Below, one piece after another: positions 1 to 64,000 of a stretch of 64,000 nucleotides of DNA. The notes under the pieces were generated by a model that was not told the origin of the DNA, did no database searches, and saw nothing but the letters and a program-made list of their open reading frames with translations. Positions within the stretch are counted from its first letter, which is position 1, and the number at the start of each line of letters is the position of its first letter. Both the position numbers and the translations under genes were made by a program. The DNA lies in the NCBI GenBank assembly GCA_039930045.1, contig JBDSQB010000003.1, forward strand, positions 62,001 through 126,000, read 5' to 3'. This DNA comes from Chthoniobacterales bacterium (GTDB lineage: Bacteria; Verrucomicrobiota; Verrucomicrobiia; Chthoniobacterales; DASVRZ01).

Positions 1-842
1 GTGTGGCATGGTTGATTCTATAAAGGCAAGCAAGGTGGCCTAGATGTTTTAGGCGAGAAATGGTTGCTTGAACAAGCGGTCTTTCCCTTGGCTGGCCTAG
101 TGATCTGCGGGACACGGATGACATGAATGGTATTGATTATGGAATATCCGGCGGCTCCCTTGGGAGCCTGATATTTATAGAAAGCATCTCCACCTTGGCC
201 CAACTCCGTAGAGACATTCGGGCCTCGCCGACTTGGTGCCGCTCCGATGGACTGAATGGATTTTTGGTTCGGGTGCTATAGATATGGTGACCCGCTGGGT
301 CTCGGAAGGGCCGACGGGCATCTCGCAAGCGGGCTGGCTGACCAGCGGCGAGTCGGACACTTCGCACTAGCTCCCAAAACCAATGTGGTGGCATTCCCGA
401 TCATGATTTTGCGCTTTCGAGCTTTGGAAGACTTAACCCTGTGGAAAAGGCATAAGTCGCTCAGGATCAACCAGATTCACGAAACGGATCGGTCCTTTTC
501 GCAAACGGATCGGTCGTTTGCCAAAAGGAGTGGTCCAGCGAGCTGTCGGAACGCTGGACGGAGCCAACGGATCGGTCGATTGCTCTCAGGGAACGGTCGA
601 ATCGAGTCAGGGAACGATCCGACTCGTAAACGGAGCACCGGATGCACCTGTCGGAACGCTTCCTCTCCGGCAGGCGCTGGTCGATGGCTTTCTAGGTCGC
701 TGGAGTCGCGGTCGCCGCGTGTGGATGGCGCGCAGCGGGGTTCGACAAGCTGCTGCGGATGCCGCGCGTACGAAGCGTGGCGGGGTGGTCCTTGCCGAGA
801 ACTCCCTCGATGAGGCTCACCCTGGCTTGCGCCAGTTTGTAG
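1..842. other. No convincing gene; array-bearing upstream region
   Basis: I see no protein I recognise here. Short open frames run on both strands, but none has a motif, a convincing start or a coding-like composition. A plus-strand frame around 256-370 and a minus-strand frame around 18-203 could be decayed fragments, but nothing supports that firmly. The only clear structure is a 21-bp-period array at 483-671. The rest presumably holds the leader and promoter of the histidine kinase that starts near 888. Confidence 0.5.
483..671. repeat. Degenerate 21-bp tandem array (array 1, about 9 units)
   Basis: Cutting the sequence every 21 bases from 483 gives units such as AACGGATCGGTCCTTTTCGC plus one base, AACGGATCGGTCGTTTGCCA plus one, and later GGAACGGTCGAATC- and GGAACGATCCGACTC-type variants. 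The units are diverged but stay in register for about nine copies. Because 21 is divisible by three, every frame reads as a heptapeptide repeat, for example GTLDGAN, GSVDCSQ, GTVESSQ, GTIRLVN on the plus strand. The base sequence does not resemble the arrays near 42.8 and 59.4 kb; only the period is shared. It ends about 215 bp upstream of the kinase start. Confidence 0.6.
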
Positions 843-887
843 TTGTTTTCCGGGAGGAAGAGTTTTTCCCGGATGGGCGGGTTGCAA

Positions 888-2114
888 ATGGATGAGGGTG
901 TGACAGTTTGTCGCTCCAGAATGAAGCCGGGGTTTCTTGATAAGTTTCTAGATCGCATCCACTGGGTGGAGCCGCAGGCGGTGCAGAGCACGATTCTGCG
1001 GCTGGCGCGGGAGAAAGGGTTCTTTGAGCGGGTGTTCAATTCGCTGCAAGAAGGAGTGATCGTGACGGATGCCACGAGTCAGATTCTTTACCTCAACCAA
1101 GCGGCCTGCGGCTTGTGCGGATTGAATGCGAAGTCGGATCTGGGTGAACTCCTGACCGAGCGGATGCGGGGCCTCGACTGGCGCGGGATGTCGCAGAGCG
1201 ACCGAGTGGTGAGTCGCGACATGGAGATTTTTTATCCTCAAAACCGGCTGCTGAATTTCTATGTGGTGCCATTTCATCTCGGCGAGGAAGGCGAGATCGA
1301 AGATCTGGGGCCGAATGATGAGAATCTGGGTTACGCCGTGATTTTGCGGGACATTACGGAGACACGGAAATCGACCGAGGAATCGCTGGAGAGCGAGCGG
1401 TTTTCGGCCTTGACGCTGCTGGCGGCGGGGGTGGCGCATGAGATCGGGAACCCGCTAAATTCACTGCACATTCACCTGCAACTGATGGAGCGCCGCATCC
1501 GCAAGCTGGAGGGGCGGCAACGGGTGGCGCTGGAGGAATCGGTGGAGGTGGCGAAGGAGGAGGTGAAGCGGCTGGATTACATTGTGAACCAGTTTCTCCG
1601 GGCGGTGCGCCCGACGCAGCCGCAGGTGCAAAAGGAGGACATCAATGCCATCATTCGCGAGTCCGTTTCCTTTCTGGCGAAGGAAATCGAGGACCGCGAT
1701 GTGCTGGTGGAGCTGGACCTGGCGGAGGACCTGCCCGCACTCGAGTTGGATCGCAATCAGATCAAGCAGGCCTTTTACAATCTCATCAAGAACAGCTTCC
1801 AGGCGATGAAGACGGGCGGCATCCTGCACATTGCGAGCTGGCGGGGCGACGAGCATGTGGGGGTGCGGTTTACGGACACGGGTGGGGGGATTTCGCCGGA
1901 GAACATGGGGCGGATTTTTCAGCCGTACTTTACGACAAAGGAGAGCGGGAGCGGGCTCGGATTGCTGATTGTGCGGCGGATTGTGCGGGAGCACGGCGGC
2001 GAGATCGACTTGGAGAGCCACGAGGGCAAGGGGCTGTCGATCGCGATCCGGCTGCCATTCGGCGAGCGGCGAATCCGAATGCTCGGCGCGCCGACGGTGG
2101 AGGAGAATTTATGA
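888..2114 (+). CDS. PAS-domain sensor histidine kinase (NtrB-like)
   Basis: A soluble two-component sensor kinase. An N-terminal PAS region (around FNSLQEGVIVTDATSQILYL) is followed by a HisKA dimerisation helix with the phospho-acceptor in AAGVAHEIGNPLNSLHIHLQ. The HATPase domain has an N box (NLIKNSFQAMKTGG), DTGGGISPENMGRIFQPYF, and a GSGLGLLIV G box. There is no membrane segment, so the signal is probably cytoplasmic. Its stop overlaps the start of the sigma-54 response regulator by four bases, and the two are surely a pair. The start is uncertain: ATG at 888 and at 921 are both possible, and neither has a strong Shine-Dalgarno site. A diverged 21-bp array lies upstream. Confidence 0.9.
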   Translation: MDEGVTVCRSRMKPGFLDKFLDRIHWVEPQAVQSTILRLAREKGFFERVFNSLQEGVIVTDATSQILYLNQAACGLCGLNAKSDLGELLTERMRGLDWRGMSQSDRVVSRDMEIFYPQNRLLNFYVVPFHLGEEGEIEDLGPNDENLGYAVILRDITETRKSTEESLESERFSALTLLAAGVAHEIGNPLNSLHIHLQLMERRIRKLEGRQRVALEESVEVAKEEVKRLDYIVNQFLRAVRPTQPQVQKEDINAIIRESVSFLAKEIEDRDVLVELDLAEDLPALELDRNQIKQAFYNLIKNSFQAMKTGGILHIASWRGDEHVGVRFTDTGGGISPENMGRIFQPYFTTKESGSGLGLLIVRRIVREHGGEIDLESHEGKGLSIAIRLPFGERRIRMLGAPTVEENL

Positions 2115-3487
2115 ATCCAGTGGTCTTGATTGTTGATGACGAGAAACACACCCGCGAGGGTTTGCGGAATTCGCTGGAGGACGCGTTCGACGTCTATATT
2201 GCGCCCGACGCGGCGGGGGCGTTGTCGGTTCTCGAGAACGAGCAAGTCGATGTGATGGTGACCGATCTCCGGCTCGGCGGTGACGATGGAATGAAGCTGA
2301 TCGAGACCGTGCTGACCCGCGCAAAGCCGCCGATCTGCATCATGATGACCGCCTACGGCTCGGTGAATACGGCCGTGGAAGCGATGAAACGCGGCGCGTA
2401 TGATTTCGTGACGAAGCCGATCAACATCGACGAGCTGGAAATTCTCATTAATCGCGCCCTGCGCAGCCGCAAGACGGAGGCGGAGGTAGTCGAGTTGAAG
2501 CAGGTCGTGGACAAACGGTTTGGGCTGGAAAACATCATCGGCAGTAGCGCGTGCATGGAGGAGGTGTTCGACGTCATCCGCCAGGTCGCGCCGTCCCGGG
2601 CGACGGTCCTGATTCAAGGCGAGAGCGGCACGGGCAAGGAACTGGTGGCGGCGGCGATCCATAATCTCAGCAACCGGAACAAGACGCGATTCGTCGCGGT
2701 GCATTGCGCGGCGCTCTCCCCGCAGTTGCTGGAAAGCGAGTTGTTTGGTCACGAGCGCGGGGCGTTTACCGGGGCGACGGAGAAACGGATCGGGCGCTTC
2801 GAGCAGGCGAATGGCGGGACACTCTTTCTGGACGAGATTGGCGAGATCGATGCCAACACGCAGGTGAAGATCCTGCGCGCACTGGACCCGGGCGAGTTTG
2901 AGCGCGTTGGCGGGAATACGACCGTGAAGGTGGATGTGCGGCTGGTTTGCGCGACGAACAAGGACCTCGCCCAGCTGGTGGCCGAGGGGAAATTTCGCGA
3001 TGACTTGTTTTACCGATTGAACGTGGTGCGGATCACGATGCCGCCGCTCCGGGAGCGCAAGGAGGACCTGCCACTGCTGGTGGATGCGTTTCTCCACAAG
3101 TTCGCCGAGGCCAATGGGAAACCCTTTCGCCCGCTCAGTCCGGAGGCGATGGAATGCGTGCTGCGCCACAACTGGAAGGGCAACGTCCGCGAGCTGCGCA
3201 CGGCGATGGAGCACGGGGTGGTGATGGCCCAGAAAAATCAAATCACGGTCCGCGATCTGCCCCAGTCGGTGCGAGATTCCGTGGATGAAATCGGCGATTC
3301 AAAGAGTGGCTTTGCGGGCAGTTCGCCAGTGGCACGGGCCAATGTTTTGAATTTGCATGATTCCGAAACCCGGCTCATCATGCGCGCCTTGGAAGACACC
3401 GACGGGAATCGCACCGAGGCAGCCAAGAAATTGGGCATCAGCCGGCGCACATTGCATCGGCGTCTGCACGAGTTAAATATTTCCTAA
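2111..3487 (+). CDS. Sigma-54-dependent response regulator (NtrC/AtoC type)
   Basis: Cognate regulator of the preceding kinase, 458 residues, with the classical three-domain plan. The receiver domain has the acidic pair in VLIVDDEKHTREGL, the phospho-acceptor Asp in VMVTDLRLGGDDG and the conserved Lys in FVTKPINIDEL. The AAA+ domain has Walker A GESGTGKE, the sigma-54 contact loop GAFTGA (ELFGHERGAFTGATEKRIG) and Walker B GGTLFLDEIGEI. The C-terminal Fis-type helix-turn-helix is GNRTEAAKKLGISRRTLHRR. It should activate RpoN-dependent promoters. The ATGA overlap with the kinase implies translational coupling, and the membrane protein that follows starts 15 bp downstream, so it may belong to the same transcript. 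Target genes cannot be told from this window. Confidence 0.95.
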   Translation: MNPVVLIVDDEKHTREGLRNSLEDAFDVYIAPDAAGALSVLENEQVDVMVTDLRLGGDDGMKLIETVLTRAKPPICIMMTAYGSVNTAVEAMKRGAYDFVTKPINIDELEILINRALRSRKTEAEVVELKQVVDKRFGLENIIGSSACMEEVFDVIRQVAPSRATVLIQGESGTGKELVAAAIHNLSNRNKTRFVAVHCAALSPQLLESELFGHERGAFTGATEKRIGRFEQANGGTLFLDEIGEIDANTQVKILRALDPGEFERVGGNTTVKVDVRLVCATNKDLAQLVAEGKFRDDLFYRLNVVRITMPPLRERKEDLPLLVDAFLHKFAEANGKPFRPLSPEAMECVLRHNWKGNVRELRTAMEHGVVMAQKNQITVRDLPQSVRDSVDEIGDSKSGFAGSSPVARANVLNLHDSETRLIMRALEDTDGNRTEAAKKLGISRRTLHRRLHELNIS

Positions 3488-3502
3488 TCCTCCGCACTAT
3501 TC

Positions 3503-5236
3503 ATGGCTTCCTCCGCTGAAACTTCCGTCCAAGGCCTCGTTCACAATCTCGAACACGGCTCCCTCGCCTCGATCATACGGCGCACGTTGCTCATCGTGGC
3601 CGTGCTGGCGGTGGCGACGATCTATATTATCTACAAATTTCGCGGTCTGGAGCATGGCATGGGCATGGATCAGGCCCAGATCGCCCGGGAAATCGCCCGC
3701 GGTCATGGCTTCGTGACGCAGACGATTCGACCGCTGGCCGTGGCGCAGTTGGAGGATCACAACAAACCGATCAGCGGCTTTAGCTTTCCCGATACGTATC
3801 ACGCTCCGCTCAACCCGCTGGTCGAAGCGCCGCTGATGCTTTTCGTTAAATCGGGCTGGAATACGGAGGCGAAAAACCAGGAAATCATCTACGCGGGCGA
3901 CAAGCTGGTGGCGATCCTGGCGCTGGTGTTTTTCATGCTGGCGGTAACGGTGAACTACTTCACGGCGCGGCGGCTGTTCGATGAGAAACTCGCGGTTATC
4001 GGGACCGGACTCACGCTCGTCTGCGACATGTTTTGGAAGTATTCCATGTCGGGTCTGCCGCAAATGCTGATGCTCCTGATCTTTAGCGGGATTGTGTATT
4101 TGCTCGTCCGGGCCATCAACGCGCAAGCCGAGGGACGCGCCTTTGGGCTGACTTTGAGCGGAATCGGAGTGCTGTTCGGGCTTCTGCTACTGACGCACGG
4201 ATTGACGATATGGATATTGCTCGGCTTCGTGGCGTTTGTGGCTGTGGCTTTCACGCCCCGGGTGATTAACGCGCTGCTCGTGCTGGCCGTGGCGCTAGTG
4301 ATTTATTCGCCGTGGGTCGTCCGCAATATCAAGGTTTCCGGCGCGCCATTCGGAGTTGCACCCTATTCACAGCTCGACGAGGTGAAGCAAAGCGAGGCCG
4401 CCTGGATGCGCCAGCCGACTACGACACTTGGGATCAGCGTCTCGTGGTTTCGCACCAAGATCAGCGAGCAGACGTTCCATCAATCCGGCAAGCTGCTCAT
4501 GATGCTCGGCTCCAGTCTGGCCGCGCCGATGTTTTTCGTGTCGCTCCTCCACCGCTTTAAGCGAAATGAAACTGCCGCCCTGCGCTGGGCGTTGCTGTCC
4601 ATGTGGCTGTTCGCGTTCCTCGGGATGACCATCGCCGGGCAGAACGAGGATTTTATTTCGCCGAACCAACTGCACATTCTCTTCGTCCCGATGATGATTT
4701 TCTACGGAATGGCCATGCTGCTCATTCTCTGGAGCCGACTTGAAATTGTCTTTCCGTATGCCCGCGCGGCGTTCATCAGCGTCATCTTTCTCGGCTCCAG
4801 TGTGCAGCTCATTCTCACGCTTTTGCCCAAGGGAAATGGCAGCGCCTTCGTCTGGCCGCCGTATGTGCCGCCGATCATCGCCTTTCTCAATCGCTGGATG
4901 CAGCCCAATGAAATCATCGCTTCCGACATGCCCTACGCCGTCGCTTGGTATGCGGATCGCAAAAGCATCTGGCTCCCAAATTCAGTGGAGGATTTTAATG
5001 CGCTGAACGACTACAACCAGCTCCAGATGCCGATCAATGGACTCTATCTCACTCCGGTCACCAGCCGGCTTGGACTTTTCCCCAACGTCGCCGCTGGTGA
5101 ATACAAAGAGTGGTCGGGACTGATCCTGCGCAACACCCAATCGCTAGCAAAGTTCCCCTTGAAAGCCTTCGTTCCCCTGCCCCTCGCCGGTGAATGCATC
5201 TTCTATAGCGACCGCGATCGCTGGAGCAAAAGCTAA
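3503..5236 (+). CDS. Polytopic membrane protein, GT-C (family 39-like) glycosyltransferase
   Basis: 577 residues with about ten to twelve hydrophobic segments. Early in the protein comes the pattern GMDQAQIAREIARGHGF, resembling the first periplasmic loop of ArnT/PMT-like GT-C enzymes, where an acidic residue serves catalysis and a lipid-linked sugar is the donor. A long C-terminal segment after the last membrane helices looks periplasmic. It follows the response regulator by 15 bp and ends in TAATG, overlapping the xseB start, so it bridges the two-component genes and xseB-dxs. The donor and acceptor cannot be inferred. A generic dolichyl-phosphate-mannose-type membrane protein of unknown role is the alternative. 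Confidence 0.6.
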   Translation: MASSAETSVQGLVHNLEHGSLASIIRRTLLIVAVLAVATIYIIYKFRGLEHGMGMDQAQIAREIARGHGFVTQTIRPLAVAQLEDHNKPISGFSFPDTYHAPLNPLVEAPLMLFVKSGWNTEAKNQEIIYAGDKLVAILALVFFMLAVTVNYFTARRLFDEKLAVIGTGLTLVCDMFWKYSMSGLPQMLMLLIFSGIVYLLVRAINAQAEGRAFGLTLSGIGVLFGLLLLTHGLTIWILLGFVAFVAVAFTPRVINALLVLAVALVIYSPWVVRNIKVSGAPFGVAPYSQLDEVKQSEAAWMRQPTTTLGISVSWFRTKISEQTFHQSGKLLMMLGSSLAAPMFFVSLLHRFKRNETAALRWALLSMWLFAFLGMTIAGQNEDFISPNQLHILFVPMMIFYGMAMLLILWSRLEIVFPYARAAFISVIFLGSSVQLILTLLPKGNGSAFVWPPYVPPIIAFLNRWMQPNEIIASDMPYAVAWYADRKSIWLPNSVEDFNALNDYNQLQMPINGLYLTPVTSRLGLFPNVAAGEYKEWSGLILRNTQSLAKFPLKAFVPLPLAGECIFYSDRDRWSKS

Positions 5237-5502
5237 TGGCCACCACCGCACCCAAACCCGCGCCGCCGGCCACCACTTTTGAGGCCGCCATGGAGCGCTT
5301 GGAAAATATTGTCGCGCAAATGGAGTCCGCCCAGATGCCGCTCGACGAATTACTAGAACGCTACGAGGAAGGCACCCAGTTGATCGCTGTCTGCCAGGAA
5401 AAACTCAAAACCGCCGAGCAGCGCATCGAAATCGTCACCCGCAAAGCCACCGACCCAGCCACTCCTTCCAAAGAATCCAACAACGATGTCAGCCTCTTCT
5501 AG
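5236..5502 (+). CDS. xseB: Exodeoxyribonuclease VII small subunit
   Basis: 88 residues, the usual size for XseB. The core TTFEAAMERLENIVAQMESA followed by MPLDELLERYEEGTQLIAVC matches the paired-helix fold of this family, and a short charged tail follows. It partners the large subunit XseA, not in this window, in ExoVII, which degrades single-stranded DNA to oligonucleotides. The start codon shares bases with the stop of the preceding gene (TAATG), and its own end overlaps dxs by 17 bases. A link between xseB and dxs is also known from enterobacteria, where ispA usually lies between; here no ispA is present. Confidence 0.93.
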   Translation: MATTAPKPAPPATTFEAAMERLENIVAQMESAQMPLDELLERYEEGTQLIAVCQEKLKTAEQRIEIVTRKATDPATPSKESNNDVSLF

Positions 5503-7408
5503 TTCCCACATTTCACGCCCGCTCCTCGATAAAATCCAATCGCCCGCCGACGTTAAATCGCTCGACGAAAATCAGCTCCCCCAACTCGCGCAAGAGATTC
5601 GCGATGAACTCATCGACGTTCTTTCCGAGACCGGCGGCCACCTTGGGCCCAACCTCGGCGTTGTCGAGCTGACCATCGCGCTGCACCGGGTTTTCAGCAC
5701 GCCGGAGGACAAATTCGTCTTCGACGTTTCCCACCAGGGTTACGTCCATAAACTGCTTACCGGCCGCCGCGACCGCATCCACACGATCCGTCAATATGAG
5801 GGCCTCAATGGATTCTTACTCCGGTCAGAAAGCATCCACGACAGCTACGGCGCGGGCCACGCGGGAACCGCCATTTCCGCCGCACTCGGCATGGCGGTCG
5901 GACGCGACATGCGTGGCACCAGCGAGCACGTCGTGGCGGTGGCGGGCGACGCCGCGTTTACCTGCGGGACGAGTTACGAGGCACTCAACAACGTCTCCGA
6001 CCAGACCCGGCGCTTCATCGTGGTGCTCAACGACAACGAGTGGTCCATCGCGAAAAACGTCGGCGCCATCGCAGGTTATCTCAACAAAATCACCACGCAC
6101 CCGACCTACGCGCATCTACACGAGAAAGCGGCTAAATTCATCAGCGCCATTGGCGGCGAAACCGTCCGCAACCTCGCCAAAAAAGCCGAGGCCGGAGTCA
6201 AAAACCTCGTCGTTCCCAGCGTGATTTTTGAGGATCTCGGGTTCCGTTATTATGGCCCGATTGACGGCCACGACATTCCGACTCTGATTCGCACCTTCGA
6301 GTTTCTCAAAACCCAGGACGCGCCGGTTATTCTCCATGTTTTGACCAAGAAAGGCAAAGGCTACGCGCCCGCCATCGAGAAGCCCGACAAGTTCCACGGC
6401 CTCGGCAAATACGCCGTGGACAGTGGCGAAACCGTGGCCGCCGCCACTCCGACTTACTCCGAATTGCTCGGGCAGACGCTTGCCAAATTTGCCGACACCA
6501 ACAATAAAATCGTCGGCATCACCGCCGCCATGCCGACAGGCACGGGTTTGATCGGATTCGCGCAGAAACATCCCGATAAATTTTACGATGTCGGCATCGC
6601 CGAGGAACACGCCGCCCTCTTCGCCTGCGGTCTGGCGACTCAAGGTTTCACCCCGTTTCTGGCCATCTACTCCACCTTCATGCAGCGTGCCTACGACATG
6701 ATCGTTCACGATATATGCCTGCAAAATCTCAACGTCGCGCTCTGCATGGATCGCGCCGGACTCAGCGGCGACGACGGTCCGACGCATCATGGTTTATTCG
6801 ACATCGGCTACCTGCGCCACATCCCGGGTTTGATCTTTATGCAGCCGCGCGACGAGGAGGAATTTGCCGACATGCTCTGGACCATGTCGCACCATCAAGA
6901 CGGCCCGACCGCCATCCGCTATCCTCGTGGAGCCGGCACCGGAGCCAAGCCCAAGCCCACTCCGAAGCTCCTCGAAATCGGCAAAGCCGAAGTCGTGCAA
7001 CCGGGCCGTCAGGTGGCGCTTTTCGGTCTCGGCAATATGTTCGAAGTCGCCGAAAAAACCGCCCGCCTGCTCGAAGCGGAAGGCATCTCGGTCGCCCTCA
7101 TTAACCCGCGCTGGATCAAGCCGATGGACGTGACGACGCTGGAATTTTTTGCCCGTGGCTGCCAGGTGGTTTGCACGTTTGAAGACCACGTTTTGCACAA
7201 TGGCTACGGCTGCGCGGTGATGGAACAACTCAGTGAAAGCGGCATCAAAACCCCAGTCGTCCGCATCGGCTGGCCCGACCAATTCATCGAGCACGGTACC
7301 ATCCCGATCCTGCGCCAAAAACACGGCCTCACCCCCGAGGCCGCCGCCGCCAAGATCAAGCCGCACCTGCAAAACCAGTCACAGGCATTTCCGAAATCAG
7401 CCGCCTGA
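5486..7408 (+). CDS. dxs: 1-deoxy-D-xylulose-5-phosphate synthase (divergent type)
   Basis: First enzyme of the MEP isoprenoid pathway: thiamine diphosphate-dependent condensation of pyruvate with glyceraldehyde 3-phosphate. 640 residues, normal for DXS. Visible landmarks are DVSHQGYVHKLLTGR, then AVAGDAAFTCGTSYEALNN followed by VVLNDNEWSIAKNVG, the catalytic Glu region GIAEEHAALFACGLATQGF, CMDRAGLSGDDGPTHHG, and the C-terminal transketolase domain. Several canonical blocks are altered: GDG of the cofactor motif is GDA, the usual GHSSTS is GHAGTA, and GADGxTHQG is GDDGPTHHG. The length, order of blocks and xseB neighbour make DXS by far the best call, but this is a divergent branch. The gene ends two bases from the convergent exporter operon. 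Confidence 0.9.
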   Translation: MSASSSSHISRPLLDKIQSPADVKSLDENQLPQLAQEIRDELIDVLSETGGHLGPNLGVVELTIALHRVFSTPEDKFVFDVSHQGYVHKLLTGRRDRIHTIRQYEGLNGFLLRSESIHDSYGAGHAGTAISAALGMAVGRDMRGTSEHVVAVAGDAAFTCGTSYEALNNVSDQTRRFIVVLNDNEWSIAKNVGAIAGYLNKITTHPTYAHLHEKAAKFISAIGGETVRNLAKKAEAGVKNLVVPSVIFEDLGFRYYGPIDGHDIPTLIRTFEFLKTQDAPVILHVLTKKGKGYAPAIEKPDKFHGLGKYAVDSGETVAAATPTYSELLGQTLAKFADTNNKIVGITAAMPTGTGLIGFAQKHPDKFYDVGIAEEHAALFACGLATQGFTPFLAIYSTFMQRAYDMIVHDICLQNLNVALCMDRAGLSGDDGPTHHGLFDIGYLRHIPGLIFMQPRDEEEFADMLWTMSHHQDGPTAIRYPRGAGTGAKPKPTPKLLEIGKAEVVQPGRQVALFGLGNMFEVAEKTARLLEAEGISVALINPRWIKPMDVTTLEFFARGCQVVCTFEDHVLHNGYGCAVMEQLSESGIKTPVVRIGWPDQFIEHGTIPILRQKHGLTPEAAAAKIKPHLQNQSQAFPKSAA

Positions 7409-7410
7409 TT

Positions 7411-8628
7411 TTACTCGTAGCGCAGGGCGTCGATCGGGTCGAGCGCGGCGGCTTTTCTGGCGGGATAGAATCCGAAGAAAATGCCCACGCCTGCGCTGAA
7501 GACGAAGGCTACCACGATGGACAACGGTGAGATCAGCGTGGGCCATTCGGCGAAGATCGAGAGCAGTTTTGCCGCGCCGACTCCGAGTAGAATCCCGATG
7601 ATGCCGCCCATCGAACTGAGGGCCACGGCCTCGATCAAAAACTGGCTCATGATGTCGCGGCCATGGGCACCGACCGACATGCGAATGCCGATTTCCCGGG
7701 TGCGCTCGGTCACGCTGACGAGCATGATGTTCATGATGCCGATGCCGCCCACGAGCAGGGAAACACTGGCTATCGAACCCAGTAGTGCCGACATAATTCT
7801 CGAAGTCGCCGTGGCCGCCTCGGCGATTTCTTCCTGGTTGCGCACGGTAAAATCGTCGTCCTTGCCCGGTCCAATGCGGTGGCGCTGGCGCAGTAATTCC
7901 ATGATCTGTTCCTGACCCGGAGCGAGTTGCGTAGCGCTGGTCATTTGGACGTTAATCCCACGGAGGTTTTTGCCGCCCGTCAGCCGTTTCATCGCGCTGG
8001 TGTAAGGCACAATCGCCACGTCGTCTTGATCGGTGCCGTTGACGTTAAATCCCTTCGGAGCAAGCAGTCCGGTGACGATGAAGGGCACATTTCCAATCCG
8101 CAAAATTTGCCCAACGGGCGACGCGCTGCCATAAAGCTGCGTCGAAAGCGTGCGTCCGATCACGACGACTTTGTTCGAGGAGCGCACGTCCTGTTCCGTG
8201 AATACCGCTCCCTCGATCAAGGGCCACTGGCGAATGTCGAAATAAGACGCCGACTCGCCGTAGATTTGCGTGAACCAGTTTCCGCCTGCCGCTGTGACCT
8301 GGCTGTTTTGCCGAATCTCCGGGCTGGTCGCCTTGACCCCCGAAACCTCGCGCTCGATGGCTTGCGCGTCCTCGATTTTCAACGTGGCACTGCCGCCCCA
8401 TCCGGTTCTGAGTCCGCTCGAAGTCACGCTGCCGGGTGAGATCAAAATCAAGTTTTCACCCAGGCTGGCGATCTGCGATTCCACCTGCGCCTGCGCGCCG
8501 CTGCCGATGCCGACCATCGCAATCACCGCCGCCACGCCGATGATGATGCCGAGCGCGGTAAGGGTGGAGCGCATCTTGTTTCGGCGCAACGCCCGAAGGG
8601 CGATCTTCAAAATGGAAAACCACTTCAT
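7411..8628 (-). CDS. ABC transporter permease, MacB/FtsX family
   Basis: 405 residues. The N-terminal membrane helix (ALRRNKMRSTLTALGIIIGV) is followed by a MacB-type periplasmic core domain of about 220 residues and then three C-terminal helices of the FtsX fold, beginning near VGGIGIMNIMLVSVTERTRE. It is the membrane half of a mechanotransmission-type exporter. Unlike E. coli MacB, the ATPase is a separate protein encoded just upstream and overlapping by four bases. With the adaptor gene it forms a three-gene minus-strand operon. The substrate (macrolide, lipopeptide, peptide or lipoprotein) cannot be told from sequence. Confidence 0.9.
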   Translation of the reverse strand: MKWFSILKIALRALRRNKMRSTLTALGIIIGVAAVIAMVGIGSGAQAQVESQIASLGENLILISPGSVTSSGLRTGWGGSATLKIEDAQAIEREVSGVKATSPEIRQNSQVTAAGGNWFTQIYGESASYFDIRQWPLIEGAVFTEQDVRSSNKVVVIGRTLSTQLYGSASPVGQILRIGNVPFIVTGLLAPKGFNVNGTDQDDVAIVPYTSAMKRLTGGKNLRGINVQMTSATQLAPGQEQIMELLRQRHRIGPGKDDDFTVRNQEEIAEAATATSRIMSALLGSIASVSLLVGGIGIMNIMLVSVTERTREIGIRMSVGAHGRDIMSQFLIEAVALSSMGGIIGILLGVGAAKLLSIFAEWPTLISPLSIVVAFVFSAGVGIFFGFYPARKAAALDPIDALRYE

Positions 8629-9365
8629 GGAACGGCCTCCAGTTTGCGAATCTCGTCCTCGGCGCGGGTACGATTTTTTACCAAAATATCCGTCAGCACA
8701 TTGCCGTCACGCATCACGATATTGCGCTTGCACCAAGCGGCGACGTCCGGCTCGTGCGTGACCATGATGATCGTGATCCCACGCTCGTTGAGCGTCTGAA
8801 AAAGGCTCATGATTTCAATGCTAGTCCTGCTGTCGAGATTGCCAGTAGGCTCGTCGGCGAGGATAATTTCCGGGTCATTGATGAGGGCGCGCGCGATGGC
8901 GACGCGTTGTTGCTGCCCGCCGGAGAGCTGACTTGGATGGTGATCGAGCCGTTGGCCCAGACCGACGGATTCCAGCGCGGCGATGCCCTTTTCGCGCAGT
9001 GCGATGGAACTCAAATGGCGTCCGCCGTAGAGCAGCGGCAGCTCCACATTTTCGAGGGCCGAGGTGCGCGTGAGGAGGTTGAAGTTTTGAAAAACGAAGC
9101 CGAGTTTATGATTCCGAATGTCGGCTAGTTGATCGCGGTCGAGGCCCGAGACATCGACCTCATCGAGCAAATACCGGCCCGCAGTCGGGCGGTCCAGGCA
9201 GCCTAGGATATTCATCAAAGTCGATTTGCCCGAGCCGCTGGAGCCCATGAAGGCGACGAATTCGCCCGCGAAAATATCCAGCGACACACCGCGCACGGCC
9301 TGCACGGAGACTTCGCCGGTCTCGTAAGTCTTGTTGATTTTCTCCAGCCGAACGATGGGTTTCAT
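8625..9365 (-). CDS. ABC transporter ATP-binding protein, MacB/LolD type
   Basis: 246 residues forming one complete nucleotide-binding domain. Walker A is GSSGSGKST, the Q loop is in [10 protein letters not shown], the signature is [15 protein letters not shown] and Walker B is [14 protein letters not shown], followed by the switch His in MVTHEPD. The tail resembles LolD/MacB ATPases. It overlaps the adaptor gene upstream and the permease gene downstream by four bases each, so all three are translationally coupled. It would energise extrusion from the periplasm through an outer-membrane channel that is not encoded here. Confidence 0.93.
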
Positions 9366-10588
9366 CGCCCTCGCTGCCTCTGCCCACCGGTAAATGGATT
9401 CGGAGCGGCTGGTCCCTCTTTTTTGGATTTGGGTTGGATCATGCTCACGACAACCGGATCGCCTTCATTGAGGCCGGACACAACTTCGGTGCTCACGCCG
9501 TCGCTGATGCCGAGTTGGACTTCTTTCGGCTGCGGCTTGCTGGCTCCGGCGGGCAAAATGTAAACCGTCTGCGCACGTTTGCCGCCACCCCGACGCCGGC
9601 TACCGCCACCTTCGCGGCGTCCTCCTTCCGGCGGCTTGCCCGCTACGACGACGGGGGTTTCCTCCAAGCGAATCCTCAGGGCGGCGTTCGGGAGTTTCAG
9701 CACGTCCTGACGTTCCGCGACGAGGACGGAAACGTTGGCGGTCATGCCCGGCTTGAGCTTCAAATCTGTGTTGTCCACGCTGATGACTGTGTCGTAAGTC
9801 ACCACATTCTGGACGGTGAGCGGTGCGTTGCGGACTTGAGTTACAGTCCCATGGAAGGTGCGATACGGGAACGCATCGACGGTAAAATCCACCTTTTGCC
9901 CGACTTCGACCGTCCCCACATCGGCCTCGGCGACGTTGGCGTCGATCTGCATTTTCGTGAGGTCATTTGCGATGGTGAACAAAACCGGCGCGCTCAAACT
10001 CGCCGCCACCGTCTGCCCGACATCGACGCTACGCGAGATGACGATGCCGCTGATCGGCGCGTTGATCGTGCAGCGAGCCAGATCGATCCGCGCTTTTTCC
10101 AGCGAGCCTTTTTTGATTTTGATCTGGGCTTCGGATTGATGGAGCGCCGCATCCGACGCATCAACCTCGGATTTGGCGGCAGAATTGATGGTTAATAATT
10201 TCCGCGTGCGTGCGGCATTCACCACGGCCAATTCGTGCGCCGCCTCGGCATTGGCCAGATCGCCCTCGGCAATAGACACAGCGGCTTGATACGTGCCGGG
10301 GTCGATTTGCGCGATGAGCTGGCCCTCTTTTACAGGCGTATTGAAGTCGGCCAGCAGCTTCTGGATGATGCCGGAGATCTGGCTGCCGACCTGGACGTTG
10401 AGCACGGGATTGAGCGTGCCGGTGGCGGTCACGGCCTGCGTGACGTCGCCTTTTCCAATCGGAACCGTGACGTAGGTGGTCGGCTCATCCTGCGTTGTAC
10501 TCCAAAAATACCAACCCGCGCCAGCGATAGCCGCAATGACCAAAAACCACCAGACCCAGGATATGCGCGACGTCTTTTGAATACTCAC
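9362..10588 (-). CDS. Periplasmic adaptor (membrane fusion) protein, MacA-like
   Basis: 408 residues with a GTG start. An N-terminal signal anchor (VWWFLVIAAIAGAGWYFW) is followed by a lipoyl-like barrel split by a coiled-coil hairpin: GSQISGIIQKLLADFNTPVK, a helical region rich in Ala, Glu and Lys, then NAPISGIVISRSVDVGQTVA. A beta-barrel and membrane-proximal domain come next. The C-terminal tail contains a basic glycine-rich stretch around residue 330 that is not typical of MacA and may be a linker. It is the first gene of the exporter operon. The start lies 102 bp from the divergent TrhO-RluA gene, so both promoters must be in that spacer. Confidence 0.9.
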   Translation of the reverse strand: MSIQKTSRISWVWWFLVIAAIAGAGWYFWSTTQDEPTTYVTVPIGKGDVTQAVTATGTLNPVLNVQVGSQISGIIQKLLADFNTPVKEGQLIAQIDPGTYQAAVSIAEGDLANAEAAHELAVVNAARTRKLLTINSAAKSEVDASDAALHQSEAQIKIKKGSLEKARIDLARCTINAPISGIVISRSVDVGQTVAASLSAPVLFTIANDLTKMQIDANVAEADVGTVEVGQKVDFTVDAFPYRTFHGTVTQVRNAPLTVQNVVTYDTVISVDNTDLKLKPGMTANVSVLVAERQDVLKLPNAALRIRLEETPVVVAGKPPEGGRREGGGSRRRGGGKRAQTVYILPAGASKPQPKEVQLGISDGVSTEVVSGLNEGDPVVVSMIQPKSKKEGPAAPNPFTGGQRQRGR

Positions 10589-10690
10589 AATTTAGTGCCA
10601 GAGCGAACCCGTCCGCCAGAGGAAAGTTGCGCACTGCACAGCGAGAAAGTGCTATGAAACTCCCCCGATCTGTGGATGCTTTCTTCCCCA

Positions 10691-12475
10691 ATGCCCGCCA
10701 TCACCAATATCGCCGCCTACCGATTTACCCGACTGGACGACTTGAAGTCGCTGCGCCAGCGCCTGCTCGATCAATGCCGGACCTGGGGGTTGAAGGGGAC
10801 GATTCTGCTGAGCACCGAGGGGATCAATCTATTCGTCGCTGGCAGACGCGCCGAGATCGAAAAACTCGTGGCCGAGTTGCATTCGATTCAGGGCTTGGAA
10901 ACGCTCGCGCCGAAATACAGCGAGAGCGACGACCAGCCATTTTCTCGGATGCTGGTGCGGATCAAAAAGGAAATCATTTCCTTCGGAGTCGAGGGCATCG
11001 ATCCCGGAACGCGCACGTCGCCGAAGTTGCAGGCACGCGAATTGAAGCGCTGGCTGGACGAGGGCCGCCCGGTGACGCTGCTCGACACGCGCAACGATTA
11101 CGAGGTGAAGCTGGGCACGTTTCGCGGCGCGAAGGTGCTGGAGATCGACCATTTTCGCGAGTTCCCTGATGCAGTCAGCCAGCTTCCCGACGAGCTGAAA
11201 CAAACGCCGATCGTGATGTTTTGCACGGGCGGCATTCGTTGCGAAAAAGCCGGGCCCTACATGGAGCGCGAGGGTTTTCAAAACATCTTCCAACTCGACG
11301 GCGGCATCCTAAAATACTTCGAGGAAGTCGGCGGCGATCACTACGACGGCGAGTGTTTTGTCTTCGATCATCGCGTCGGAGTCGATCCGGCTTTGCAGGA
11401 AACGGACTCGGCGATTTGCTTCGTTTGCCAGACGCCGCTTGATCGAGACGACCAGCAGGATGCGCGGTTTGTGCCGAATCTGAGCTGCCCGTATTGCCAT
11501 AAAAATTCCGATGAGGAAATGGCCGAGAACATCGCCCAGCATCAGGCGGCGATTCGAAAATACACGACTCCTCTGCCCGGCTCGCAGCCGTATCTGAACG
11601 AGCGTCCTCTGAACATACCGGCTGAGTACGATGGAACTCCGCTGCTCGATGTGCTCTGCGGCATTTTCCCGCACGTATCTGAAGACGAATGGTCGGAAAT
11701 CGTGGACCGGGGAAGTTTTCGCGCACCGAATGGCGAGACAGCCACAGAGAATCAAATCGTGCGCGCCGGGGAACGTTACAGGCGGATCACGCCGGGCACA
11801 GTTGAACCGGAGGTGAACGCCGACATCCGCATTTTGTATGAAGACGAAGCCATTGTGGTCCTCGAAAAACCAGCACCGCTGCCGATGCATCCGAGCGGTC
11901 GCTTCAACCGAAATACGCTCCAGTTTATTTTGAATGCGGCTTACGCACCGCAGAAAATTCAGGCGGCGCACCGGCTCGATGCGAATACGACCGGACTCGT
12001 CGTTTGCACGCGCACGCGACATTTTGCGAAGCTGCTCCAGCCACAATTTGCCCGTGGCGAGGTGAAGAAAATCTATCTTGCCCGTGTGCAAGGCCATCCG
12101 GCGGAGGATGATTTTTTTTGTGACGCTCCCATTGGAATGGAAGTCGGCCCGGCGGGTTCGCGCGACATCGACGAGGCGGCGGGCCAGATGGCGCGAACAA
12201 ATTTCAAGGTCGTCAGTCGAATGGAGGACGGCTCCAGTTTATTGGAAGTCGAGCCCGTGACAGGGCGCACCAATCAGATCCGGCTGCATCTGCGGACGCT
12301 GGGTTTTCCGATTTGCGGCGACGCGACTTATCTCGCAGACGGAACCACCGGAGAAACACAGACGCTCTCGCCCGATGCGCCACCGCTTTGTCTGCATTCG
12401 TGGAGGCTGTCGTTTCGTCATCCGCTGACAAATCTGCCAATACACTTCGAGGCCGCGAAACCGGATTGGGCCTAG
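10691..12475 (+). CDS. Fused tRNA uridine hydroxylase (TrhO-like) and RluA-type pseudouridine synthase
   Basis: 594 residues joining two RNA-modifying modules. Residues 1 to about 300 are TrhO/YceA-like: an N-terminal acylphosphatase-like domain (GTILLSTEGINLFVAG), a rhodanese domain with the active-site Cys near residue 178 in MFCTGGIRCEKAG, and a putative metal-binding pair CFVCQ and CPYCHKN. The second half has a short S4-like segment and then an RluA catalytic domain with the nucleophilic Asp in HRLDANTTGLVVCTRTR and the late motif VTGRTNQIRLHLRTLGFPI. TrhO makes 5-hydroxyuridine at the tRNA wobble position, and RluA enzymes make pseudouridine in rRNA or tRNA. ATG at 10691 is preferred over 10676 because the family begins near MPAITNIAAY. 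It ends convergent with the MASE1 kinase with a four-base overlap. Confidence 0.9.
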   Translation: MPAITNIAAYRFTRLDDLKSLRQRLLDQCRTWGLKGTILLSTEGINLFVAGRRAEIEKLVAELHSIQGLETLAPKYSESDDQPFSRMLVRIKKEIISFGVEGIDPGTRTSPKLQARELKRWLDEGRPVTLLDTRNDYEVKLGTFRGAKVLEIDHFREFPDAVSQLPDELKQTPIVMFCTGGIRCEKAGPYMEREGFQNIFQLDGGILKYFEEVGGDHYDGECFVFDHRVGVDPALQETDSAICFVCQTPLDRDDQQDARFVPNLSCPYCHKNSDEEMAENIAQHQAAIRKYTTPLPGSQPYLNERPLNIPAEYDGTPLLDVLCGIFPHVSEDEWSEIVDRGSFRAPNGETATENQIVRAGERYRRITPGTVEPEVNADIRILYEDEAIVVLEKPAPLPMHPSGRFNRNTLQFILNAAYAPQKIQAAHRLDANTTGLVVCTRTRHFAKLLQPQFARGEVKKIYLARVQGHPAEDDFFCDAPIGMEVGPAGSRDIDEAAGQMARTNFKVVSRMEDGSSLLEVEPVTGRTNQIRLHLRTLGFPICGDATYLADGTTGETQTLSPDAPPLCLHSWRLSFRHPLTNLPIHFEAAKPDWA

Positions 12476-14508
12476 CTCATCACTTCGCGGACTTTGACCA
12501 TGATGTCCTTGGTCGTAAATGGCTTGGGCAGAAACGTGGTTTTTCCGGTGCCGGGCAGTTCGAGGCTGACTTCCTCATTGGTGAATCCACTGGTCAACAC
12601 GATAGGCTGGTCGGGCTTGATCGAGCGAATGGCGCGGGCGACCTCGAAGCCAGTCATGCCCGGCATGATCCAGTCGATGATGACCACATCGATTTCCGGG
12701 ACTTCAGCTTGGTAAATATCGAGCGCGGCGATGCCGTTGCTGGCGGAGAAGACTTTGGCACCGGTTTCGCGGAGGAGTTGGACTGTGATCTCACGAACCA
12801 GATCATCGTCATCGACCATTAAATAAGCCTCGCTGGTGCGTTCCAGCGCAGGAGCCGCGGGTAGCGTTTTCGTTTGTTCCGGCAAGGTGCGAACGGGCAA
12901 AAGGATGGTAATTTCAGTCCCTTTGTCGCGCTGCGAGACGACTTGCAATGTTCCCTGATGCGCGCGCACGATGCCGAGGACAAAGGCCAGACCCAGGCCG
13001 CGCCCGGTGAATTTTGTGGTGAAAAACGGCTCGAAGATCCGGTCCTTAATGTCGTCCGACATGCCCTCACCGTTGTCGCGAACGGTGAAATAAACGTAAC
13101 TCCCCGCAGGCACCTGGAGTGAGGGCAGATTGTGGCGCGAATTGGCGTCGTCGATTTTTTTAATCCCTGTCTCCACCTCGATGAGACCGCTCCGTCCGTG
13201 ATAAGCCTCGACCGAGTTGTCGATCAAATTTTGGAAGACTTGAAGAAGCTGATCCGGCTGGATATTCACTTGCAGAACTTCGGGAGAAAAAACGGTCTGC
13301 ACGCGGATCTGGCGTGGCAGCACGGGCGTCATGGCAGCCAGATGTTTTTCCAGCCAATCGTTCAGATTCACCGCGACATCAGCGATCACGGTGTAGCCGG
13401 AAAAGGCGACCATTTGCTGGCAAAGTTCGGAAGCTTTGCGCCCGGCTTTCTCGATTTCGCCCGTGTGCTCCTCGACGAGCGGATTGCCTGGCAGCCGGAG
13501 TTTGAGAAGCTCGGCATTTCCCATGACGGCGGTGAGCAAATTATTAAAGTCGTGAGCAATGCCGCCAGCCATAATGCCCAAGCTTTCGTATTTCTGGGTT
13601 TCATGGAGCCGCAACTCGCTTGTGTGCAGAGCGAGGTTGGAGGCGATTCTTTCGGAAATTAGCGAGGCGACAAGCAGGGCGCTGAGACTGGAAACGACTT
13701 GGAACGTCTGCAAAATCCAGACATTTTCCACGACGGCCGCAACCCGGAATGGACCGGAAAAAGCCGCTACAGATTGAATCGCCACGAAACACACCAAGGC
13801 GCTGGCTGTGGCCGCGCCCCGCATTCCAAAACGCAGCGCGGCCCAGAGCAGAAATGGAAACGTGAGAAAGGCCAGCGCGGAATCCGACACCGGGCCGCCG
13901 AAATTGAAAACCGCCCGGCAGACCACGGTCAAACCGATGCCGAGAGCCAGGATTTCCACGATTTTATTTCTGGAAAGCGGCTCACGCTTCGGTTTCCACC
14001 AGGAGAGAATCAGAGGTGCCACGACCAGAATACCGAGCACGTCTCCCGACCACCAAGTGGTCCAGACCGAGGCCAGTTCTCTTCCTTCTGCTTTTTGCGC
14101 CAGCCATGCGGCAAGGGTGCCAAGCGTAGCTGCAATAATCGGGGCCAGCGCCGCGCTGAAGGCCAGCGCCACCACATCCCGCGAGCGATCCAGTTTGAGG
14201 TGAAATTTCGCGAGCCGGATCAGAAAAAGATAGGCTACGACCGCCTCCAAGGTGTTTCCCAGAGCGATGGTGGCGGTCACCGTCCACGGCAACTGTCGAA
14301 AATAAGCGGCTGTAACAACCCCAAGAACGATGCCCGGCAACGTCTTCCAGCCTTGCAAAAGCAGGAAGCACAAAGCCAGTCCCGCAGGCGGCCAGAATGG
14401 GGACACATACCCGGAAAGCGCGGCGGAAGTGAGCCCAAACCATCCTGCGGCGACATACATTCCTGCGAGTAGGAGCGTGCGTAGGATGTGTTGTGGGAGG
14501 TCTTTCAT
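12472..14508 (-). CDS. MASE1-domain hybrid histidine kinase with C-terminal receiver
   Basis: 678 residues. The first 290 or so form a multi-helix MASE1-type sensor (VSPFWPPAGLALCFLLLQGW is characteristic). HisKA carries the phospho-acceptor in MAGGIAHDFNNLLTAVMGNA. The HATPase domain has NLIDNSVEAYHGRSG, DNGEGMSDDIKDRIFEPFF and GRGLGLAFVLG. A receiver domain closes the protein, with the acceptor Asp in IDWIMPGMTGFEVARAI and Lys in FLPKPF. No output domain is present, so phosphate is presumably passed to a phosphotransfer protein or the receiver acts as a brake. The gene stands alone with its own upstream spacer. Confidence 0.92.
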   Translation of the reverse strand: MKDLPQHILRTLLLAGMYVAAGWFGLTSAALSGYVSPFWPPAGLALCFLLLQGWKTLPGIVLGVVTAAYFRQLPWTVTATIALGNTLEAVVAYLFLIRLAKFHLKLDRSRDVVALAFSAALAPIIAATLGTLAAWLAQKAEGRELASVWTTWWSGDVLGILVVAPLILSWWKPKREPLSRNKIVEILALGIGLTVVCRAVFNFGGPVSDSALAFLTFPFLLWAALRFGMRGAATASALVCFVAIQSVAAFSGPFRVAAVVENVWILQTFQVVSSLSALLVASLISERIASNLALHTSELRLHETQKYESLGIMAGGIAHDFNNLLTAVMGNAELLKLRLPGNPLVEEHTGEIEKAGRKASELCQQMVAFSGYTVIADVAVNLNDWLEKHLAAMTPVLPRQIRVQTVFSPEVLQVNIQPDQLLQVFQNLIDNSVEAYHGRSGLIEVETGIKKIDDANSRHNLPSLQVPAGSYVYFTVRDNGEGMSDDIKDRIFEPFFTTKFTGRGLGLAFVLGIVRAHQGTLQVVSQRDKGTEITILLPVRTLPEQTKTLPAAPALERTSEAYLMVDDDDLVREITVQLLRETGAKVFSASNGIAALDIYQAEVPEIDVVIIDWIMPGMTGFEVARAIRSIKPDQPIVLTSGFTNEEVSLELPGTGKTTFLPKPFTTKDIMVKVREVMS

Positions 14509-14607
14509 TCAGGAATAAAGGATCACGTGGCCATGGTTTAATGGATTACATCCATAGTTGCTTTTGAAGATTCAAAAAGCGAACCCAATCGTTTGAAAAG
14601 ACGATAA
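14509..14607. other. Spacer upstream of the MASE1 kinase
   Basis: A 99-bp AT-richer spacer between two minus-strand genes. It should hold the kinase promoter. I see no hairpin or repeat in it. Confidence 0.4.
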
Positions 14608-15054
14608 TCATAGCCAGTCGCCCGATCGGATGCGCTGCAAACCGGTAATCGCGCCTCGATACCAATAAATCCAAGCGGTGATTGTTTCCCCGTCTTCCAT
14701 AGCAATGGAAGTCAGCTCACGGCGATATTCATAGGGCTCGGGATCGGTGGGAGCGCAGCCTTCATAAAGGTCGAGCGCGTGAATCTGGGTGGCGAAGTCG
14801 TCGAGTTCGTGGACGTCCCCAGAAACCCAGCCATCACCCGGTTCGACCGGAACTGCCCCAGGATAGTCGCCGAGATTGTAGAGTTGTGCGGAGACTTTTC
14901 CCCGTCCCAAAAGGCGTGTGCGACCGAGCAGAGCGGCTTTCCCGCTCGGGTCCGAGCGTTGCAGAGTTCCATAGACGAAAAGTCGCGTAATTGGCGCTTC
15001 GCTCAAATTTGAGAAGGATTTGACTTCCATTTCAATGGCAACATCGAACGTCAT
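14608..15054 (-). CDS. Gamma-glutamylcyclotransferase-like (AIG2/GGCT fold) protein
   Basis: About 148 residues. The substrate loop motif VYGTL (in ITRLFVYGTLQRSD) and the downstream acidic residue in HALDLYEGCAPTDPEPYEY match the GGCT/AIG2 fold, whose members turn gamma-glutamyl compounds or gamma-glutamylamines into 5-oxoproline. The C-terminal stretch ITAWIYWYRG also fits. ATG at 15054 is chosen; an upstream TTG at 15087 and a downstream ATG at 15030 are alternatives. Substrate specificity is unknown. It is monocistronic and divergent from the lipoprotein gene that follows. Confidence 0.8.
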   Translation of the reverse strand: MTFDVAIEMEVKSFSNLSEAPITRLFVYGTLQRSDPSGKAALLGRTRLLGRGKVSAQLYNLGDYPGAVPVEPGDGWVSGDVHELDDFATQIHALDLYEGCAPTDPEPYEYRRELTSIAMEDGETITAWIYWYRGAITGLQRIRSGDWL

Positions 15055-15135
15055 TGCCCTAGGTAAAGGCTTTTTACTTCGCTCCAATGCGTCGCATACT
15101 TGCGACGCGGCACGGCTCTAGCTCTATATAAATCT

Positions 15136-15630
15136 ATGAAAGGTTTCTCCTCCAACTCACTTCGGGCCCTCCTCCTTTTGGCTGTGGCATTCTCATTGCA
15201 AGCTTGCTCCTCAATGTCCGGTCCGCGCGGCTCGGTCGCCTTTGGCCGGGCTCACGCTCCAGCCGAAGCGCCGTCGCCCGTGAAGGACGCCATTCACGCC
15301 GGCAACCGTATTGCGGGCAAACCCTACAAATGGGGCGGTGGCCACGGCAGTTTCGACGATTCGGGTTACGATTGCTCGGGCACCGTCAGTTACGCTTTGG
15401 GCCGGGCTGGATTGTTATCATCGCCGATGGATTCCAAATCTCTCATGAACTACGGCGAGAGCGGTCGCGGTCGCTGGATCACCATTTACGCCCGCAGCGG
15501 GCACGCCTTCATGGTGGTCGCCGGGATTCGCCTCGACACGACCGGCAACCGCGGCAACGACGGCCCCGGCTGGCGGGGAAATGCCCGTTCCCTGCGCGGC
15601 TTCGTGGCACGTCATCCTGCGGGTCTGTAA
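15136..15630 (+). CDS. Small NlpC/P60-type peptidoglycan hydrolase lipoprotein
   Basis: 164 residues. A lipoprotein signal ends in the lipobox LQAC, so the mature protein should be lipid-anchored. The catalytic Cys of the NlpC/P60 fold is in DSGYDCSGTVSYALGRAG and a His follows in ARSGHAFMVVAGIRLDT. The domain is short and appears to end soon after the His, so the third catalytic residue is not clear. The family cuts peptide stems of peptidoglycan, mostly after D-Glu. The first plausible ATG next to the signal peptide is at 15136. A tiny conserved-looking gene follows 56 bp later. Confidence 0.8.
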   Translation: MKGFSSNSLRALLLLAVAFSLQACSSMSGPRGSVAFGRAHAPAEAPSPVKDAIHAGNRIAGKPYKWGGGHGSFDDSGYDCSGTVSYALGRAGLLSSPMDSKSLMNYGESGRGRWITIYARSGHAFMVVAGIRLDTTGNRGNDGPGWRGNARSLRGFVARHPAGL

Positions 15631-15685
15631 AATTTTCCTGCGAAATAAACTGGCCGTCGATGGCAGGCGCGACGAATCATTCGCC

Positions 15686-15877
15686 ATGCTCAAACTACAA
15701 CAAGGCCAAGTCTGGCAGCAGGGCGCGACTTACATCCGCATCACTCAATTGGAGCGGCTCTCGGTCGATTACAAAGCCATGGAAAGCCTCACCTCGGGTA
15801 CCGGCAGAGTGCAGAAAGCGACTAAAAAAGAATTCTGCCGGATGATCAAAGGCGCCACTTTGCTGCCAGATTCCTAA
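15686..15877 (+). CDS. Small uncharacterised protein (63 residues)
   Basis: Begins MLKLQQGQVWQQGATYIRI and ends KEFCRMIKGATLLPDS. There is no signal peptide or membrane segment; the sequence reads like a compact beta-rich domain with a basic C-terminal helix. The open frame extends upstream to 15581, but the internal ATG at 15686 gives a sensible compact protein. Its last 32 bases overlap the 3' end of the convergent tag gene, which lowers confidence slightly. I do not recognise a named family. Confidence 0.55.
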   Translation: MLKLQQGQVWQQGATYIRITQLERLSVDYKAMESLTSGTGRVQKATKKEFCRMIKGATLLPDS

Positions 15878-16442
15878 CCGGCTCGCGCCGAAAACAGGTC
15901 GCCGAATGGTCGTTCACCATGCCGACGGCCTGCATGAAAGCATAGCAAATCGTCGAGCCGACGAAGGTAAAGCCCAGTTTCTTTAACGCCCGGCTCATCG
16001 CATCGCTGGCCTCGCTGCGAGTGGGATAATCGCCCAAGTCGGTCCGGTTATTTTGTTGCGGCGTATTGTCGGCAAAGCTCCAAAGGTAGCGGGAAAACGC
16101 ATCGAGATCGCCGCCGAACGCCTGCAACGCACGAGCATTTCGCACCACCGCCCGGACTTTGAGTCGATTGCGGATGATTCCCGGATTCAGCAATGCCGCC
16201 GAGATCGGCTCCTCCGTCCAGGCGGCGAGCTTGGCCGGATCAAAATTTTCAAAGATTTCCCGGTAAGCCGGGCGCTTGCCCAAGACTGTGCGCCAGCTCA
16301 GGCCGGCTTGCGCGCCTTCCAGGTTGAGCATTTCAAAAAGCAGCCGTCCATCGCGCACCGGCACGCCCCATTCCTCGTCGTGATACGCCTCGTAAAGCGC
16401 GTCTCTCGGCGGACACCACGGACAACGAATTTTTTCGCTCAT
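15846..16442 (-). CDS. tag: DNA-3-methyladenine glycosylase I
   Basis: 198 residues, close to E. coli Tag. It removes N3-methyladenine from alkylated DNA to start base excision repair. Diagnostic blocks are CPWCPPRDALYEAYHDEEWG, LNLEGAQAGLSWRTVLGKR, the segment LGFTFVGSTICYAFMQAVG and NDHSATCFR. The Cys near the N terminus, the first His and the late His/Cys are the expected zinc ligands. The helix-hairpin-helix region resembles other Tag proteins. ATG at 16442 gives the family N terminus; an upstream in-frame extension looks non-coding. Confidence 0.95.
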   Translation of the reverse strand: MSEKIRCPWCPPRDALYEAYHDEEWGVPVRDGRLLFEMLNLEGAQAGLSWRTVLGKRPAYREIFENFDPAKLAAWTEEPISAALLNPGIIRNRLKVRAVVRNARALQAFGGDLDAFSRYLWSFADNTPQQNNRTDLGDYPTRSEASDAMSRALKKLGFTFVGSTICYAFMQAVGMVNDHSATCFRREPVRNLAAKWRL

Positions 16443-16536
16443 GCGAATCGAGTCTAACTCGACTGTGTTCGCTGTAAATTCCGAAGCCGGGCAAATGGTT
16501 GATTGAATCCGCAATCCGCCTGACTATCTTGCGGCC

Positions 16537-16896
16537 ATGCCCTCGAACGTCTTTGGCGACCCTCTGGAATGCTGCTGCAACAACCCGCTGACCGGTTACT
16601 ATCGCGACGGATTTTGTCACACCGGACCCGGCGATGTAGGGTTGCACACGGTCTGCGTGGTGGTGACCGACGAGTTTCTGGAGTTTAGCCAAAGCCGGGG
16701 AAATGATCTGTCCACGCCGATGCCGGAGTATCAATTTCCCGGATTGAAAGCGGGCGACAAATGGTGTCTCTGCGTCACCCGCTGGGTTGAGGCCTTGGAG
16801 GAAAACATGGCACCGCAGGTCGTGCTCGCCGCAACCCACGCGAGCGCGTTGGAATTTATTAGTCTGGAAGAGCTACAAGCCTACGCCGTGGACTAA
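16537..16896 (+). CDS. DUF2237 family protein
   Basis: 119 residues matching the small DUF2237 (COG3651) family. The family hallmarks are FGDPLECCCNNPLTGYYRDG, CHTGPGDVGLHTVCVVVTDE, FLEFSQSRGNDLSTPMPEY and the final GDKWCLCVTRWVEALE with HASALEFISLEELQAYAVD. The conserved cysteines suggest metal binding, but no function is established for the family. The prepilin-like gene starts one base after its stop, so the two are probably cotranscribed by chance proximity rather than shared role. Confidence 0.9.
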   Translation: MPSNVFGDPLECCCNNPLTGYYRDGFCHTGPGDVGLHTVCVVVTDEFLEFSQSRGNDLSTPMPEYQFPGLKAGDKWCLCVTRWVEALEENMAPQVVLAATHASALEFISLEELQAYAVD

Positions 16897-16897
16897 C

Positions 16898-17557
16898 ATG
16901 AAACTCCCTTCTCCCCGGAAGAAGCCATCCTTCGCCTTCTCGCTCATCGAGCTGCTGGTCGTCATGGTGATCATTGGCATTCTGGCCGCGACCCTTATTC
17001 CAGTTCTATCCAAAGCGAAGTCAGTGTCGAAGCAAAGCGCCTGCCTTTCTAACATGCGGCAGCTAGCCATCGCTTTCCATCTTTACACCGGCGACCACGA
17101 CTACGATCTGCCCGGACGTGTAAATGTTCCCGGACAGGATAAATGGCCGAAGCTGCTCTACGAATATACCAAGACGACCAAGGTTTTTTCCGCTCCCGGA
17201 ATTGAGGACAGCACGGGTGAAAGTCTCGACCTTCTCTCTAATGCCACTGATAACACAAGCTTCATCATGAATGGCTACAACGATCTCGGCGCCTACGGCA
17301 ATCCCGACTTCCATATCAAGATCATCAGCATCCCCTCTCCCGCGCAAACGATTTTGTTAGGAATGCCCAAGGCCCACGATACTAACTTCTACATGGACTA
17401 CAATGAGAACAACCACACGACGATTCTCAATCTGGAAGCTTACGGACTGGGCTCCAACTACGTGTTTGCCGACGGATCGGCGCGCTTTATCAAAGAGGCC
17501 GACTACCAGCCGATCATGTGGGCCGTGGACAAAAATTACACTGTGCCCGGGCAGTAG
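16898..17557 (+). CDS. Prepilin-like protein with N-terminal cleavage/methylation domain
   Basis: 219 residues. A short basic leader precedes the type IV pilin-like segment FAFSLIELLVVMVIIGILAA, with the prepilin peptidase site before the first Phe or Ser and the conserved Glu five residues in. The globular part has SACLSNMRQLAIAFHLYTGD and ends with NYVFADGSARFIKEADYQP. This is the abundant verrucomicrobial and planctomycete style of pseudopilin, many of which lack any obvious pilus operon. It may be a type II secretion-like pseudopilin or a surface protein. ATG at 16898 directly precedes the leader. Confidence 0.88.
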   Translation: MKLPSPRKKPSFAFSLIELLVVMVIIGILAATLIPVLSKAKSVSKQSACLSNMRQLAIAFHLYTGDHDYDLPGRVNVPGQDKWPKLLYEYTKTTKVFSAPGIEDSTGESLDLLSNATDNTSFIMNGYNDLGAYGNPDFHIKIISIPSPAQTILLGMPKAHDTNFYMDYNENNHTTILNLEAYGLGSNYVFADGSARFIKEADYQPIMWAVDKNYTVPGQ

Positions 17558-18916
17558 CTAGACAACTTCCCATTCGAGAACTTTCTTTGGAAAAGGACAG
17601 CGCGCGCAATCGGTGAGATCGCGCAGGCAGAAGTCCTCGTAGATTTGCAAAATGCCTTGCTGCTGGAGAATGTTAGTTTTCACATGACTAACATCGCTGC
17701 CGAAGAGTCGAAGAATGCCGGTTTTCAGCTTTCGATTTTCCAGCGGCTGCTGAATTTTGGCGAGCGAGCGCCAGTTGTTAGGCGAAGTGGAAAGCGACGC
17801 GGGCACGGCGACGTTGACTAACATTTCTAATATCCGGCTTCTGCCGAGAAGCGCGATGGGCGCGGCGGAACGGCGCGAACTGATGGTGTAATGCTCGCTC
17901 CAATAAGGATGTTGCAAACCACCCAGCACTTTTTCAAGTCGAGTTAGGGTGCTATCACGAAAGGCTTCCGAGACAGCCGGCCAGTTCTTCGCGATTAAAC
18001 CCAGCGCAGCCAGACGGCGTTGCGGGTGATTCGCCGGACGCGAGCCGGTCAGTTTCCAAGCGGAGCGAGGCAAAATGAGGCGCTCCCAGCGTATGCGCAT
18101 CGACCACCAGCGCTCCCAAAGGGCGCGTAGATATTCCTGTGTGTCGGGTGCGAATTTCCGCAGTGATGTGGCGTCGAGAAAACCGGCGCAGCCGAAGAGC
18201 AGCGAGTCGATGCTGGCCGGCTCGGCGCGAAGAGTTTGCAAACCGATGCGCTGGGCCAGCAATTCGAAGGGATTCTTGTTTTCCTTGTAGCCGAGCGTAA
18301 TTGCCAGCGTCTGAAACAGCGCCTCGTCCCATCCATAACAAGAGGTTAGGCGCGCGAATGCCTCGGCCTTTTTCTGCAAACGAAAATGCGCCGCAGCCTC
18401 GATCAAGTTGGTTCTCACTTCCAATGGAATGGAAGTCAGCGGCGCGGCGCAGCGGCCTTGAATCGCGAGTGGAGGAACCACTGGAAGTCGCTCGTCGTCT
18501 GTTAGTTGGAGGCGCACTTGCGGGACGAATTTATTCTGCTCCGTGCGGGTGAAAAATTCTCCCGTTCCAGGCTCCAGAAAGAGATGCAACACGACATTGT
18601 TGAAGGCCGGATTGGTCGCGTGCCCGTGGTTTTCCCAATCCTTAAGATTGGTATCCAACTCGATGCTGCCGCGCTTGGGTTCTGCGTTGCCAAAGCGAAC
18701 GACCGCCTCGCAAAAGTCCGGACCTGGCTCACGGTTCCAGACGCCGCGATGGATGATTTCCACTTTCCGCCCGTCAGTCGTATGGAACTCAACCGGAAAT
18801 TTTCCAGCAAACCAGCGGGCCTGGATTTCCAACTCCGATAGCTTCGGGAGCAATGTTAGTCGCTCATCGACTCGCGACGACAAACTCCAGGGGGCATAAG
18901 CCTCCGCGGGCGTCAT
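17558..18916 (-). CDS. DUF2851 family protein
   Basis: 452 residues. Recognisable DUF2851 features are ELEIQARWFAGKFPVEFHTT, the block VRFGNAEPKRGSIELDTNLK with DWENHGHATNPAFNNVVLHL, and the C-terminal GILQIYEDFCLRDLTDCARC. The N-terminal region with conserved acidic residues looks nuclease-like to my eye, but the family is uncharacterised. It overlaps the TIGR03790 gene upstream by four bases and is the last gene of a three-gene minus-strand group with an MBL hydrolase. The C-terminal CxxC pair could bind a metal. Confidence 0.88.
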   Translation of the reverse strand: MTPAEAYAPWSLSSRVDERLTLLPKLSELEIQARWFAGKFPVEFHTTDGRKVEIIHRGVWNREPGPDFCEAVVRFGNAEPKRGSIELDTNLKDWENHGHATNPAFNNVVLHLFLEPGTGEFFTRTEQNKFVPQVRLQLTDDERLPVVPPLAIQGRCAAPLTSIPLEVRTNLIEAAAHFRLQKKAEAFARLTSCYGWDEALFQTLAITLGYKENKNPFELLAQRIGLQTLRAEPASIDSLLFGCAGFLDATSLRKFAPDTQEYLRALWERWWSMRIRWERLILPRSAWKLTGSRPANHPQRRLAALGLIAKNWPAVSEAFRDSTLTRLEKVLGGLQHPYWSEHYTISSRRSAAPIALLGRSRILEMLVNVAVPASLSTSPNNWRSLAKIQQPLENRKLKTGILRLFGSDVSHVKTNILQQQGILQIYEDFCLRDLTDCARCPFPKKVLEWEVV

Positions 18917-20454
18917 TTTACGGGAGTCGGTGAAGCTTCCGCTGGACTTGGACTTGGCAGGGCGGGTTCCAGCTCCAGCAAGTGCGTCATTAGAAAGGCC
19001 GAGCCGCTGTCGCCGCGAATCCGGGCTTCCGCGTCTTTCATCATAGTGAGGGCAGCGGCCTTGCGGCCTTTGTGCACCAGGAATTCACTGTAACTCCACG
19101 CCGCGCGCGCGATGTTATCGGACTCCTTGTATTTCTTGATAGCCTGCTGGAAAAGGTAGTCCGCCGCAGCATCGTCGCCTTCCGCCATCCGGCACTGTGC
19201 CCAGGCTTCTGCGGAGAATCCGGTGCTGAGTTCGACCAGATTATTGACCGCGCTTTTATGAAACCTCTCAAACTCCGCACCATAGCTAACTTCTGGATTA
19301 TCGAGAATGGCATACGGACGATAGAGCGGATCGCCGACGGCCACATTCATCCACGACATCGTCCGTTGAGAGGCCCAGGCGCTTTCTGCAAACGTGTAGC
19401 CGCGCAGCAATCGCTCGCTGAAAATATCGAGATTGGCCGTAAGTGTTAGATACGGTTCATAGACGTTGCCTAGAACGGCGTCGGCTCCGCTGCTAATCAG
19501 GGGTCCGCACCAGCCGATCGAGCGGCTGCGCAGAGTCGAAGCGCTGTAGGAATGGATGTGACATGCGATGGCTCCAGGCACGAAACGCACACCGGCACCG
19601 GTGAACGCGCCCGCCATGTCGCCGTTGTACCAGCCGAAATAAATCGCGGTCTTCGGCATCGGAAATCCGGTGGGCAGGATCGGCTCGATGTTGTCGGTGA
19701 AGACGGGAAAACCGCGCTTGCGAAAGTTAGTACCGGCACCTTTCAACCAGTCGTCGCCGACCTTGTAGCCGGGCAACTCGGTGCCGCGCTGATCGATTAG
19801 AACCCAGCCAAAAAGCCCGTTGCTCTCGGCTCGCAGAGATTCGTCGATCATGCGCTTCACGTCATCCGGACTTGGGCCGTCGAGACGGCAGACGAGCATG
19901 TATTGCGGGAGTTCTACCGAGTCGAAGCGGTCGTAGTTTTCGTAGTAGGGATTGTTGAGTGGACCGGAAATTTGTTTGGTGAATTTACCCAGAACGGCGA
20001 TTTCTGAATCTACCGAGCAGCCGTTCACGGGGCCAAAAGGAGTCGTCGTGTCGGGTTTGTCGCCGGGATAGCTAGTTTTCTCGCGGACTTTGAGCGGCAT
20101 GCCGCGAATCAGGGCGACGTAGCGAATTTTGTTTTTGATGACCGCCGTGGGCGCAACCCGGTTGTCGCTCAGTTCCCACCAGTTGTTGGCGGTGAATGCC
20201 TCCCGCAATGGAATCGCGATGGTCGTATCGTAGTCGTCGCGGCTGATTTCCTCGCTTTCCGTCGGGCATTTCAGACCGAGAATTTGCTCATCGGGAATCC
20301 CGCGCCGCGCGGCGTAATAGCGGGCGAGCTGGGCAGAATCGGGGTCGTTGACGTTGTAGATGACCAGCGTTTTCGAGGCCAGCGACGGCGCGGCGGTCAT
20401 CTCTCGGCTCCAGAGCACGGAAACGAGGATCGCCAGGCAGATGAGAAATCGCAC
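18913..20454 (-). CDS. TIGR03790 family exported protein
   Basis: 513 residues, GTG start. A signal peptide (MRFLICLAILVSVLWSREMT) is followed by TLVIYNVNDPDSAQLARYYA and GIPDEQILGLKCPTESEEIS, characteristic of TIGR03790, a family found mainly in Verrucomicrobia, Planctomycetes and Acidobacteria. Later blocks include YVALIRGMPLKVREKTSYPG and FVPGAIACHIHSYSASTLRS. The C-terminal third carries TPR-like helices and ends in a Pro/Ser-rich tail. The family has no established function. The gene sits between the MBL hydrolase (9 bp upstream) and DUF2851 (four-base overlap). Confidence 0.88.
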   Translation of the reverse strand: MRFLICLAILVSVLWSREMTAAPSLASKTLVIYNVNDPDSAQLARYYAARRGIPDEQILGLKCPTESEEISRDDYDTTIAIPLREAFTANNWWELSDNRVAPTAVIKNKIRYVALIRGMPLKVREKTSYPGDKPDTTTPFGPVNGCSVDSEIAVLGKFTKQISGPLNNPYYENYDRFDSVELPQYMLVCRLDGPSPDDVKRMIDESLRAESNGLFGWVLIDQRGTELPGYKVGDDWLKGAGTNFRKRGFPVFTDNIEPILPTGFPMPKTAIYFGWYNGDMAGAFTGAGVRFVPGAIACHIHSYSASTLRSRSIGWCGPLISSGADAVLGNVYEPYLTLTANLDIFSERLLRGYTFAESAWASQRTMSWMNVAVGDPLYRPYAILDNPEVSYGAEFERFHKSAVNNLVELSTGFSAEAWAQCRMAEGDDAAADYLFQQAIKKYKESDNIARAAWSYSEFLVHKGRKAAALTMMKDAEARIRGDSGSAFLMTHLLELEPALPSPSPAEASPTPVK

Positions 20455-20463
20455 GACGCGTTT

Positions 20464-21246
20464 CTAGACGGTGATCTTCAATCCGTCAAAGGCAACTCGC
20501 ACGTCTTCGGGCAGTGTCGCCTCCGTCTCCTCGTGGCCGAGATCGTGGCAGAGATGGGTGAGCCAGGTGCGCTTCGCCCCGACCAATTTCCGAAACGCCA
20601 GCGCCTCCTCCAGATTCATGTGCGTCGGATGCGGGCGATGGCGCAGCGCATCGACGATCAGCACGGGCACGTCTTGCAGCGCGACCACAGTAGCGGCGGA
20701 AACCGTTTTGCAATCGCTCAGATAAGCCGCGCGTTTGACGCCATTTTGCGTCAGCAGATAGCCGAAAACATGGGCGCGGCCGTGCTTCACCGGGAGCGGA
20801 GTCAAAGTCGTATCACCTAGGAGAAACGGCGCATCGACGAGATGTTTTTCCGGTTTCACATAGCCGGGAAAAGTCGCCGTGCCATTGAATGCGAAGTCAA
20901 AGACCCGCTCCAAATCAGTCATCGTTTCCTGCGAAGCGTAGATCGGCATCGTGCCAGCGCGTGCATCGCAGAACCGCCGCAAATCGTCGAAACCCATGAC
21001 GTGATCCGTGTGTGAGTGCGTGTAAACCACCGCGTCCAGCCAGCGGATTTTTTCCCTCAAGACCTGTTCGCGGAAATCCGGTCCCGTGTCCACCACCCAG
21101 GCGGCTTCGGGTGTTTTCACATAAATGGACGACCGGGTACGCTTGTCTCGCGGGTCCTTTGACTGGCAAACCGCGCAATCGCAGCCAATCATCGGCACTC
21201 CCTGCGAAGTCCCGGTGCCTAGAAAAGTAATCTCGATGGGTTGCAT
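20464..21246 (-). CDS. MBL-fold metallo-hydrolase (PhnP-like)
   Basis: 260 residues of metallo-beta-lactamase fold. The opening ITFLGTGTSQGVPMIGCDCA and AVCQSKDPRDKRTRSSIYV resemble PhnP-type phosphodiesterases, including the Cys pair that may bind structural zinc. The metal site is THSHTDHVMGFDD, with further His residues in KHGRAHVFGY and RHRPHPTHMNLEEAL. PhnP hydrolyses 5-phosphoribosyl 1,2-cyclic phosphate, but no phn genes are nearby, so the substrate is open. ATG at 21246 is favoured over 21261 because the fold starts immediately. It is divergent from recN with a spacer of about 42 bp. Confidence 0.88.
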   Translation of the reverse strand: MQPIEITFLGTGTSQGVPMIGCDCAVCQSKDPRDKRTRSSIYVKTPEAAWVVDTGPDFREQVLREKIRWLDAVVYTHSHTDHVMGFDDLRRFCDARAGTMPIYASQETMTDLERVFDFAFNGTATFPGYVKPEKHLVDAPFLLGDTTLTPLPVKHGRAHVFGYLLTQNGVKRAAYLSDCKTVSAATVVALQDVPVLIVDALRHRPHPTHMNLEEALAFRKLVGAKRTWLTHLCHDLGHEETEATLPEDVRVAFDGLKITV

Positions 21247-21288
21247 GATTTGGCCCGGCACACTTACAGTCTCCCGACCGTGCCCGCA

Positions 21289-22941
21289 ATGCTCACCTCG
21301 CTTCGCATCCGCAATCTCGCCCTCGTCGAGGACCTCTCATGGCCGCTCGGGCCGGGTTACACCGCGATCACCGGGGAAACCGGCGCGGGCAAATCCATCA
21401 TCCTCGGCGCATTAAAACTTCTCATCGGGGAGCGGGCCGACAAATCGCTCATTCGCTCCGGGGCCGACGCCTGCACAGTCGAAGCGGCTTTTTCCATCGA
21501 AAACCTATTGAAATGGAACTCCGCTCTGGCCGAACTCGGGGTCGAACCGTGCGAGGACGACCAGCTTCTCCTGAAACGCAGCTTCACCGCCGGCGGCGCA
21601 AATCGGCAATTCATCAACGGCAGCCCCACGACGCTCGCGGTGCTGAAAGTCCTTGGCGAGGACCTGGTCGATTTGCACGGGCCGCACGATCACCAGTCGC
21701 TTTTTTCCACGGCGCGCCAGCTCGCGATTCTGGATCAGTTTGCCGGAAACGACTTGGAAACTTATCGAGGTCTTTACGAGCGAGTGGCCGGGTTGCGCGG
21801 CGAATACGAGGCGCTTTCCACCAGCGAGGCGGCGGTCGCGCAGGAGATCGACCTCCTGCAATTTCAGAAAAACGAAATCGAATCCGCCGACCTCGATCCT
21901 GCTGAAGCCGCCGAGACCGAGGCGCGTTACGCCGCGATTTCCAACTCCCGCCGCCTGATCGAACTCGGTGCCGCCATTCGCAATGCGCTCACCGAGACGG
22001 ATGACGCCGCCAGCGCCCGGCACACCGATGCGCAACGCCTTTTCCGCGACTTGGAACGGCTCGATCCGAGTGCGAGTGAAATGGCCGTGCGCCACACCGC
22101 CCTGGTCGCCGAGCTCGACGACATTGCCGTGGAACTCGATTCTTACCTCGCCAAACTCGATCTCGATCCGGATCAAATCGCCACGCTGGAAGATCGCGTG
22201 AATCTCCTGCAAACCCTGCGTCGAAAATACGGGCGCACCATTGAGGAAGTCATCGCCCACGGCGAAAACGTCGCCGCCCGCCTCGCCAAAATCACCGGTC
22301 GCGACGCCGAGCTGAATCGATTGGAACTCGAATTGAAAAAGGCCGAGGCCGCTCTCCAAGACGCCGGGGCCAAACTCACCAAGAGCCGCCAGAAAGCCAT
22401 CGCCCCCCTCTCCGCCGCCGTCACCACGCAACTGCGCGATCTGGGTTTCCGCCAGTCGAAGTTCGAGATTACGCTCGTCCCCTCTGCCGCCGCCCGTGCG
22501 ACTGGGTTTGAGACGATTGAGTTTCAGTTTGCCCCGAATCCAGGGGAACCGATCCAGCCGTTGCGCGCCATCGCGTCCAGTGGAGAAATTTCCCGCGTCA
22601 TGCTGGCGATCAAGACGGCGCTGGCCAGTCAGGACGAAGTGGCGCTGCTGGTTTTCGACGAAGTGGATGCGAACATCGGCGGCGAGATTGCCCATGCGGT
22701 CGGAGAGAAAATGGCCAGCCTCGGCCAGCAGCATCAAGTGCTCACGATCACGCATTTACCCCAAGTCGCGGCGCGTGCCGGGGAGCATTTCGTCGTCTCC
22801 AAGGAAGTCCGCGACGGGCGGACCCATTCGACCCTAACTCGACTGGAAGCAGATACTCGCCTCACCGAAATTGCCCGAATGCTCGGAGGACAATCCAAGT
22901 CCGCCCTCGAACACGCCGCGACGTTATTGCTAGTGAATTGA
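21289..22941 (+). CDS. recN: DNA repair protein RecN
   Basis: 550 residues, the normal length. RecN is an SMC-like ATPase acting on double-strand breaks. It opens with MLTSLRIRNLALVEDLSWPL and Walker A GETGAGKSIILGAL, has QFINGSPTTLAVLKVLGEDL and LVDLHGPHDHQSLF early on, a coiled-coil middle, then SGGE-like SSGEISRVMLAIKTAL and Walker B LLVFDEVDANIGGE with LTITHLPQVAARA. ATG at 21289 is chosen because it starts the ATPase strand; an in-frame upstream start at 21241 would overlap the divergent hydrolase. A dispersed inverted-repeat element lies right after its stop. Confidence 0.96.
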   Translation: MLTSLRIRNLALVEDLSWPLGPGYTAITGETGAGKSIILGALKLLIGERADKSLIRSGADACTVEAAFSIENLLKWNSALAELGVEPCEDDQLLLKRSFTAGGANRQFINGSPTTLAVLKVLGEDLVDLHGPHDHQSLFSTARQLAILDQFAGNDLETYRGLYERVAGLRGEYEALSTSEAAVAQEIDLLQFQKNEIESADLDPAEAAETEARYAAISNSRRLIELGAAIRNALTETDDAASARHTDAQRLFRDLERLDPSASEMAVRHTALVAELDDIAVELDSYLAKLDLDPDQIATLEDRVNLLQTLRRKYGRTIEEVIAHGENVAARLAKITGRDAELNRLELELKKAEAALQDAGAKLTKSRQKAIAPLSAAVTTQLRDLGFRQSKFEITLVPSAAARATGFETIEFQFAPNPGEPIQPLRAIASSGEISRVMLAIKTALASQDEVALLVFDEVDANIGGEIAHAVGEKMASLGQQHQVLTITHLPQVAARAGEHFVVSKEVRDGRTHSTLTRLEADTRLTEIARMLGGQSKSALEHAATLLLVN

Positions 22942-22953
22942 AACTCCACTGTT

Positions 22954-23063
22954 TTCGGGAGCGCACGCGTCTCGCGTGTTCCGGCGGACGTCTCGTCCGA
23001 TGGCTTGGACGAGCCCTTTCGCGAGACGCAAAAGGGAACACGCGAGACGCGTGCGCTCCCGAA
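22954..23063. repeat. Dispersed inverted-repeat element, family B, copy 1
   Basis: About 110 bp bounded by inverted ends: TTCGGGAGCGCACGCGTCTC on the left and GAGACGCGTGCGCTCCCGAA on the right, continuing inward to GCGTGTTCC and GGGAACACGC. Inside is a second small palindrome (GGACGTCTCGTCC...GGACGAGCC). It sits between the convergent recN and ctpA genes and could also act as a two-way transcription stop. A second copy with the same ends lies at 49891-50017. No gene is in the gap. Confidence 0.85.
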
Positions 23064-23095
23064 GAAAGCTCTCATTAGAGCCTAAGCAGTATTAA

Positions 23096-24433
23096 CTATT
23101 CCGCCGGAGTTGGGCTGGCGGCGGGCTCGGGTTTAGTTTCGAGCTTGGCGACTTGGGTGTAGATGAGGACGCCTTTGAGGGCGTCGATGGCGCGATCCAT
23201 TTGCGGGTCGTCGAAGTTCTCGACGTTGGCCTGCTCTTCGAGGCTGAGTTTGTCCTCCCGGCGCGACATCACGAGCGTGCGCTCCTGCTCTGGAGTCATG
23301 GTGGAAACGATGGTCGGCGTAATGCCGTGCTCATGGATGACTTGGCGGCCAGGGGTGTAATATTTGGCGGTGGTGAGTTTGACCGCAGAGCCGTCCTGCA
23401 TCTGGATGACGCTCTGGACGCTGCCTTTGCCGAAGGTGGTTTCGCCAACGATGACGGCCCGGTTGAGGTCTTTCAGGGCTCCGGCCAGAATCTCGGCGCC
23501 GCTGGCGCTGCCGCTGTTCACAAGGACGGCGAGCGGGGTCTTGGTGTCGGGTTTTTCAATGCCCGAAGTGCGATACTCACGGCGTTGCGAGGCGGCACGG
23601 CCCTCGGTGTAAACGACCATCTGGTTGGCGGACAAAAACTGGCTGCAAACATCAACCGCGCTGGTAAGGAGCCCGCCCGGGTTGTGCCGGAGGTCCACGA
23701 TGAGCGCCTGCATCCCCTGTTCGCGGAGGCGGGCGAGTTCCTTTTGCAGGTCGCCAGCGGTCGGCTCGTTGAATTGCGTGATGCGGACGTAGCCGATTTT
23801 GTAGCCGTCGGTGAGGTCGGGTTTGACGAGTTTCGCGTCCTTGATGCTGGCGACTTTGATGACGGTGCGAATGAGGTCGAAGTCCTTGATTTCGTGGGTC
23901 GAGGCGCGGGAAATGGTCAGCCGGATCGGTTTTCCGGGATCGCCCCGAAGGAGGTTGATGGCTTCAGACAGCTCCAGTTTCTCGGTGCTTTCGCCATCGA
24001 TGCGGAGAATCTGGTCGCCGGGAAGAATGCCTGCCTTGAAGCTGGGCGAATCCTCCATCGGGGTGACGACGGTGAGCAGGCCACCCTTGAAGGAAACGAC
24101 AATGCCGAGGCCGGTAAACTCGCTTTTGGTGTCGCTCTGCATGTCCTTGAAGTCGGCTGGCGGCAGGAATTGCGAGTGCGGGTCGAGCGAGGTGAGCATC
24201 CCCTGAAGCGCGTCGTAGGTGAGGTCTTTGTAGGCGATTTTTTTCTCATCCACGTAGTCCTGGCGGATAAGTTCCAGCGCACGGGCAAAGACAGTCATGC
24301 TGTCGTAGGCGGTGTCTTTGTCGGCCGGTTTTTCCGGGGGTTTTTCCACGGGCTTTACGGCGGGTGCGCCGATGGAAAGCAGCGGGGCAAATGCCAGAAA
24401 AACGGTCACCGGTCCTAGGGACGAAAGTTTCAT
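23096..24433 (-). CDS. ctpA: S41 family carboxyl-terminal processing protease
   Basis: 445 residues with an N-terminal signal peptide, so it acts in the periplasm. A PDZ domain (EFTGLGIVVSFKGGLLTVVT, SFKAGILPGDQILRIDGEST) is followed by the S41 catalytic core. The nucleophilic Ser is in VNSGSASGAEILAGALKDLN and the general-base Lys in GETTFGKGSVQSV. LIVDLRHNPGGLL is the conserved substrate-cradle strand. It is last in a minus-strand row with galU-like and the class A PBP, which fits a role in cell-wall enzyme turnover. The C terminus has a Pro/Ala/Glu-rich tail. Confidence 0.94.
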   Translation of the reverse strand: MKLSSLGPVTVFLAFAPLLSIGAPAVKPVEKPPEKPADKDTAYDSMTVFARALELIRQDYVDEKKIAYKDLTYDALQGMLTSLDPHSQFLPPADFKDMQSDTKSEFTGLGIVVSFKGGLLTVVTPMEDSPSFKAGILPGDQILRIDGESTEKLELSEAINLLRGDPGKPIRLTISRASTHEIKDFDLIRTVIKVASIKDAKLVKPDLTDGYKIGYVRITQFNEPTAGDLQKELARLREQGMQALIVDLRHNPGGLLTSAVDVCSQFLSANQMVVYTEGRAASQRREYRTSGIEKPDTKTPLAVLVNSGSASGAEILAGALKDLNRAVIVGETTFGKGSVQSVIQMQDGSAVKLTTAKYYTPGRQVIHEHGITPTIVSTMTPEQERTLVMSRREDKLSLEEQANVENFDDPQMDRAIDALKGVLIYTQVAKLETKPEPAASPTPAE

Positions 24434-24495
24434 CAGCCAGATGATAGCACAAAGCCCTCGCCTGACGAAAAATTTCCCTGGGCTGCGGCCTGATT

Positions 24496-26958
24496 CTACT
24501 GCAAGTCCAATGGAGGCGGCGGCTCCATGTTCAGAGTTGGCTCGGCGGCAGCACGGTCGAGCGGACGAACGGGCTCGGCCCGCATGACTTGGAGCGGAGT
24601 GGGAGCGGCATTCGGATCGGTGCCAGGCAGGGCGAGACCAGTGGCAGGATCGACGCCGGTTACAGGTTCGGCCCGAGGCACGGTTGAGTTAAAGGGATCT
24701 TCGGTGCCGATCAGCGCGGGGCCTTTCATGGGGATGGGCTTCACATCGCTGGTGTTGGTCGCGAGCTGGGCGACGGGCACTTTTCCGCTGTTCGTCATCA
24801 TGGGAACGGTCGTTCCGGTGCCGCCGTGAACGAAGCAGGTGCCCTTCGGCGTTTGCTCGGCGGAGGAGAATTCGTAGAACGTCGTTCGCTGGCGCAGACC
24901 CTGCGCGTCGGTCTTGAAGCAATCACGAGTGGCAGGCAAACCGGAGGCTTTGCAAACTTCGATGCGCTCGATGTTGGCCGGACGCTGGATCGGCTGCGGC
25001 GGGTGGGTCGAGAGCGAGGCGTTCATGATCGCGCTCCAGACGGGCAGCGCGATTTTGTTGCTGAACGCACCGCGATAGATCGTGCGGCGTTTGTCGAATC
25101 CAGCCCAGACACCGCAAGTAATTTCGCTGTCGTAGCCGACGAACCAGGCATCGGTGAAGTTGTAGGCCGTGCCCGTTTTTCCACCGCCGGGGAAGCTGCG
25201 CAACTTGTAATCGGCGACAGCGTTGGCCGCGGTGCCTTCCTCCAGAACGTCACTTAGAAACGAATGGATCTCGAATGCTACGGCTGGCGTGGTGACTTTT
25301 TTTCGAGTCGGAGTCGCCTGGTAAATGAGCGTGCCGTCCGCCTCCTCGACGCGGGAAATGATATACGGAGCCGATGGACGATAGCCGCCCTCGGGGAAGA
25401 TCGTGTAAGCCATCGTCAACTGCGCGAGCGTGACCTCACTGCTGCCGAGGTAGGTGGCCGGAAACTGCCGCATCGGCGCGTCCATGCCGGCTTCCTTGGC
25501 AAAGGCGACGACTTTTTCCAAGCCCACATCGAGTCCGAAGCGAACGGTGGCGGCATTCTTTCCCTGCGAAACGGCCCGGCGCGCAGGAATGAGCCCCTCG
25601 TATTGCGAGTCAGCTCGCTCGCTGCCCCATTCGCCCAAAATCCCGGTGAAACCGCCGATCATCACCTGGCGGTTGTCGAGTGCGGAATCATCCACCAGCG
25701 TGCCGGGGAAAATCTTGTCCGCAAAACCCGCCGCAAAAACGAACGGCGTAAAAGCCGTGCTCGGCGGACGCAACCCATCGGTCGCGCGATTGTAAACGCT
25801 GTCGCCGTAATCGCGCCCGCCGACCAGGACCAGAATGCCGCCCGTCCGCGAGTCGAGCGCATAGACCGCACCCTGCAAGTAATCCGGCTGATCCTCGGGC
25901 TTCGCCGGTGCACCCTCGGCGGCAGCGGGCTGATTTTTCCTCGCGGCCTTCCAGTCGGCCATCGTGGGATTGGAATAACCGGGCGTCGTCTCCACGCGGG
26001 CGAGTTCCCTGGAAAGCGATTCCTCCGCCACTTTCTGCAAATCGGCGTCGATCGTCGTGTAAATCTTGTAGCCCGCGCTGGCGGCGGCATCGAAGTCGAG
26101 GTCGGTCGTCAGCCGCTGGCGAATCAGGTCCAGCGCATACGATTGTCCCCGACTGGACGACCGCCGCGGACGCACCCGGAAGCTGAGCAAATGCGCGTCG
26201 TCAAATTGCTGCTTGTTGATTTTTCCAATCTCCAACATGCGTCCGAGAACGAAATTGCGCTCCTGCTCCGCGCCCTTCGCGTTGCGCCAGGGCGAAAGCA
26301 TGTTTGGGCCCTTCAAGAGTCCCGCCAAAGTCGCCGCCTCGCCGAGGGAAAGATCCGCCGCCGCTTTCCCGAAGTAACCTTTCGCCGCCGCCTCGCAGCC
26401 GTAAAGTCCGCCGCCGAAATAGACGCGGTTCAGGTAAAGCTCCATGATTTTGTCCTTGGAGAAATTTTCCTCGATGCGTTTCGAGAGATAGATTTCGACG
26501 ATTTTTCGCTCGTAGGTGCGTTCGCGCAGCTCGAAGCTGTTGCGGGCCAATTGCTGCGTGACCGTGCTCGCGCCCTGCCGGATTTTACCCGCCTTGTAGT
26601 TCTTCAGCGCCGCTCTCGCCATGCCCATGTAATCGACGCCGCCGTGCTCGTAGAAACGGTTGTCCTCGGCGGAAATGACCGCATCAACGAGGTTTTTTGA
26701 GATGCGCGAGAACGGCACGACCTCGCGATTTTCCACGAGAACCTTGCCGATTTCCTTGCCGTTGCGGTCGTAAATCGTGCTGGCGTTCTCCATTTTCGAG
26801 AGCTCATTGAGATCAAACTCGCCTGCTTTTTTAACGTAAATGCTCTGCCAATAGAGAACGAAGGCCGCGACGCCGATGCCTATGATGACAAAGAAACACG
26901 CGGTGTAAATGAACCACGGTCGCGCGTAGAAGGGAGGGGTCGGCTTGTAATCCCACAT
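24496..26958 (-). CDS. Class A penicillin-binding protein (PBP1A-like) with altered transpeptidase site
   Basis: 820 residues: short cytoplasmic tail, one membrane helix near residues 18-37, a GT51 glycosyltransferase domain, then a transpeptidase domain and a Pro-rich tail. The GT51 motifs look intact: ISAEDNRFYEHGGVDYMGMA, GASTVTQQLARN and KIMELYLNRVYFGGGLYG. In the transpeptidase domain KTGTAYNFTDAWFVGY is present, but the region normally reading GSxFKPF reads STAFTPF. Aligned by NRAT upstream and PF downstream, the catalytic Ser is Thr401 and the Lys is Thr404. The SxN motif reads GKN (466-468). It probably polymerises glycan but may not cross-link. The start at 26958 is chosen because the upstream extension overlaps galU. 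Confidence 0.9.
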   Translation of the reverse strand: MWDYKPTPPFYARPWFIYTACFFVIIGIGVAAFVLYWQSIYVKKAGEFDLNELSKMENASTIYDRNGKEIGKVLVENREVVPFSRISKNLVDAVISAEDNRFYEHGGVDYMGMARAALKNYKAGKIRQGASTVTQQLARNSFELRERTYERKIVEIYLSKRIEENFSKDKIMELYLNRVYFGGGLYGCEAAAKGYFGKAAADLSLGEAATLAGLLKGPNMLSPWRNAKGAEQERNFVLGRMLEIGKINKQQFDDAHLLSFRVRPRRSSSRGQSYALDLIRQRLTTDLDFDAAASAGYKIYTTIDADLQKVAEESLSRELARVETTPGYSNPTMADWKAARKNQPAAAEGAPAKPEDQPDYLQGAVYALDSRTGGILVLVGGRDYGDSVYNRATDGLRPPSTAFTPFVFAAGFADKIFPGTLVDDSALDNRQVMIGGFTGILGEWGSERADSQYEGLIPARRAVSQGKNAATVRFGLDVGLEKVVAFAKEAGMDAPMRQFPATYLGSSEVTLAQLTMAYTIFPEGGYRPSAPYIISRVEEADGTLIYQATPTRKKVTTPAVAFEIHSFLSDVLEEGTAANAVADYKLRSFPGGGKTGTAYNFTDAWFVGYDSEITCGVWAGFDKRRTIYRGAFSNKIALPVWSAIMNASLSTHPPQPIQRPANIERIEVCKASGLPATRDCFKTDAQGLRQRTTFYEFSSAEQTPKGTCFVHGGTGTTVPMMTNSGKVPVAQLATNTSDVKPIPMKGPALIGTEDPFNSTVPRAEPVTGVDPATGLALPGTDPNAAPTPLQVMRAEPVRPLDRAAAEPTLNMEPPPPLDLQ

Positions 26959-27034
26959 AGATAAAGGAGGCCTATTTTCAGCGGAAGCCGCCTTTTCGGC
27001 AACTAAGAATATGACGTCGCCGCTGGCAGTCGGA

Positions 27035-27928
27035 TCAAATCCCCGGTCGCGCAAAGGCCACCAGGCTCGCGAGGAAATCCAGCGGGACTCCAAAGTCGTA
27101 GCGGTGGCCCGCCGTGATCTCCAGTGCGGCGTAACCCTCCCGCGAACGCTGGATTTCCTGCGCCCGAGTCAATTGGAACTCGCCTCCGTCGCGCACGTCG
27201 TCGCGAATCATTTCCTCCAGCACGTCGAAGATCGAGGGCTGGAGCAGATGCATTCCAAACCAGCCGAGAAACTGGTCGTCCTCCAGCCCATCCACCTGTA
27301 ACTCCGCCCTGGCCAGCGCGATGCTCGGTTTTTCGACGATCTTGGAAACGTCCACGATCTGTGGATTTTCCGACCGCCGTTTCCCCGCAATCGTCCCAAA
27401 CCCGCGCAATTCCTCGGGCGCGATTCGATTCACCGCCGACAACGACAGCCCCGGAGTCAGTTCCGACGCGGCCACGAGCTGGGCCGGACAACTCAGCTCG
27501 CCACCGCGAAAAAGATGATCTCCCAGGCAGAGCAAAAACGGCTCGCCGTCCACAAAATCCCGGCTCTGAAACACCGCGTGCCCGTAGCCGTCCTGCGTTT
27601 TCTGGGTCGCATAGGTAATGCGCCCGCTCATTTCCCGCATCTGCTCCGCCTCCGCTTGCAACTCGGGATATTTTTCCAGTCGAGTTAGATATGACTCATC
27701 CGGGCCCGCAAAATACGCCCGGAACACCGCCTCGTCTCCTGGCTGCACGATCAGGCAGACCTCCTCAAATCCCGCCCCCAGCAAGTCGAGCAAATGATAA
27801 TGCATCAGCGCCCGCGCCACGCCATCGGGGCCGACAATCGGGAATAATTCCTTTTTCACCGCGTGCGAAGCGGGAAAGTGACGGGTGCCCAGACCAGCGG
27901 CGGGAACAACAGCTTTGCGGAGTTTCAT
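27035..27928 (-). CDS. UTP-glucose-1-phosphate uridylyltransferase-like nucleotidyltransferase
   Basis: 297 residues. The nucleotide-binding signature is KAVVPAAGLGTRHFPASHAV followed by KKELFPIVGPDGVARALMHY. The later LLCLGDHLF, FGTIAGKR and VEKPSIAL blocks fit the GalU branch. GalU makes UDP-glucose for envelope glycans. The signature is a little unusual: the typical KEMLPIVDKP is KELFPIVGPD, so another hexose or NTP partner is possible. ATG at 27928 is chosen because the upstream in-frame extension has no family match. It precedes the class A PBP in the same direction. Confidence 0.82.
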   Translation of the reverse strand: MKLRKAVVPAAGLGTRHFPASHAVKKELFPIVGPDGVARALMHYHLLDLLGAGFEEVCLIVQPGDEAVFRAYFAGPDESYLTRLEKYPELQAEAEQMREMSGRITYATQKTQDGYGHAVFQSRDFVDGEPFLLCLGDHLFRGGELSCPAQLVAASELTPGLSLSAVNRIAPEELRGFGTIAGKRRSENPQIVDVSKIVEKPSIALARAELQVDGLEDDQFLGWFGMHLLQPSIFDVLEEMIRDDVRDGGEFQLTRAQEIQRSREGYAALEITAGHRYDFGVPLDFLASLVAFARPGI

Positions 27929-28015
27929 GTCGGCGCAAAATAAGTCATTCCGCTGGGAAACGGCGAGGAGAAAGGGGTTGTCCCGCGCCATTTCGTGCGT
28001 TACGGGAGGACTTCC

Positions 28016-28798
28016 ATGCCCTCTGGACTCGAAATCGCCCAGGCTTTGCCCGTCATTCTTTCGCTGATTCTCATCGAGGGTTTGCTCTCCGTGGACAACG
28101 CCCTCGCCATCGCCGCGATGGCCTCACATCTCCCGAAGGACCAGCAGAAACTCGCCCTTCGACTCGGCATCATCGGCGCCTATGTTTTTCGTGGCATCTC
28201 CCTCGCACTCGTCGTCTGGATTCAATCCAACCTCTGGATTAAATACCTCGGCGCTGGCTACCTCATCTACCTGATGTGCTCGCACCTAACCTCGAGCGAA
28301 TCGTCGCCCGAAGATGCCAAAAAAATCCAGCCACGCGGACTCTGGCTGACCGTCGCCACCATCGAATTGATGGACCTCAGCCTCAGCATCGACAACGTCA
28401 TCGCCGCCGTCGCGCTCAGCGACAAGCTCTGGGTGATTGTCACTGGCGTCTTCATCGGCATTCTTGCGCTGCGCCTGCTGGCAGGCTACGCCATCGGACT
28501 CATCAAAAAATTTCCCATCCTTGGCTCCGCGGCCTTTTTGTTAGTCGGCTACGTCGGATTTCTGCTCATCTTTGAAATGCTCTTCGAGGTGCATCTCGGC
28601 TCCGCAGGCAAATTCGGCGGCATCTGCATCATCGTCCTGATCTCGCTCATCTACGAGCGCAACGACAAGGTTAAATCCCTTTTTCAACCGCTCGTTCGCG
28701 GCTCGTTGTTCGTCATGCTCGCGGTCACAAAACTCATCGGCTGGATCACATTTCCAGTGGCGTTTCTCCTCGGCAAATTGCGCCCGCGTCCAGCATGA
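28016..28798 (+). CDS. TerC family integral membrane protein
   Basis: 260 residues with about seven hydrophobic segments. The two TerC repeats are visible as LILIEGLLSVDNALAIAAMA and ATIELMDLSLSIDNVIAAVA, each with the conserved acidic residue and DN pair. TerC proteins are linked to metal (Mn) export and loading of secreted proteins, and historically to tellurite resistance. A GGGAGGA Shine-Dalgarno sequence about five bases before ATG 28016 fixes the start. The next gene overlaps its stop by four bases. No Mn riboswitch is visible in the 87-bp leader. Confidence 0.92.
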   Translation: MPSGLEIAQALPVILSLILIEGLLSVDNALAIAAMASHLPKDQQKLALRLGIIGAYVFRGISLALVVWIQSNLWIKYLGAGYLIYLMCSHLTSSESSPEDAKKIQPRGLWLTVATIELMDLSLSIDNVIAAVALSDKLWVIVTGVFIGILALRLLAGYAIGLIKKFPILGSAAFLLVGYVGFLLIFEMLFEVHLGSAGKFGGICIIVLISLIYERNDKVKSLFQPLVRGSLFVMLAVTKLIGWITFPVAFLLGKLRPRPA

Positions 28799-29949
28799 GC
28801 GCGGCGGCATTTTTGGGCGAGTTGGATCGGTCTCTGGAGACGGGAAAATTTCATCGCCTCACCCTGGCCCGTCCGGCGAATGGCGAGGTTCGCAAGAACG
28901 TCCTCCTGCGGCCTGCTAACATTCGCGGCGAATCCATGATTCAACTCACGCATCGGCATCCGACTCGCGACGAAGTGGAAAACCTCACTCCAGTCGAGTC
29001 ACATCGCATTGTGGCCGGATTGTTAGGAAAAAACTTTCTCGATGCCCATCTGGAAACGGATGACAGCGCCATCAGCCTGCGCTTTAGCCGCAAGGGCGCT
29101 CCGCATCTTTCGCGCAAGAAACTTCAGACTAACAATCTCATTTCCGCCGGACACGACCGTCAGAAAACTCGCCTCCTGAATCCGATGCAACTCCCCTGGC
29201 TGGCCGATCTGGGTCTGGCTGATGTCCAGGGAAACATCCTCCCGTCGCGCTCGGCGAAATGGCGGCAAGTCGAGCGTTTTGTGGAGCTGATCAGCCATGC
29301 CTGGCGCGATGTTAGCTGGAGCGGCGAACGTCCCTTGGAAATCTTCGACATGGGCTGCGGCAAGGGCTACCTAACATTCGCAATCGAGGCGTGGTTTACA
29401 GATAACAATGGAACTCCCGTGCTCGTTCACGGCGTCGAGCAGCGCCCCGAGTTAGTTGAGCTTTGCAATGGTCTCGCGCAGAAACATCAGCGGCCAAATT
29501 TGCGATTCGAGTTAGGTCGCATTGGCGACGCGACTTTTACTAACCTCGACGTTCTCATCGCACTCCACGCCTGCGACACCGCGACCGACGACGCGCTTGC
29601 GCTGGGCATTCGACACGAGGCACAAATGATCGTTTGTGCGCCCTGTTGCCAGCACGAATTCCGCGAAAAAATGCAGGGGAGTTCCAGTGTTATCGGGTTG
29701 CTGGAACACGGACTTTTCCGCCAGCGGCAGGCCGCGCTGCTCACCGACACGCTGCGCACACTCATCCTCGAACGCGAGGGATATTCCGTCCGTGTGGTGG
29801 AGTTTGTCTCCTCCGAGCACACCGACAAAAACCTCCTGCTCATCGCCACCCGCACGGGAAAGAAATCTCCCAACGCACAACTCAAACTCGATCAATTGAA
29901 AACCCTCTTCGGCCTCCCCACCCTTCATCTGGAAACGCTGCTAACATGA
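28795..29949 (+). CDS. SAM-dependent methyltransferase, Methyltransf_32-like
   Basis: 384 residues. A poorly conserved N-terminal domain of about 180 residues precedes a class I SAM-binding fold: motif I FDMGCGKGYLTFAIEAWF, then VHGVEQRPELVELCNGLAQ, DVLIALHACDTATDDALALG and MIVCAPCCQHEFRE. The HACDTATD and PCCQHE blocks are typical of the METTL25/Trm13-like group, suggesting an RNA or protein substrate. It is sandwiched with four-base overlaps between TerC and an Rsm22-like gene, so the three are translationally coupled. The actual substrate is not known. Confidence 0.8.
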   Translation: MSAAAFLGELDRSLETGKFHRLTLARPANGEVRKNVLLRPANIRGESMIQLTHRHPTRDEVENLTPVESHRIVAGLLGKNFLDAHLETDDSAISLRFSRKGAPHLSRKKLQTNNLISAGHDRQKTRLLNPMQLPWLADLGLADVQGNILPSRSAKWRQVERFVELISHAWRDVSWSGERPLEIFDMGCGKGYLTFAIEAWFTDNNGTPVLVHGVEQRPELVELCNGLAQKHQRPNLRFELGRIGDATFTNLDVLIALHACDTATDDALALGIRHEAQMIVCAPCCQHEFREKMQGSSSVIGLLEHGLFRQRQAALLTDTLRTLILEREGYSVRVVEFVSSEHTDKNLLLIATRTGKKSPNAQLKLDQLKTLFGLPTLHLETLLT

Positions 29950-30845
29950 TGCCCGCCCGCGATTGGGAGATTCTCCGGCAGATGCGGAAGGGATTTCTAA
30001 ATGCCCAAAACGGACTCGCCGACTATTGGAAAACCCCGGCGCATCTGGGGCTTTACGACCAGTTTTTCGCCGAGAGAATCGGATGGAAGTGGGATGCAGT
30101 TTTGGCCGATCTAACATCGCGTGCATTTGAACCTAACTCGAATCATGTCGTGGACTGGGGCTGCGGCACCGGAGTCGCCACGCGGCGCGTGCTGGCGCAA
30201 TATCCCAGCATCACGCACGTCACCCTCTGGGACCGCTCGCCGCTGGCTCTGCGCTTCGCCACCGAGAGCATTCGCCAGAAGTTTCCTAACATCAGCTTCG
30301 TGCCGTGGAATCCATCGTCTCCGCCACGGGCGATCTACCTTCTCAGCCACGTCCTGAATGAGCTTCCAGAGTCGGATCTAACTCCGCTCATTTCGCTGCT
30401 CACGTCGCAGGCCGAATCCATCCTCTGGGTGGAGCCGGGCACGTTTGCGGCGAGCCGGCGGCTGATCGCGGTTCGGGAAAAACTACGGTCGAGTTTCAGT
30501 CTCTTGGCGCCGTGTCCGCACGATGGCATGTGTGGATTGCTCGTGCCGGAAAATGCGCCGCATTGGTGTCATCATTTCACGCGGCCACCGGGCTGGGCGC
30601 ATCACGATCCGGATTTTTCGGCCTTTGTGCGCGAACTGGAAATCGACATGAGCACGGTGCCGTATTCGTATCTGGTCTGTGGAAAATCGCCGGTGAATCG
30701 TCCGGCAGAGAAAGTGCTGGGACGGCCCCGGTTTTTCAAGGGACACGCGAAATTGTTAGTCTGTGAGCCATTTGTGGTGACGGAAAAAACGGTGCAGAAA
30801 CGGGAAGACCCGGCGGCGTTCAAGGCGCTTCAGAAATCGGTCTGA
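29946..30845 (+). CDS. Rsm22-like small-subunit rRNA methyltransferase family protein
   Basis: 299 residues. A class I methyltransferase core (DWGCGTGVATRRVLAQYPSI, LLSHVLNELPESDLTPLI, LWVEPGTFAASRRLIAVRE) is followed by the Cys-rich block APCPHDGMCGLLVPENAPHW with WCHHFTRP. This block is diagnostic of the Rsm22/METTL17 family and may hold an iron-sulfur cluster or zinc. The eukaryotic members act on the mitochondrial ribosome small subunit. Two ATGs (29946 and 29949) overlap the previous stop. The 3' end overlaps the convergent UbiA gene by 26 bases. Confidence 0.85.
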   Translation: MMPARDWEILRQMRKGFLNAQNGLADYWKTPAHLGLYDQFFAERIGWKWDAVLADLTSRAFEPNSNHVVDWGCGTGVATRRVLAQYPSITHVTLWDRSPLALRFATESIRQKFPNISFVPWNPSSPPRAIYLLSHVLNELPESDLTPLISLLTSQAESILWVEPGTFAASRRLIAVREKLRSSFSLLAPCPHDGMCGLLVPENAPHWCHHFTRPPGWAHHDPDFSAFVRELEIDMSTVPYSYLVCGKSPVNRPAEKVLGRPRFFKGHAKLLVCEPFVVTEKTVQKREDPAAFKALQKSV

Positions 30846-31701
30846 CGCATTCGAGTAGGATCGCACTTACAAAGAGAAGGCCGACAATGGCGTTGGCCTT
30901 AAAAAATGCGTCGTTGATGCGAGCCAGATCGCGAGTGGCGGCGACACGATGCTCGTAAACTAACATCGCCGCGATGAGGACGAGCGCGCCGCCAAAAATG
31001 GGGCCGAGTCCGGCAACGATGGCGAACGCTCCTAACAATATCCACATCGCCACATGGAAGAGGAGCGCGAGCCAGAGCGAGCGGTCCACGCCGAGCCAGA
31101 CAACCATGGAATGCAGGCCTTCATGGCGATCAAAGTCCACGTCTTGCGTGGCGTAGATGAGGTCGAACCCGGCCACCCAAAACAAGACGCCTGCGGCCAG
31201 AATCAGTGGCGGCCAGGCGAAGGCACCAGTCACCGCCAACCACGCGCCCACTGGGGCGACAGCGAGGGCCAGCCCGAGGAAAAGCTGAGTAAAATGCGTG
31301 AAGCGTTTCGTGAGCGAGTAGAGAAAAATGATGCCCAGCGCGACGGGCGACAGGTAGAAGCAAAGTGGATTGATCCGCCAGGTCGTGGCGACGAAACCGG
31401 CGGCGCAGGCGAGTAAGATAGCAATGGCAGTCGGGCGCGGGAGAAGCTGGTGGCGTGCGGCGGTGCGCGGGTTTTTTTGGTCGATCTGCCAGTCGGCGAC
31501 ACGATTGAAAATCATGGCCGCCGTTCTCGCCAGAACCATGCAGATGAGGATCAAACTCAGGAGCCGCCAGCCGGGCCAGCCGTGCTGGTTTTTCGCTGCG
31601 ACCATCATGGAACCCAGCGCAAATGGCAGCGCGAAAATGGTGTGCGAGAACCGCACCAGCCGCAGCACGCGCACCGTGGTATTCCAGAGTCGGCCCAGCA
31701 T
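30820..31701 (-). CDS. UbiA-type prenyltransferase (4-hydroxybenzoate/MqnP-like)
   Basis: 293 residues with eight or nine hydrophobic helices. The two Asp-rich sites of UbiA enzymes are FNRVADWQIDQKNPRTAAR and GFDLIYATQDVDFDRHEGLH. These bind the prenyl diphosphate through magnesium. The second-site form resembles UbiA proteins that act in ubiquinone or in the futalosine route to menaquinone. No other quinone genes are in the window, so the pathway is open. ATG at 31701 is chosen because it starts the family N terminus; upstream in-frame codons overlap the next gene. Confidence 0.88.
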   Translation of the reverse strand: MLGRLWNTTVRVLRLVRFSHTIFALPFALGSMMVAAKNQHGWPGWRLLSLILICMVLARTAAMIFNRVADWQIDQKNPRTAARHQLLPRPTAIAILLACAAGFVATTWRINPLCFYLSPVALGIIFLYSLTKRFTHFTQLFLGLALAVAPVGAWLAVTGAFAWPPLILAAGVLFWVAGFDLIYATQDVDFDRHEGLHSMVVWLGVDRSLWLALLFHVAMWILLGAFAIVAGLGPIFGGALVLIAAMLVYEHRVAATRDLARINDAFFKANAIVGLLFVSAILLECVRPISEAP

Positions 31702-31735
31702 TTTGCCTGCTAGTTGTGTTTCGCGGACGGTGAGG

Positions 31736-32257
31736 TCACTTGGCAGGCGCGGGCGTGGCTTTTTTATCGAGCACGTCGAATTTGGCGGAACTGCGAAACT
31801 CAGTTTTCTGGTCACCGATGATGACGATAAATTTCCACGCCTCCAATTCGTCCACGTGTATGCGCGAAGTACCATGCAAATGGCCGCCGATGTGAAATTG
31901 ACCTGAATTCACCTCGACTTCCTGACCTCGTTTGAGGGCCGTCAGTGGGACAGTGCCAGAGTAGCGTTGCGTGCTGCCGATCTCGCCGCCCCAGCGCCGG
32001 ATGAGGATGGAATATTCAACACTGCCTGGCTCGCGATCCTTCATGGAAATATTTTTTAAAGTCGCCTTTAAGACGAGATCGCGGGCAATTTCCTTGGCGT
32101 AATCCATATTGGGCCCATCCTCGCGGGAGAGAGTTTTTTTGGCGACGTTGAAGAGCAGTCCATTGCGATCCTCCGCTTGGAGTGCGGAATGGCCGCAGAA
32201 GGTGGCAATGACGATGGCCAAAAGGAGCGCACGCGGAGCAAAGTGGGTGGTTCGCAT
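31736..32257 (-). CDS. Exported protein of unknown function
   Basis: 173 residues with a clear signal peptide (ALLLAIVIATFCGHSALQAE, cut after Ala). The mature part looks all-beta: VLKATLKNISMKDREPGSVE, YSGTVPLTALKRGQEVEVNS and WKFIVIIGDQKTEFRSSAKF. It ends in a Lys/Ala/Pro tail. I do not recognise a named domain. It lies 34 bp upstream of the UbiA gene on the same strand and is divergent from the HAD phosphatase, with a shared promoter region of under 100 bp. Confidence 0.72.
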   Translation of the reverse strand: MRTTHFAPRALLLAIVIATFCGHSALQAEDRNGLLFNVAKKTLSREDGPNMDYAKEIARDLVLKATLKNISMKDREPGSVEYSILIRRWGGEIGSTQRYSGTVPLTALKRGQEVEVNSGQFHIGGHLHGTSRIHVDELEAWKFIVIIGDQKTEFRSSAKFDVLDKKATPAPAK

Positions 32258-32351
32258 TGCGCCAGTGAACTGGAACGAGACGGGTTATTCAAACAGAAAG
32301 GCGAGAACGAAAGCTGTTCCCTCGCGACGTTTTTTCCGCTTGGATGACGCT

Positions 32352-33236
32352 GTGGCTCACGCGCAAAATTCCATAGCGATCATTTACGATTACGACCAGA
32401 CGCTGAGTCCGAACTTCATGCAGGACGAGGTGATTTTCCCGAAGTTTGGCATTCATCCGAAGAAGTTTTGGGCGTATTGCGAGGAGCTTGTGAATGACCA
32501 GGGCTACGACGGTGAGCTGGCTTACATGAAGGCGCTCCTGGACTACCTCGACATGGATCGTCCGACCAATGCCGAGCTGCGCAAGCTGGGCGGAGAGTTG
32601 AATTTTTATCCCGGATTGCCGGGGATGTTTGAGGAGTTTTCCCACGGTTTGCTCACGCCGGAGCAGGAGGCGCATGGGGTGCGGGTAGAGCATTACATCG
32701 TGTCGTCGGGGTTGAAGGAACTGATCGAAGGCAGCCGGTTGCAGCCGTATGTGCGGGCGATTTTTGGCTGCGAATATGCCGAGGACAAGGAGGGAAAAAT
32801 CACTTTCCCGAAGCGCGTGATCTCACACACGCAGAAGACGCAGTATCTTTTTCGGATCAACAAGGGCCTGCTCGACATGTCGGAGGATGTGAACGACCAC
32901 ATGCCGCCCGAACTGCGGCCAGTGCCGTTTACGAATATGATTTACGTGGGTGATGGACCGACCGATGTGCCGTGTTTCACAATTATGAAGCGCTACGGCG
33001 GGCACGCGATCGCGGTTTACAATGCCGAGGATCCGACGCGGTCGAGTTTCAAGAAATGCTACCAGCTTTCGACTCACGCGGATCGGGTGCGCAACATCGC
33101 ACCGTCGGATTATCGAGCGGGAAGTCATCTGCGACTGCTGCTTGAGGAAATGGTTCACGAGATTGCGAATCGGATCGTAAGCGAACACCGCTCGGCGACG
33201 GAGGCCGGCACGGTGAAGGCGCCACGGCATCAGTAG
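32352..33236 (+). CDS. HAD-superfamily phosphatase
   Basis: About 294 residues. Motif I is IIYDYDQTLSPN, motif II lies around HYIVSSGLKELIEGS, and motif IV is MIYVGDGPTDVPCFTIMKRY. The insertions resemble phosphoserine-phosphatase-like HADs. No ATG occurs near the fold start; GTG at 32352, giving VAHAQNSIAIIYDYD, is the best start, with TTG 32340 as an alternative. The long in-frame extension upstream runs into the divergent exported-protein gene and looks non-coding. The substrate is unknown. Confidence 0.82.
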   Translation: MAHAQNSIAIIYDYDQTLSPNFMQDEVIFPKFGIHPKKFWAYCEELVNDQGYDGELAYMKALLDYLDMDRPTNAELRKLGGELNFYPGLPGMFEEFSHGLLTPEQEAHGVRVEHYIVSSGLKELIEGSRLQPYVRAIFGCEYAEDKEGKITFPKRVISHTQKTQYLFRINKGLLDMSEDVNDHMPPELRPVPFTNMIYVGDGPTDVPCFTIMKRYGGHAIAVYNAEDPTRSSFKKCYQLSTHADRVRNIAPSDYRAGSHLRLLLEEMVHEIANRIVSEHRSATEAGTVKAPRHQ

Positions 33237-33305
33237 CGCGAAAATCACTTTGAGCGGTGCAACCGTTGAGGTTGTCGAAGACGATTGTAATCGAACCCAA
33301 CTCTT

Positions 33306-34034
33306 ATGATGAATCGTCGCCAGGCACTCGCCACCACCCTGCTCTCCGGAGCCGCTCTCTCCCTTATCGCCCAGAACCGTGCGCCAGCGGCTGAGCCGAC
33401 GCCGATTGCGCCGACGGGGCCGTTTTCTGTGCCGCCGCTCGGCTATGCCTACGATGCGCTGGAGCCGTTTATCGACGCGGAAACGATGCAACTCCACCAC
33501 GACAAGCATCACACCGCTTACGTCACCAAGCTCAACGAAGCCCTCGCCAGCGCTGACGCGAAAAGTCTCGCCGGAAAATCCATCGAGGAATTGCTCACTA
33601 GCCTGCCGTCGATGCCCGAGGCGTTGCAAAAAGCCATCCGCAACCAGGGCGGCGGACATTACAATCACACTCTTTTCTGGCAGATGCTGAAGAAGACCGG
33701 CGGCGCTCCGTCCGAGGCGCTGACCACCGCGATTCAGGCGAGTTTCGGCTCGATGGAGGAGTTCTGGAAGAAATTTGCCGAGGCTGCCACGAAGCAATTT
33801 GGCAGCGGCTGGGCCTGGCTTGTGGTCGGCTCGGACAAGAAACTCGCGGTCGTCTCCACACCGAATCAAAACTCCCCGATTTCCGAAGGTCAGACGGAGC
33901 TTCTCGGCCTCGATGTCTGGGAGCACGCCTACTATTTGAAATATCGCAACAAACGCCCGGACTACATCGCCGCCTTCCCGAAGATCGTGAACTGGGACTT
34001 CGTAAACAGCCGGTTCGCCAAGGCGACGGCCTAG
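33306..34034 (+). CDS. Exported Fe/Mn superoxide dismutase
   Basis: 242 residues. The N terminus NRRQALATTLLSGAALSLIA has paired arginines before a hydrophobic stretch, suggesting Tat export in folded form. The SOD domain follows after a Pro-rich linker. Metal ligands can be placed at the His in TMQLHHDKHHTAYV, the His in GGGHYNHTLFWQML, and the Asp and His in LLGLDVWEHAYYLKYRN. It converts superoxide to peroxide and oxygen. Whether iron or manganese is used cannot be set safely from sequence. An export signal on this normally cytoplasmic family is the unusual part. Confidence 0.93.
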   Translation: MMNRRQALATTLLSGAALSLIAQNRAPAAEPTPIAPTGPFSVPPLGYAYDALEPFIDAETMQLHHDKHHTAYVTKLNEALASADAKSLAGKSIEELLTSLPSMPEALQKAIRNQGGGHYNHTLFWQMLKKTGGAPSEALTTAIQASFGSMEEFWKKFAEAATKQFGSGWAWLVVGSDKKLAVVSTPNQNSPISEGQTELLGLDVWEHAYYLKYRNKRPDYIAAFPKIVNWDFVNSRFAKATA

Positions 34035-34057
34035 AATTTCGCAAACGGCCAAGGGCT

Positions 34058-34078
34058 CCCTCCGACACGAAGGGAGGG
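34058..34078 (+). promoter_or_regulatory. Hairpin between sod and yihY-like genes
   Basis: CCCTCC at 34058-34063 can pair with GGAGGG at 34073-34078 across a nine-base loop. The 3' arm is also the only Shine-Dalgarno-like sequence before the ATG at 34080, although it is closer to the start than ideal. It could be a weak terminator or could mask the ribosome site; the stem is short. Confidence 0.35.
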
Positions 34079-34079
34079 T

Positions 34080-35147
34080 ATGAATCTCGACGCGATCACA
34101 GGGAACTTCACCTACAAACTGGCGAAGGACACGGTCAACAACTGGCTGGAAGACAATGCCCTGCGGCTCAGCGCGGCGCTGGCATACTACTCCGTTTTTT
34201 CGATTGCGCCGCTGCTCGTCATCGCCATCAGCGTGGCCGGACTCGTTCTCGGGCCCGAGGCCGTGCGCGGCCAGCTCGACGACCAGCTCTCGGGTTACAT
34301 CGGCACAGTCGCGGCCAAAGCCGTGCAATCCATGGTGCAAAGCGCCGCCAAGCCGAGTCAGAGCTGGATCGGCGCGGTCACCGGGTTTCTGACGCTGCTG
34401 CTCGGGGCGTCGGGCGTTTTTGGCCAGCTCAAGGATGCCCTGAACACGATCTGGGAAGTGAAACCGAAGTCCGGTTTCGGCGTCATGGGTTTCATTAAGG
34501 AACGTCTCCTGAACTTCGGCATGGTGCTCGTCATCGGATTTCTCCTGCTCACCTCGCTGCTCCTCACCACCGCCATCACCGCGCTGACTAATTTCTGCAA
34601 CACCATCCTGCAACTCCCTCCCGTCATCTGGGGCGCCATCAGTTTCGTGTTTTCGTTCGGACTCGTCACCGTTCTCTTCGCGCTCATTTTCAAAGTCCTG
34701 CCCGATGTTCAGGTGAAATGGCGCAACGTCTGGATCGGTGCCGTCGTCACTGCAGGGTTATTCGAGCTCGGCAAACTCGGGCTCGCTTTCTATCTCGGAC
34801 GCGAAAGCACCGCGTCGAGTTACGGAGCTGCCGGAGCCGTCGTCCTCCTGCTCCTCTGGGTTTATTACACCTCGTGCATCCTCTTTCTCGGGGCGGAATT
34901 TACCCAGGTCTATGCCAAGGCCACCGGCGACAACATCCAGCCCTCGCCACACGCGGAACCCATCAGCGCCGCGTCCCGCGCGCAACAGGGGCTCACTCCT
35001 CCCAGCGTTCACGAGACTCCGAAACCCGAGATCCGCATCATCAGCGTCCCCCAGCCTCTCGGATTCAAAGTGGAAAACGCCGTCCTCCTCGCTGCTGCCA
35101 TCGGGCTTTTGGCGGGATTCGTCACCCGCTCTAGCGACAAGCAGTGA
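34080..35147 (+). CDS. YihY/BrkB family inner-membrane protein (UPF0761)
   Basis: 355 residues with six predicted helices. The family signature AALAYYSVFSIAPLLVIAIS is near the N terminus, then SGVFGQLKDALNTIWEVKPK and, near the end of the membrane part, VVLLLLWVYYTSCILFLGAE with FTQVYAK. The family, once named RNase BN by mistake, has no settled function. The C-terminal 90 residues are Pro-rich, cytoplasmic-looking and end in another hydrophobic stretch. A tiny single-helix gene starts eight bases after its stop and may be cotranslated. Confidence 0.9.
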   Translation: MNLDAITGNFTYKLAKDTVNNWLEDNALRLSAALAYYSVFSIAPLLVIAISVAGLVLGPEAVRGQLDDQLSGYIGTVAAKAVQSMVQSAAKPSQSWIGAVTGFLTLLLGASGVFGQLKDALNTIWEVKPKSGFGVMGFIKERLLNFGMVLVIGFLLLTSLLLTTAITALTNFCNTILQLPPVIWGAISFVFSFGLVTVLFALIFKVLPDVQVKWRNVWIGAVVTAGLFELGKLGLAFYLGRESTASSYGAAGAVVLLLLWVYYTSCILFLGAEFTQVYAKATGDNIQPSPHAEPISAASRAQQGLTPPSVHETPKPEIRIISVPQPLGFKVENAVLLAAAIGLLAGFVTRSSDKQ

Positions 35148-35154
35148 GACCTTC

Positions 35155-35304
35155 ATGAATCCAACTGCCAGAAAAGGCTGCCTGAAAATCCTGCTCATCG
35201 TGATCCTCTGCGGGGCCGCGCTGCTGGCAGGTTGGAAATATCTCATCCGGGACGCACCACCCAAGCCCACTTTGCCGCCGATCATTCAGAAGGCCGGCCA
35301 ATGA
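35155..35304 (+). CDS. Small single-helix membrane protein (49 residues)
   Basis: Reads MNPTARKGCLKILLIVILC and continues with a hydrophobic segment ending before WKYLIRD, then a Pro-rich tail ending QKAGQ. One membrane helix is likely, with the N terminus inside. The tight spacing after the YihY-like gene (eight bases) and the neat size support it as a real small gene, but no family is recognised. Confidence 0.5.
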   Translation: MNPTARKGCLKILLIVILCGAALLAGWKYLIRDAPPKPTLPPIIQKAGQ

Positions 35305-35314
35305 CCATCCGTTT

Positions 35315-35548
35315 TCAGTGCTCCTGAATCCAGGCGAGCGCCTTGTCGTAGCTGCGGCGTTCCAGATAATGGGCCAAGTCGCCCGGCAGCGGACGCGGGA
35401 GGGCGGCGGCCAATGATTCGAGTTTCATGGAAATCTCGCCCAGCGCAGCGAGGTGACCGGCGGCATCGCGTTGGACCCATTCGCGGTCGGCAATGAGGGC
35501 GAGCCGCGTTTCCAGTGCCTCGGCCAGTGCGGTGTAAGTCGGGTTCAT
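35315..35548 (-). CDS. Small uncharacterised helical protein (77 residues)
   Basis: Reads MNPTYTALAEALETRLALIA at the start and closes with YLERRSYDKALAWIQEH. It appears all-helical, with no signal or membrane segment. The open frame continues far upstream antisense to pyk, but only this C-terminal portion from ATG 35548 has protein-like character. It is convergent with the tiny membrane gene and divergent from pyk. No named family is recognised. Confidence 0.55.
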   Translation of the reverse strand: MNPTYTALAEALETRLALIADREWVQRDAAGHLAALGEISMKLESLAAALPRPLPGDLAHYLERRSYDKALAWIQEH

Positions 35549-35689
35549 GCCAGCAGGACAAACCGGTCCAGCGCGTTTGTCGAGGCTGTTCCTTTCCAGA
35601 GTGCGATGGAACTCGACCCGGAAATTCAGCTTTTCAATTTGCCGGATTCCTCTATTCACATTCGGTCCAATGAGGGACACCCAAGACTT

Positions 35690-37135
35690 ATGAATCCAAA
35701 CCGACCCAAGAAACGCACCAAAATCGTGGCCACCCTCGGGCCCGCCAGCAGTGATGAAACGACCCTGCGCGAAATGATGCTCGCCGGCATGGACGTGGTG
35801 CGCATTAATTTTTCCCACGCCATTCACGACCAGCTCATGCCCGTGCTGGAGCGGATTCGCCGGCTCGCGGGCGAGCTGAAAATCTCCGTGGCCATCCTCG
35901 GCGATTTGCGCGGACCCCGCATTCGCGTGGGACGTTTCCCCGGCGGTTCGATCACTTTGCAGAAAGACACGGAAGTGAAACTCGCCCCTGGCGCGACCTT
36001 GTATGTGCCCGGCGTGATACCCGTTTCGCACTCCGGCATGTCCAACGATGTGAAACCCGGCGACCTCGTCCTGCTCGACGACGGCAATCTGGAACTCACC
36101 GTGCTCAGCGTGGGCAGCGACAGCCTCATTTCCTGCACGGTCGTTCGCGGCGGACAACTGAAGGACAACAAGGGCATCAATCTCCCCGGCGTGCGCGTGA
36201 GTCTGCCTGCGCTCACGCAAAAGGACTTCGCCGACGTGGATTTCGCCATCGCGAATCACTTCGATTTTCTGGCGCTCTCCTTCGTGCAAACGTCCGCCGA
36301 TGTCCTGCAACTCCGCCAGCATTTGAAGGCTGCCGGGAGCAAGATCGGGATTGTTTCCAAGATCGAAAACAAAAGCTCCCTCGACGACATCGAGGCGATT
36401 GCCCGTGAATCCGACGGCGTGATGGTGGCGCGTGGCGACCTCGCGCTGGAGGTGAGTTTTTCCGATGTGCCGCTGGCGCAGAAGACGATCATCGACGTTT
36501 GCCGCCAGCAATCCACGCCCGTCATCACGGCCACGCAGATGCTGGAATCCATGATCACCTCGCACAAGCCGACCCGCGCCGAGGCGGCCGATGTGGCCAA
36601 TGCCATTCTCGACGGCACGGACGCGCTCATGCTTTCCGCCGAGTCCGCCGCCGGTCAATACCCGGTGTTGTCCATCGCCACGATGTCGGAGATAGCGATC
36701 CGAGTCGAAGGCGCGCTCACCCGGAAAGAAGTCGCCGCGCTGCCCCCGCTCCAGTTGGTGCCCGATCTGGAAGCGTGCGTCGGTCATGCCGCGCAAATGA
36801 TTTCCAAAACGCTGTCGGCGAAAGTCATCGTCATCGCCACCTTCTCCGGGCTAACCGCGCATCGCGTGGCCTGCCATCGCCCGAATATCCCGATCATCGC
36901 CATCGTTGCCAATCCGGCGATTGCCCGCAAACTCAGCCTCTGCTGGGGCGTCGAAAGCGTCCTCACCGGAGAAATCAACGGCACGAATCAGTTGGTCAAC
37001 ATGGCCATCTCTCAAAGCATCGAGATTTACGACGCGCAGCCGGGCGACGTCATCACGATCACCGCAGGCACGCCCTACAATCAAAAGGGCACCACGAATC
37101 TCATCAAAGTCGAGCGCGTGCCGTCAGCCGCGTAA
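35690..37135 (+). CDS. pyk: Pyruvate kinase
   Basis: 481 residues. It catalyses the last step of glycolysis, phosphoenolpyruvate plus ADP to pyruvate plus ATP. Family landmarks are TKIVATLGPASSDETTLREM, VVRINFSHA, ILGDLRGPRIRVG, KIENKSSLDDIEAI with SDGVMVARGDLALE, the catalytic block ITATQMLESMITSHKPTRAE and GTDALMLSAESAAGQYP. The C-terminal allosteric domain is present. ATG at 35690 matches the family start. The TAA stop is directly followed by a 135-bp MITE-like element, and the stop bases may derive from the insertion site. Confidence 0.96.
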   Translation: MNPNRPKKRTKIVATLGPASSDETTLREMMLAGMDVVRINFSHAIHDQLMPVLERIRRLAGELKISVAILGDLRGPRIRVGRFPGGSITLQKDTEVKLAPGATLYVPGVIPVSHSGMSNDVKPGDLVLLDDGNLELTVLSVGSDSLISCTVVRGGQLKDNKGINLPGVRVSLPALTQKDFADVDFAIANHFDFLALSFVQTSADVLQLRQHLKAAGSKIGIVSKIENKSSLDDIEAIARESDGVMVARGDLALEVSFSDVPLAQKTIIDVCRQQSTPVITATQMLESMITSHKPTRAEAADVANAILDGTDALMLSAESAAGQYPVLSIATMSEIAIRVEGALTRKEVAALPPLQLVPDLEACVGHAAQMISKTLSAKVIVIATFSGLTAHRVACHRPNIPIIAIVANPAIARKLSLCWGVESVLTGEINGTNQLVNMAISQSIEIYDAQPGDVITITAGTPYNQKGTTNLIKVERVPSAA

Positions 37136-37270
37136 GAGGGCGTCTAAGAAGTCTCGAAAACAGGTAGGGACATGCGGCCTCGCATGTCCTTGGACCGCAT
37201 GGAGCAGACGAGCGGGCCGCTCGTCCCTACCATCCAACAGAAGCCAAGGGACTTTTGCGACGCCCACCAA
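37136..37270. mobile_element. MITE-like element with nested REP pair, copy 1
   Basis: About 135 bp. The left end GAGGGCGTCTAAGAAGTC and right end GACTTTTGCGACGCCCACC are imperfect inverted repeats. The middle carries a complete REP pair (37163-37231). A second copy at 60436-60570 has the same outer arms and inner REP pair with only scattered differences, so the whole unit moves or duplicates as one. No transposase is inside. It lies immediately after the pyk stop. Confidence 0.75.
37163..37231. repeat. REP pair (BIME-like), copy 1
   Basis: Bounded by GGTAGGGAC and GTCCCTACC. It contains two near-perfect palindromes, GGACATGCGGCCTCGCATGTCC-type (stem GGACATGCG) and GGACGAGCGG/CCGCTCGTCC-type. 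Both are the same types that frame the RAYT transposase gene at 44 kb. Confidence 0.85.
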
Positions 37271-37347
37271 GGCTTTTTCAACCGGAGACGGCTTCCATCC
37301 GCAAAAATTGTTTTCAGACGTGAGAAAGTCGGATTAAGTTACCTCCC

Positions 37348-38205
37348 GTGACTGAAGTAACCGAGTTTTCCCGCACAAAAACGAACGCCGACGATCCCAT
37401 TGGCGAGGCGGAGGCCGCCCTGGCGGAAGCGCGATTGCTGCCTGCGCCGGAAAATCCCCAGATTGCCAGCCAGATGATTCAGCTCGGCGACTTGTATCGC
37501 GAGGCGGGTGACTTGGAAAAAACCGTATCGCTCTTCGAGGAAGCGCTCTGGATCATTAACGAATACGCCAGCGACACCGTCGGCTCGTATCGCATCGCGC
37601 ACGAGATTGGGGCGATTCACGACGCGCTCGGCGAACGGGTAAAAGCCTGTCGCTTTTACGAGGAAGCCCTGCGTCTTTCCGGCGGCGGACGCGGCGTCGA
37701 TGCCTGCGAAGTGGCCACCATTCACAATAATCTCGCGATGACTTACAAGCTGATGGGCAAGCTCGATCTCGCTGAAACCCACTATCACAAGGCGCTCGAA
37801 ATCTACGAACGCGTGCGCGGCGCGGATCATCCCGAGGTCGCCACCATGCTCAATAATCTCGGCGCGCTCTACATTGCCCAGCAGGATTTCGACATGGCCG
37901 AAGTCATGCATCTGCGCGCGCTCGGTTTGCGGCAAAAAGCCTACGGCGGCAATCACCCCGACGTCGCCCAATCCTTCAGCAACCTGGCCGTCGTCTATCA
38001 CTCGCGGCAGAACTGGAAAAAAGCCGGGGCCTACTATCGCGACGCGCTCGACGTGCTCGCCAAACAAGCCCGCACCGATTGGTCGGAATACAGCATCGTC
38101 CTGCGCAACTACGCCGACTTCCTGCGCCAGACCGGCAAGGGCCGCAAAGCCGACGAACTCGAAACCGAGCTCGACCAACGCCTAGCGCAAATCGCCAGCA
38201 GCTAG
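37348..38205 (+). CDS. TPR-repeat protein (kinesin-light-chain-like)
   Basis: 285 residues, GTG start. About five tetratricopeptide units follow a 35-residue head; clear units include AGDLEKTVSLFEEALWIINE, MGKLDLAETHYHKALEIYE and QQDFDMAEVMHLRALGLRQ. There is no signal peptide or membrane helix, so it is a cytoplasmic scaffold of unknown partner. The last unit has VLRNYADFLRQTGKGRKADE. A similar stretch in frame 3' of the next REP pair (ILNYALFLRQQKSRLREEDA) suggests a related gene was once next to it. Confidence 0.82.
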   Translation: MTEVTEFSRTKTNADDPIGEAEAALAEARLLPAPENPQIASQMIQLGDLYREAGDLEKTVSLFEEALWIINEYASDTVGSYRIAHEIGAIHDALGERVKACRFYEEALRLSGGGRGVDACEVATIHNNLAMTYKLMGKLDLAETHYHKALEIYERVRGADHPEVATMLNNLGALYIAQQDFDMAEVMHLRALGLRQKAYGGNHPDVAQSFSNLAVVYHSRQNWKKAGAYYRDALDVLAKQARTDWSEYSIVLRNYADFLRQTGKGRKADELETELDQRLAQIASS

Positions 38206-38212
38206 CCCAAAA

Positions 38213-38279
38213 GGTAGGGACGAGCGGCCCGCTCGTCCGATAGACCCGACAACAGACATGCGGGCCGCATGTCCCTACC
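38213..38279. repeat. REP pair (BIME-like), copy 2, reversed order
   Basis: Same boundary blocks GGTAGGGAC and GTCCCTACC, but the GGACGAGCGG palindrome comes first and the GGACATGCGG-type palindrome second. Thus the element is inverted relative to the other copies. It lies eight bases after the TPR gene stop and four to six bases before an orphan TPR-like fragment. Confidence 0.85.
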
Positions 38280-38285
38280 ATGTAA

Positions 38286-38489
38286 TCTCCGGCGGAAGCC
38301 CGGCAATCGATCCTCAACTACGCTCTTTTTCTGCGCCAACAGAAGAGCCGTCTCCGAGAGGAAGATGCGGTATGGAATGACGGCTTTTCAGACCCGGAGA
38401 AAATGAAACACTTCGCCGAGTGGACCCAAAAGTCTCTTTCCGAAAGCCCGGTCGAACCGCTCGACCCTTTCTTCACAGCCGCAATTTAA
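38286..38489 (+). pseudogene. Remnant of a TPR-type gene (C-terminal fragment)
   Basis: An open frame with no start codon near its head, beginning at the REP pair. It translates as SPAEARQSILNYALFLRQQK, then REEDAVWNDGFSDPEKMKHF and AEWTQKSLSESPVEPLDPFF, and ends with a stop at 38489. The phrase NYALFLRQQKSRLREEDA parallels NYADFLRQTGKGRKADE at the end of the intact TPR gene. It looks like the surviving C terminus of a related gene or of an older, longer version of the neighbour, cut when the REP pair arrived. Its end overlaps the convergent NACHT gene by 17 bases. Confidence 0.5.
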
Positions 38490-41400
38490 TAACGGGAGAA
38501 GAAAAGTGGATCAACACAATCTCAAGGCCGGAAATATCGGGACGCATTTCCTGAATTTCCTCGGCGCGCTTACGGAGCATGGCATGCATTTGTTCGCTGT
38601 CGATCCGCAGTCCCTCTCCTAACGGTTCCCATCTCCGATTCCGATTGAACAGGGCGAGAACGTAAATGCCATAACGGGCATGGTGGTCCCGCAAATAGAG
38701 GTCCACTAACTGTTTCTCCAAGCCGTCCACCAATTCCTGGAGAGTCCAGTTGTCAGCGATCTTCAGCTCAAGCGAAACTGGCGCAGCATTTGGAATGACC
38801 AGACGAAGATCTGGTCGGCCGCCTACGATTTCCCATTCAGGTGCAATGACGTGGCCACGGGCAGTCTCGTTCAGCTTCCGTCTTAGCCAATCGCGAAAAC
38901 CTGCTTCATTATCTTCGGAATGCACTTCACGTCGGGGACTATCCTCCCCTAACTCAACCCATCGCTTCAGATCGAGAATCCGCCGCAGGCCAGTTTTAAA
39001 CAGGTCTGAGTCGGTTTGAGGTTCGCGTTCATAGTCTGTCGCAAACGCCCGCACATCGCTTGCTCTCCAAGGTTTTTCCTCCGCCATTTGCTCATGATGT
39101 TTCTCAAGGAGATGCCGCATGTAATCGGAACAATGCGAGAGCAAGGGTTCGGACAATAGCTCCTGTAGAACCAGGCCAACTTCTGGACTTGCCGTCGCAA
39201 CCAGTCTCTCCAGCAGCCCTCCACGGAAATCTTGGGCATCATCGCGGGAAGTTGGGGAATAAGCACCGCCGCCCGCGCGATTGATATCGTCCTCTTGGCG
39301 AATATACCGATGAACTAACGGGATAAATTGCCTCATAGCCGCTGGTTTCAGCCACGAAGGATTGGGTAGAACTGCAAGTTGGTACCCATGTCGCCCGCCT
39401 AAAAAGCTACATATCGAAATCATGGCGTCTGAGGCATTGCTCGCAGTCCCTAATACAGAGTCCAACTTGGCAATAGCTGGTAAAGCGTCCGCCTGAAGCC
39501 ATACCGCCATCCATCGTGCGAAGCTAGATGCAGATGCCTCGACCGCTAGGGTTCTTTGCTTTGCCAAACTGGCAAGGCTTTCGATTGCGGTGTCAGATGA
39601 AACGATGATAAAAATCGCGTATTGAAGAACTTGTGGGTTGGTCGGCTCTCTTTGAGCTAATCGTTCCATAAGCAGTGGCCGAGCGAGGCTACCTGCGGCG
39701 CTTCCACTGTAATAAAGCTTGTTGAGTGCAAGGTTGGAACACTCGGTGTCCGCAGGGAATTCCCATTCTGCGGAAATGCATTCGTCCAAGACTGATAGCA
39801 CGGCCGTAGGCTGGGCGTGTATTAGATCATCAAACCACGGGGTGACACCGCTAAACTCATTGAGCGCGTAACGAGTAGCGCGACGAGCATCCTCGAAAGG
39901 CAAATTAGAAAACTTGAGACTACCTTCCTGCCATAAGATTAAGATACCCGCTAGGCCCGCAGTAGTGCCATATGTCGCACCCCTATTGGGCTCTCTCTTG
40001 TGAGGTAGAGGGGGTTCGTAACGTTCCCAAACCCTCTTACAGCCCTCCTTCACCGCACGGACGCATTTTGTGCCTCGTTTCTTCTCCAGCAAAGACCAGT
40101 CGCTTGGATACTGTCGGTCGTGTGAATCGCCGCAAGCTTCGGAAGCCAGACTAACCAACCATCCGGCATACTCGCCAGACTGTATCTTGTCACGATGGTA
40201 CCAGAGGTCCCAGCGAGTTCGAAGTTTGCTAAGAGGTTTCTTCGCTTTTTGCCGAGCCATCCACCACTGATGGCGGTAGGAGCGGTAACGAATGTGGCGA
40301 TACCAGAACGCCCTAGCGTGAGCTACAAAACCAGGATGCAAAAAGTTTCGGAGCTGCTTTCGCGCTTTCGGAAAAGGCATCACGGCTTGTTTAATGCGGA
40401 CTAAGTCGGCACGAACTCGACCGGTCTGTTGCCAAACGTCCAATGCCCACCACAATGAGGTTTCACGTTCACTGTCTGAAACCGTATTCTCAAGCCAGCT
40501 AAGTATCCAAAGCAGGTCGTTTCCGCACGGTTTTAACCAGTCAAAGAAAATGGTAACACTTGAAAACCGCGCATCCGTGATTTTGTGTTCCTTCATCAAC
40601 CGTTCTGCCGCGATCCGGAAATAACGCTCTCTTAGATTTTGATGAAGTTCCGTACGTGCGGGAATTGTATCTTCTCGACCTGTATGGTACCTGCGGCGAC
40701 CAGCACCGATAAGAATCTCCGCAATGCACGATGCTTCTTCCTCCGAAAGAGTTGGCCAGTCGAGCATTACACTAGAAACAGCAACCGCTGTTCTCAAGCT
40801 GGGCGAAGGCTCGATATCATCCTCGTCTCCGTCGTCTTGGATCGGGTGACCAAGAAGTCCTTTTAAAAGAAAAAGGCCGTTTTCATGGGTCGTTACCGAA
40901 GCGAGGTGACTGGAAAGGGTGTAATCCCAGCCAAATCCACCTCGCGTGACCGGTTCCATTCGGCTCAGCGCACGAAACAGCTGTGCGACGGTCCAAATCT
41001 TCGGGAACAGCAGATCGCAAAGTGGTACGCAAACGCGCGCTGGAAATCGCTCCACCTTCTCTGCAGCAAAGGCCAACTCCCTCAGATTATCTTCACTGGC
41101 AACAACCTTCAACGCACGAGCCGCCGTGGGGAAAACCTCCCCTTTCGACAGTTCGGCAGTCGCCAGTGTGAGAACTGCTGGTGCGCATTCAGTCAACCTC
41201 CCCGCTATAACCATTTCCAGTCCAAGCTCTCGAAGCGTTTGTCCGCTTGAAGGGGCAGTCATCAGTTCGTTAATTTCTTCGGAGAGCGCTGGGTCAGCGA
41301 GTCGCGAGAGAGTTGCATCATCGTGCTTCCACCACAGATGTTCACGCCCATCAGCCTTCTGTAAGAGTGCCTTTAGCAAGCCGCGCCGATCTTCAACACT

Positions 41401-42756
41401 CAGCATTGCCGGATCACCGAGACGAAGGAGAATTTCCGGAGCTACCTCTAGGACTCGCCTTCGCACGTTCGTATTCCATCTTGCTGGCCCGGCGCAGAGC
41501 CAAGCCGCAAGCGAAGCGAGAGAAGGACGCAGAAATCGCTTAGTATCACGTGCTTCGAAGAGCAAATCCTCTAGCTCTCCTACGGGACAGCCTTGCACCA
41601 TCAACCCTTCGAACCAGCGAGCCGCTAGGAACTCGGAGAGGCGTCGATGATGAAATCGGATGTGGCCATAACTCGCGCCGTCAAAAAGGGCATGATTTAG
41701 CAATGCTCGAATCTCCTCATTCCGCCAGTCCGGTGGAAGGCAGGCAAGAGCATCAAGTGACTGAGCGGATACGTTCGTTTCTCCGGGAATTTGAAAGCTA
41801 AACTTGCGGCAGAGAACAGTCACGGCAGCGAGGCATTGCGCACCGCTTTGCGCCCGCTCCAGCGACATATCACTTCTCTCACGGTCTGAAGTTTTCTTCA
41901 GTTGGCTCTCGCAGATAAAGGAGAGGATTTGTGTCAGCGTTCCGAGGCTTCCTAATTCGCGCCAATAGGCAAGCAGGTCATTAACGTCGGCGGGCCGCCT
42001 TGCCAGTTCCCATGCATGTGCTTTCTCCAAAGCTTGGAGAAACGGTTGCGCATCAATAACTCCTCGAGCTTTCGCGTAAGTCGTCACTGCTGCTTCGTCG
42101 AGAGGCAGCAACTGAACGACTAAAGGATAGTTTTCTTCCGAATTGTTTTTGTTCCCAGGCGTGGAGGAGCTAGCGCTTTGTTGAGGAATTCGAGTCCGAA
42201 CTTCGTGACCATCTGTAGTTGGTAGCCATTCCGTAATGCGAGAGCTGATCACGATTGTCGCTCGGCTCAAAGCGCGGCGCTCCACCAGCCCAACGAAACG
42301 GTCTAGAGCTCGATAGAAATCTGTAGCCTGACGGATTTTCGCCTCATCCACTGAATCCAAGAAGAATACTGCCTTTTCGCTAGTCGCCCGCCAATCTACC
42401 AAACGCTTTTGGTCGTCATCACCGAGACGGAATTGATCCCCGTCTGTAGCTAGCTCATCCAAGCGCATGTAAAATCGCGAACAGCCGGGAGAGATGAGAC
42501 TGGCTTGCTGCTTTAATTCATACGTCTTACCACTTCCTGGTTCGCCGAGCACAACGACCAGAGGATGCTCTAGCAATTCATCCCAACTCAGCGCATTGCG
42601 CCTCCCAAGCCAATCCGAAGGAGGTGCATAGCTCTGGAGTGCAGATTCTTCCCCTGCTGCCTCCTTTGCCACGGGCGCAAATGTTCTGCGGAGGTCAATA
42701 TAGTTTGGAGGAGATACCACAGAAGAAGCTAGAGCGGACAAATTATGTGTAAACAC
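38473..42756 (-). CDS. NACHT-type ATPase with C-terminal PD-(D/E)XK-like domain (putative defence protein)
   Basis: 1,427 residues with a GTG start. A 60-residue head precedes a STAND/NACHT P-loop: Walker A GEPGSGKT at 71-78, Walker B KAVFFLDSVDEAKI near 129-140 and a sensor strand RATIVISSRITEW near 166. About 900 residues of helical, repeat-like sequence without clear motif follow. The last 140 residues form a likely nuclease fold, with GGRPDLRLV (Asp near 1316) and SLELKIAD (Glu near 1330, Lys near 1332), then LEKQLVDLYL and YGIYVLALF, as in PD-(D/E)XK effectors. This order suggests a phage sensor that activates DNA cleavage. Bases are clearly less GC-rich than flanking genes, suggesting transfer. 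No partner gene lies beside it, and a 21-bp array starts 36 bases upstream of the start codon. Confidence 0.8.
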   Translation of the reverse strand: MFTHNLSALASSVVSPPNYIDLRRTFAPVAKEAAGEESALQSYAPPSDWLGRRNALSWDELLEHPLVVVLGEPGSGKTYELKQQASLISPGCSRFYMRLDELATDGDQFRLGDDDQKRLVDWRATSEKAVFFLDSVDEAKIRQATDFYRALDRFVGLVERRALSRATIVISSRITEWLPTTDGHEVRTRIPQQSASSSTPGNKNNSEENYPLVVQLLPLDEAAVTTYAKARGVIDAQPFLQALEKAHAWELARRPADVNDLLAYWRELGSLGTLTQILSFICESQLKKTSDRERSDMSLERAQSGAQCLAAVTVLCRKFSFQIPGETNVSAQSLDALACLPPDWRNEEIRALLNHALFDGASYGHIRFHHRRLSEFLAARWFEGLMVQGCPVGELEDLLFEARDTKRFLRPSLASLAAWLCAGPARWNTNVRRRVLEVAPEILLRLGDPAMLSVEDRRGLLKALLQKADGREHLWWKHDDATLSRLADPALSEEINELMTAPSSGQTLRELGLEMVIAGRLTECAPAVLTLATAELSKGEVFPTAARALKVVASEDNLRELAFAAEKVERFPARVCVPLCDLLFPKIWTVAQLFRALSRMEPVTRGGFGWDYTLSSHLASVTTHENGLFLLKGLLGHPIQDDGDEDDIEPSPSLRTAVAVSSVMLDWPTLSEEEASCIAEILIGAGRRRYHTGREDTIPARTELHQNLRERYFRIAAERLMKEHKITDARFSSVTIFFDWLKPCGNDLLWILSWLENTVSDSERETSLWWALDVWQQTGRVRADLVRIKQAVMPFPKARKQLRNFLHPGFVAHARAFWYRHIRYRSYRHQWWMARQKAKKPLSKLRTRWDLWYHRDKIQSGEYAGWLVSLASEACGDSHDRQYPSDWSLLEKKRGTKCVRAVKEGCKRVWERYEPPLPHKREPNRGATYGTTAGLAGILILWQEGSLKFSNLPFEDARRATRYALNEFSGVTPWFDDLIHAQPTAVLSVLDECISAEWEFPADTECSNLALNKLYYSGSAAGSLARPLLMERLAQREPTNPQVLQYAIFIIVSSDTAIESLASLAKQRTLAVEASASSFARWMAVWLQADALPAIAKLDSVLGTASNASDAMISICSFLGGRHGYQLAVLPNPSWLKPAAMRQFIPLVHRYIRQEDDINRAGGGAYSPTSRDDAQDFRGGLLERLVATASPEVGLVLQELLSEPLLSHCSDYMRHLLEKHHEQMAEEKPWRASDVRAFATDYEREPQTDSDLFKTGLRRILDLKRWVELGEDSPRREVHSEDNEAGFRDWLRRKLNETARGHVIAPEWEIVGGRPDLRLVIPNAAPVSLELKIADNWTLQELVDGLEKQLVDLYLRDHHARYGIYVLALFNRNRRWEPLGEGLRIDSEQMHAMLRKRAEEIQEMRPDISGLEIVLIHFSSPVIKLRL

Positions 42757-42792
42757 TTTTTGGCAATGTTGATTTGAGATCGATGGACCCTG

Positions 42793-43065
42793 TTCTTAAA
42801 CTCAAGGAATCGCTTCCTGAACCAAAGACGTCGCTTTCTTACCCAAAGACATCTCTACTTGAACCAAGGAAGGCGCTTCTTTCGCCCAAGACGGCGCTTC
42901 TTGACCTAAGGAAATCTTTTCCAAAACCCAAGATGTCGCTTCTGGAACCCAAAATGTCGCTTCTGGAACCCAAGACGTGATGGGTTTGACCCAAAAAGAC
43001 ATTTTTTGAACCCAAGACATCGCTTCTTGAACCCATGAAGCGGCTTGGTTAACCCAAAATGGGCC
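42793..43065. repeat. 21-bp tandem array (array 2, 13 units) upstream of the NACHT gene
   Basis: Thirteen units of exactly 21 bases with consensus close to TTCTTGAACCCAAGACGTCG plus C. No unit is perfectly conserved, but AACCCAAGA recurs in register throughout. All six frames give heptapeptide repeats (plus: SLLEPKT; minus: SWVPEAT) without stable starts. It ends 36 bp before the NACHT start codon, so any longer leader of that gene must be transcribed through it. Rotated by one base, the consensus nearly equals that of the array at 59361-59717. Confidence 0.9.
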
Positions 43066-43323
43066 ACATTGGGATTAAACTCCTCTCAAAAATAATAGGG
43101 ACTTCACATTTTTATGCAGAATTGCGACGCGGTTTTGCTTCGCAAAATTGTTTGCAATTTTATTCCGACTTTCCATCTAAATAGGGTGTGGGTGCGGTCC
43201 TCAATTTTGAGAATGTGCCGGGGGTGCGCGGAGTCTGCTTGGTTAGGAACTTGTTGCGGACATGATGCGAGCAATCGAGGCACTCTCCCTCGTTCACCCG
43301 GGAGTTTAGAAATAAAGGTTAAG
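43066..43323 (+). other. AT-rich leader upstream of the fibronectin-like gene
   Basis: 258 bp without a convincing gene. It contains small inverted repeats (AAAATTG...CAATTTT near 43143-43162) and an AT-rich stretch that could carry a promoter for the gene starting at 43324, and for the NACHT gene in the other direction. An open frame from 43114 runs through, but its first 70 residues look non-coding. Confidence 0.4.
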
Positions 43324-43941
43324 ATGATAAATAAAATATCGATCGGGTTCCTGGGATCCGATTCCAATGCAGAGTTAGTCGTTAAAGTGGACACGATCAC
43401 GTCCGCTCTCACGGGAAATCCGAATTATCCGGCCACGGATTCCGGCATCGCTGAAGTGATCGCGCTGAACACGGAATTCAAGGACGCTATCGTGGCGGCG
43501 GCCGATGGCGGCACGGCGTTGACGGCGGCTCGCAATGCGAAGCGCAGTGAGCTGTGCATGCGTGTGCGCACCCTGGCGGCGTATGTGCAGGCCAATGGAA
43601 AGAATGACCAGGCGATCCTCATCAGCAGCGGGTTTCCCATGCAGAAGAGCACGCGCACGCCTTCGACGATCCTGCCCGCTCCGGTGTTGCAAAGCATCGG
43701 CGCAGGTCCGAATACCGGCACGGTAGTGATGAAGCTGGTGGCGCTCGGTGCCCAGGTCTATAACTGGCGCTGCTTTCTGGCTTCCGATCCTCAGACGAAC
43801 TTGAGTGTGATGCAAAGCACGTCGGCGACGACGTTGTTTACGGGTTTGACGCCGGGGCAATCGTATTGTTTCCAAGGCAATGCGACCAATGCGGCCGGCA
43901 CGAGTGACTGGAGTGCGCCGGTGCCTTTGATCGTGACGTAA
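43324..43941 (+). CDS. Fibronectin type III-like small protein
   Basis: 205 residues. The N-terminal half is helical with ELVVKVDTITSALTGNPNYP, SGIAEVIALNTEFKDAIVAA and LAAYVQANGKNDQAILISSG. The C-terminal half is a fibronectin type III-like beta domain ending with FTGLTPGQSYCFQGNATNAA and DWSAPVPLIVT. This two-part layout recurs in Verrucomicrobia and Bacteroidetes, without a known role. No signal peptide is visible. ATG at 43324 follows an AAAGG-like site and is favoured. A strong hairpin terminator follows. Confidence 0.78.
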   Translation: MINKISIGFLGSDSNAELVVKVDTITSALTGNPNYPATDSGIAEVIALNTEFKDAIVAAADGGTALTAARNAKRSELCMRVRTLAAYVQANGKNDQAILISSGFPMQKSTRTPSTILPAPVLQSIGAGPNTGTVVMKLVALGAQVYNWRCFLASDPQTNLSVMQSTSATTLFTGLTPGQSYCFQGNATNAAGTSDWSAPVPLIVT

Positions 43942-43963
43942 AGAGCAGTGCCAGCGATAAATC

Positions 43964-44030
43964 CACGCGGCGCTCTTTCCCAACGGGAGATGGTTTTTCC
44001 CGGGAGGAAAGGCGCCGCGTGTTTTTGTTT
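43964..44030 (+). terminator. Rho-independent terminator after the fibronectin-like gene
   Basis: CACGCGGCGC (43964-43973) pairs with GCGCCGCGTG (44012-44021), followed directly by TTTTTGTTT. The loop is about 38 bases and contains a smaller possible stem (TTTCCC/GGGAGGAAA). The next bases begin a REP pair. Confidence 0.8.
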
Positions 44031-44031
44031 G

Positions 44032-44117
44032 GGTAGGGACATGTGTTCAGGTAGGGACATGCGGCCCGCATGTCCGTTGGTTGGACGTATCGGACGAGCG
44101 GGCCGCTCGTCCCTACC
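44032..44117. repeat. REP pair upstream of RAYT, copy 3
   Basis: An extra GGTAGGGACATG half-unit, then GGTAGGGACATGCGGCCCGC, ATGTCC, a spacer, and the GGACGAGCGGGCCGCTCGTCC palindrome closing in CTACC. It lies 26 bp upstream of the RAYT start, in the usual place for REPs that belong to a resident transposase. Confidence 0.9.
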
Positions 44118-44143
44118 TTTTTGGGTTGATTTTGTTTCTTTGC

Positions 44144-44620
44144 ATGGGAAAAGATTCCCGCGTGAGTGAATGGCCGCAGCGACGCAGATTGCCGCACGAT
44201 ATTCCTTCTTATATCGATCCCGGCGCGGAGGTTTATTTCATTACGATCAACTGCCGAAAGCGTGGGATGAATCAGCTCTGCATGGCAGGTGTAGGGGAGG
44301 CGCTGTTGGAGAGTGCGAGGTTTCGCCAGAAAGCAGGACACTGGCATGCCCACCTCGTGGTGCTGATGCCGGATCACTTGCACGGATTGTTTTCTTTTCC
44401 GCAAACCGGGCCCGGTATGCGGCGGACGATCCAGAGTTGGAAAAGTCTGACGGCCAAGACTTGTGGCCTGGAGTGGCAACGTGATTTCTTTGAACATCGG
44501 CTGCGTGGCGATGAAAGTCGTGCTGAAAAGAGCGCGTATATTCGAGCGAATCCAGTGCGAGCGGGTTTAGTGGAGGAGGCCAAATTATGGCCATGGATCG
44601 TGGAGAGTGAATGTTGGTAG
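44144..44620 (+). CDS. REP-associated tyrosine transposase (RAYT, Y1/IS200-like)
   Basis: 158 residues. The HUH motif is MPDHLHGLF within HLVVLMPDHLHGLFSF; the opening strand is YFITINCRKR and the catalytic Tyr is in SAYIRANPVRAGLVEEA. These features mark the single-strand-nicking Y1 family of REP-associated transposases, thought to spread REP palindromes without moving themselves. It is framed by REP pairs at 44032-44117 and 44616-44746. Its last codons TGT TGG TAG lie inside the downstream REP boundary GGTAGGGAC, so gene and REP share bases. ATG at 44144 gives the family N terminus. Confidence 0.9.
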   Translation: MGKDSRVSEWPQRRRLPHDIPSYIDPGAEVYFITINCRKRGMNQLCMAGVGEALLESARFRQKAGHWHAHLVVLMPDHLHGLFSFPQTGPGMRRTIQSWKSLTAKTCGLEWQRDFFEHRLRGDESRAEKSAYIRANPVRAGLVEEAKLWPWIVESECW

Positions 44621-44746
44621 GGACAGGTAGGTTGTTCAGGTAGGGACATGCGGCTCGCATGTCCGTTTGTTCCGGGATCGGACGAGCGGGCCGCTCGTCC
44701 CTACCCAATCGGGTTTATCGGACGAGCGAGGCCGCTCGTCCCTACC
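44616..44746. repeat. REP cluster downstream of RAYT, copy 4 (expanded)
   Basis: Starts inside the RAYT stop codon with GGTAGGGAC, then a partial GGTAGG copy, a GGACATGCGG-type palindrome (here GGACATGCGGCTCGCATGTCC), the GGACGAGCGG palindrome, and a further imperfect copy (GGACGAGCGAGGCCGCTCGTCC) ending CTACC. The extra copy indicates local duplication. It ends four bases before the stop of the convergent ABC ATPase gene. Confidence 0.9.
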
Positions 44747-44749
44747 TTG

Positions 44750-45481
44750 CTAGTACTTCAGGATTCTACCGAGGAATTGCTGGAGCTGTGGGGTTTGCGG
44801 GTGGGAGAAGAGGGATTCGCCGGCGTTGCTTTCGACGATGCGGCCCTCGGCCAGGAAGACGACTTGATCTGCTACTTTCCTAGCGAAGCCCATCTCGTGG
44901 GTGACGAGGATGAAATCGCGGCCCTCGTCGCGCAGGGCCTCGATCATTTCCAGGACTTCGGCGGTCATCTCGGGGTCGAGAGCGGAGGTGGGTTCGTCGA
45001 AGAAAAGCAATTTGGGTTTGATCGAGATGGCCCGCGCGATCGCCACGCGCTGGCGTTGTCCGCCGGAGAGTTCTGCCGGGCGTTTGTGCGCATGTTTCTC
45101 CAACTGGAACCGGGTTAGAAAATCCATCGCGGTGGCATTCGCATCGGCGGTGGAAAGGCCGTGAACTTTCTCCAGCGGCAGGGTGATGTTGGCCAGCGCG
45201 GTGAGATGCGGAAAGAGGTTGTAAGCCTGGAAAACGGTGCCGACGGATTTGCGATAACGATGCAACTCCGCTTCGTCGTGACTGAGCGTGACCCTATTGA
45301 TTTCCACTGTGCCGGTGCTGGGAATTTCGAGTCCGGCAAGGATGCGGAGCAAGGTGGATTTGCCGCCGCCGGAGGGTCCGATGAAGGCGAGCGAATGGAT
45401 GTCGTCGAAACGCAAGTCGATGCCCGTGAGCACGGGTTGTTCGCCGAAGTTTTTGCCCAGAGCGCGGAGGCTAAGTCTCAT
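44750..45481 (-). CDS. Polar amino acid-type ABC transporter ATP-binding protein
   Basis: 243 residues, a single nucleotide-binding domain of the GlnQ/HisP group. Walker A is GPSGGGKST, the Q loop is TVFQAYNLFPHLTAL, the signature [15 protein letters not shown] and Walker B LLFFDEPTSALDPE, then the switch His in LVTHEMGFARKVAD. It overlaps the permease gene upstream by 11 bases. With ppaC and the permease it forms a minus-strand row. A substrate-binding protein is not encoded in this window. Confidence 0.93.
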   Translation of the reverse strand: MRLSLRALGKNFGEQPVLTGIDLRFDDIHSLAFIGPSGGGKSTLLRILAGLEIPSTGTVEINRVTLSHDEAELHRYRKSVGTVFQAYNLFPHLTALANITLPLEKVHGLSTADANATAMDFLTRFQLEKHAHKRPAELSGGQRQRVAIARAISIKPKLLFFDEPTSALDPEMTAEVLEMIEALRDEGRDFILVTHEMGFARKVADQVVFLAEGRIVESNAGESLFSHPQTPQLQQFLGRILKY

Positions 45482-46289
45482 AGCGATGTTTCTTTTCGAG
45501 CCATTGCGTCCAGAGGGAAATGGGGAGGGTGAGCAGCAAGTAACCGGGTGCCAGCATCAGGTAGCATTCGAGGTTGCTGTAAGTGAGCGAGGCGACGTCG
45601 GCGGCGCTTTTGGTGAACTCGATGATGGCGACGGTCGAGAGGAGCGAGGAGTCTTTAATGATCGACGCAAACTGTCCGGCGAGTGGCGGCAGAGTCACGC
45701 GAATCGCCTGCGGAATGATGATGTAACGATACGTCTGCCAGCGGTCGAGTCCGATGGCTTTCGCGGATTCGAGTTGGGATTTACCGATGCTTTCGATGCC
45801 GGCGCGGAAGACTTCGGCGATGTAGGCTCCGCTGAAAATGGAGAGCGTGAGGATGCCGACGATGAAGCGGTTATTAAGTTGAAAGGCGTTCGCGACGACG
45901 TAGAAAAAGATGTAAATCTGCGCCAGCAACGGAGTGCCGCGGATGAGTTCGACGCAGATTTTGGCCATGGCTCTCAACGGGAGAAAATGCGACCGGCCCG
46001 CCAGCGCCCAGAGGAATCCCAAGATCGTGCTGCAAACGAGTGATACGGCTGAAACTCGAATGGTAAGCCACCAGCCGCGCCAGAAGATGGCCTGATATTT
46101 TACCAGCACTTCGCCCTGCCAGGCGACGAGGCTTTGCTGGAAGGCGTAGTAGAAAAGCAGGGTGAGAACCAGCAGCGCGGCGGCGAAGTTCAAAGCCATC
46201 ACACCGCCGGAAACGGGGCGTGCGTCTTTAGCCCAAAACCAACTGGTTTTCGTTCCCAACCAACTGGTTTTCGTTCCCAACCAACTCAT
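45471..46289 (-). CDS. Polar amino acid-type ABC transporter permease with repeat N terminus
   Basis: 272 residues. The membrane domain has about five to six helices with the family loop GAYIAEVFRAGIESIGKSQL and the coupling-helix region KAIGLDRWQTYRYIIIPQAI, as in HisM/GlnP. ATG at 46289 overlaps the ppaC stop (ATGA), the usual sign of coupling, and makes the first 30 residues MSWLGTKTSWLGTKTSWFWA and beyond, i.e. two perfect heptads encoded by an exact 21-bp tandem repeat. An alternative start at the internal Met before ALNFAAALL would omit them. Confidence 0.88.
   Translation of the reverse strand: MSWLGTKTSWLGTKTSWFWAKDARPVSGGVMALNFAAALLVLTLLFYYAFQQSLVAWQGEVLVKYQAIFWRGWWLTIRVSAVSLVCSTILGFLWALAGRSHFLPLRAMAKICVELIRGTPLLAQIYIFFYVVANAFQLNNRFIVGILTLSIFSGAYIAEVFRAGIESIGKSQLESAKAIGLDRWQTYRYIIIPQAIRVTLPPLAGQFASIIKDSSLLSTVAIIEFTKSAADVASLTYSNLECYLMLAPGYLLLTLPISLWTQWLEKKHRYET
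46237..46287. repeat. Perfect 21-bp tandem repeat (array 4, about 2.4 units)
   Basis: The unit AACCAACTGGTTTTCGTTCC plus C occurs twice without mismatch (46237-46257 and 46258-46278), followed by a nine-base partial copy. It encodes SWLGTKT heptads at the permease N terminus. The period and the minus-strand pattern SW(L/V)xxxT match arrays 2 and 3, but base identity to them is only partial. It spans the ppaC-permease junction. Confidence 0.85.
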
Positions 46290-47944
46290 GACTCCACATT
46301 TGCCATGCGATGCAGGCATTGCAGGAGGTAGGGCAGAAGTTGTTTTTTGCGGGAAACAATGCCGTCCAATCGCCAGGCGTGATCGCCGACGTGCGGGAAA
46401 TCAATCGTGGCCAAATAAGCGGGGTGTCCGCAAACGAGAAGGACGGATTGCTGGGTATTGATGTCGGTGACTAACAAGGCGGCGAAAAGCAGCGCCTTGT
46501 TTTTGCAGTCGAGTTCCAGTGCATTGATGAGACCGGCTTGTTTTTCCCGGAGCAGATTGAGGTTGAGTTCCTCGATCTGCGCAACGCTGAAACGCTGTCC
46601 GGCCTCGACGTATTCCTTGCAATCGGCGTGGATCACTTTGTCCGAAGTGAGCGAGCGCAACGGCGAGCCGACAGAGAAAATCTGGTCCGCCAGATCCGCA
46701 GGCTGAATGCCGACGATGGTGGCGAGTTCCGTTAAAATCTGGCGATCCACCGCGGTCGCGGTCGGCGAGGTGAGATTGAGCGTGTCGGAAATAATGCCCG
46801 CCATCAACAAGCCGCCGATGTTAGGCGGAATAGTGATGTTGTTTGTGCGAAAACTTTGCGCGACCAGGGTGCAAGTGGAGCCCACGGGGCTGTTCCAGAA
46901 AAGGATCGGCGCATCGGTTTGAAAACTGCCAAGGCGATGGTGGTCGATAACTTCCACGATGGGCACCTGCTCCGCGCCGTGGACGGCCTGCGACATTTCG
47001 TTGTGATCGACGAGAATGAGCTGGCGCAGGACGGGTTTCAGGAAGTCGCTCTTGGAAAGAATGCCGACCAGTTTTTCCTCGTGATCCACCACCGGGAACA
47101 CGAAGGCGTTGCTCGGAGTCGCCAGCTCGCGGGCACGAGTGAGGGTCGTCTCTGGCGTGAAACTTTGAAAGACGCGGTCGAGCATTCGAGTGACCCGGAT
47201 GCCTCCGCGCGCCAGAAGCAGCGTGGTGGCGGTGTCGTAATGGGAGTTGATGAGCACGACGCCTTTCGCAGCGGCGGCATCGAGGACTTCCTGCGGCACG
47301 GAGAAATCGCCCGTGATGACGATGGCGGCGACGCCTTCCGCGATGGCCATTTTTTGCACTTCGTGCCGGTCGCCGACGATGAGGACAATGTGTTGACCAC
47401 GATAGGTAACGAGGCGCTCCAGAAAGGAATTCGCGCTCATCGCCGCAACCATCAGGAGATATTCGGCCTCTGTGTCATCGACGGAACCGACAGAAACCTG
47501 GCCGTCGAACGAGTCGATCATGTCGCGCAGGGAACCTTGGACAATACGACTGGAAGCCGACTCTTCCCGTGGTGGAAACAGGTAATGACTGATCTGAAAA
47601 CCCGAGAGCAAGCCCATGCAGCGCCCGTCATTATCCAGCACCGGCAGACCGCGCAGGTGCTTCTTTTCAATGGAGTTGACCGCCTGATACACCGAGGCGT
47701 TTTCGGACACCGAGACCACATTTCGCACCATCACATCGGCCACCTTCGGCGACACGTCGGAGAAAAACACCGGCGGCTCGAAACCAAACTTTGCCAGCAC
47801 GTAGTCGATGCGCGCGTTGGTGTTGCCCGCGCGGCCGGCAATGACATCCTCGACTCCAAGCCGCAGCTTCAAATCGGCATAACTCAGGGCCGAGCAGATC
47901 GAGTCCATGTCGGGGTTTTTGTGGCCGATAACGATGGTTTGCAT
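46286..47944 (-). CDS. ppaC: Manganese-dependent inorganic pyrophosphatase with CBS/DRTGG insert
   Basis: 552 residues. The DHH catalytic core is split by a regulatory insert of about 240 residues. The N-terminal part has TIVIGHKNPDMDSICSALSY. The insert has two CBS halves (DVMVRNVVSVSENASVYQAV and LTRARELATPSNAFVFPVVD) around a DRTGG-like domain. The core resumes with LVDHNEMSQAV and VIDHHRLG. Such CBS-PPases are tuned by adenine nucleotides. It hydrolyses pyrophosphate with Mn. Its stop overlaps the ABC permease start, an odd functional pairing. Confidence 0.93.
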   Translation of the reverse strand: MQTIVIGHKNPDMDSICSALSYADLKLRLGVEDVIAGRAGNTNARIDYVLAKFGFEPPVFFSDVSPKVADVMVRNVVSVSENASVYQAVNSIEKKHLRGLPVLDNDGRCMGLLSGFQISHYLFPPREESASSRIVQGSLRDMIDSFDGQVSVGSVDDTEAEYLLMVAAMSANSFLERLVTYRGQHIVLIVGDRHEVQKMAIAEGVAAIVITGDFSVPQEVLDAAAAKGVVLINSHYDTATTLLLARGGIRVTRMLDRVFQSFTPETTLTRARELATPSNAFVFPVVDHEEKLVGILSKSDFLKPVLRQLILVDHNEMSQAVHGAEQVPIVEVIDHHRLGSFQTDAPILFWNSPVGSTCTLVAQSFRTNNITIPPNIGGLLMAGIISDTLNLTSPTATAVDRQILTELATIVGIQPADLADQIFSVGSPLRSLTSDKVIHADCKEYVEAGQRFSVAQIEELNLNLLREKQAGLINALELDCKNKALLFAALLVTDINTQQSVLLVCGHPAYLATIDFPHVGDHAWRLDGIVSRKKQLLPYLLQCLHRMANVES

Positions 47945-48090
47945 GAGGCAGGCTACTCTTTAGGCCAACCCGCCGAACGACGCCATTCAAATTCCGTTGA
48001 ATAAGCCGCAAGCCAACGCAGTCGATGGTTTTGTGCCCAGCATTGTTCTTGCAGAAGTCTGCTTGGAAATGCGTTAAATTATCATCCCCA
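47945..48090. other. Spacer between ppaC and the DUF6600-like gene
   Basis: 146-bp divergent spacer that should carry promoters for both flanking genes. I see no hairpin or repeat in it. Confidence 0.35.
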
Positions 48091-49827
48091 ATGAAAAAAA
48101 TCCTCATCACCCTCCTTGTCACTTTGTTTGTCTTCAGCGCGCATCGGGCGCAGGCGGAAGTCACGCTTGATTTCTTCTATGACTCGCTGGCCGACGACGG
48201 CGATTGGTTTGAAGCCGACGACTACGGCTACTGCTGGCAACCGCGCGATGTCGGGCCGGATTGGAGCCCTTACACCGATGGTTACTGGACTTACACCGAC
48301 GCGGGCTGGACGTGGGTTTCCTACGAATCTTTCGGCTGGGCGACGTATCATTATGGACGCTGGGCGAATCTCCGCGACCGCGGCTGGGTCTGGGTGCCCG
48401 GCTACGAATGGGGCCCAGCCTGGGTGAGCTGGCGTTCGAGCGATGAATATGTGGGCTGGGCTCCCCTGCCCGCTCGTGCGGTGGTGAGCGTCGGCTTTTC
48501 CATCGGCAGCGATGTGGACGAGGATTACGACATCGGGCCGGAGTATTATCATTTTGCCTCGTGCCGCCGTTTCGGGTCGCCTTCGCTCCGGCAGGTGATC
48601 GTGAATCGTTCGGAAAACGTGACGATCATCAATCAGACGACGAACATCACGAACATCACCTATCGCGACAACATCGTGTATAACGGTGGCCCCGATTTCG
48701 ACCGCATCAACCGCCGCAGCGAACGGCCCATCGAGCGGCTGCGCCTGGAGCGGATCACCCGGCTGGATAATTCCCGCGACAACCGTTTTGCCCATCGCGG
48801 AAATGGCCGCCTAACGGTGGTTGCGCCAGCGGTCGTTCCCGTCGAACGGCAGCTCCGGCCTCGGAACATCAAGGCCAGTCTCGGACGCGTCCAGACCGAG
48901 CACGGGTGGTCGGGAGTGCGCGATCCCAAGCAGGCCGAGCGCATCCGGGCGAAGATTCGCGAGGAAAACAAGGGCCGCACCCGCGGTCCGGTGAATCGCG
49001 ACAGGTCGGTCGTCCAGGCGTTGCGGACGGAAGCCCGCCGCAAACAAGTGGCGGATTTGCCCGATCGGCAGCCGCCGATGCGTCCGAATAAACGCCCCGA
49101 CGTGGCGCGTGATGATCGTCAGCCCGTGGTCGATCCGAAGCCGGAGAAAACAGACGCGAACGGACATTCCCAGGCGTTCCGGGAAAATCAGAAAAACAAA
49201 GGCAACGCCCAGACTCGCGAGAATCACAATCCACGGCCAGACCCCGGTGCCGCTCCCGACCGCAATGCCGATGAGGCGCGCCAGCGTGAAGCCGCCGCCC
49301 GCCGCAGACAGGCCGCTGAGCAGACACCTTCGGGTCGTGGCAATCAGTCCAATGATCAGGAACTAGCCCAACGCGAACGCGAGAAGGCCACGCGCCAGCA
49401 AGCTGAACGGACTCGTTCCAATCAGGCCGATGCCCAAGCCCGCGCTGAGCGTGAGCAGCAATTGAAACGTCGCGAGGCCGCCAACGCCTCCCGACAGAAT
49501 GAAGACGCGGCACGTCAGCAAGCAGCCCGGCGCGCCAGTCAGGACGAGGCCGCGCAAGCTACGAGAGCCCGTGCTCAACGAGAGGAAGCAGCGCAGCAGC
49601 GTCAGCAACAAATCCGTCAGCAACAGGCCCAGGAAGTTCGGCGCCAAAGCGCACCGGAGCGTCAAGCTCGTCCTGAAGTCCGGCGCGAAGCCCCGCAACA
49701 ACGTGAGGCTCGTCCACAGCCCCGTCCGCAAGTGCAACAAAGCCGCGAACGCGCCCCGCAGCCTTCCAGCGACGCCGCGCGCGATGAGCGAAACAAGAAG
49801 AAGAAAAAAGACGACGACAATCGCTAA
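48091..49827 (+). CDS. Exported DUF6600-like protein with Arg/Gln-rich tail
   Basis: 578 residues. A signal peptide ([20 protein letters not shown]) is followed by an aromatic domain: [20 protein letters not shown], repeated [12 protein letters not shown] and [19 protein letters not shown], then [14 protein letters not shown]. This Trp/Tyr-rich pattern is typical of DUF6600-type proteins. From about residue 230 on, the sequence becomes very basic and low complexity, dominated by Arg, Gln, Ala and Glu in short repeats, and ends in a Lys/Asp cluster. The tail looks intrinsically disordered and might bind nucleic acid or acidic polymers. Function unknown. A strong terminator follows. Confidence 0.78.
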
Positions 49828-49853
49828 CCGACTCGCCAGATAAGACTCAAACT

Positions 49854-49888
49854 CGGGCTGCGGAGGAAACTTCGCAGCCCGTTTTGTT
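49854..49888 (+). terminator. Rho-independent terminator
   Basis: CGGGCTGCG (49854-49862) and CGCAGCCCG (49873-49881) form a perfect nine-base-pair stem with a ten-base loop, followed by TTTTGTT. It is placed 27 bp after the stop of the DUF6600-like gene and fits a classic intrinsic terminator. Confidence 0.92.
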
Positions 49889-49890
49889 GC

Positions 49891-50017
49891 TTCGGGAGCG
49901 CACGCGTCCCGCGTGTTCTTTGAGGTGTCTCGCCTCAAAGCTGTTTCAGATGGCCACTGCGTCAAAGCCCTTTCGCGAGACGCAAAAGGGAACACGCGGG
50001 ACGCGTGCGCTCCCGAA
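49891..50017. repeat. Dispersed inverted-repeat element, family B, copy 2
   Basis: Same inverted ends as the 22954-23063 copy, with CGCGTCCCGCGTGTTC in place of CGCGTCTCGCGTGTTC, and matching change on the other arm (GAACACGCGGGACGCG). The paired change keeps the stem intact, pointing to pressure on structure. The inner right half (CCCTTTCGCGAGACGCAAAA) is shared; the inner left half differs. It lies between the terminator and the small hem-operon gene. Confidence 0.85.
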
Positions 50018-50027
50018 AACTTCCTGA

Positions 50028-50162
50028 CTAACGCTTCAGAACTGTCTTGGCGCTACAACCACACCCACCGCCGCAACCTTTTTTGTTGCGGTTCTGCCAC
50101 CAGCGGATCGTGAAAATGACGACCGTGAGCGCGACCACCAGCAGAGCGAGAAAAGTTTGCAT
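50028..50162 (-). CDS. Tiny Cys-rich membrane protein (FeoB-associated type), 44 residues
   Basis: Begins MQTFLALLVVALTVVIFTIR, a single membrane helix, then WWQNRNKKGCGGGCGCSAK and a short basic tail. The CGGGCGC cluster next to one helix is the layout of FeoB-associated Cys-rich membrane proteins, small partners of ferrous iron uptake. No feoB is in the window. The ATG begins one base after the hemC stop, so it is the last gene of the ccsA-hemA-hemC operon. Iron supply for heme synthesis is a reasonable context. Confidence 0.7.
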   Translation of the reverse strand: MQTFLALLVVALTVVIFTIRWWQNRNKKGCGGGCGCSAKTVLKR

Positions 50163-50163
50163 G

Positions 50164-51060
50164 TCAGGTTAAAAGTTGGGCCACGAGATCCTCAATGTCG
50201 CGTCCGCTGGCGAGGGATTCTTTGCCATCGCGATGCAACACGGCTTCGAGCATCCATTCATTGTCCACCTGATAAGAACGCACTCCCAGCGGCATTTGGC
50301 AACCGCCGCCCAGCGCCCTCAGCAATGCCCGCTCCATCGTCACCGATTCCCACGTCGGCAGGTGGTTCAGCGTTTGCAAAATAACCTCGTGCTCCGAAGC
50401 CCCAGAGCGGACTTCGATTCCTATCGCCCCCTGCCCGACCGCCGGCAGCGTGACTTCCGGAGTGAGGTTACTCACGTGAAAACAATGCGACTCCGATGTG
50501 ATTTTTCCCTCGCTGACCAACCCCAGGCGTTCCAGCCCGGCGGCGGCGAGAACAGTGGCGCTCCAATCGGGATTTTCCCCAAGCTTGCGCAGTCGTGTCG
50601 CCACGTTTCCGCGAATCTCGACGATTTCCAAGTCCGCCCGGCGCGACTTGAGTTGCAACTGACGACGCGCGCTGCTCGACGCGACTTTGGCTCCCTTCGG
50701 CAAGCCCGCAAAACCGCCCGGTACTTTGGAAATCAGCCAGTCGTCCGCATTGGCTCGGGGCAAAACACAGGCGAGTTCCAATCCATTGGGCAGCATCGTC
50801 GGCAAATCCTTCAGGCTGTGCACCGCCGCGTCAATTCGGCCATCGAGCAGCGCCTCCTCGAGTTCCTTGGTGAAAAGCCCCTTGTCGAGTTTGCCCGCGG
50901 CGTCAGTCAGACTCAAATCCAACCGCTGATCGCCGATCGTCGTGATCTCGCGAACCTCGACCGCGACTTCAGGAAATGCCGCTTTCACCGCCGCCTCGAA
51001 GAGTCGGGTTTGAGCGAGAGCGAGGGCGCTATTGCGGGTGCCGATGATGAATGGCCTCAT
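50164..51060 (-). CDS. hemC: Hydroxymethylbilane synthase (porphobilinogen deaminase)
   Basis: 298 residues. It joins four porphobilinogens into hydroxymethylbilane. Markers are IGTRNSALALAQTRLFEAAV, DKGLFTKELEEALLDGRID, AVHSLKDLPTMLPNGLELAC, RRQLQLKSRRADLEIVEIRG and the dipyrromethane cofactor Cys in LLRALGGGCQMPLGVRSYQ. The ATG overlaps the hemA stop by four bases (ATGA) and its own stop is one base from the next start. The C-terminal domain is complete. Confidence 0.95.
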   Translation of the reverse strand: MRPFIIGTRNSALALAQTRLFEAAVKAAFPEVAVEVREITTIGDQRLDLSLTDAAGKLDKGLFTKELEEALLDGRIDAAVHSLKDLPTMLPNGLELACVLPRANADDWLISKVPGGFAGLPKGAKVASSSARRQLQLKSRRADLEIVEIRGNVATRLRKLGENPDWSATVLAAAGLERLGLVSEGKITSESHCFHVSNLTPEVTLPAVGQGAIGIEVRSGASEHEVILQTLNHLPTWESVTMERALLRALGGGCQMPLGVRSYQVDNEWMLEAVLHRDGKESLASGRDIEDLVAQLLT

Positions 51061-52124
51061 GCTGTTTTCACCGTTTCCACGGGTGCCGATGGAGCATCGG
51101 ACGCGGGCAGAAACATTCCCCGCTGCCGCGCCCAGGCGACGAATTCCGCGACGTGATGCTCGATGATCCGCTGGCACGCGACCATTTCCTGACGGCGGAT
51201 TTCCAGTGACTCGCGAGCGATGGCTTCGAGCGAGTCGATGTCGTAAAGATAGACGCCGTCGATGTCGTTGACCGATGGCTCGATGTCGCGTGGCACGGCG
51301 ATGTCGATGAGAAAAAGCGGACGTTCCGGGCGAGTGCGCATGAGGGCGTCTAGTTGCATCCGAGTGACGACAAAATGCGGCGCGGCCGTCGAGCTGATGA
51401 GAATGTCGAGCGTGGCAAATTCCTTTTCCCATTCGTCGAAATGCAGGGCGCGGCCGCCGATTTCCCCCGCCAGAGCGACGGCGCGGTCGTGGCTGCGGTT
51501 GGAGACGATCACGCTTTTTACGCCTTTGCTGGCGAGCGCCTTGGCGGTGCGTTCGCTGGTGTCGCCCGCGCCGAGAACCATCACCTGGCAGCCGCCGAGA
51601 TTCCCAAAAATCTTCTCCGCCAGATCGACGGCCACCGATCCGACTGAGACGCTGCCCCGCGTGATCGCGGTCTGACTCCGCACTTGTTTCGCCACGGAAA
51701 ACGCCTTTTGGAAAAGCTTGTTCAGCCAGATGGAAGTCGCCTGCGCGTCCACGGCGGTGGCGTAGGCTTTCTTCACTTGGCCGAGGATTTCCGTCTCGCC
51801 GACGATCATGGATTCGAGCCCGCTGGCCACGCGAAACAAATGCCGCACGGTGTCCTCGAAGTCATGCTGGTAAATGTGTTCGAGGTCGTTGGCTTCGACC
51901 GGTGAGCGGACTTTGAGCACACTGAGCGCGTCAAATTTCCCACTCTCCGACACCACATACCACTCGACGCGATTGCAAGTGGAGAGCGCCACGGCCTCGC
52001 ACACCGTCGGCAGCCCGAGCGCCTGCTGGAGCGCGGCGGACGTTTGCAGGGGATCGATGGCGAAGCGTTCCCGTGCCTCGACACTGGCCGTCTGATGGCT
52101 CACTCCGATGCAAGTCAGATTCAT
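51057..52124 (-). CDS. hemA: Glutamyl-tRNA reductase
   Basis: 355 residues. It reduces glutamyl-tRNA to glutamate-1-semialdehyde, the first committed step of the C5 route to heme. The catalytic Cys is in ALSTCNRVEWYVVSE, the next conserved block is FRVASGLESMIVGETEILGQ, and the NADPH site is VMVLGAGDTSERTAKALASK. The dimerisation helix is present at the C terminus. ATG at 52124 overlaps the ccsA-like stop and gives MNLTCIGVSHQTASVEARER, the usual family start. Confidence 0.96.
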   Translation of the reverse strand: MNLTCIGVSHQTASVEARERFAIDPLQTSAALQQALGLPTVCEAVALSTCNRVEWYVVSESGKFDALSVLKVRSPVEANDLEHIYQHDFEDTVRHLFRVASGLESMIVGETEILGQVKKAYATAVDAQATSIWLNKLFQKAFSVAKQVRSQTAITRGSVSVGSVAVDLAEKIFGNLGGCQVMVLGAGDTSERTAKALASKGVKSVIVSNRSHDRAVALAGEIGGRALHFDEWEKEFATLDILISSTAAPHFVVTRMQLDALMRTRPERPLFLIDIAVPRDIEPSVNDIDGVYLYDIDSLEAIARESLEIRRQEMVACQRIIEHHVAEFVAWARQRGMFLPASDAPSAPVETVKTA

Positions 52125-52912
52125 TTCGGAGTGCCTCCCGAAAGCAGGGTCACGCTCCAAAGCGTTGCCAGCACGATGCCAAACGCCACCACCGACGCTG
52201 TCGCCAGCCGATGCGGCGCGAGTGCTTTCCAGCCGCGGCCCCAGAGGATCGCGGAATACATCACCCAGATGAAAACGGCCAGGCCGAGTTTCAGTGGATT
52301 GGGCAGCGGATGAATGAAAAATCCCGCGCCGATGCCGAGTGTGAGCAGGATGAAGCCCAGAAAGACCAGCCGTCGATTCGCAATCGCCAACTGGCTGACC
52401 GGCGGCAGGCGATAGAACAACGACCCGAGCGTATGGCGTTTCAACTGCCGTTCCTGCACGAGATACATCACCCCGGCAACGCCCGCGAGGAGGAACGCGC
52501 CACAGGCAATGATCGAAAACGACGCGTGAAACTCGACCCAGGGGTTCACTTTTCCCCGAAGCGCCGCCGGTTGATCGATGGGCAGCAGGAGCGCGATGGT
52601 TTGAATGAGAAACACCACCGGCGACGTGAACGCCCCCATCAGCGACAGCCGGTAGGCCGGGCCGACGATCATGTAGATGAGCGTCATCGACCAGCTTACG
52701 AAGATAAAGACCTCGAAGAGATTCGTGAGCGGGCAGCGTCCGATGGCCTGGCCGCGCAGATAGAGAAACGTCGTTTGCAGGAGAAACCCGGCGGCGACCG
52801 CGACGAAGTTAAAGCGGGTTGGCAGAAACCGTCCGCCGCGCACAGCGATCACCGTGTAGCCGAAGCTCACCAGAAAGCACAGGGTGGAGAGTAAAAGCCA
52901 GAGACGATCCAT
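52121..52912 (-). CDS. CcsA/HemX-type cytochrome c assembly protein
   Basis: 263 residues with eight hydrophobic helices. The hallmarks of the CytC_asm fold are CPLTNLFEVFIFVSWSMTLI and NPWVEFHASFSIIACGAFLL with MYLVQERQLKR. Members either handle heme for cytochrome c maturation (CcsA) or, as HemX, influence HemA levels. Its position as first gene, coupled to hemA by an ATGA overlap, is the typical HemX location. Which of the two roles applies is undecided; no ccsB is here. Confidence 0.85.
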   Translation of the reverse strand: MDRLWLLLSTLCFLVSFGYTVIAVRGGRFLPTRFNFVAVAAGFLLQTTFLYLRGQAIGRCPLTNLFEVFIFVSWSMTLIYMIVGPAYRLSLMGAFTSPVVFLIQTIALLLPIDQPAALRGKVNPWVEFHASFSIIACGAFLLAGVAGVMYLVQERQLKRHTLGSLFYRLPPVSQLAIANRRLVFLGFILLTLGIGAGFFIHPLPNPLKLGLAVFIWVMYSAILWGRGWKALAPHRLATASVVAFGIVLATLWSVTLLSGGTPK

Positions 52913-53050
52913 GAATTAAGGGAGGATCAATTTGAAGCGGAGTGGGTGAAAAAACAAGGGAGACCGGGAGAAACCTGAAACTTGAAGGGAGTCCGTTCGT
53001 TTTCCTCTTTCAAGTTTCGGGTTTCTAGTTTCAAGTTTCCGCTTTCTCCC
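52913..53050. other. Spacer with repeated TTTCAAGTTTC motif
   Basis: 138 bp between divergent ccsA-like and apt genes. It holds GAAACTTGAAG near 52977-52987 facing TTTCAAGTTTC twice, at about 53010-53020 and 53030-53039, which can fold into a loose hairpin. It may be a small repeat element or a leader structure of apt. No gene is in it. Confidence 0.4.
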
Positions 53051-53575
53051 ATGGACGACATCTCCTTCCTCTACAGCCTCATCCGCAACATCCCCGATTT
53101 TCCGCAGCCGGGCATCCAGTTTAAGGACATCACCCCAATCCTCGCCGACCCAAAAGGCTTCCGCACCTCCATCGACCTCTTCGTGGCGAAATGCCGCGAG
53201 TCGAACGTGCAAAAGATCGTCGGCATCGACGCGCGCGGCTTCCTCTTTGGCGCAGCCGCCGCCTACGCGCTCGGAGTCGGCTTCATCCCCGTGCGCAAAG
53301 CGGGCAAACTCCCCTTCACCCGCCTCAGCCATTCCTACACATTGGAGTACGGGAGCAACGTCATCGAGATGCACGACGACGCCATTCTGCCCGGCGAACG
53401 CGTCGCCCTCATCGACGACCTCCTCGCCACCGGCGGCACCGCGGGTGCGGCCTGCAAACTCGTCGCCCAACTCGGCGGCATCGTCGTCGAAGCCATCTTC
53501 CTCATCGAACTCACCGCCCTCAACGGCCACGAACAACTCCCCGGCGTCCCCGTGACGACGTTTTTGAAATACTAA
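53051..53575 (+). CDS. apt: Adenine phosphoribosyltransferase
   Basis: 174 residues, the normal length. It salvages adenine with PRPP to AMP. Diagnostic blocks are IRNIPDFPQPGIQFKDITPI, KIVGIDARGFLFGAAAAYAL, FIPVRKAGKLPFTRLSHSYT and the PRPP loop ERVALIDDLLATGGTAGAAC. ATG at 53051 gives the family N terminus; the open frame upstream is the repeat-bearing spacer. It converges on the restriction operon, 39 bp away. Confidence 0.96.
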   Translation: MDDISFLYSLIRNIPDFPQPGIQFKDITPILADPKGFRTSIDLFVAKCRESNVQKIVGIDARGFLFGAAAAYALGVGFIPVRKAGKLPFTRLSHSYTLEYGSNVIEMHDDAILPGERVALIDDLLATGGTAGAACKLVAQLGGIVVEAIFLIELTALNGHEQLPGVPVTTFLKY

Positions 53576-53614
53576 GAAACTCCACCTGTTGTCTCTGTCG
53601 CCGTCTGCGAGAGG

Positions 53615-54619
53615 CTAAAACACATCATCCAAAGTCTTCGCCTTGGTGAGCCGGGCTGAAGACGTGTAACGCGGTGCTTGTGGCGCACTTACCTTTCCGC
53701 CCGAAACCAAAGGCAATGGGCCTATCTTCTTCGCAGGCTCTTTGAAGTTAAGCACATACTTTCCAGAATCTTTCCAAGGCTCAATCGATGCGATCTCCGC
53801 GATGTAGGTGATCGCCGATACGGGAGCGATTTGATACGTCGCCAGATAACGGAGCTTGGGAATCATGCTGGAATGAATGCGGATGGCATACCAGCGATCT
53901 TCGCCCAGGAAGGTCTCCTTGAATCCATCCTCTCTGGCAGACACCACCACGGTATCGATCTCCGCGGGGTCAATCGCAGGAGTATTCCCACTTTCCGCCG
54001 CCACCGTCACGCTTTGCTTGCTGAGATCATAGAGGAACGGCTCAAACTGATAGATCGCCTCCCCGGTGGCCGAACGGAACCGCACTACTTCCAATGTCTC
54101 AACAGGAAAACGCAACGAACTGCGCACAATGCTTTCCAACTCCTCTTCCAGCTCATCGATGATAACCAACGCGTTAAACGCATTGTCGGGGTAAATCATT
54201 TGCTCCAGCAGATAGTCGATATTGCTAAACCCATTCGCCGTCGCATAAGCCTCGCATCGCGCCAAGGCTTCCAGGTTCTTCTGCAAGCTTTCGCGCAGGA
54301 TGCCTTTCATCTTTTGCGGCGAGCTTTTGAAGGAAAGGGAGAAGTTTAAGAGCTGTTGGGCAATGTGCCGGAGTGGATCGTGCCGCGCCAATTCCACTTC
54401 CACCAGATAGAGCACAGGCTTGCGGGGGCTGGAGAGGTCGAGCAAATAGGCGTCGGGAATGTTCTGGGTCTTGCCCCGCTCGCCAATCAGCTTCTTCACT
54501 TCGAGATAGATGCGACTCTCACCAAAAAGCGCCGTCTTTACCTCGGCGATGGTCGTTTCAAGTTCAGCCTCTTTGTCAAAAGGCCAAGGGTGAAATTGTT
54601 GGGTTGGGGTCCAGAGCAT
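53615..54619 (-). CDS. Restriction-island protein with putative PD-(D/E)XK-like core
   Basis: 334 residues, last gene of the restriction operon. The N-terminal third has a run suggestive of a nuclease-type strand pair: TQNIPDAYLLDLSSPRKPVL then YLVEVELARHDPLRHIAQQL. The Asp and the ExE pattern, with a His/Arg tail after it, recall a family often next to restriction systems; the usual Lys of ExK is not evident. The middle is helical, and the C-terminal half has beta-rich sequence (EDRWYAIRIHSSMIPKLRYL) and a Lys-rich end. It starts 17 bp after the middle gene. The function is unknown. Confidence 0.6.
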   Translation of the reverse strand: MLWTPTQQFHPWPFDKEAELETTIAEVKTALFGESRIYLEVKKLIGERGKTQNIPDAYLLDLSSPRKPVLYLVEVELARHDPLRHIAQQLLNFSLSFKSSPQKMKGILRESLQKNLEALARCEAYATANGFSNIDYLLEQMIYPDNAFNALVIIDELEEELESIVRSSLRFPVETLEVVRFRSATGEAIYQFEPFLYDLSKQSVTVAAESGNTPAIDPAEIDTVVVSAREDGFKETFLGEDRWYAIRIHSSMIPKLRYLATYQIAPVSAITYIAEIASIEPWKDSGKYVLNFKEPAKKIGPLPLVSGGKVSAPQAPRYTSSARLTKAKTLDDVF

Positions 54620-54636
54620 GGTGGAAAAGAAAAAAT

Positions 54637-55818
54637 TTATAAAGTTATCTTACGTCCATTCGGAACAGTTCTCGTTGGACCTTCCGCGACCTTGAGGTTG
54701 ATGTGAATAAATGACCCGCCCCCGTTTCCGTCTGCGGGGAACTCCCGTTGCTTTTCGTCCGGTGGCTCACCTCCTTCATCATCTTCGTGCAGCAGAATCT
54801 TTTCGAGTCGTTCTTTTGAAATCTTGTTTTTCTCCTTAACGTATGATGCGGCACTCTCTTTGAGCTGCGGGCTATTAAACGCATCTGCCAAACTCACAAA
54901 CGGATTGGAAACGAGCGCTAGTTCAGCATGTAGTGCTTCTCTCAGAAGAGCCCTCCCCTCTCGGGCAATCCGAGGAACATCTTTCACAGCAATTATACCG
55001 CTTGAGCATCTCAACGCCTCACTCATTGCTCGCAACACCACATCATGGACAATTCTATTCCACGCGAACTCTGTAGAGCTAACTGGATCAACTTTAATCC
55101 CAAACTGGCCGGTCATGAGGTCAAACATTGCGCCCCCAAATGATAAATCCTTCTTTGGAGCATCGACATTCAAGGGTTCTGTGACGGTAGATGTATTTAG
55201 CATCCAGTTTGGCATTGGGTGTCCATCCATGAACGCCCAATAGCAGAACCCCTTGCTTTTTGCCCCAGGCATCGTGCGGTGTCCGCTCGTGCTATCGGAA
55301 AAGTTCGGAAGCGAATAGTTTCCTGAATTTCTAAATCGAAAAGTCGGTGCTTCTTCATAAAGCTTCCGCTGGCGCATTGTCGAAACGCCGGAAGATAAAT
55401 CGGAACGCTCCACCTTAGCTTGGAGAAAACACGCATTGCCTAATGCTAATTCGCCGTCGTCCCCTTCGTATGTTACCAGCACGAGTAAGTCACATAACTC
55501 GCATCCAGGACCTGTAGTTGGTATATCAAAGTCAACTACCGGCCCAGACGCTCCTGCTTTATGGCAGAATACTCCTTTCAGCTCGGCGCTTATATGGTGG
55601 CGACTCAAGACTGCATTGAGGGTTTCCTGCATCGTCGGCAGTTGCAGAAAAAAGTTTATGAGTGTCTTCACTTCACCGGGCCGCTTGGCTTGTAAGGGTT
55701 CGCTTTTTGAAAGCGCATGATAAAGCGCCTCGTAAAACACTGATTCGATCGCAACTCGAGATGTTAGTAGCGACTCGTGAATTCGTTTCATCTGTGAGGA
55801 TATTGGTGATGTTGGCAT
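54637..55818 (-). CDS. Restriction-island protein of unknown function, QAK-type nuclease-like motif
   Basis: 393 residues. After a helical head comes VVDFDIPTTGPGCELCDLLV followed by DGELALGNACFLQAKVERSD. The Asp in CDLLV and the QAK triad occupy positions like D and (E/Q)xK of restriction endonuclease folds such as Mrr, but this is a motif-level guess. The tail is acidic, then Gly-rich. The gene is noticeably AT-richer than its neighbours, suggesting separate origin. It starts five bases after the methyltransferase stop and precedes a third gene by 17, so the three are one operon. A substrate or partner is not evident. Confidence 0.6.
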   Translation of the reverse strand: MPTSPISSQMKRIHESLLTSRVAIESVFYEALYHALSKSEPLQAKRPGEVKTLINFFLQLPTMQETLNAVLSRHHISAELKGVFCHKAGASGPVVDFDIPTTGPGCELCDLLVLVTYEGDDGELALGNACFLQAKVERSDLSSGVSTMRQRKLYEEAPTFRFRNSGNYSLPNFSDSTSGHRTMPGAKSKGFCYWAFMDGHPMPNWMLNTSTVTEPLNVDAPKKDLSFGGAMFDLMTGQFGIKVDPVSSTEFAWNRIVHDVVLRAMSEALRCSSGIIAVKDVPRIAREGRALLREALHAELALVSNPFVSLADAFNSPQLKESAASYVKEKNKISKERLEKILLHEDDEGGEPPDEKQREFPADGNGGGSFIHINLKVAEGPTRTVPNGRKITL

Positions 55819-55823
55819 AGTTT

Positions 55824-58800
55824 TTAAAATGAAAACTTCTCTCCAGTTCGATGCGCACGACCTAGAGTGGCGAGGGTTTCCAAGATTTCAGCAAGGTCTT
55901 CGGGTTTGGCGCGGAGGAAGTGTTTGGAGAGTTGGGCGGCGGTGACGGGGGCGGCGGCGAGTTGCAGGGCGCGTTCGACGGCTTGCACGCGTTCGGCCAA
56001 GGGTTTGGGCCACGGGGTTTTGCCGACCTTGGTTTTGGCGGTGGCAACGGCGGCGGTGGTGATGGCCAGGCCGGTTTGCGTGGTGGCGCCTTTGGGTGCC
56101 TGGTATTCGGGGCGGAGCCAGCGGATTTGGCCGTCGGCTTCCTCGGCGGCGCGTTCGGCGTTGAGAGCGACGAGGCGGGTGAGGATTTCGGCGTCGAGTA
56201 GATTGGCAGGCCAACCGTAGGCGGCGGCGACGGCGGCATCGAGTTCGTCGTGGAGTTGGCGGAGGATAGAGACGAGGCCCTGGTCGTGAATGATTTGTTC
56301 CTTGGCGGTGAGGGCCCTTCCGGCGCGGAGGGCTTCGAGGACGTTATACATCGCGGTGAGCGAGAGGCCGGGGTGTTGCGTCTGGACACGTTTGCGGTGC
56401 GCGTCCAATTCCTCGCCTAATGACCGGATGCGGGCTTTCGTCTCTTCGTCAGCTGCGGGAAAGGGGAAGGGGTTAAAGGTTTCCTGATGCTGATAACGAG
56501 TGTCGTTTCCGACTCCTAATCTGCCAGCCATGCTTACTGCCCAAGCTAGATGAATTCGTGACGACAGGACGCCAAGAATCCACGCGTCGTCCGTCACAAT
56601 CGCGACAACTGAGGTGTCCGGGCGAGTCTCTGCTGATACGAATTGAAAAGTGAACCACTTAGCCGTCCGTGGAACTGCAATATATCTATTCAGGCTGGAG
56701 ACTGCACCCCTAAGCGCGGGTATAGGTCGGGTGAATAGCCACCAGTTACGTCGGCGCTCTTCCACCGGGTTAACGTCTCGCTCAGGCTTTACTCTCGTGA
56801 GAACCCATTGGAAAAGACTTGGGAATCGGCGGCGCACGTCTTCCTGCTCGAAAGGATAGAAGTCGATAACCCGTGCTTTCCGCGACACTTGCGCGAGGTC
56901 TCTAGCGATGACGAACGGCTTAACCACCGTCGCCGCTTCCGCATCGGTTCCACAAGCAGCCGAGACTTCTTCCGGTAGTAAGACAAACCCTTGCCCAAGC
57001 GGGTACATCCCGGTGAATGCCATACCTTTATTTGCTTTGAGTGCCATTGCAGCTTGGCCGCTGTCACTAAGCTTGAGATCAGCCGCAATGCGTCCAATTA
57101 TCGCAGCAAAGGCTACCTTGGCCGAACCGTCTTCAAGCGGCTCCTCGACGGTGACCGTACGCAGTTCGCCGGTGAGCTCACCCGCGGCACCCACCGTCAT
57201 CGCAATCCGGACAGCGGCACCCTCTGCGGTGTCCACCCACGGATGATCAGGAATTGCGAAGATTAGTGATAGCTTCTTGAGATGTGAGTGCACCACTCCC
57301 CGATTGAAAATCATCCGAAGGCTGTTCGTGGTGATGAACCCGAACCTGCGGAGCGCGTCGCTTTCGGTGAGCGTCGCTGCTTTCTCCCACCAATACATAA
57401 CGAAATCCGCAGTTTCCGGGACGCTCGGATACGCTGTACGTAACGCCTCAGTGTAGCCGCTGCCGAGAGCATCGCGCATCCGTTTGTTTCCAATGAAAGG
57501 CGGATTGCCGACGACGTAATCCGTCTTAGGCCAACCAGCCGGCCGGGCATTTGGATAGGTGAGAAGGGGGAGGCGTTTTGATTCGTCGGGAACGGGGCGT
57601 CCGGTGACGAAGTCGGTTTTTTGGCTCCGCCGGTCCCAGACTGTGATCACTTCGCCCTGCTCGTCACGCGCGGGCTGGGGGTCGCCATCCCATGCGAGAA
57701 CGGCGTCGCGGCATTGGATGTTGCGAAATTTCTTGAGGACGGGCTCGGCGGGCAACGATTGGCCCCTCGTGCGGAAGTGCCATTGCAGGTAGCCGATCCA
57801 GAGGACCAGCTCGGCAAGCGAGGCGGCGCGGGGGTTGAGTTCGATTCCGAGGAATTGATGCGGATCGACGCTGTGGGTGGCGAGATCGAGGAGGAGGTTT
57901 TCGCCGAAACCGGCGGCGACATCGAGGACTTCACCTTCCAGACGTTTCAGATGTTCGAGGGCGACGTAGAGGAAGTTTCCCGATCCGCAGGCCGGGTCGA
58001 GCACGGTGACTTCGCAGAGTCGGTTATGAAACCCGGTAATCTCAGCTCGCGCCTTGGCGAGTTCGCCGCGTTGGGCATGGACGAGAGCCGCCGCACGAAT
58101 CGCGTCCCACTCGGCTCGCAGCGGTTCGACGACGGTGGGCAGAACCAGCCGCTCGACGTAGGCGCGCGGCGTGTAGTGGGCACCGAGTTGATGGCGTTCC
58201 TCGGGGTTGAGCGCACGCTCGAGCAAGGTGCCGAAGATGGCCGGCTCGACGTCTTTCCATTGTTTGCCCGCTGCCTGGATGAGAATGCCAAGCTGGGTGC
58301 CATCCACCGGAAGCACGCTGGCGTCTGCAAAGAGGCCGCCGTTAAAGCGGAGCAGCTTCTTATTGAGAATGACGGAGAAATCCGTGCCCGTCTGCATCTC
58401 GGCGAAGAGCTGGCGAAGCTTGGGAACGAATCCCTCCGGCGATGAGCGCAGGCTTTCGAGCAATCCGCGAAAGCTATCCTTGGGCAAAAGCCCCACGTCC
58501 TCGGCAAACATGCAAAAGAGGCAGCGGGTGAGAAATTCGGCGACGATGCGCGGCGCGTGCCCGGCTTTTTCCAGCGAAGACGCCAGCACGGCCAGATAAC
58601 CGGCAATCTCGCGGGTGACTTCGGCGCTGACTTTCGAGGGATCGAGCGCGAGCGGTTCCAGCCAGATGCCACGCAGGCGGGCGCGGACTTTCTCATCGCC
58701 CAGATCCTCCAACCGCAGGCGAAAGGTGCGCGGGTCGGGAAAGGGCAGGTAGCTTTTCCCCGCTTGGGTAAAGTCGGCGTAAACTTCGATGCTGTGCCCC

Positions 58801-59258
58801 ACATCGACGATGAGCAGAAAGGGCGGGGCGGGTTCCTCGGCGGGCAAGGCACGGGCGTAGCGTTCGGCTTGTCCACGGGCGCGAATCATGGCGTCGTCCC
58901 AGGCGTCGCTGCCACGGATGGGGCCGGTTTTCTTTTTGGCAACGGCGGCACCGGAAGCAATGGCAACGAGATCTAGGTCAGTCTGCTCAGCTTTTGGAGC
59001 GAAGAATTGCTTGGCCTCCAAGACAAAGCAGCCGCGCCGATAAAGATCGATCCGCCCATCGGAATAAGTGCCCGGTCCGGTGGGAATGCGAACGGGGAAC
59101 TCGAATGAATAGCCGCCCGCGTGTGAGTTGTCGGGTCGAGGCACGTCGAGCAAGTCGGCCAGACCGATCAGGAACGGCTGTGCATTGGCCCGTTCTGACG
59201 CCTCGGCGGCGGACCAATAGGCAATGAACGTGTCGATGGGGGAAGCGCCGTCAGCCAT
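55824..59258 (-). CDS. MmeI-like type IIG/IIL restriction-modification enzyme
   Basis: 1,144 residues. An N-terminal PD-(D/E)XK site (Asp 71, Glu 81, Lys 83 in GRIDLYRRGCFVLEAKQF) has the D-x9-E-x-K spacing of MmeI. A helical spacer (EFLTRCLFCMFAEDVGLLPK) leads to the adenine methyltransferase: HYTPRAYVERLVLP, motif I TVLDPACGSGNFLYVALEHL and NPPF near 585-588. Target recognition should follow, around residues 590-930, where base composition drops. The C-terminal 110 residues end in a winged-helix-like segment. MmeI enzymes are about 920 residues, so this one is long. A DISARM or BREX-type methylase is the main alternative, but their helicase genes are absent. ATG 59258 is preferred over an in-frame TTG. 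Confidence 0.88.
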   Translation of the reverse strand: MADGASPIDTFIAYWSAAEASERANAQPFLIGLADLLDVPRPDNSHAGGYSFEFPVRIPTGPGTYSDGRIDLYRRGCFVLEAKQFFAPKAEQTDLDLVAIASGAAVAKKKTGPIRGSDAWDDAMIRARGQAERYARALPAEEPAPPFLLIVDVGHSIEVYADFTQAGKSYLPFPDPRTFRLRLEDLGDEKVRARLRGIWLEPLALDPSKVSAEVTREIAGYLAVLASSLEKAGHAPRIVAEFLTRCLFCMFAEDVGLLPKDSFRGLLESLRSSPEGFVPKLRQLFAEMQTGTDFSVILNKKLLRFNGGLFADASVLPVDGTQLGILIQAAGKQWKDVEPAIFGTLLERALNPEERHQLGAHYTPRAYVERLVLPTVVEPLRAEWDAIRAAALVHAQRGELAKARAEITGFHNRLCEVTVLDPACGSGNFLYVALEHLKRLEGEVLDVAAGFGENLLLDLATHSVDPHQFLGIELNPRAASLAELVLWIGYLQWHFRTRGQSLPAEPVLKKFRNIQCRDAVLAWDGDPQPARDEQGEVITVWDRRSQKTDFVTGRPVPDESKRLPLLTYPNARPAGWPKTDYVVGNPPFIGNKRMRDALGSGYTEALRTAYPSVPETADFVMYWWEKAATLTESDALRRFGFITTNSLRMIFNRGVVHSHLKKLSLIFAIPDHPWVDTAEGAAVRIAMTVGAAGELTGELRTVTVEEPLEDGSAKVAFAAIIGRIAADLKLSDSGQAAMALKANKGMAFTGMYPLGQGFVLLPEEVSAACGTDAEAATVVKPFVIARDLAQVSRKARVIDFYPFEQEDVRRRFPSLFQWVLTRVKPERDVNPVEERRRNWWLFTRPIPALRGAVSSLNRYIAVPRTAKWFTFQFVSAETRPDTSVVAIVTDDAWILGVLSSRIHLAWAVSMAGRLGVGNDTRYQHQETFNPFPFPAADEETKARIRSLGEELDAHRKRVQTQHPGLSLTAMYNVLEALRAGRALTAKEQIIHDQGLVSILRQLHDELDAAVAAAYGWPANLLDAEILTRLVALNAERAAEEADGQIRWLRPEYQAPKGATTQTGLAITTAAVATAKTKVGKTPWPKPLAERVQAVERALQLAAAPVTAAQLSKHFLRAKPEDLAEILETLATLGRAHRTGEKFSF

Positions 59259-59360
59259 GAGTTGCAACTGTTTGTAGAGGAAAAGCCCGCGTTGTCGAAC
59301 TTTCCTGATGGAGTGCGGGCATTCTTGTCGAGTTGGCCTGAATTGAGCCGGCGAAACTGT
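59259..59360. other. Leader between array 3 and the restriction operon
   Basis: 102 bp between the 21-bp array and the restriction gene start. It should contain the operon's ribosome site and perhaps its promoter. GCCCGCGTTGTCGAAC... and ...AGTGCGGGCATTC near 59285-59321 could pair into a short GCCCGC/GCGGGC stem, but it is weak. Confidence 0.3.
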
Positions 59361-59717
59361 TTCTGACCTAGGGAAGTCTTTCCCTTACCCAGAGAAGTCG
59401 CTTCCATAACCCAAGAAGTCGCTTCCATAACCCAAGAAGTCTCTTCCATAACCCAAGAAGTCTCTTCCTTAACCCAAGAAGTCGCTTCGTTAACCCAAGA
59501 TGTCTCTTCCTTAACCCAAGATGTCGCTTCGTTAACCCAAGATGTCGCTTCATTAACCAAAGAAGTCTCTTCTTTAACCCAGGAAGTCTCTTCTTTAACC
59601 AAAGAAGTCTCTTCTTTAACCTAAGATGTCGCTTCGTTAACCTAAGATGTCGCTTCGTTAACCTAAGAAATCATTTCTTTGATCTAGGAAGTCTCTTCCA
59701 GAACCAAAGAAGTTTTC
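59361..59717. repeat. 21-bp tandem array (array 3, 17 units) upstream of the restriction operon
   Basis: Seventeen units of exactly 21 bases, consensus near TCCTTAACCCAAGAAGTCGC plus T. The variable sites are few: GAAGTC or GATGTC, CGCT or CTCT, and the TCCTTA/TCGTTA/TCCATA start. Inner units differ at one to three bases, so the array is younger than array 2, whose consensus it shares at most positions after a one-base rotation. All frames read as heptads (minus strand SWVKEET and SWVNEAT). It ends about 100 bp from the restriction gene start and has the same orientation relative to that gene as array 2 has to the NACHT gene. Confidence 0.93.
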
Positions 59718-59735
59718 GGCGGTCATCGACCGCCG
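59717..59735. repeat. Short GC-rich hairpin
   Basis: CGGCGGTC and GACCGCCG pair perfectly over eight bases with an ATC loop. It abuts the last unit of array 3 and lies about 40 bp past the PAP2 stop. No T-run follows on either strand, so a REP-like element is likelier than an intrinsic terminator. Confidence 0.5.
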
Positions 59736-59776
59736 CTACAAGTTTATATCGTTGCGCAGGCTGAGAAACGGCCCGA

Positions 59777-60400
59777 TCACCACCACCGCGAGAATTTCTC
59801 CTGAAGCTTTTCAACGAAGGTGGTGCGTTTCGCTGGTGCCAGCAGGTTCGTCCCGCGTAGCAGACTAGTCGTCACCACTTCGGCCACGAGTCCCACGACC
59901 ATTCCCGCCGCCACGTCGAGCGGCCAGTGCGCGCCTTTCGCCACCCGGCTCCAGCCCATCGCGAGCGATGCCACCCCGCAAGCCGCGCCCGCACCCGGAT
60001 AGCTGCGCGACAAGGCGCGGCCAAATGCCACGCTGCCCGCCATGTGACCCGACGGAAATGATTGTTCCGGCTTCTGCGGTGAGCCCCCCTCTTCACTTTC
60101 GTAGCGGCCCTCGTCCAGCAAGACATGGGGGCGGGTGCGTTTCACCAGTCGTTTTGTGAGGCTTTCGCCCGCATCCGCAGCCGCCACCGCTGCGAGCAGC
60201 GTCACTCCGGTTTCGCTCAACCGCCGATTCCTCGTGCAGATTCCCCAGAGCAATAATGCGGTGGAGATGGCATAGAGCGGACCCTGATCCCCGATCTGGC
60301 TCGCCTCGCCTGCCGCTTTTATCGCAGGTTCATCGCGACGGGAGGCTAACTTGGCTCCCAACGCGACATCCGCCGTCTCAAGTTTTGTGGCAAAATCCAT
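59777..60400 (-). CDS. PAP2-family membrane phosphatase
   Basis: 207 residues with four or five hydrophobic segments. The three PAP2 signature blocks are KRLVKRTRPHV, PEQSFPSGHMAGSVAFG and SRVAKGAHWPLDVAAG, giving the Lys/Arg, Ser-His and Arg-His residues needed for phosphoryl transfer. Members dephosphorylate undecaprenyl diphosphate or phosphatidate derivatives at the membrane. ATG at 60400 is chosen; the upstream in-frame stretch runs into a mobile repeat. The gene is isolated between array 3 and the MITE-like element, so its role is not informed by context. Confidence 0.9.
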   Translation of the reverse strand: MDFATKLETADVALGAKLASRRDEPAIKAAGEASQIGDQGPLYAISTALLLWGICTRNRRLSETGVTLLAAVAAADAGESLTKRLVKRTRPHVLLDEGRYESEEGGSPQKPEQSFPSGHMAGSVAFGRALSRSYPGAGAACGVASLAMGWSRVAKGAHWPLDVAAGMVVGLVAEVVTTSLLRGTNLLAPAKRTTFVEKLQEKFSRWW

Positions 60401-60435
60401 ACCTTGAAATCGTCTCCCGCCGTCGTCTGGTCCTA

Positions 60436-60570
60436 AGAGGGCGTCTAAAAATTTCCGCAACAGGTAGGGACATGCGGCCTCGCATGTCCTTGGACCGCAC
60501 GGTGCAGACGAGCGGGCCGCTCGTCCCTACCCATCGAGCGGAAGCCAAAGTGACTTTTGCGACGCCCTCT
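60436..60570. mobile_element. MITE-like element with nested REP pair, copy 2
   Basis: About 135 bp, closely matching the element after pyk. Its ends are cleaner: AGAGGGCGTC on the left and GACGCCCTCT on the right, next to TA on both sides, which may be a TA target duplication of the type made by IS630/Tc1-like transposases. The inner REP pair spans 60463-60531. It lies 35 bp upstream of the PAP2 gene start. Confidence 0.8.
60463..60531. repeat. REP pair (BIME-like), copy 5
   Basis: Same layout as copy 1: GGTAGGGACATGCGGCCTCG, CATGTCC, a spacer with TTGGACCGCA, then GACGAGCGGGCCGCTCGTCC and CTACC. It is nested in the MITE-like element. Confidence 0.85.
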
Positions 60571-60781
60571 AAGTTCCGCATCCAAGAGGATGTGCCCGAC
60601 ATTGCCCCATTAGGTCGGCCTATCTATAGCCATTCGAGTTGCGGTCGAATCAGGTCCATGGGACCGGCATTAACCGCCCCGCACAACTAGACCAGCACGT
60701 GGCCGGGAGTGCCATGTCCATGACGACTAGATGCGGGGGTTCTCGCCTTTGTCTGGAGGGCGCGGGACTTAGGCACGAATG
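60571..60781. other. Non-coding stretch downstream of the rhamnosidase gene
   Basis: 211 bp with no open frame I can support and no clear hairpin followed by a T-run. It is mixed in composition and may be decayed sequence. Confidence 0.4.
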
Positions 60782-63646
60782 TTATTTGAGGTCTTCTTCG
60801 TAGTGGTAAGTTCCAGCCGCGACAGTCTCGGGCGCTCGATTACCAGGGAATGCGATGGTGGCGGTGGTGTTGGGCGGAACGACGATGTCCATGGCGACTT
60901 TGCCGCTTTTCTTCGTCCAGGCGCTGGAGGCTTTGCCGTAGGGTGTGTCGAGTTCGGCGCGGGCTGAGTCGAGTTGCATTCCAATGAGAGGCCGGACGAA
61001 AAAGTGTTTGAAGCCCGGATTTGCGGGATCGACCGTTAGACCGGCGACGCGTTCCATCATCCATTGGCCGATGGCTCCGTAGGCGTAGTGGTTGAAGGAA
61101 TTCATGCTCACGGGGCCGAAGCCCTTATCTTTGGTATAGCTGTTCCAGCGCTCCCACATGGTCGTTGCCCCTTGGTTGATGGGATAGAACCACGACGGGT
61201 ACGTTTCCTGAAACAACAGCTTATAGGCGAGGTCGCCATGCCCTGTGTCGTCCAAGACCTTGGCGAGGTAAGGAGTGCCCAAAAAGCCCGTGCGCAAATG
61301 ATCTCCCGCTTCGCCCACGAGACGGGCGAGGTTGGCACCTGCTTTTTCCCTGGCTTCGGCAGGAACCAAGTTGAAGGCAAGCGCCAGCACATAGGCGGTC
61401 TGGGTCTCGGGAGCATTCTGCAATTTGCCCTCGGCATCGAAATACTGCTTTTGAAACGCCTGCCTCACAGCGGCCGCTTCCTCGGCATAGCGAGTGGCGT
61501 CGGCGTCGCGTTTCAGCACACGGGCGGCGTCGGCCAGTATCTGCGCATCGTGTGCATAAAAAGCGGTTCCGAGAAATGCGAAGGGCGTGTCGCCTTTCAT
61601 GTTTTCCGTATAAGGCTGAAGCCAGTCGCCATATCCTTGGATCTTATCGGTGATGCCATTAACGGATTCCTTGCGATACCAACCGACGAGTTTTTCCATC
61701 ATGTCGAAGTTGTCGGCCAGCACCCGCCAATCGCCTGTGCGCACGTACACTTCCCAGGGAATAATCGTGGCCGCCTCCATCCAGCCGGGGCTGCCCGTGG
61801 AGCCGACGATCTCGGGCACCACATCGGGAATCCGGCCGTCGGGCAACTGATCGTCGCGCAGGGATCCGAGCCAGCTCTTGAAAAAGGCGAGGCAGTCGTA
61901 GTTTAGCATCGCGGTGGGACAAAACGCCTGGGCATCGCCGGTCCAGCCGAGACGCTCGTCGCGCTGCGGACAATCGGTGGGGATGTCGAGCGAGTTTCCC
62001 CGCCAGCCCCAAGTGATGTTGCTTTGCAACTGGTTGAGCTTGGCGTGGGAGGATTCAAATTTTCCAATTCGAGTTAGATCAGAATGGAGCACAACGCCAG
62101 TCACCCAATCCTTTTGCGGGTGGACGCCGGCAGGGAGACCGGAGAGTTCCACGTAACGGAAGCCATGGAAGGTGAAGTGCGGCTGCCATTCGATGATGCC
62201 GTTCGTAGCTGCGGTGTAGGAGTCTGTGGATTTGGCGCTCCGATAGTTGGCGGTGTAAGGCGTGCCGTCGGCCAGAAGCATTTCCGCAAAGCGAATCTGG
62301 ATTGTTTGATCCTTTGCCACCGGAAGTTTGATGCGTGCCCAGCCGACCATGTTCTGGCCAAGATCAAAAATGAAGTGACCCGGCACCGGCTCCGTGATGG
62401 CCTGCACGGCGAGTGTTTCCTTCTCCCGCACAGGCGCAAAGGGCTTCGGGGTGAGCTGTTCCTTGCCGAGATCGGCTTCCGTCACGACAGGTTTCCAATC
62501 CGTGATCACTTTCCGCGCATCGTAGTCTTCGCCATCATAAAGGCTGGACGACACGATGGGGCCGGCATGGCTGCCTTCCCATTTTTCATCCGAGGGAATG
62601 ATGTCGCTGGAGCCATCCTGATACGTCACTTCCAACTGCAGCAACAACTCGGGTATTTCTCCGTAACGTCCATTGGGCTTGCGGCTATCGTAGCCAATGC
62701 GCCCCGCATACCAGCCCTTGCCGAGCAGAGCCTGGATCGTGTTGTCTCCTTGGCGTAGTTGACGGGTGACATCGTAAGTCAGGGTATCGAGACGCTTGGC
62801 ATAAGACGTCCAGCCATTGGCAAAGTGGTCACTACCGACTTTCTCGCCATTGAGTTCGAGTTCAAACAACCCGCGCGCCGTCACATAGACTCGCGCCCGC
62901 GCCACGGCCTTGTTTACGGGAAAACTCCGGCGCAGCACGCCGACTGACTCGGCCACGTGCTGGACAGGTAGCAGGGACACCACTTTTTTCTCATCGTAAA
63001 CGCCGGCTCTTTCCTCACCATTGATCGTGTAGTTCAGTCTTAGTTCCTTCACTTCATGGGGAGCGGGATCGCTGCCCAACGTCTCATTGCCAACGGTAAA
63101 CGCGCCCGGTTGCTTCTGGACTATATCGGTAACATCCCGAGCTAGTTCGGGATGTGCCTTGGAGCGATAAATAGCCCTGGCCACTTTGCATTCCACTTGG
63201 GGCACTTGTGGCATATCCACGGGCCGAATCCAGTGGGCTTTCCAATCCAGCGCAGAAAGCAATCCCATCTCGAAATGAGCGAACTCGCTCTGGCTGGACT
63301 CATGGCCATTTTCGTCGCGAAAACTCACCCTCCATTCGACTTGCTGGCGCGAGTTCAACGGGGCTCCGCCGTAGGGAACAAACGACGATTGGTCGGAGTT
63401 CACCCACCCACTATCCCAAGTTTTGTCCCCTGCTCTCGCCTCGATATGGTAAGCCGTTTGTTTTTTGACACCGTCCGGCAATTGCCACGAGAAGACCGGC
63501 TTGCAATCGTGGAAACCCAGCGGGTTCACAAATCCCTCGCCGACTGTGAGCGAATGGGCTGGCTCTCCAGAGGCTTGGAGGGAAGCCATAACCAACGCTG
63601 CCATGCTGAAGAATAGGAATTTTAGTTCAAAGGGGGGATATTTCAT
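60782..63646 (-). CDS. Exported alpha-L-rhamnosidase, GH78 family
   Basis: 954 residues. A signal peptide (KFLFFSMAALVMASLQASGE) is followed by the multi-domain GH78 layout: a fibronectin-like N domain (NPLGFHDCKPVFSWQLP), carbohydrate-binding beta domains (FELELNGEKVGSDHFANGWT, ALLGKGWYAGRIGYD), and an (alpha/alpha)6 catalytic barrel. The catalytic region contains SLDIPTDCPQRDERLGWTGD, then TMWERWNSYT and MNSFNHYAYGAIGQWM. It removes terminal alpha-L-rhamnose from plant or microbial glycans. ATG at 63646 starts the signal peptide; the longer upstream frame runs into the next gene. The epimerase-like gene upstream hints at a deoxysugar theme. Confidence 0.93.
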   Translation of the reverse strand: MKYPPFELKFLFFSMAALVMASLQASGEPAHSLTVGEGFVNPLGFHDCKPVFSWQLPDGVKKQTAYHIEARAGDKTWDSGWVNSDQSSFVPYGGAPLNSRQQVEWRVSFRDENGHESSQSEFAHFEMGLLSALDWKAHWIRPVDMPQVPQVECKVARAIYRSKAHPELARDVTDIVQKQPGAFTVGNETLGSDPAPHEVKELRLNYTINGEERAGVYDEKKVVSLLPVQHVAESVGVLRRSFPVNKAVARARVYVTARGLFELELNGEKVGSDHFANGWTSYAKRLDTLTYDVTRQLRQGDNTIQALLGKGWYAGRIGYDSRKPNGRYGEIPELLLQLEVTYQDGSSDIIPSDEKWEGSHAGPIVSSSLYDGEDYDARKVITDWKPVVTEADLGKEQLTPKPFAPVREKETLAVQAITEPVPGHFIFDLGQNMVGWARIKLPVAKDQTIQIRFAEMLLADGTPYTANYRSAKSTDSYTAATNGIIEWQPHFTFHGFRYVELSGLPAGVHPQKDWVTGVVLHSDLTRIGKFESSHAKLNQLQSNITWGWRGNSLDIPTDCPQRDERLGWTGDAQAFCPTAMLNYDCLAFFKSWLGSLRDDQLPDGRIPDVVPEIVGSTGSPGWMEAATIIPWEVYVRTGDWRVLADNFDMMEKLVGWYRKESVNGITDKIQGYGDWLQPYTENMKGDTPFAFLGTAFYAHDAQILADAARVLKRDADATRYAEEAAAVRQAFQKQYFDAEGKLQNAPETQTAYVLALAFNLVPAEAREKAGANLARLVGEAGDHLRTGFLGTPYLAKVLDDTGHGDLAYKLLFQETYPSWFYPINQGATTMWERWNSYTKDKGFGPVSMNSFNHYAYGAIGQWMMERVAGLTVDPANPGFKHFFVRPLIGMQLDSARAELDTPYGKASSAWTKKSGKVAMDIVVPPNTTATIAFPGNRAPETVAAGTYHYEEDLK

Positions 63647-63755
63647 TCTTGGTTGGTAGAGCAGAAAAGCCGGAGGAAGGCAACGCAGTTCACTTCCATA
63701 CCCTTCAGACTGCCACCATAACCGGATCGGGAAGCTTAGGCGGATTGGAGGGATT
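63647..63755. other. Spacer upstream of the rhamnosidase gene
   Basis: 109 bp that should carry the rhamnosidase promoter and the end of the transcript from the epimerase-like gene. I see no clear terminator. Confidence 0.3.
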
Positions 63756-64000
63756 TCACAGGAACAGCAGGCGGGTAAAATCCTCGGCGGTGGGGATGGC
63801 GGGACGATAGCCGATGAGGCTGGCCAGACGGTCGTTATTGCCGATGCAGCAACGAACGTCGGACGCAGAAGCGGAAGGGGTTTCGATAATGGGATGCTTT
63901 CCCTGCGCGAGGATCTCGACGATTTCCCGCAGGTTCCAGCCGTGGCCGCTGCAGAGGTTGATGATTTTTTCGTTGCCATCTGTTTGGGCGAGTCGGGCGA
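63756..64000 (-). CDS. C-terminal part of an NAD-dependent epimerase/dehydratase (RMD-like), cut by the window edge
   Basis: 81 residues are visible, running off the window. They read KIINLCSGHGWNLREIVEIL, then SASDVRCCIGNNDRLASLIG and YRPAIPTAEDF, ending LLFL. The pattern NLCSGxGxxLREIVEIL with a late D-R-L-x-x-L-I-G-Y-x-P is the C-terminal substrate domain of extended short-chain dehydrogenases such as GDP-4-dehydro-6-deoxymannose reductase or dTDP-rhamnose enzymes. The Rossmann half lies outside, so the exact activity is open. Confidence 0.72.
   Translation of the reverse strand, partial: ARLAQTDGNEKIINLCSGHGWNLREIVEILAQGKHPIIETPSASASDVRCCIGNNDRLASLIGYRPAIPTAEDFTRLLFL

Follow-up and report, generated by a model that had tools for sequence, protein, structure and literature searches.

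The locus studied here lies in a 64,000-nucleotide stretch of the genome of a Chthoniobacterales bacterium (hereafter, the window), where two arrays of 21-bp tandem repeats, A1 and A2, stand 16 kb apart and upstream of two different defence genes. This raises the question of what such arrays are, and whether they belong to defence genes, to other genes or to none in particular.

Arrays A1 and A2 and their flanking genes

Genes were called with our own hexamer model, and the features around the two arrays are as follows:

38473..42756, minus strand: HyoA-like NACHT antiphage protein, downstream of A2 (NCBIfam NF058534)
42793..43071, plus strand: A2 array, 13 x 21 bp, consensus AACCCAAGAMGTCGCTTCTTG, indel-free, lying between the divergently oriented HyoA-like and helical plus fn3 genes
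43324..43941, plus strand: 205-aa helical plus fn3 protein, with an N-terminal helical domain and a C-terminal fibronectin-III (fn3) domain, of the array-associated family
53615..54619, minus strand: 334-aa uncharacterised protein, third gene of the putative MmeI-like operon, no Pfam match
54637..55818, minus strand: 393-aa uncharacterised protein, 5 bp after the MmeI-like gene, no Pfam match
55824..59267, minus strand: MmeI-like type IIG restriction enzyme-methyltransferase, encoded directly downstream of A1 (Pfam, PADLOC)
59361..59717, minus strand: A1 array, 17 x 21 bp, plus-strand consensus AACCCAAGAWGTCKCTTCNTT, indel-free, upstream of the MmeI-like operon
59777..60460, minus strand: PAP2-family phosphatase, beyond A1 as seen from the MmeI-like operon, with its 3' end toward the array

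The 17-unit array that an earlier note had placed before the restriction operon is real. TRF identified it at 59373-59717 with a period of 21 and 16.5 copies, and the register layout comprises 17 units (59366-59722) with 57 substitutions against the consensus in 357 positions and no indel. Adjacent units resemble each other more than units that are far apart. The units are arranged head to tail without spacers, and A1 is thus distinct from a CRISPR array, in which unique spacers separate the repeats. The start of the MmeI-like gene lies about 95 bp from the array. Its product presents four MmeI Pfam domains above cut-off, with the N-terminal, helicase-spacer, methylase and target-recognition domains together in one chain as in type IIG enzymes, and scores 1437 bits against PADLOC PDLC03627.

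A2 consists of 13 units in perfect register, with 68 substitutions in 273 positions, so that the 30 units of both arrays hold 125 substitutions and not one indel. The best identity at lag 21 is 0.91 over 252 columns, and the other lags tested reach at most 0.42. The consensus units of A1 (AACCCAAGAAGTCTCTTCCTT) and A2 (AACCCAAGAAGTCGCTTCTTG) have the same base at 18 of 21 positions in identical orientation, with at most 0.43 for the other rotations and at most 0.57 for the reverse complement, and each array lies upstream of a minus-strand gene (starts at 59267 and 42756). The near-identity and common orientation claimed for the pair therefore hold. In a comparison of 15 sampled arrays of this genome, A1 and A2 form the most similar pair (0.90), followed by 0.69 for the next pair and at most 0.57 for the rest, while position-wise constraint common to A1 and A2 showed a trend only (Spearman 0.42, p = 0.06). 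The whole genome (3.52 Mb, 99.9% complete) holds no third array with this sequence, as searched by BLASTN, by an IUPAC pattern allowing up to 3 mismatches and by profile; the profile scan, which the earlier note had proposed, thus returned only A1 and A2, both at defence loci. A profile search of 56 relatives of the same order gave weak single matches, none of them within an array, and none of about 85,000 species genomes contains the exact two-unit pattern. In viral contigs, the single unit has nine isolated matches.

The sequence of the 38473..42756 product suggests a HyoA-like protein and no confirmed HyoA equivalog, as it matches NF058534 over the full length with 1092 bits, under the equivalog cut-off of 1200. 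A2 does precede this defence gene, as had been stated, but the first reading did not weigh the divergent plus-strand fn3 gene that starts 253 bp from the array on its other side. The AlphaFold2 model of the fn3 protein (pLDDT 89.6) shows four helices and a fibronectin-III domain, and matches in fold searches were confined to fn3 domains. The protein has a net charge near 0 and does not look like a DNA-binding protein. Pfam, NCBIfam and PADLOC scans of the neighbours retrieved no Rep, ParR, ParB, ParM or ParA gene adjoining A1 or A2. The HyoA-like and fn3 queries had no match in viral contigs, nor did the fn3 query in phages and plasmids.

A period shared by unrelated arrays

Arrays of this period recur in the genome. 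In a sample of 464 kb, made up of the window and 20 stretches of 20 kb and containing 145 intergenic regions (58 kb), 13 intergenic regions were strongly self-similar; the best lag was 21, 42 or 63 in 12 of them and 7 in the remaining one. The units of these 12 regions are unrelated in sequence, which means that the arrays keep their period, and not their sequence, from locus to locus. Their neighbours include genes for a histidine kinase, FG-GAP and von Willebrand proteins, an XRE-IrrE regulator and several small helical proteins, and this variety of non-defence genes shows that the 21-bp periodicity is not specific to defence. Sharing of a unit is not specific to defence either, since two arrays 115 kb apart on one contig (L097 and L100) have a common 42-bp unit in inverse orientation and adjoin non-defence genes. 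A weak, degenerate 21-bp array was also seen at 480-660 of the window, where it precedes the gene for a PAS histidine kinase (at 843).

The lengths of 21, 42, 63 and 22/43 bp are whole numbers of helical turns. Counting by codons or heptamers is disfavoured because units of relatives measure 22 and 43 bp, and an origin of the 21-mers from heptamers was rejected, as lags 7 and 14 are absent in A1 and A2 and lag 7 was best in only 1 of the 13 regions. A1 belongs to a wider, apparently undescribed class of two-helical-turn arrays, of which no prior description was found in the part of the literature that was covered.

The association of such arrays with the fn3 family was assessed by a strict test, in which the best lag had to be exactly 21, 42, 63 or 84, with z >= 6.5 and within 1 kb of the gene. 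Such an array lies upstream of 19 of the 27 members of the fn3 family, against 9 of 283 genes of the same genome and 3 of 464 genes of relatives, and downstream of none of 22 members. The strict test misses, among others, a 22/44-bp array (L187) and a 43/86-bp array (L196), and three family members have no array upstream (L185, L186 and L211). A scan of genome contigs gave 24 fn3-family loci. Once duplicates were removed, 19 of them had sufficient sequence upstream, and 21n periodicity is present at 18 of these, in some cases beside an 8-bp array. Five more distant members comprise one with a strong 21n array, one with a weak array and three with none. The fn3 gene of A2 has two paralogues in the genome, each with its own upstream 21-bp array of different sequence, and related proteins have related units. 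Across other Verrucomicrobiota, the upstream arrays of homologues differ in sequence. Homologues in three further genomes (G286, G295 and G007) have 21-, 42- or 22/44-bp arrays upstream; one of these genomes is the isolate Luteolibacter pohnpeiensis (G295, locus L213), and an upstream array is also found in a metagenome-assembled genome labelled Bacteroidetes.

Upstream arrays also occur at all five members of a second family of about 246 amino acids (the L101 type), four of them by the strict test and one weak, although profile-profile comparison with the fn3 family revealed no kinship (probability 1.3). Two paralogous modules of this family (L101:5608-6861 and L189:9000-10248) are 90% identical with sharp borders, the 3' border falling at the stop codon, and it follows that array and gene moved as one piece. 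Their arrays differ by one indel of exactly 21 bp. Over a wider range (L101:3300-7600 and L189:6700-11000), the two loci share the array-gene cassette and another gene block, and the DNA between the shared blocks differs, beginning right at the stop codon, in what looks like cargo exchange.

Defence genes do recur opposite the fn3 genes. Besides the HyoA-like gene at A2, the far-side genes include a Snf2-type helicase with a type IIG methylase (L183), type I restriction-modification (RM) systems at L181 and at L182 (the latter with a DUF4268 gene between), HsdM and its partner (L187) and a Cas9-like HNH/RuvC gene (L212); at L186 a type I RM system lies opposite the fn3 gene and the array is not clear. 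No defence gene was recognised on the far side of the other fn3 loci. The link covers about 6 of 22 array-bearing loci, a count to be read with the fact that the query loci were not chosen blind and that the search with defence queries is circular for the loci that supplied them. In a control with 48 large proteins picked at random, the 25 best-matched PADLOC families included look-alikes such as kinases and helicases, but no model for RM, Cas9 or NACHT. We read the enrichment opposite fn3-locus arrays as real but partial. No 21-bp array of the A1/A2 kind accompanies the MmeI-like and HyoA homologues of other genomes, which argues that the array goes with the small gene and not with the defence gene. 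The proposed link to defence hence survives in part: the A1/A2 unit occurs at two defence loci only, and other genomes again combine a 21-bp array, a defence gene and a member of the fn3 family, but the homologues elsewhere lack such arrays, and arrays of other sequence adjoin many non-defence genes. Membership of the helical plus fn3 family (and of the L101-type family) is a better predictor of an array than "defence". The diverged Cas9-like protein (L212:2712-6347, with HNH and RuvC-III matches) is encoded divergently from its fn3 gene across a 42-bp array.

What the arrays may do

Tentatively, and with slightly less than even confidence, we propose that A1 is a member of a class of helically phased, cis-acting binding arrays composed of putative sites. 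The units would correspond to two helical turns (21 bp, with 42 and 63 bp as higher-order forms and 22 or 43 bp in two relatives), the spacing being kept while the sequence is free to change, and the putative sites would lie in a row on one helix face, available to a cooperative DNA-binding factor. This factor may control or physically organise the flanking promoters, which at A2 would be those of the HyoA-like and fn3 genes. A2 has an fn3 gene and A1 has none, and the simplest account is that A1 is an A2-type array copy parted from its gene, which could have come about by recombination before the MmeI-like operon or as a remnant after gene loss. A factor that binds A2 would be expected to bind this orphan copy as well, placing the MmeI-like operon under the same putative factor and the two defence loci under shared control. 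It is possible, though on balance doubtful, that the fn3 protein and a private, rapidly diversifying two-turn array form a new kind of genetic module, a mobile cassette with a control or recognition role towards the opposite gene (often an antiviral defence operon), with orphan arrays such as A1 bringing a second defence operon under that control.

Part of the evidence on the nature of the putative sites comes from the symmetry of the units. Seven arrays (L192, L197, L198, L199, L201, L209 and L214) have the common dyad TTTGTCC-N5-GGACAAA, and several have no dyad (L210, L174, L166 and L212). Compared with a column-permutation control, folding energies are similarly low on both strands, with a strong signal in about half of the arrays and a weak one in the others, A1 included. 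Because folding is similar on the two strands, sites for a dimer in DNA are favoured over RNA.

A row of RNA hairpins transcribed from the array, acting for instance as antidote or sponge in the manner of type III toxin-antitoxin systems, is accordingly improbable. The position of the arrays upstream of a small gene and the inverted repeats in many units would agree with it, and covariation of the arms within units exceeds shuffles in 4 of 11 arrays (L199, L209, L215 and L193). Relatedness of the units inflates this signal, and most arrays have no excess; A1 has no structured sense RNA (sense-strand folding z = 0.37), the arrays have no match in Rfam, and the nearby protein is no ToxN-like nuclease. 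The units of known type III antitoxins are also longer, at roughly 34 nt or more, than the 21 nt found here. Far less probable still is a degenerate coding sequence, with 21 bp as seven codons of a decayed coiled-coil heptad gene. One plus-strand frame of A1 does read as SLTQEVA repeats with many conservative changes, but this frame has 5 stops in A1 and 6 in A2, the lack of indels is unlike a decaying gene, and the 22- and 43-bp units in relatives of the same module cannot hold a frame; coding heptads were rejected.

The binding arrays proposed here must further be weighed against a neutral minisatellite, an unlikely reading in which the lineage amplifies short sequences in two-turn steps, one of A1 and A2 was seeded by the other through recombination, and the arrays are functionless. 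Helical-phase-dependent slippage could yield the same period without function, a REP-like repeat near A1, A2 and L183 (see below) offers recombination sites, and the adjoining of unrelated 21/42-bp arrays to many kinds of genes, the likeness of adjacent A1 units and the gain or loss of one exact 21-bp unit between the L101 and L189 modules all fit. It is opposed by the specific occurrence of such arrays, in different genomes, upstream of one protein family, at 19 of 27 against about 1-3%, by their scarcity at random genes of relatives and by the freedom from indels of arrays that are strongly diverged. The reading in the form of the earlier note, where A1 and A2 owe their presence to the defence genes beside them as parts of a defence-specific regulon or a co-mobilised island, is about as improbable as the RNA hairpins: the restriction of the unit to these two loci, the recurrence of defence genes opposite fn3 genes and the placement of A1 and A2 within a single 24 kb flanked on both sides by REP-like repeats speak for it, and the array-free homologues elsewhere, the many non-defence neighbours in this genome and the L097/L100 pair away from defence speak against it.

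If functional, the arrays would constitute a bacterial class of cis-elements that is defined by helical period and not by sequence, and that motif searches miss. They would mark the control regions of an uncharacterised family, often with restriction, NACHT or Cas9-like genes, and a shared private array such as that of A1 and A2 would be a handle for finding co-regulated defence genes. If they are functionless, it would still have to be explained why repeats form in two-turn steps throughout a lineage and why they are tied to one gene family.

Known repeat systems and dispersed repeats nearby

Among known systems, plasmid iterons and par centromeres (such as parC bound by ParR) are alike in having direct repeats spaced by whole helical turns, as in the indel-free 21-bp units of A1 and A2, with system-specific sequence, an adjoining small gene, and a dyad or half-sites in many arrays. 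They differ in that A1 and A2 are chromosomal, that several arrays occur per genome and that the neighbour is a non-basic helical plus fn3 protein and not an adjacent Rep or Par protein. Type III toxin-antitoxin systems (ToxIN, AbiQ) likewise have tandem repeats upstream of a small gene in a defence context, but they differ in unit length, the arrays described here lack strand-specific folding, and their neighbours are MmeI-like, HyoA-like and helical plus fn3 proteins, none with the ribonuclease fold of ToxN, AbiQ, CptN or TenpN. Bacterial VNTRs and minisatellites share the tandem units, the similarity between neighbours and the gain or loss of whole units; here, in contrast, one two-turn period prevails in the intergenic DNA of the genome, and the arrays follow a protein family from genus to genus.

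Intergenic repeats of the heptamer TAACTGA are found in Beggiatoaceae, Cyanobacteria and Bacteroidetes, with a proposed regulatory role (MacGregor 2015, PMC4679880). These too are tandem arrays upstream of genes at many loci, whereas the arrays described here have a 21-bp unit, a locus-specific sequence and a tie to particular protein families, and the best lags of A1 and A2 are 21, 42 and 63, unlike the 7 bp of STRR-type repeats. True 7-bp intergenic tandem arrays were observed in other Verrucomicrobiota (L065:1291-1380, L137:19761-19845, L138:19742-19805 and L056:6367-6405), some of them upstream of MmeI-like or HyoA homologues. In the window, a short run of four to six TTTCNNN heptamers (53001-53047) separates the third gene of the MmeI-like operon from a cytochrome c assembly gene.

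The REP-like repeat (GGTAGGGACGAGCGGCCCGCTCGTCC...ATGCGGGCCGCATGTCCCTACC) occurs about 10 times in the genome and is mostly found close to the L183 module, the HyoA-like gene or one of the arrays A1 and A2. Those in the window are located at 44048-44143, 38187-38279 (inverted), 60419-60573 and 37120-37271, and others at G000 C3:106637 and C8:6518 and on C14 and C16; an inverted pair brackets the unit formed by the HyoA-like gene, the array and the fn3 gene. Another dispersed repeat measures about 110 bp and was seen at least seven times in the sample (window 22953-23065 and 49891-50017; L112:8288 and 17916; L183:14259; L184:17434; L104:119). A third, of about 130 bp, is present at L109:8826-8984, L112:4092-4238, L189:10261-10389 and L116:2858-2990, and it abuts a 21-bp array in L189 and L112.
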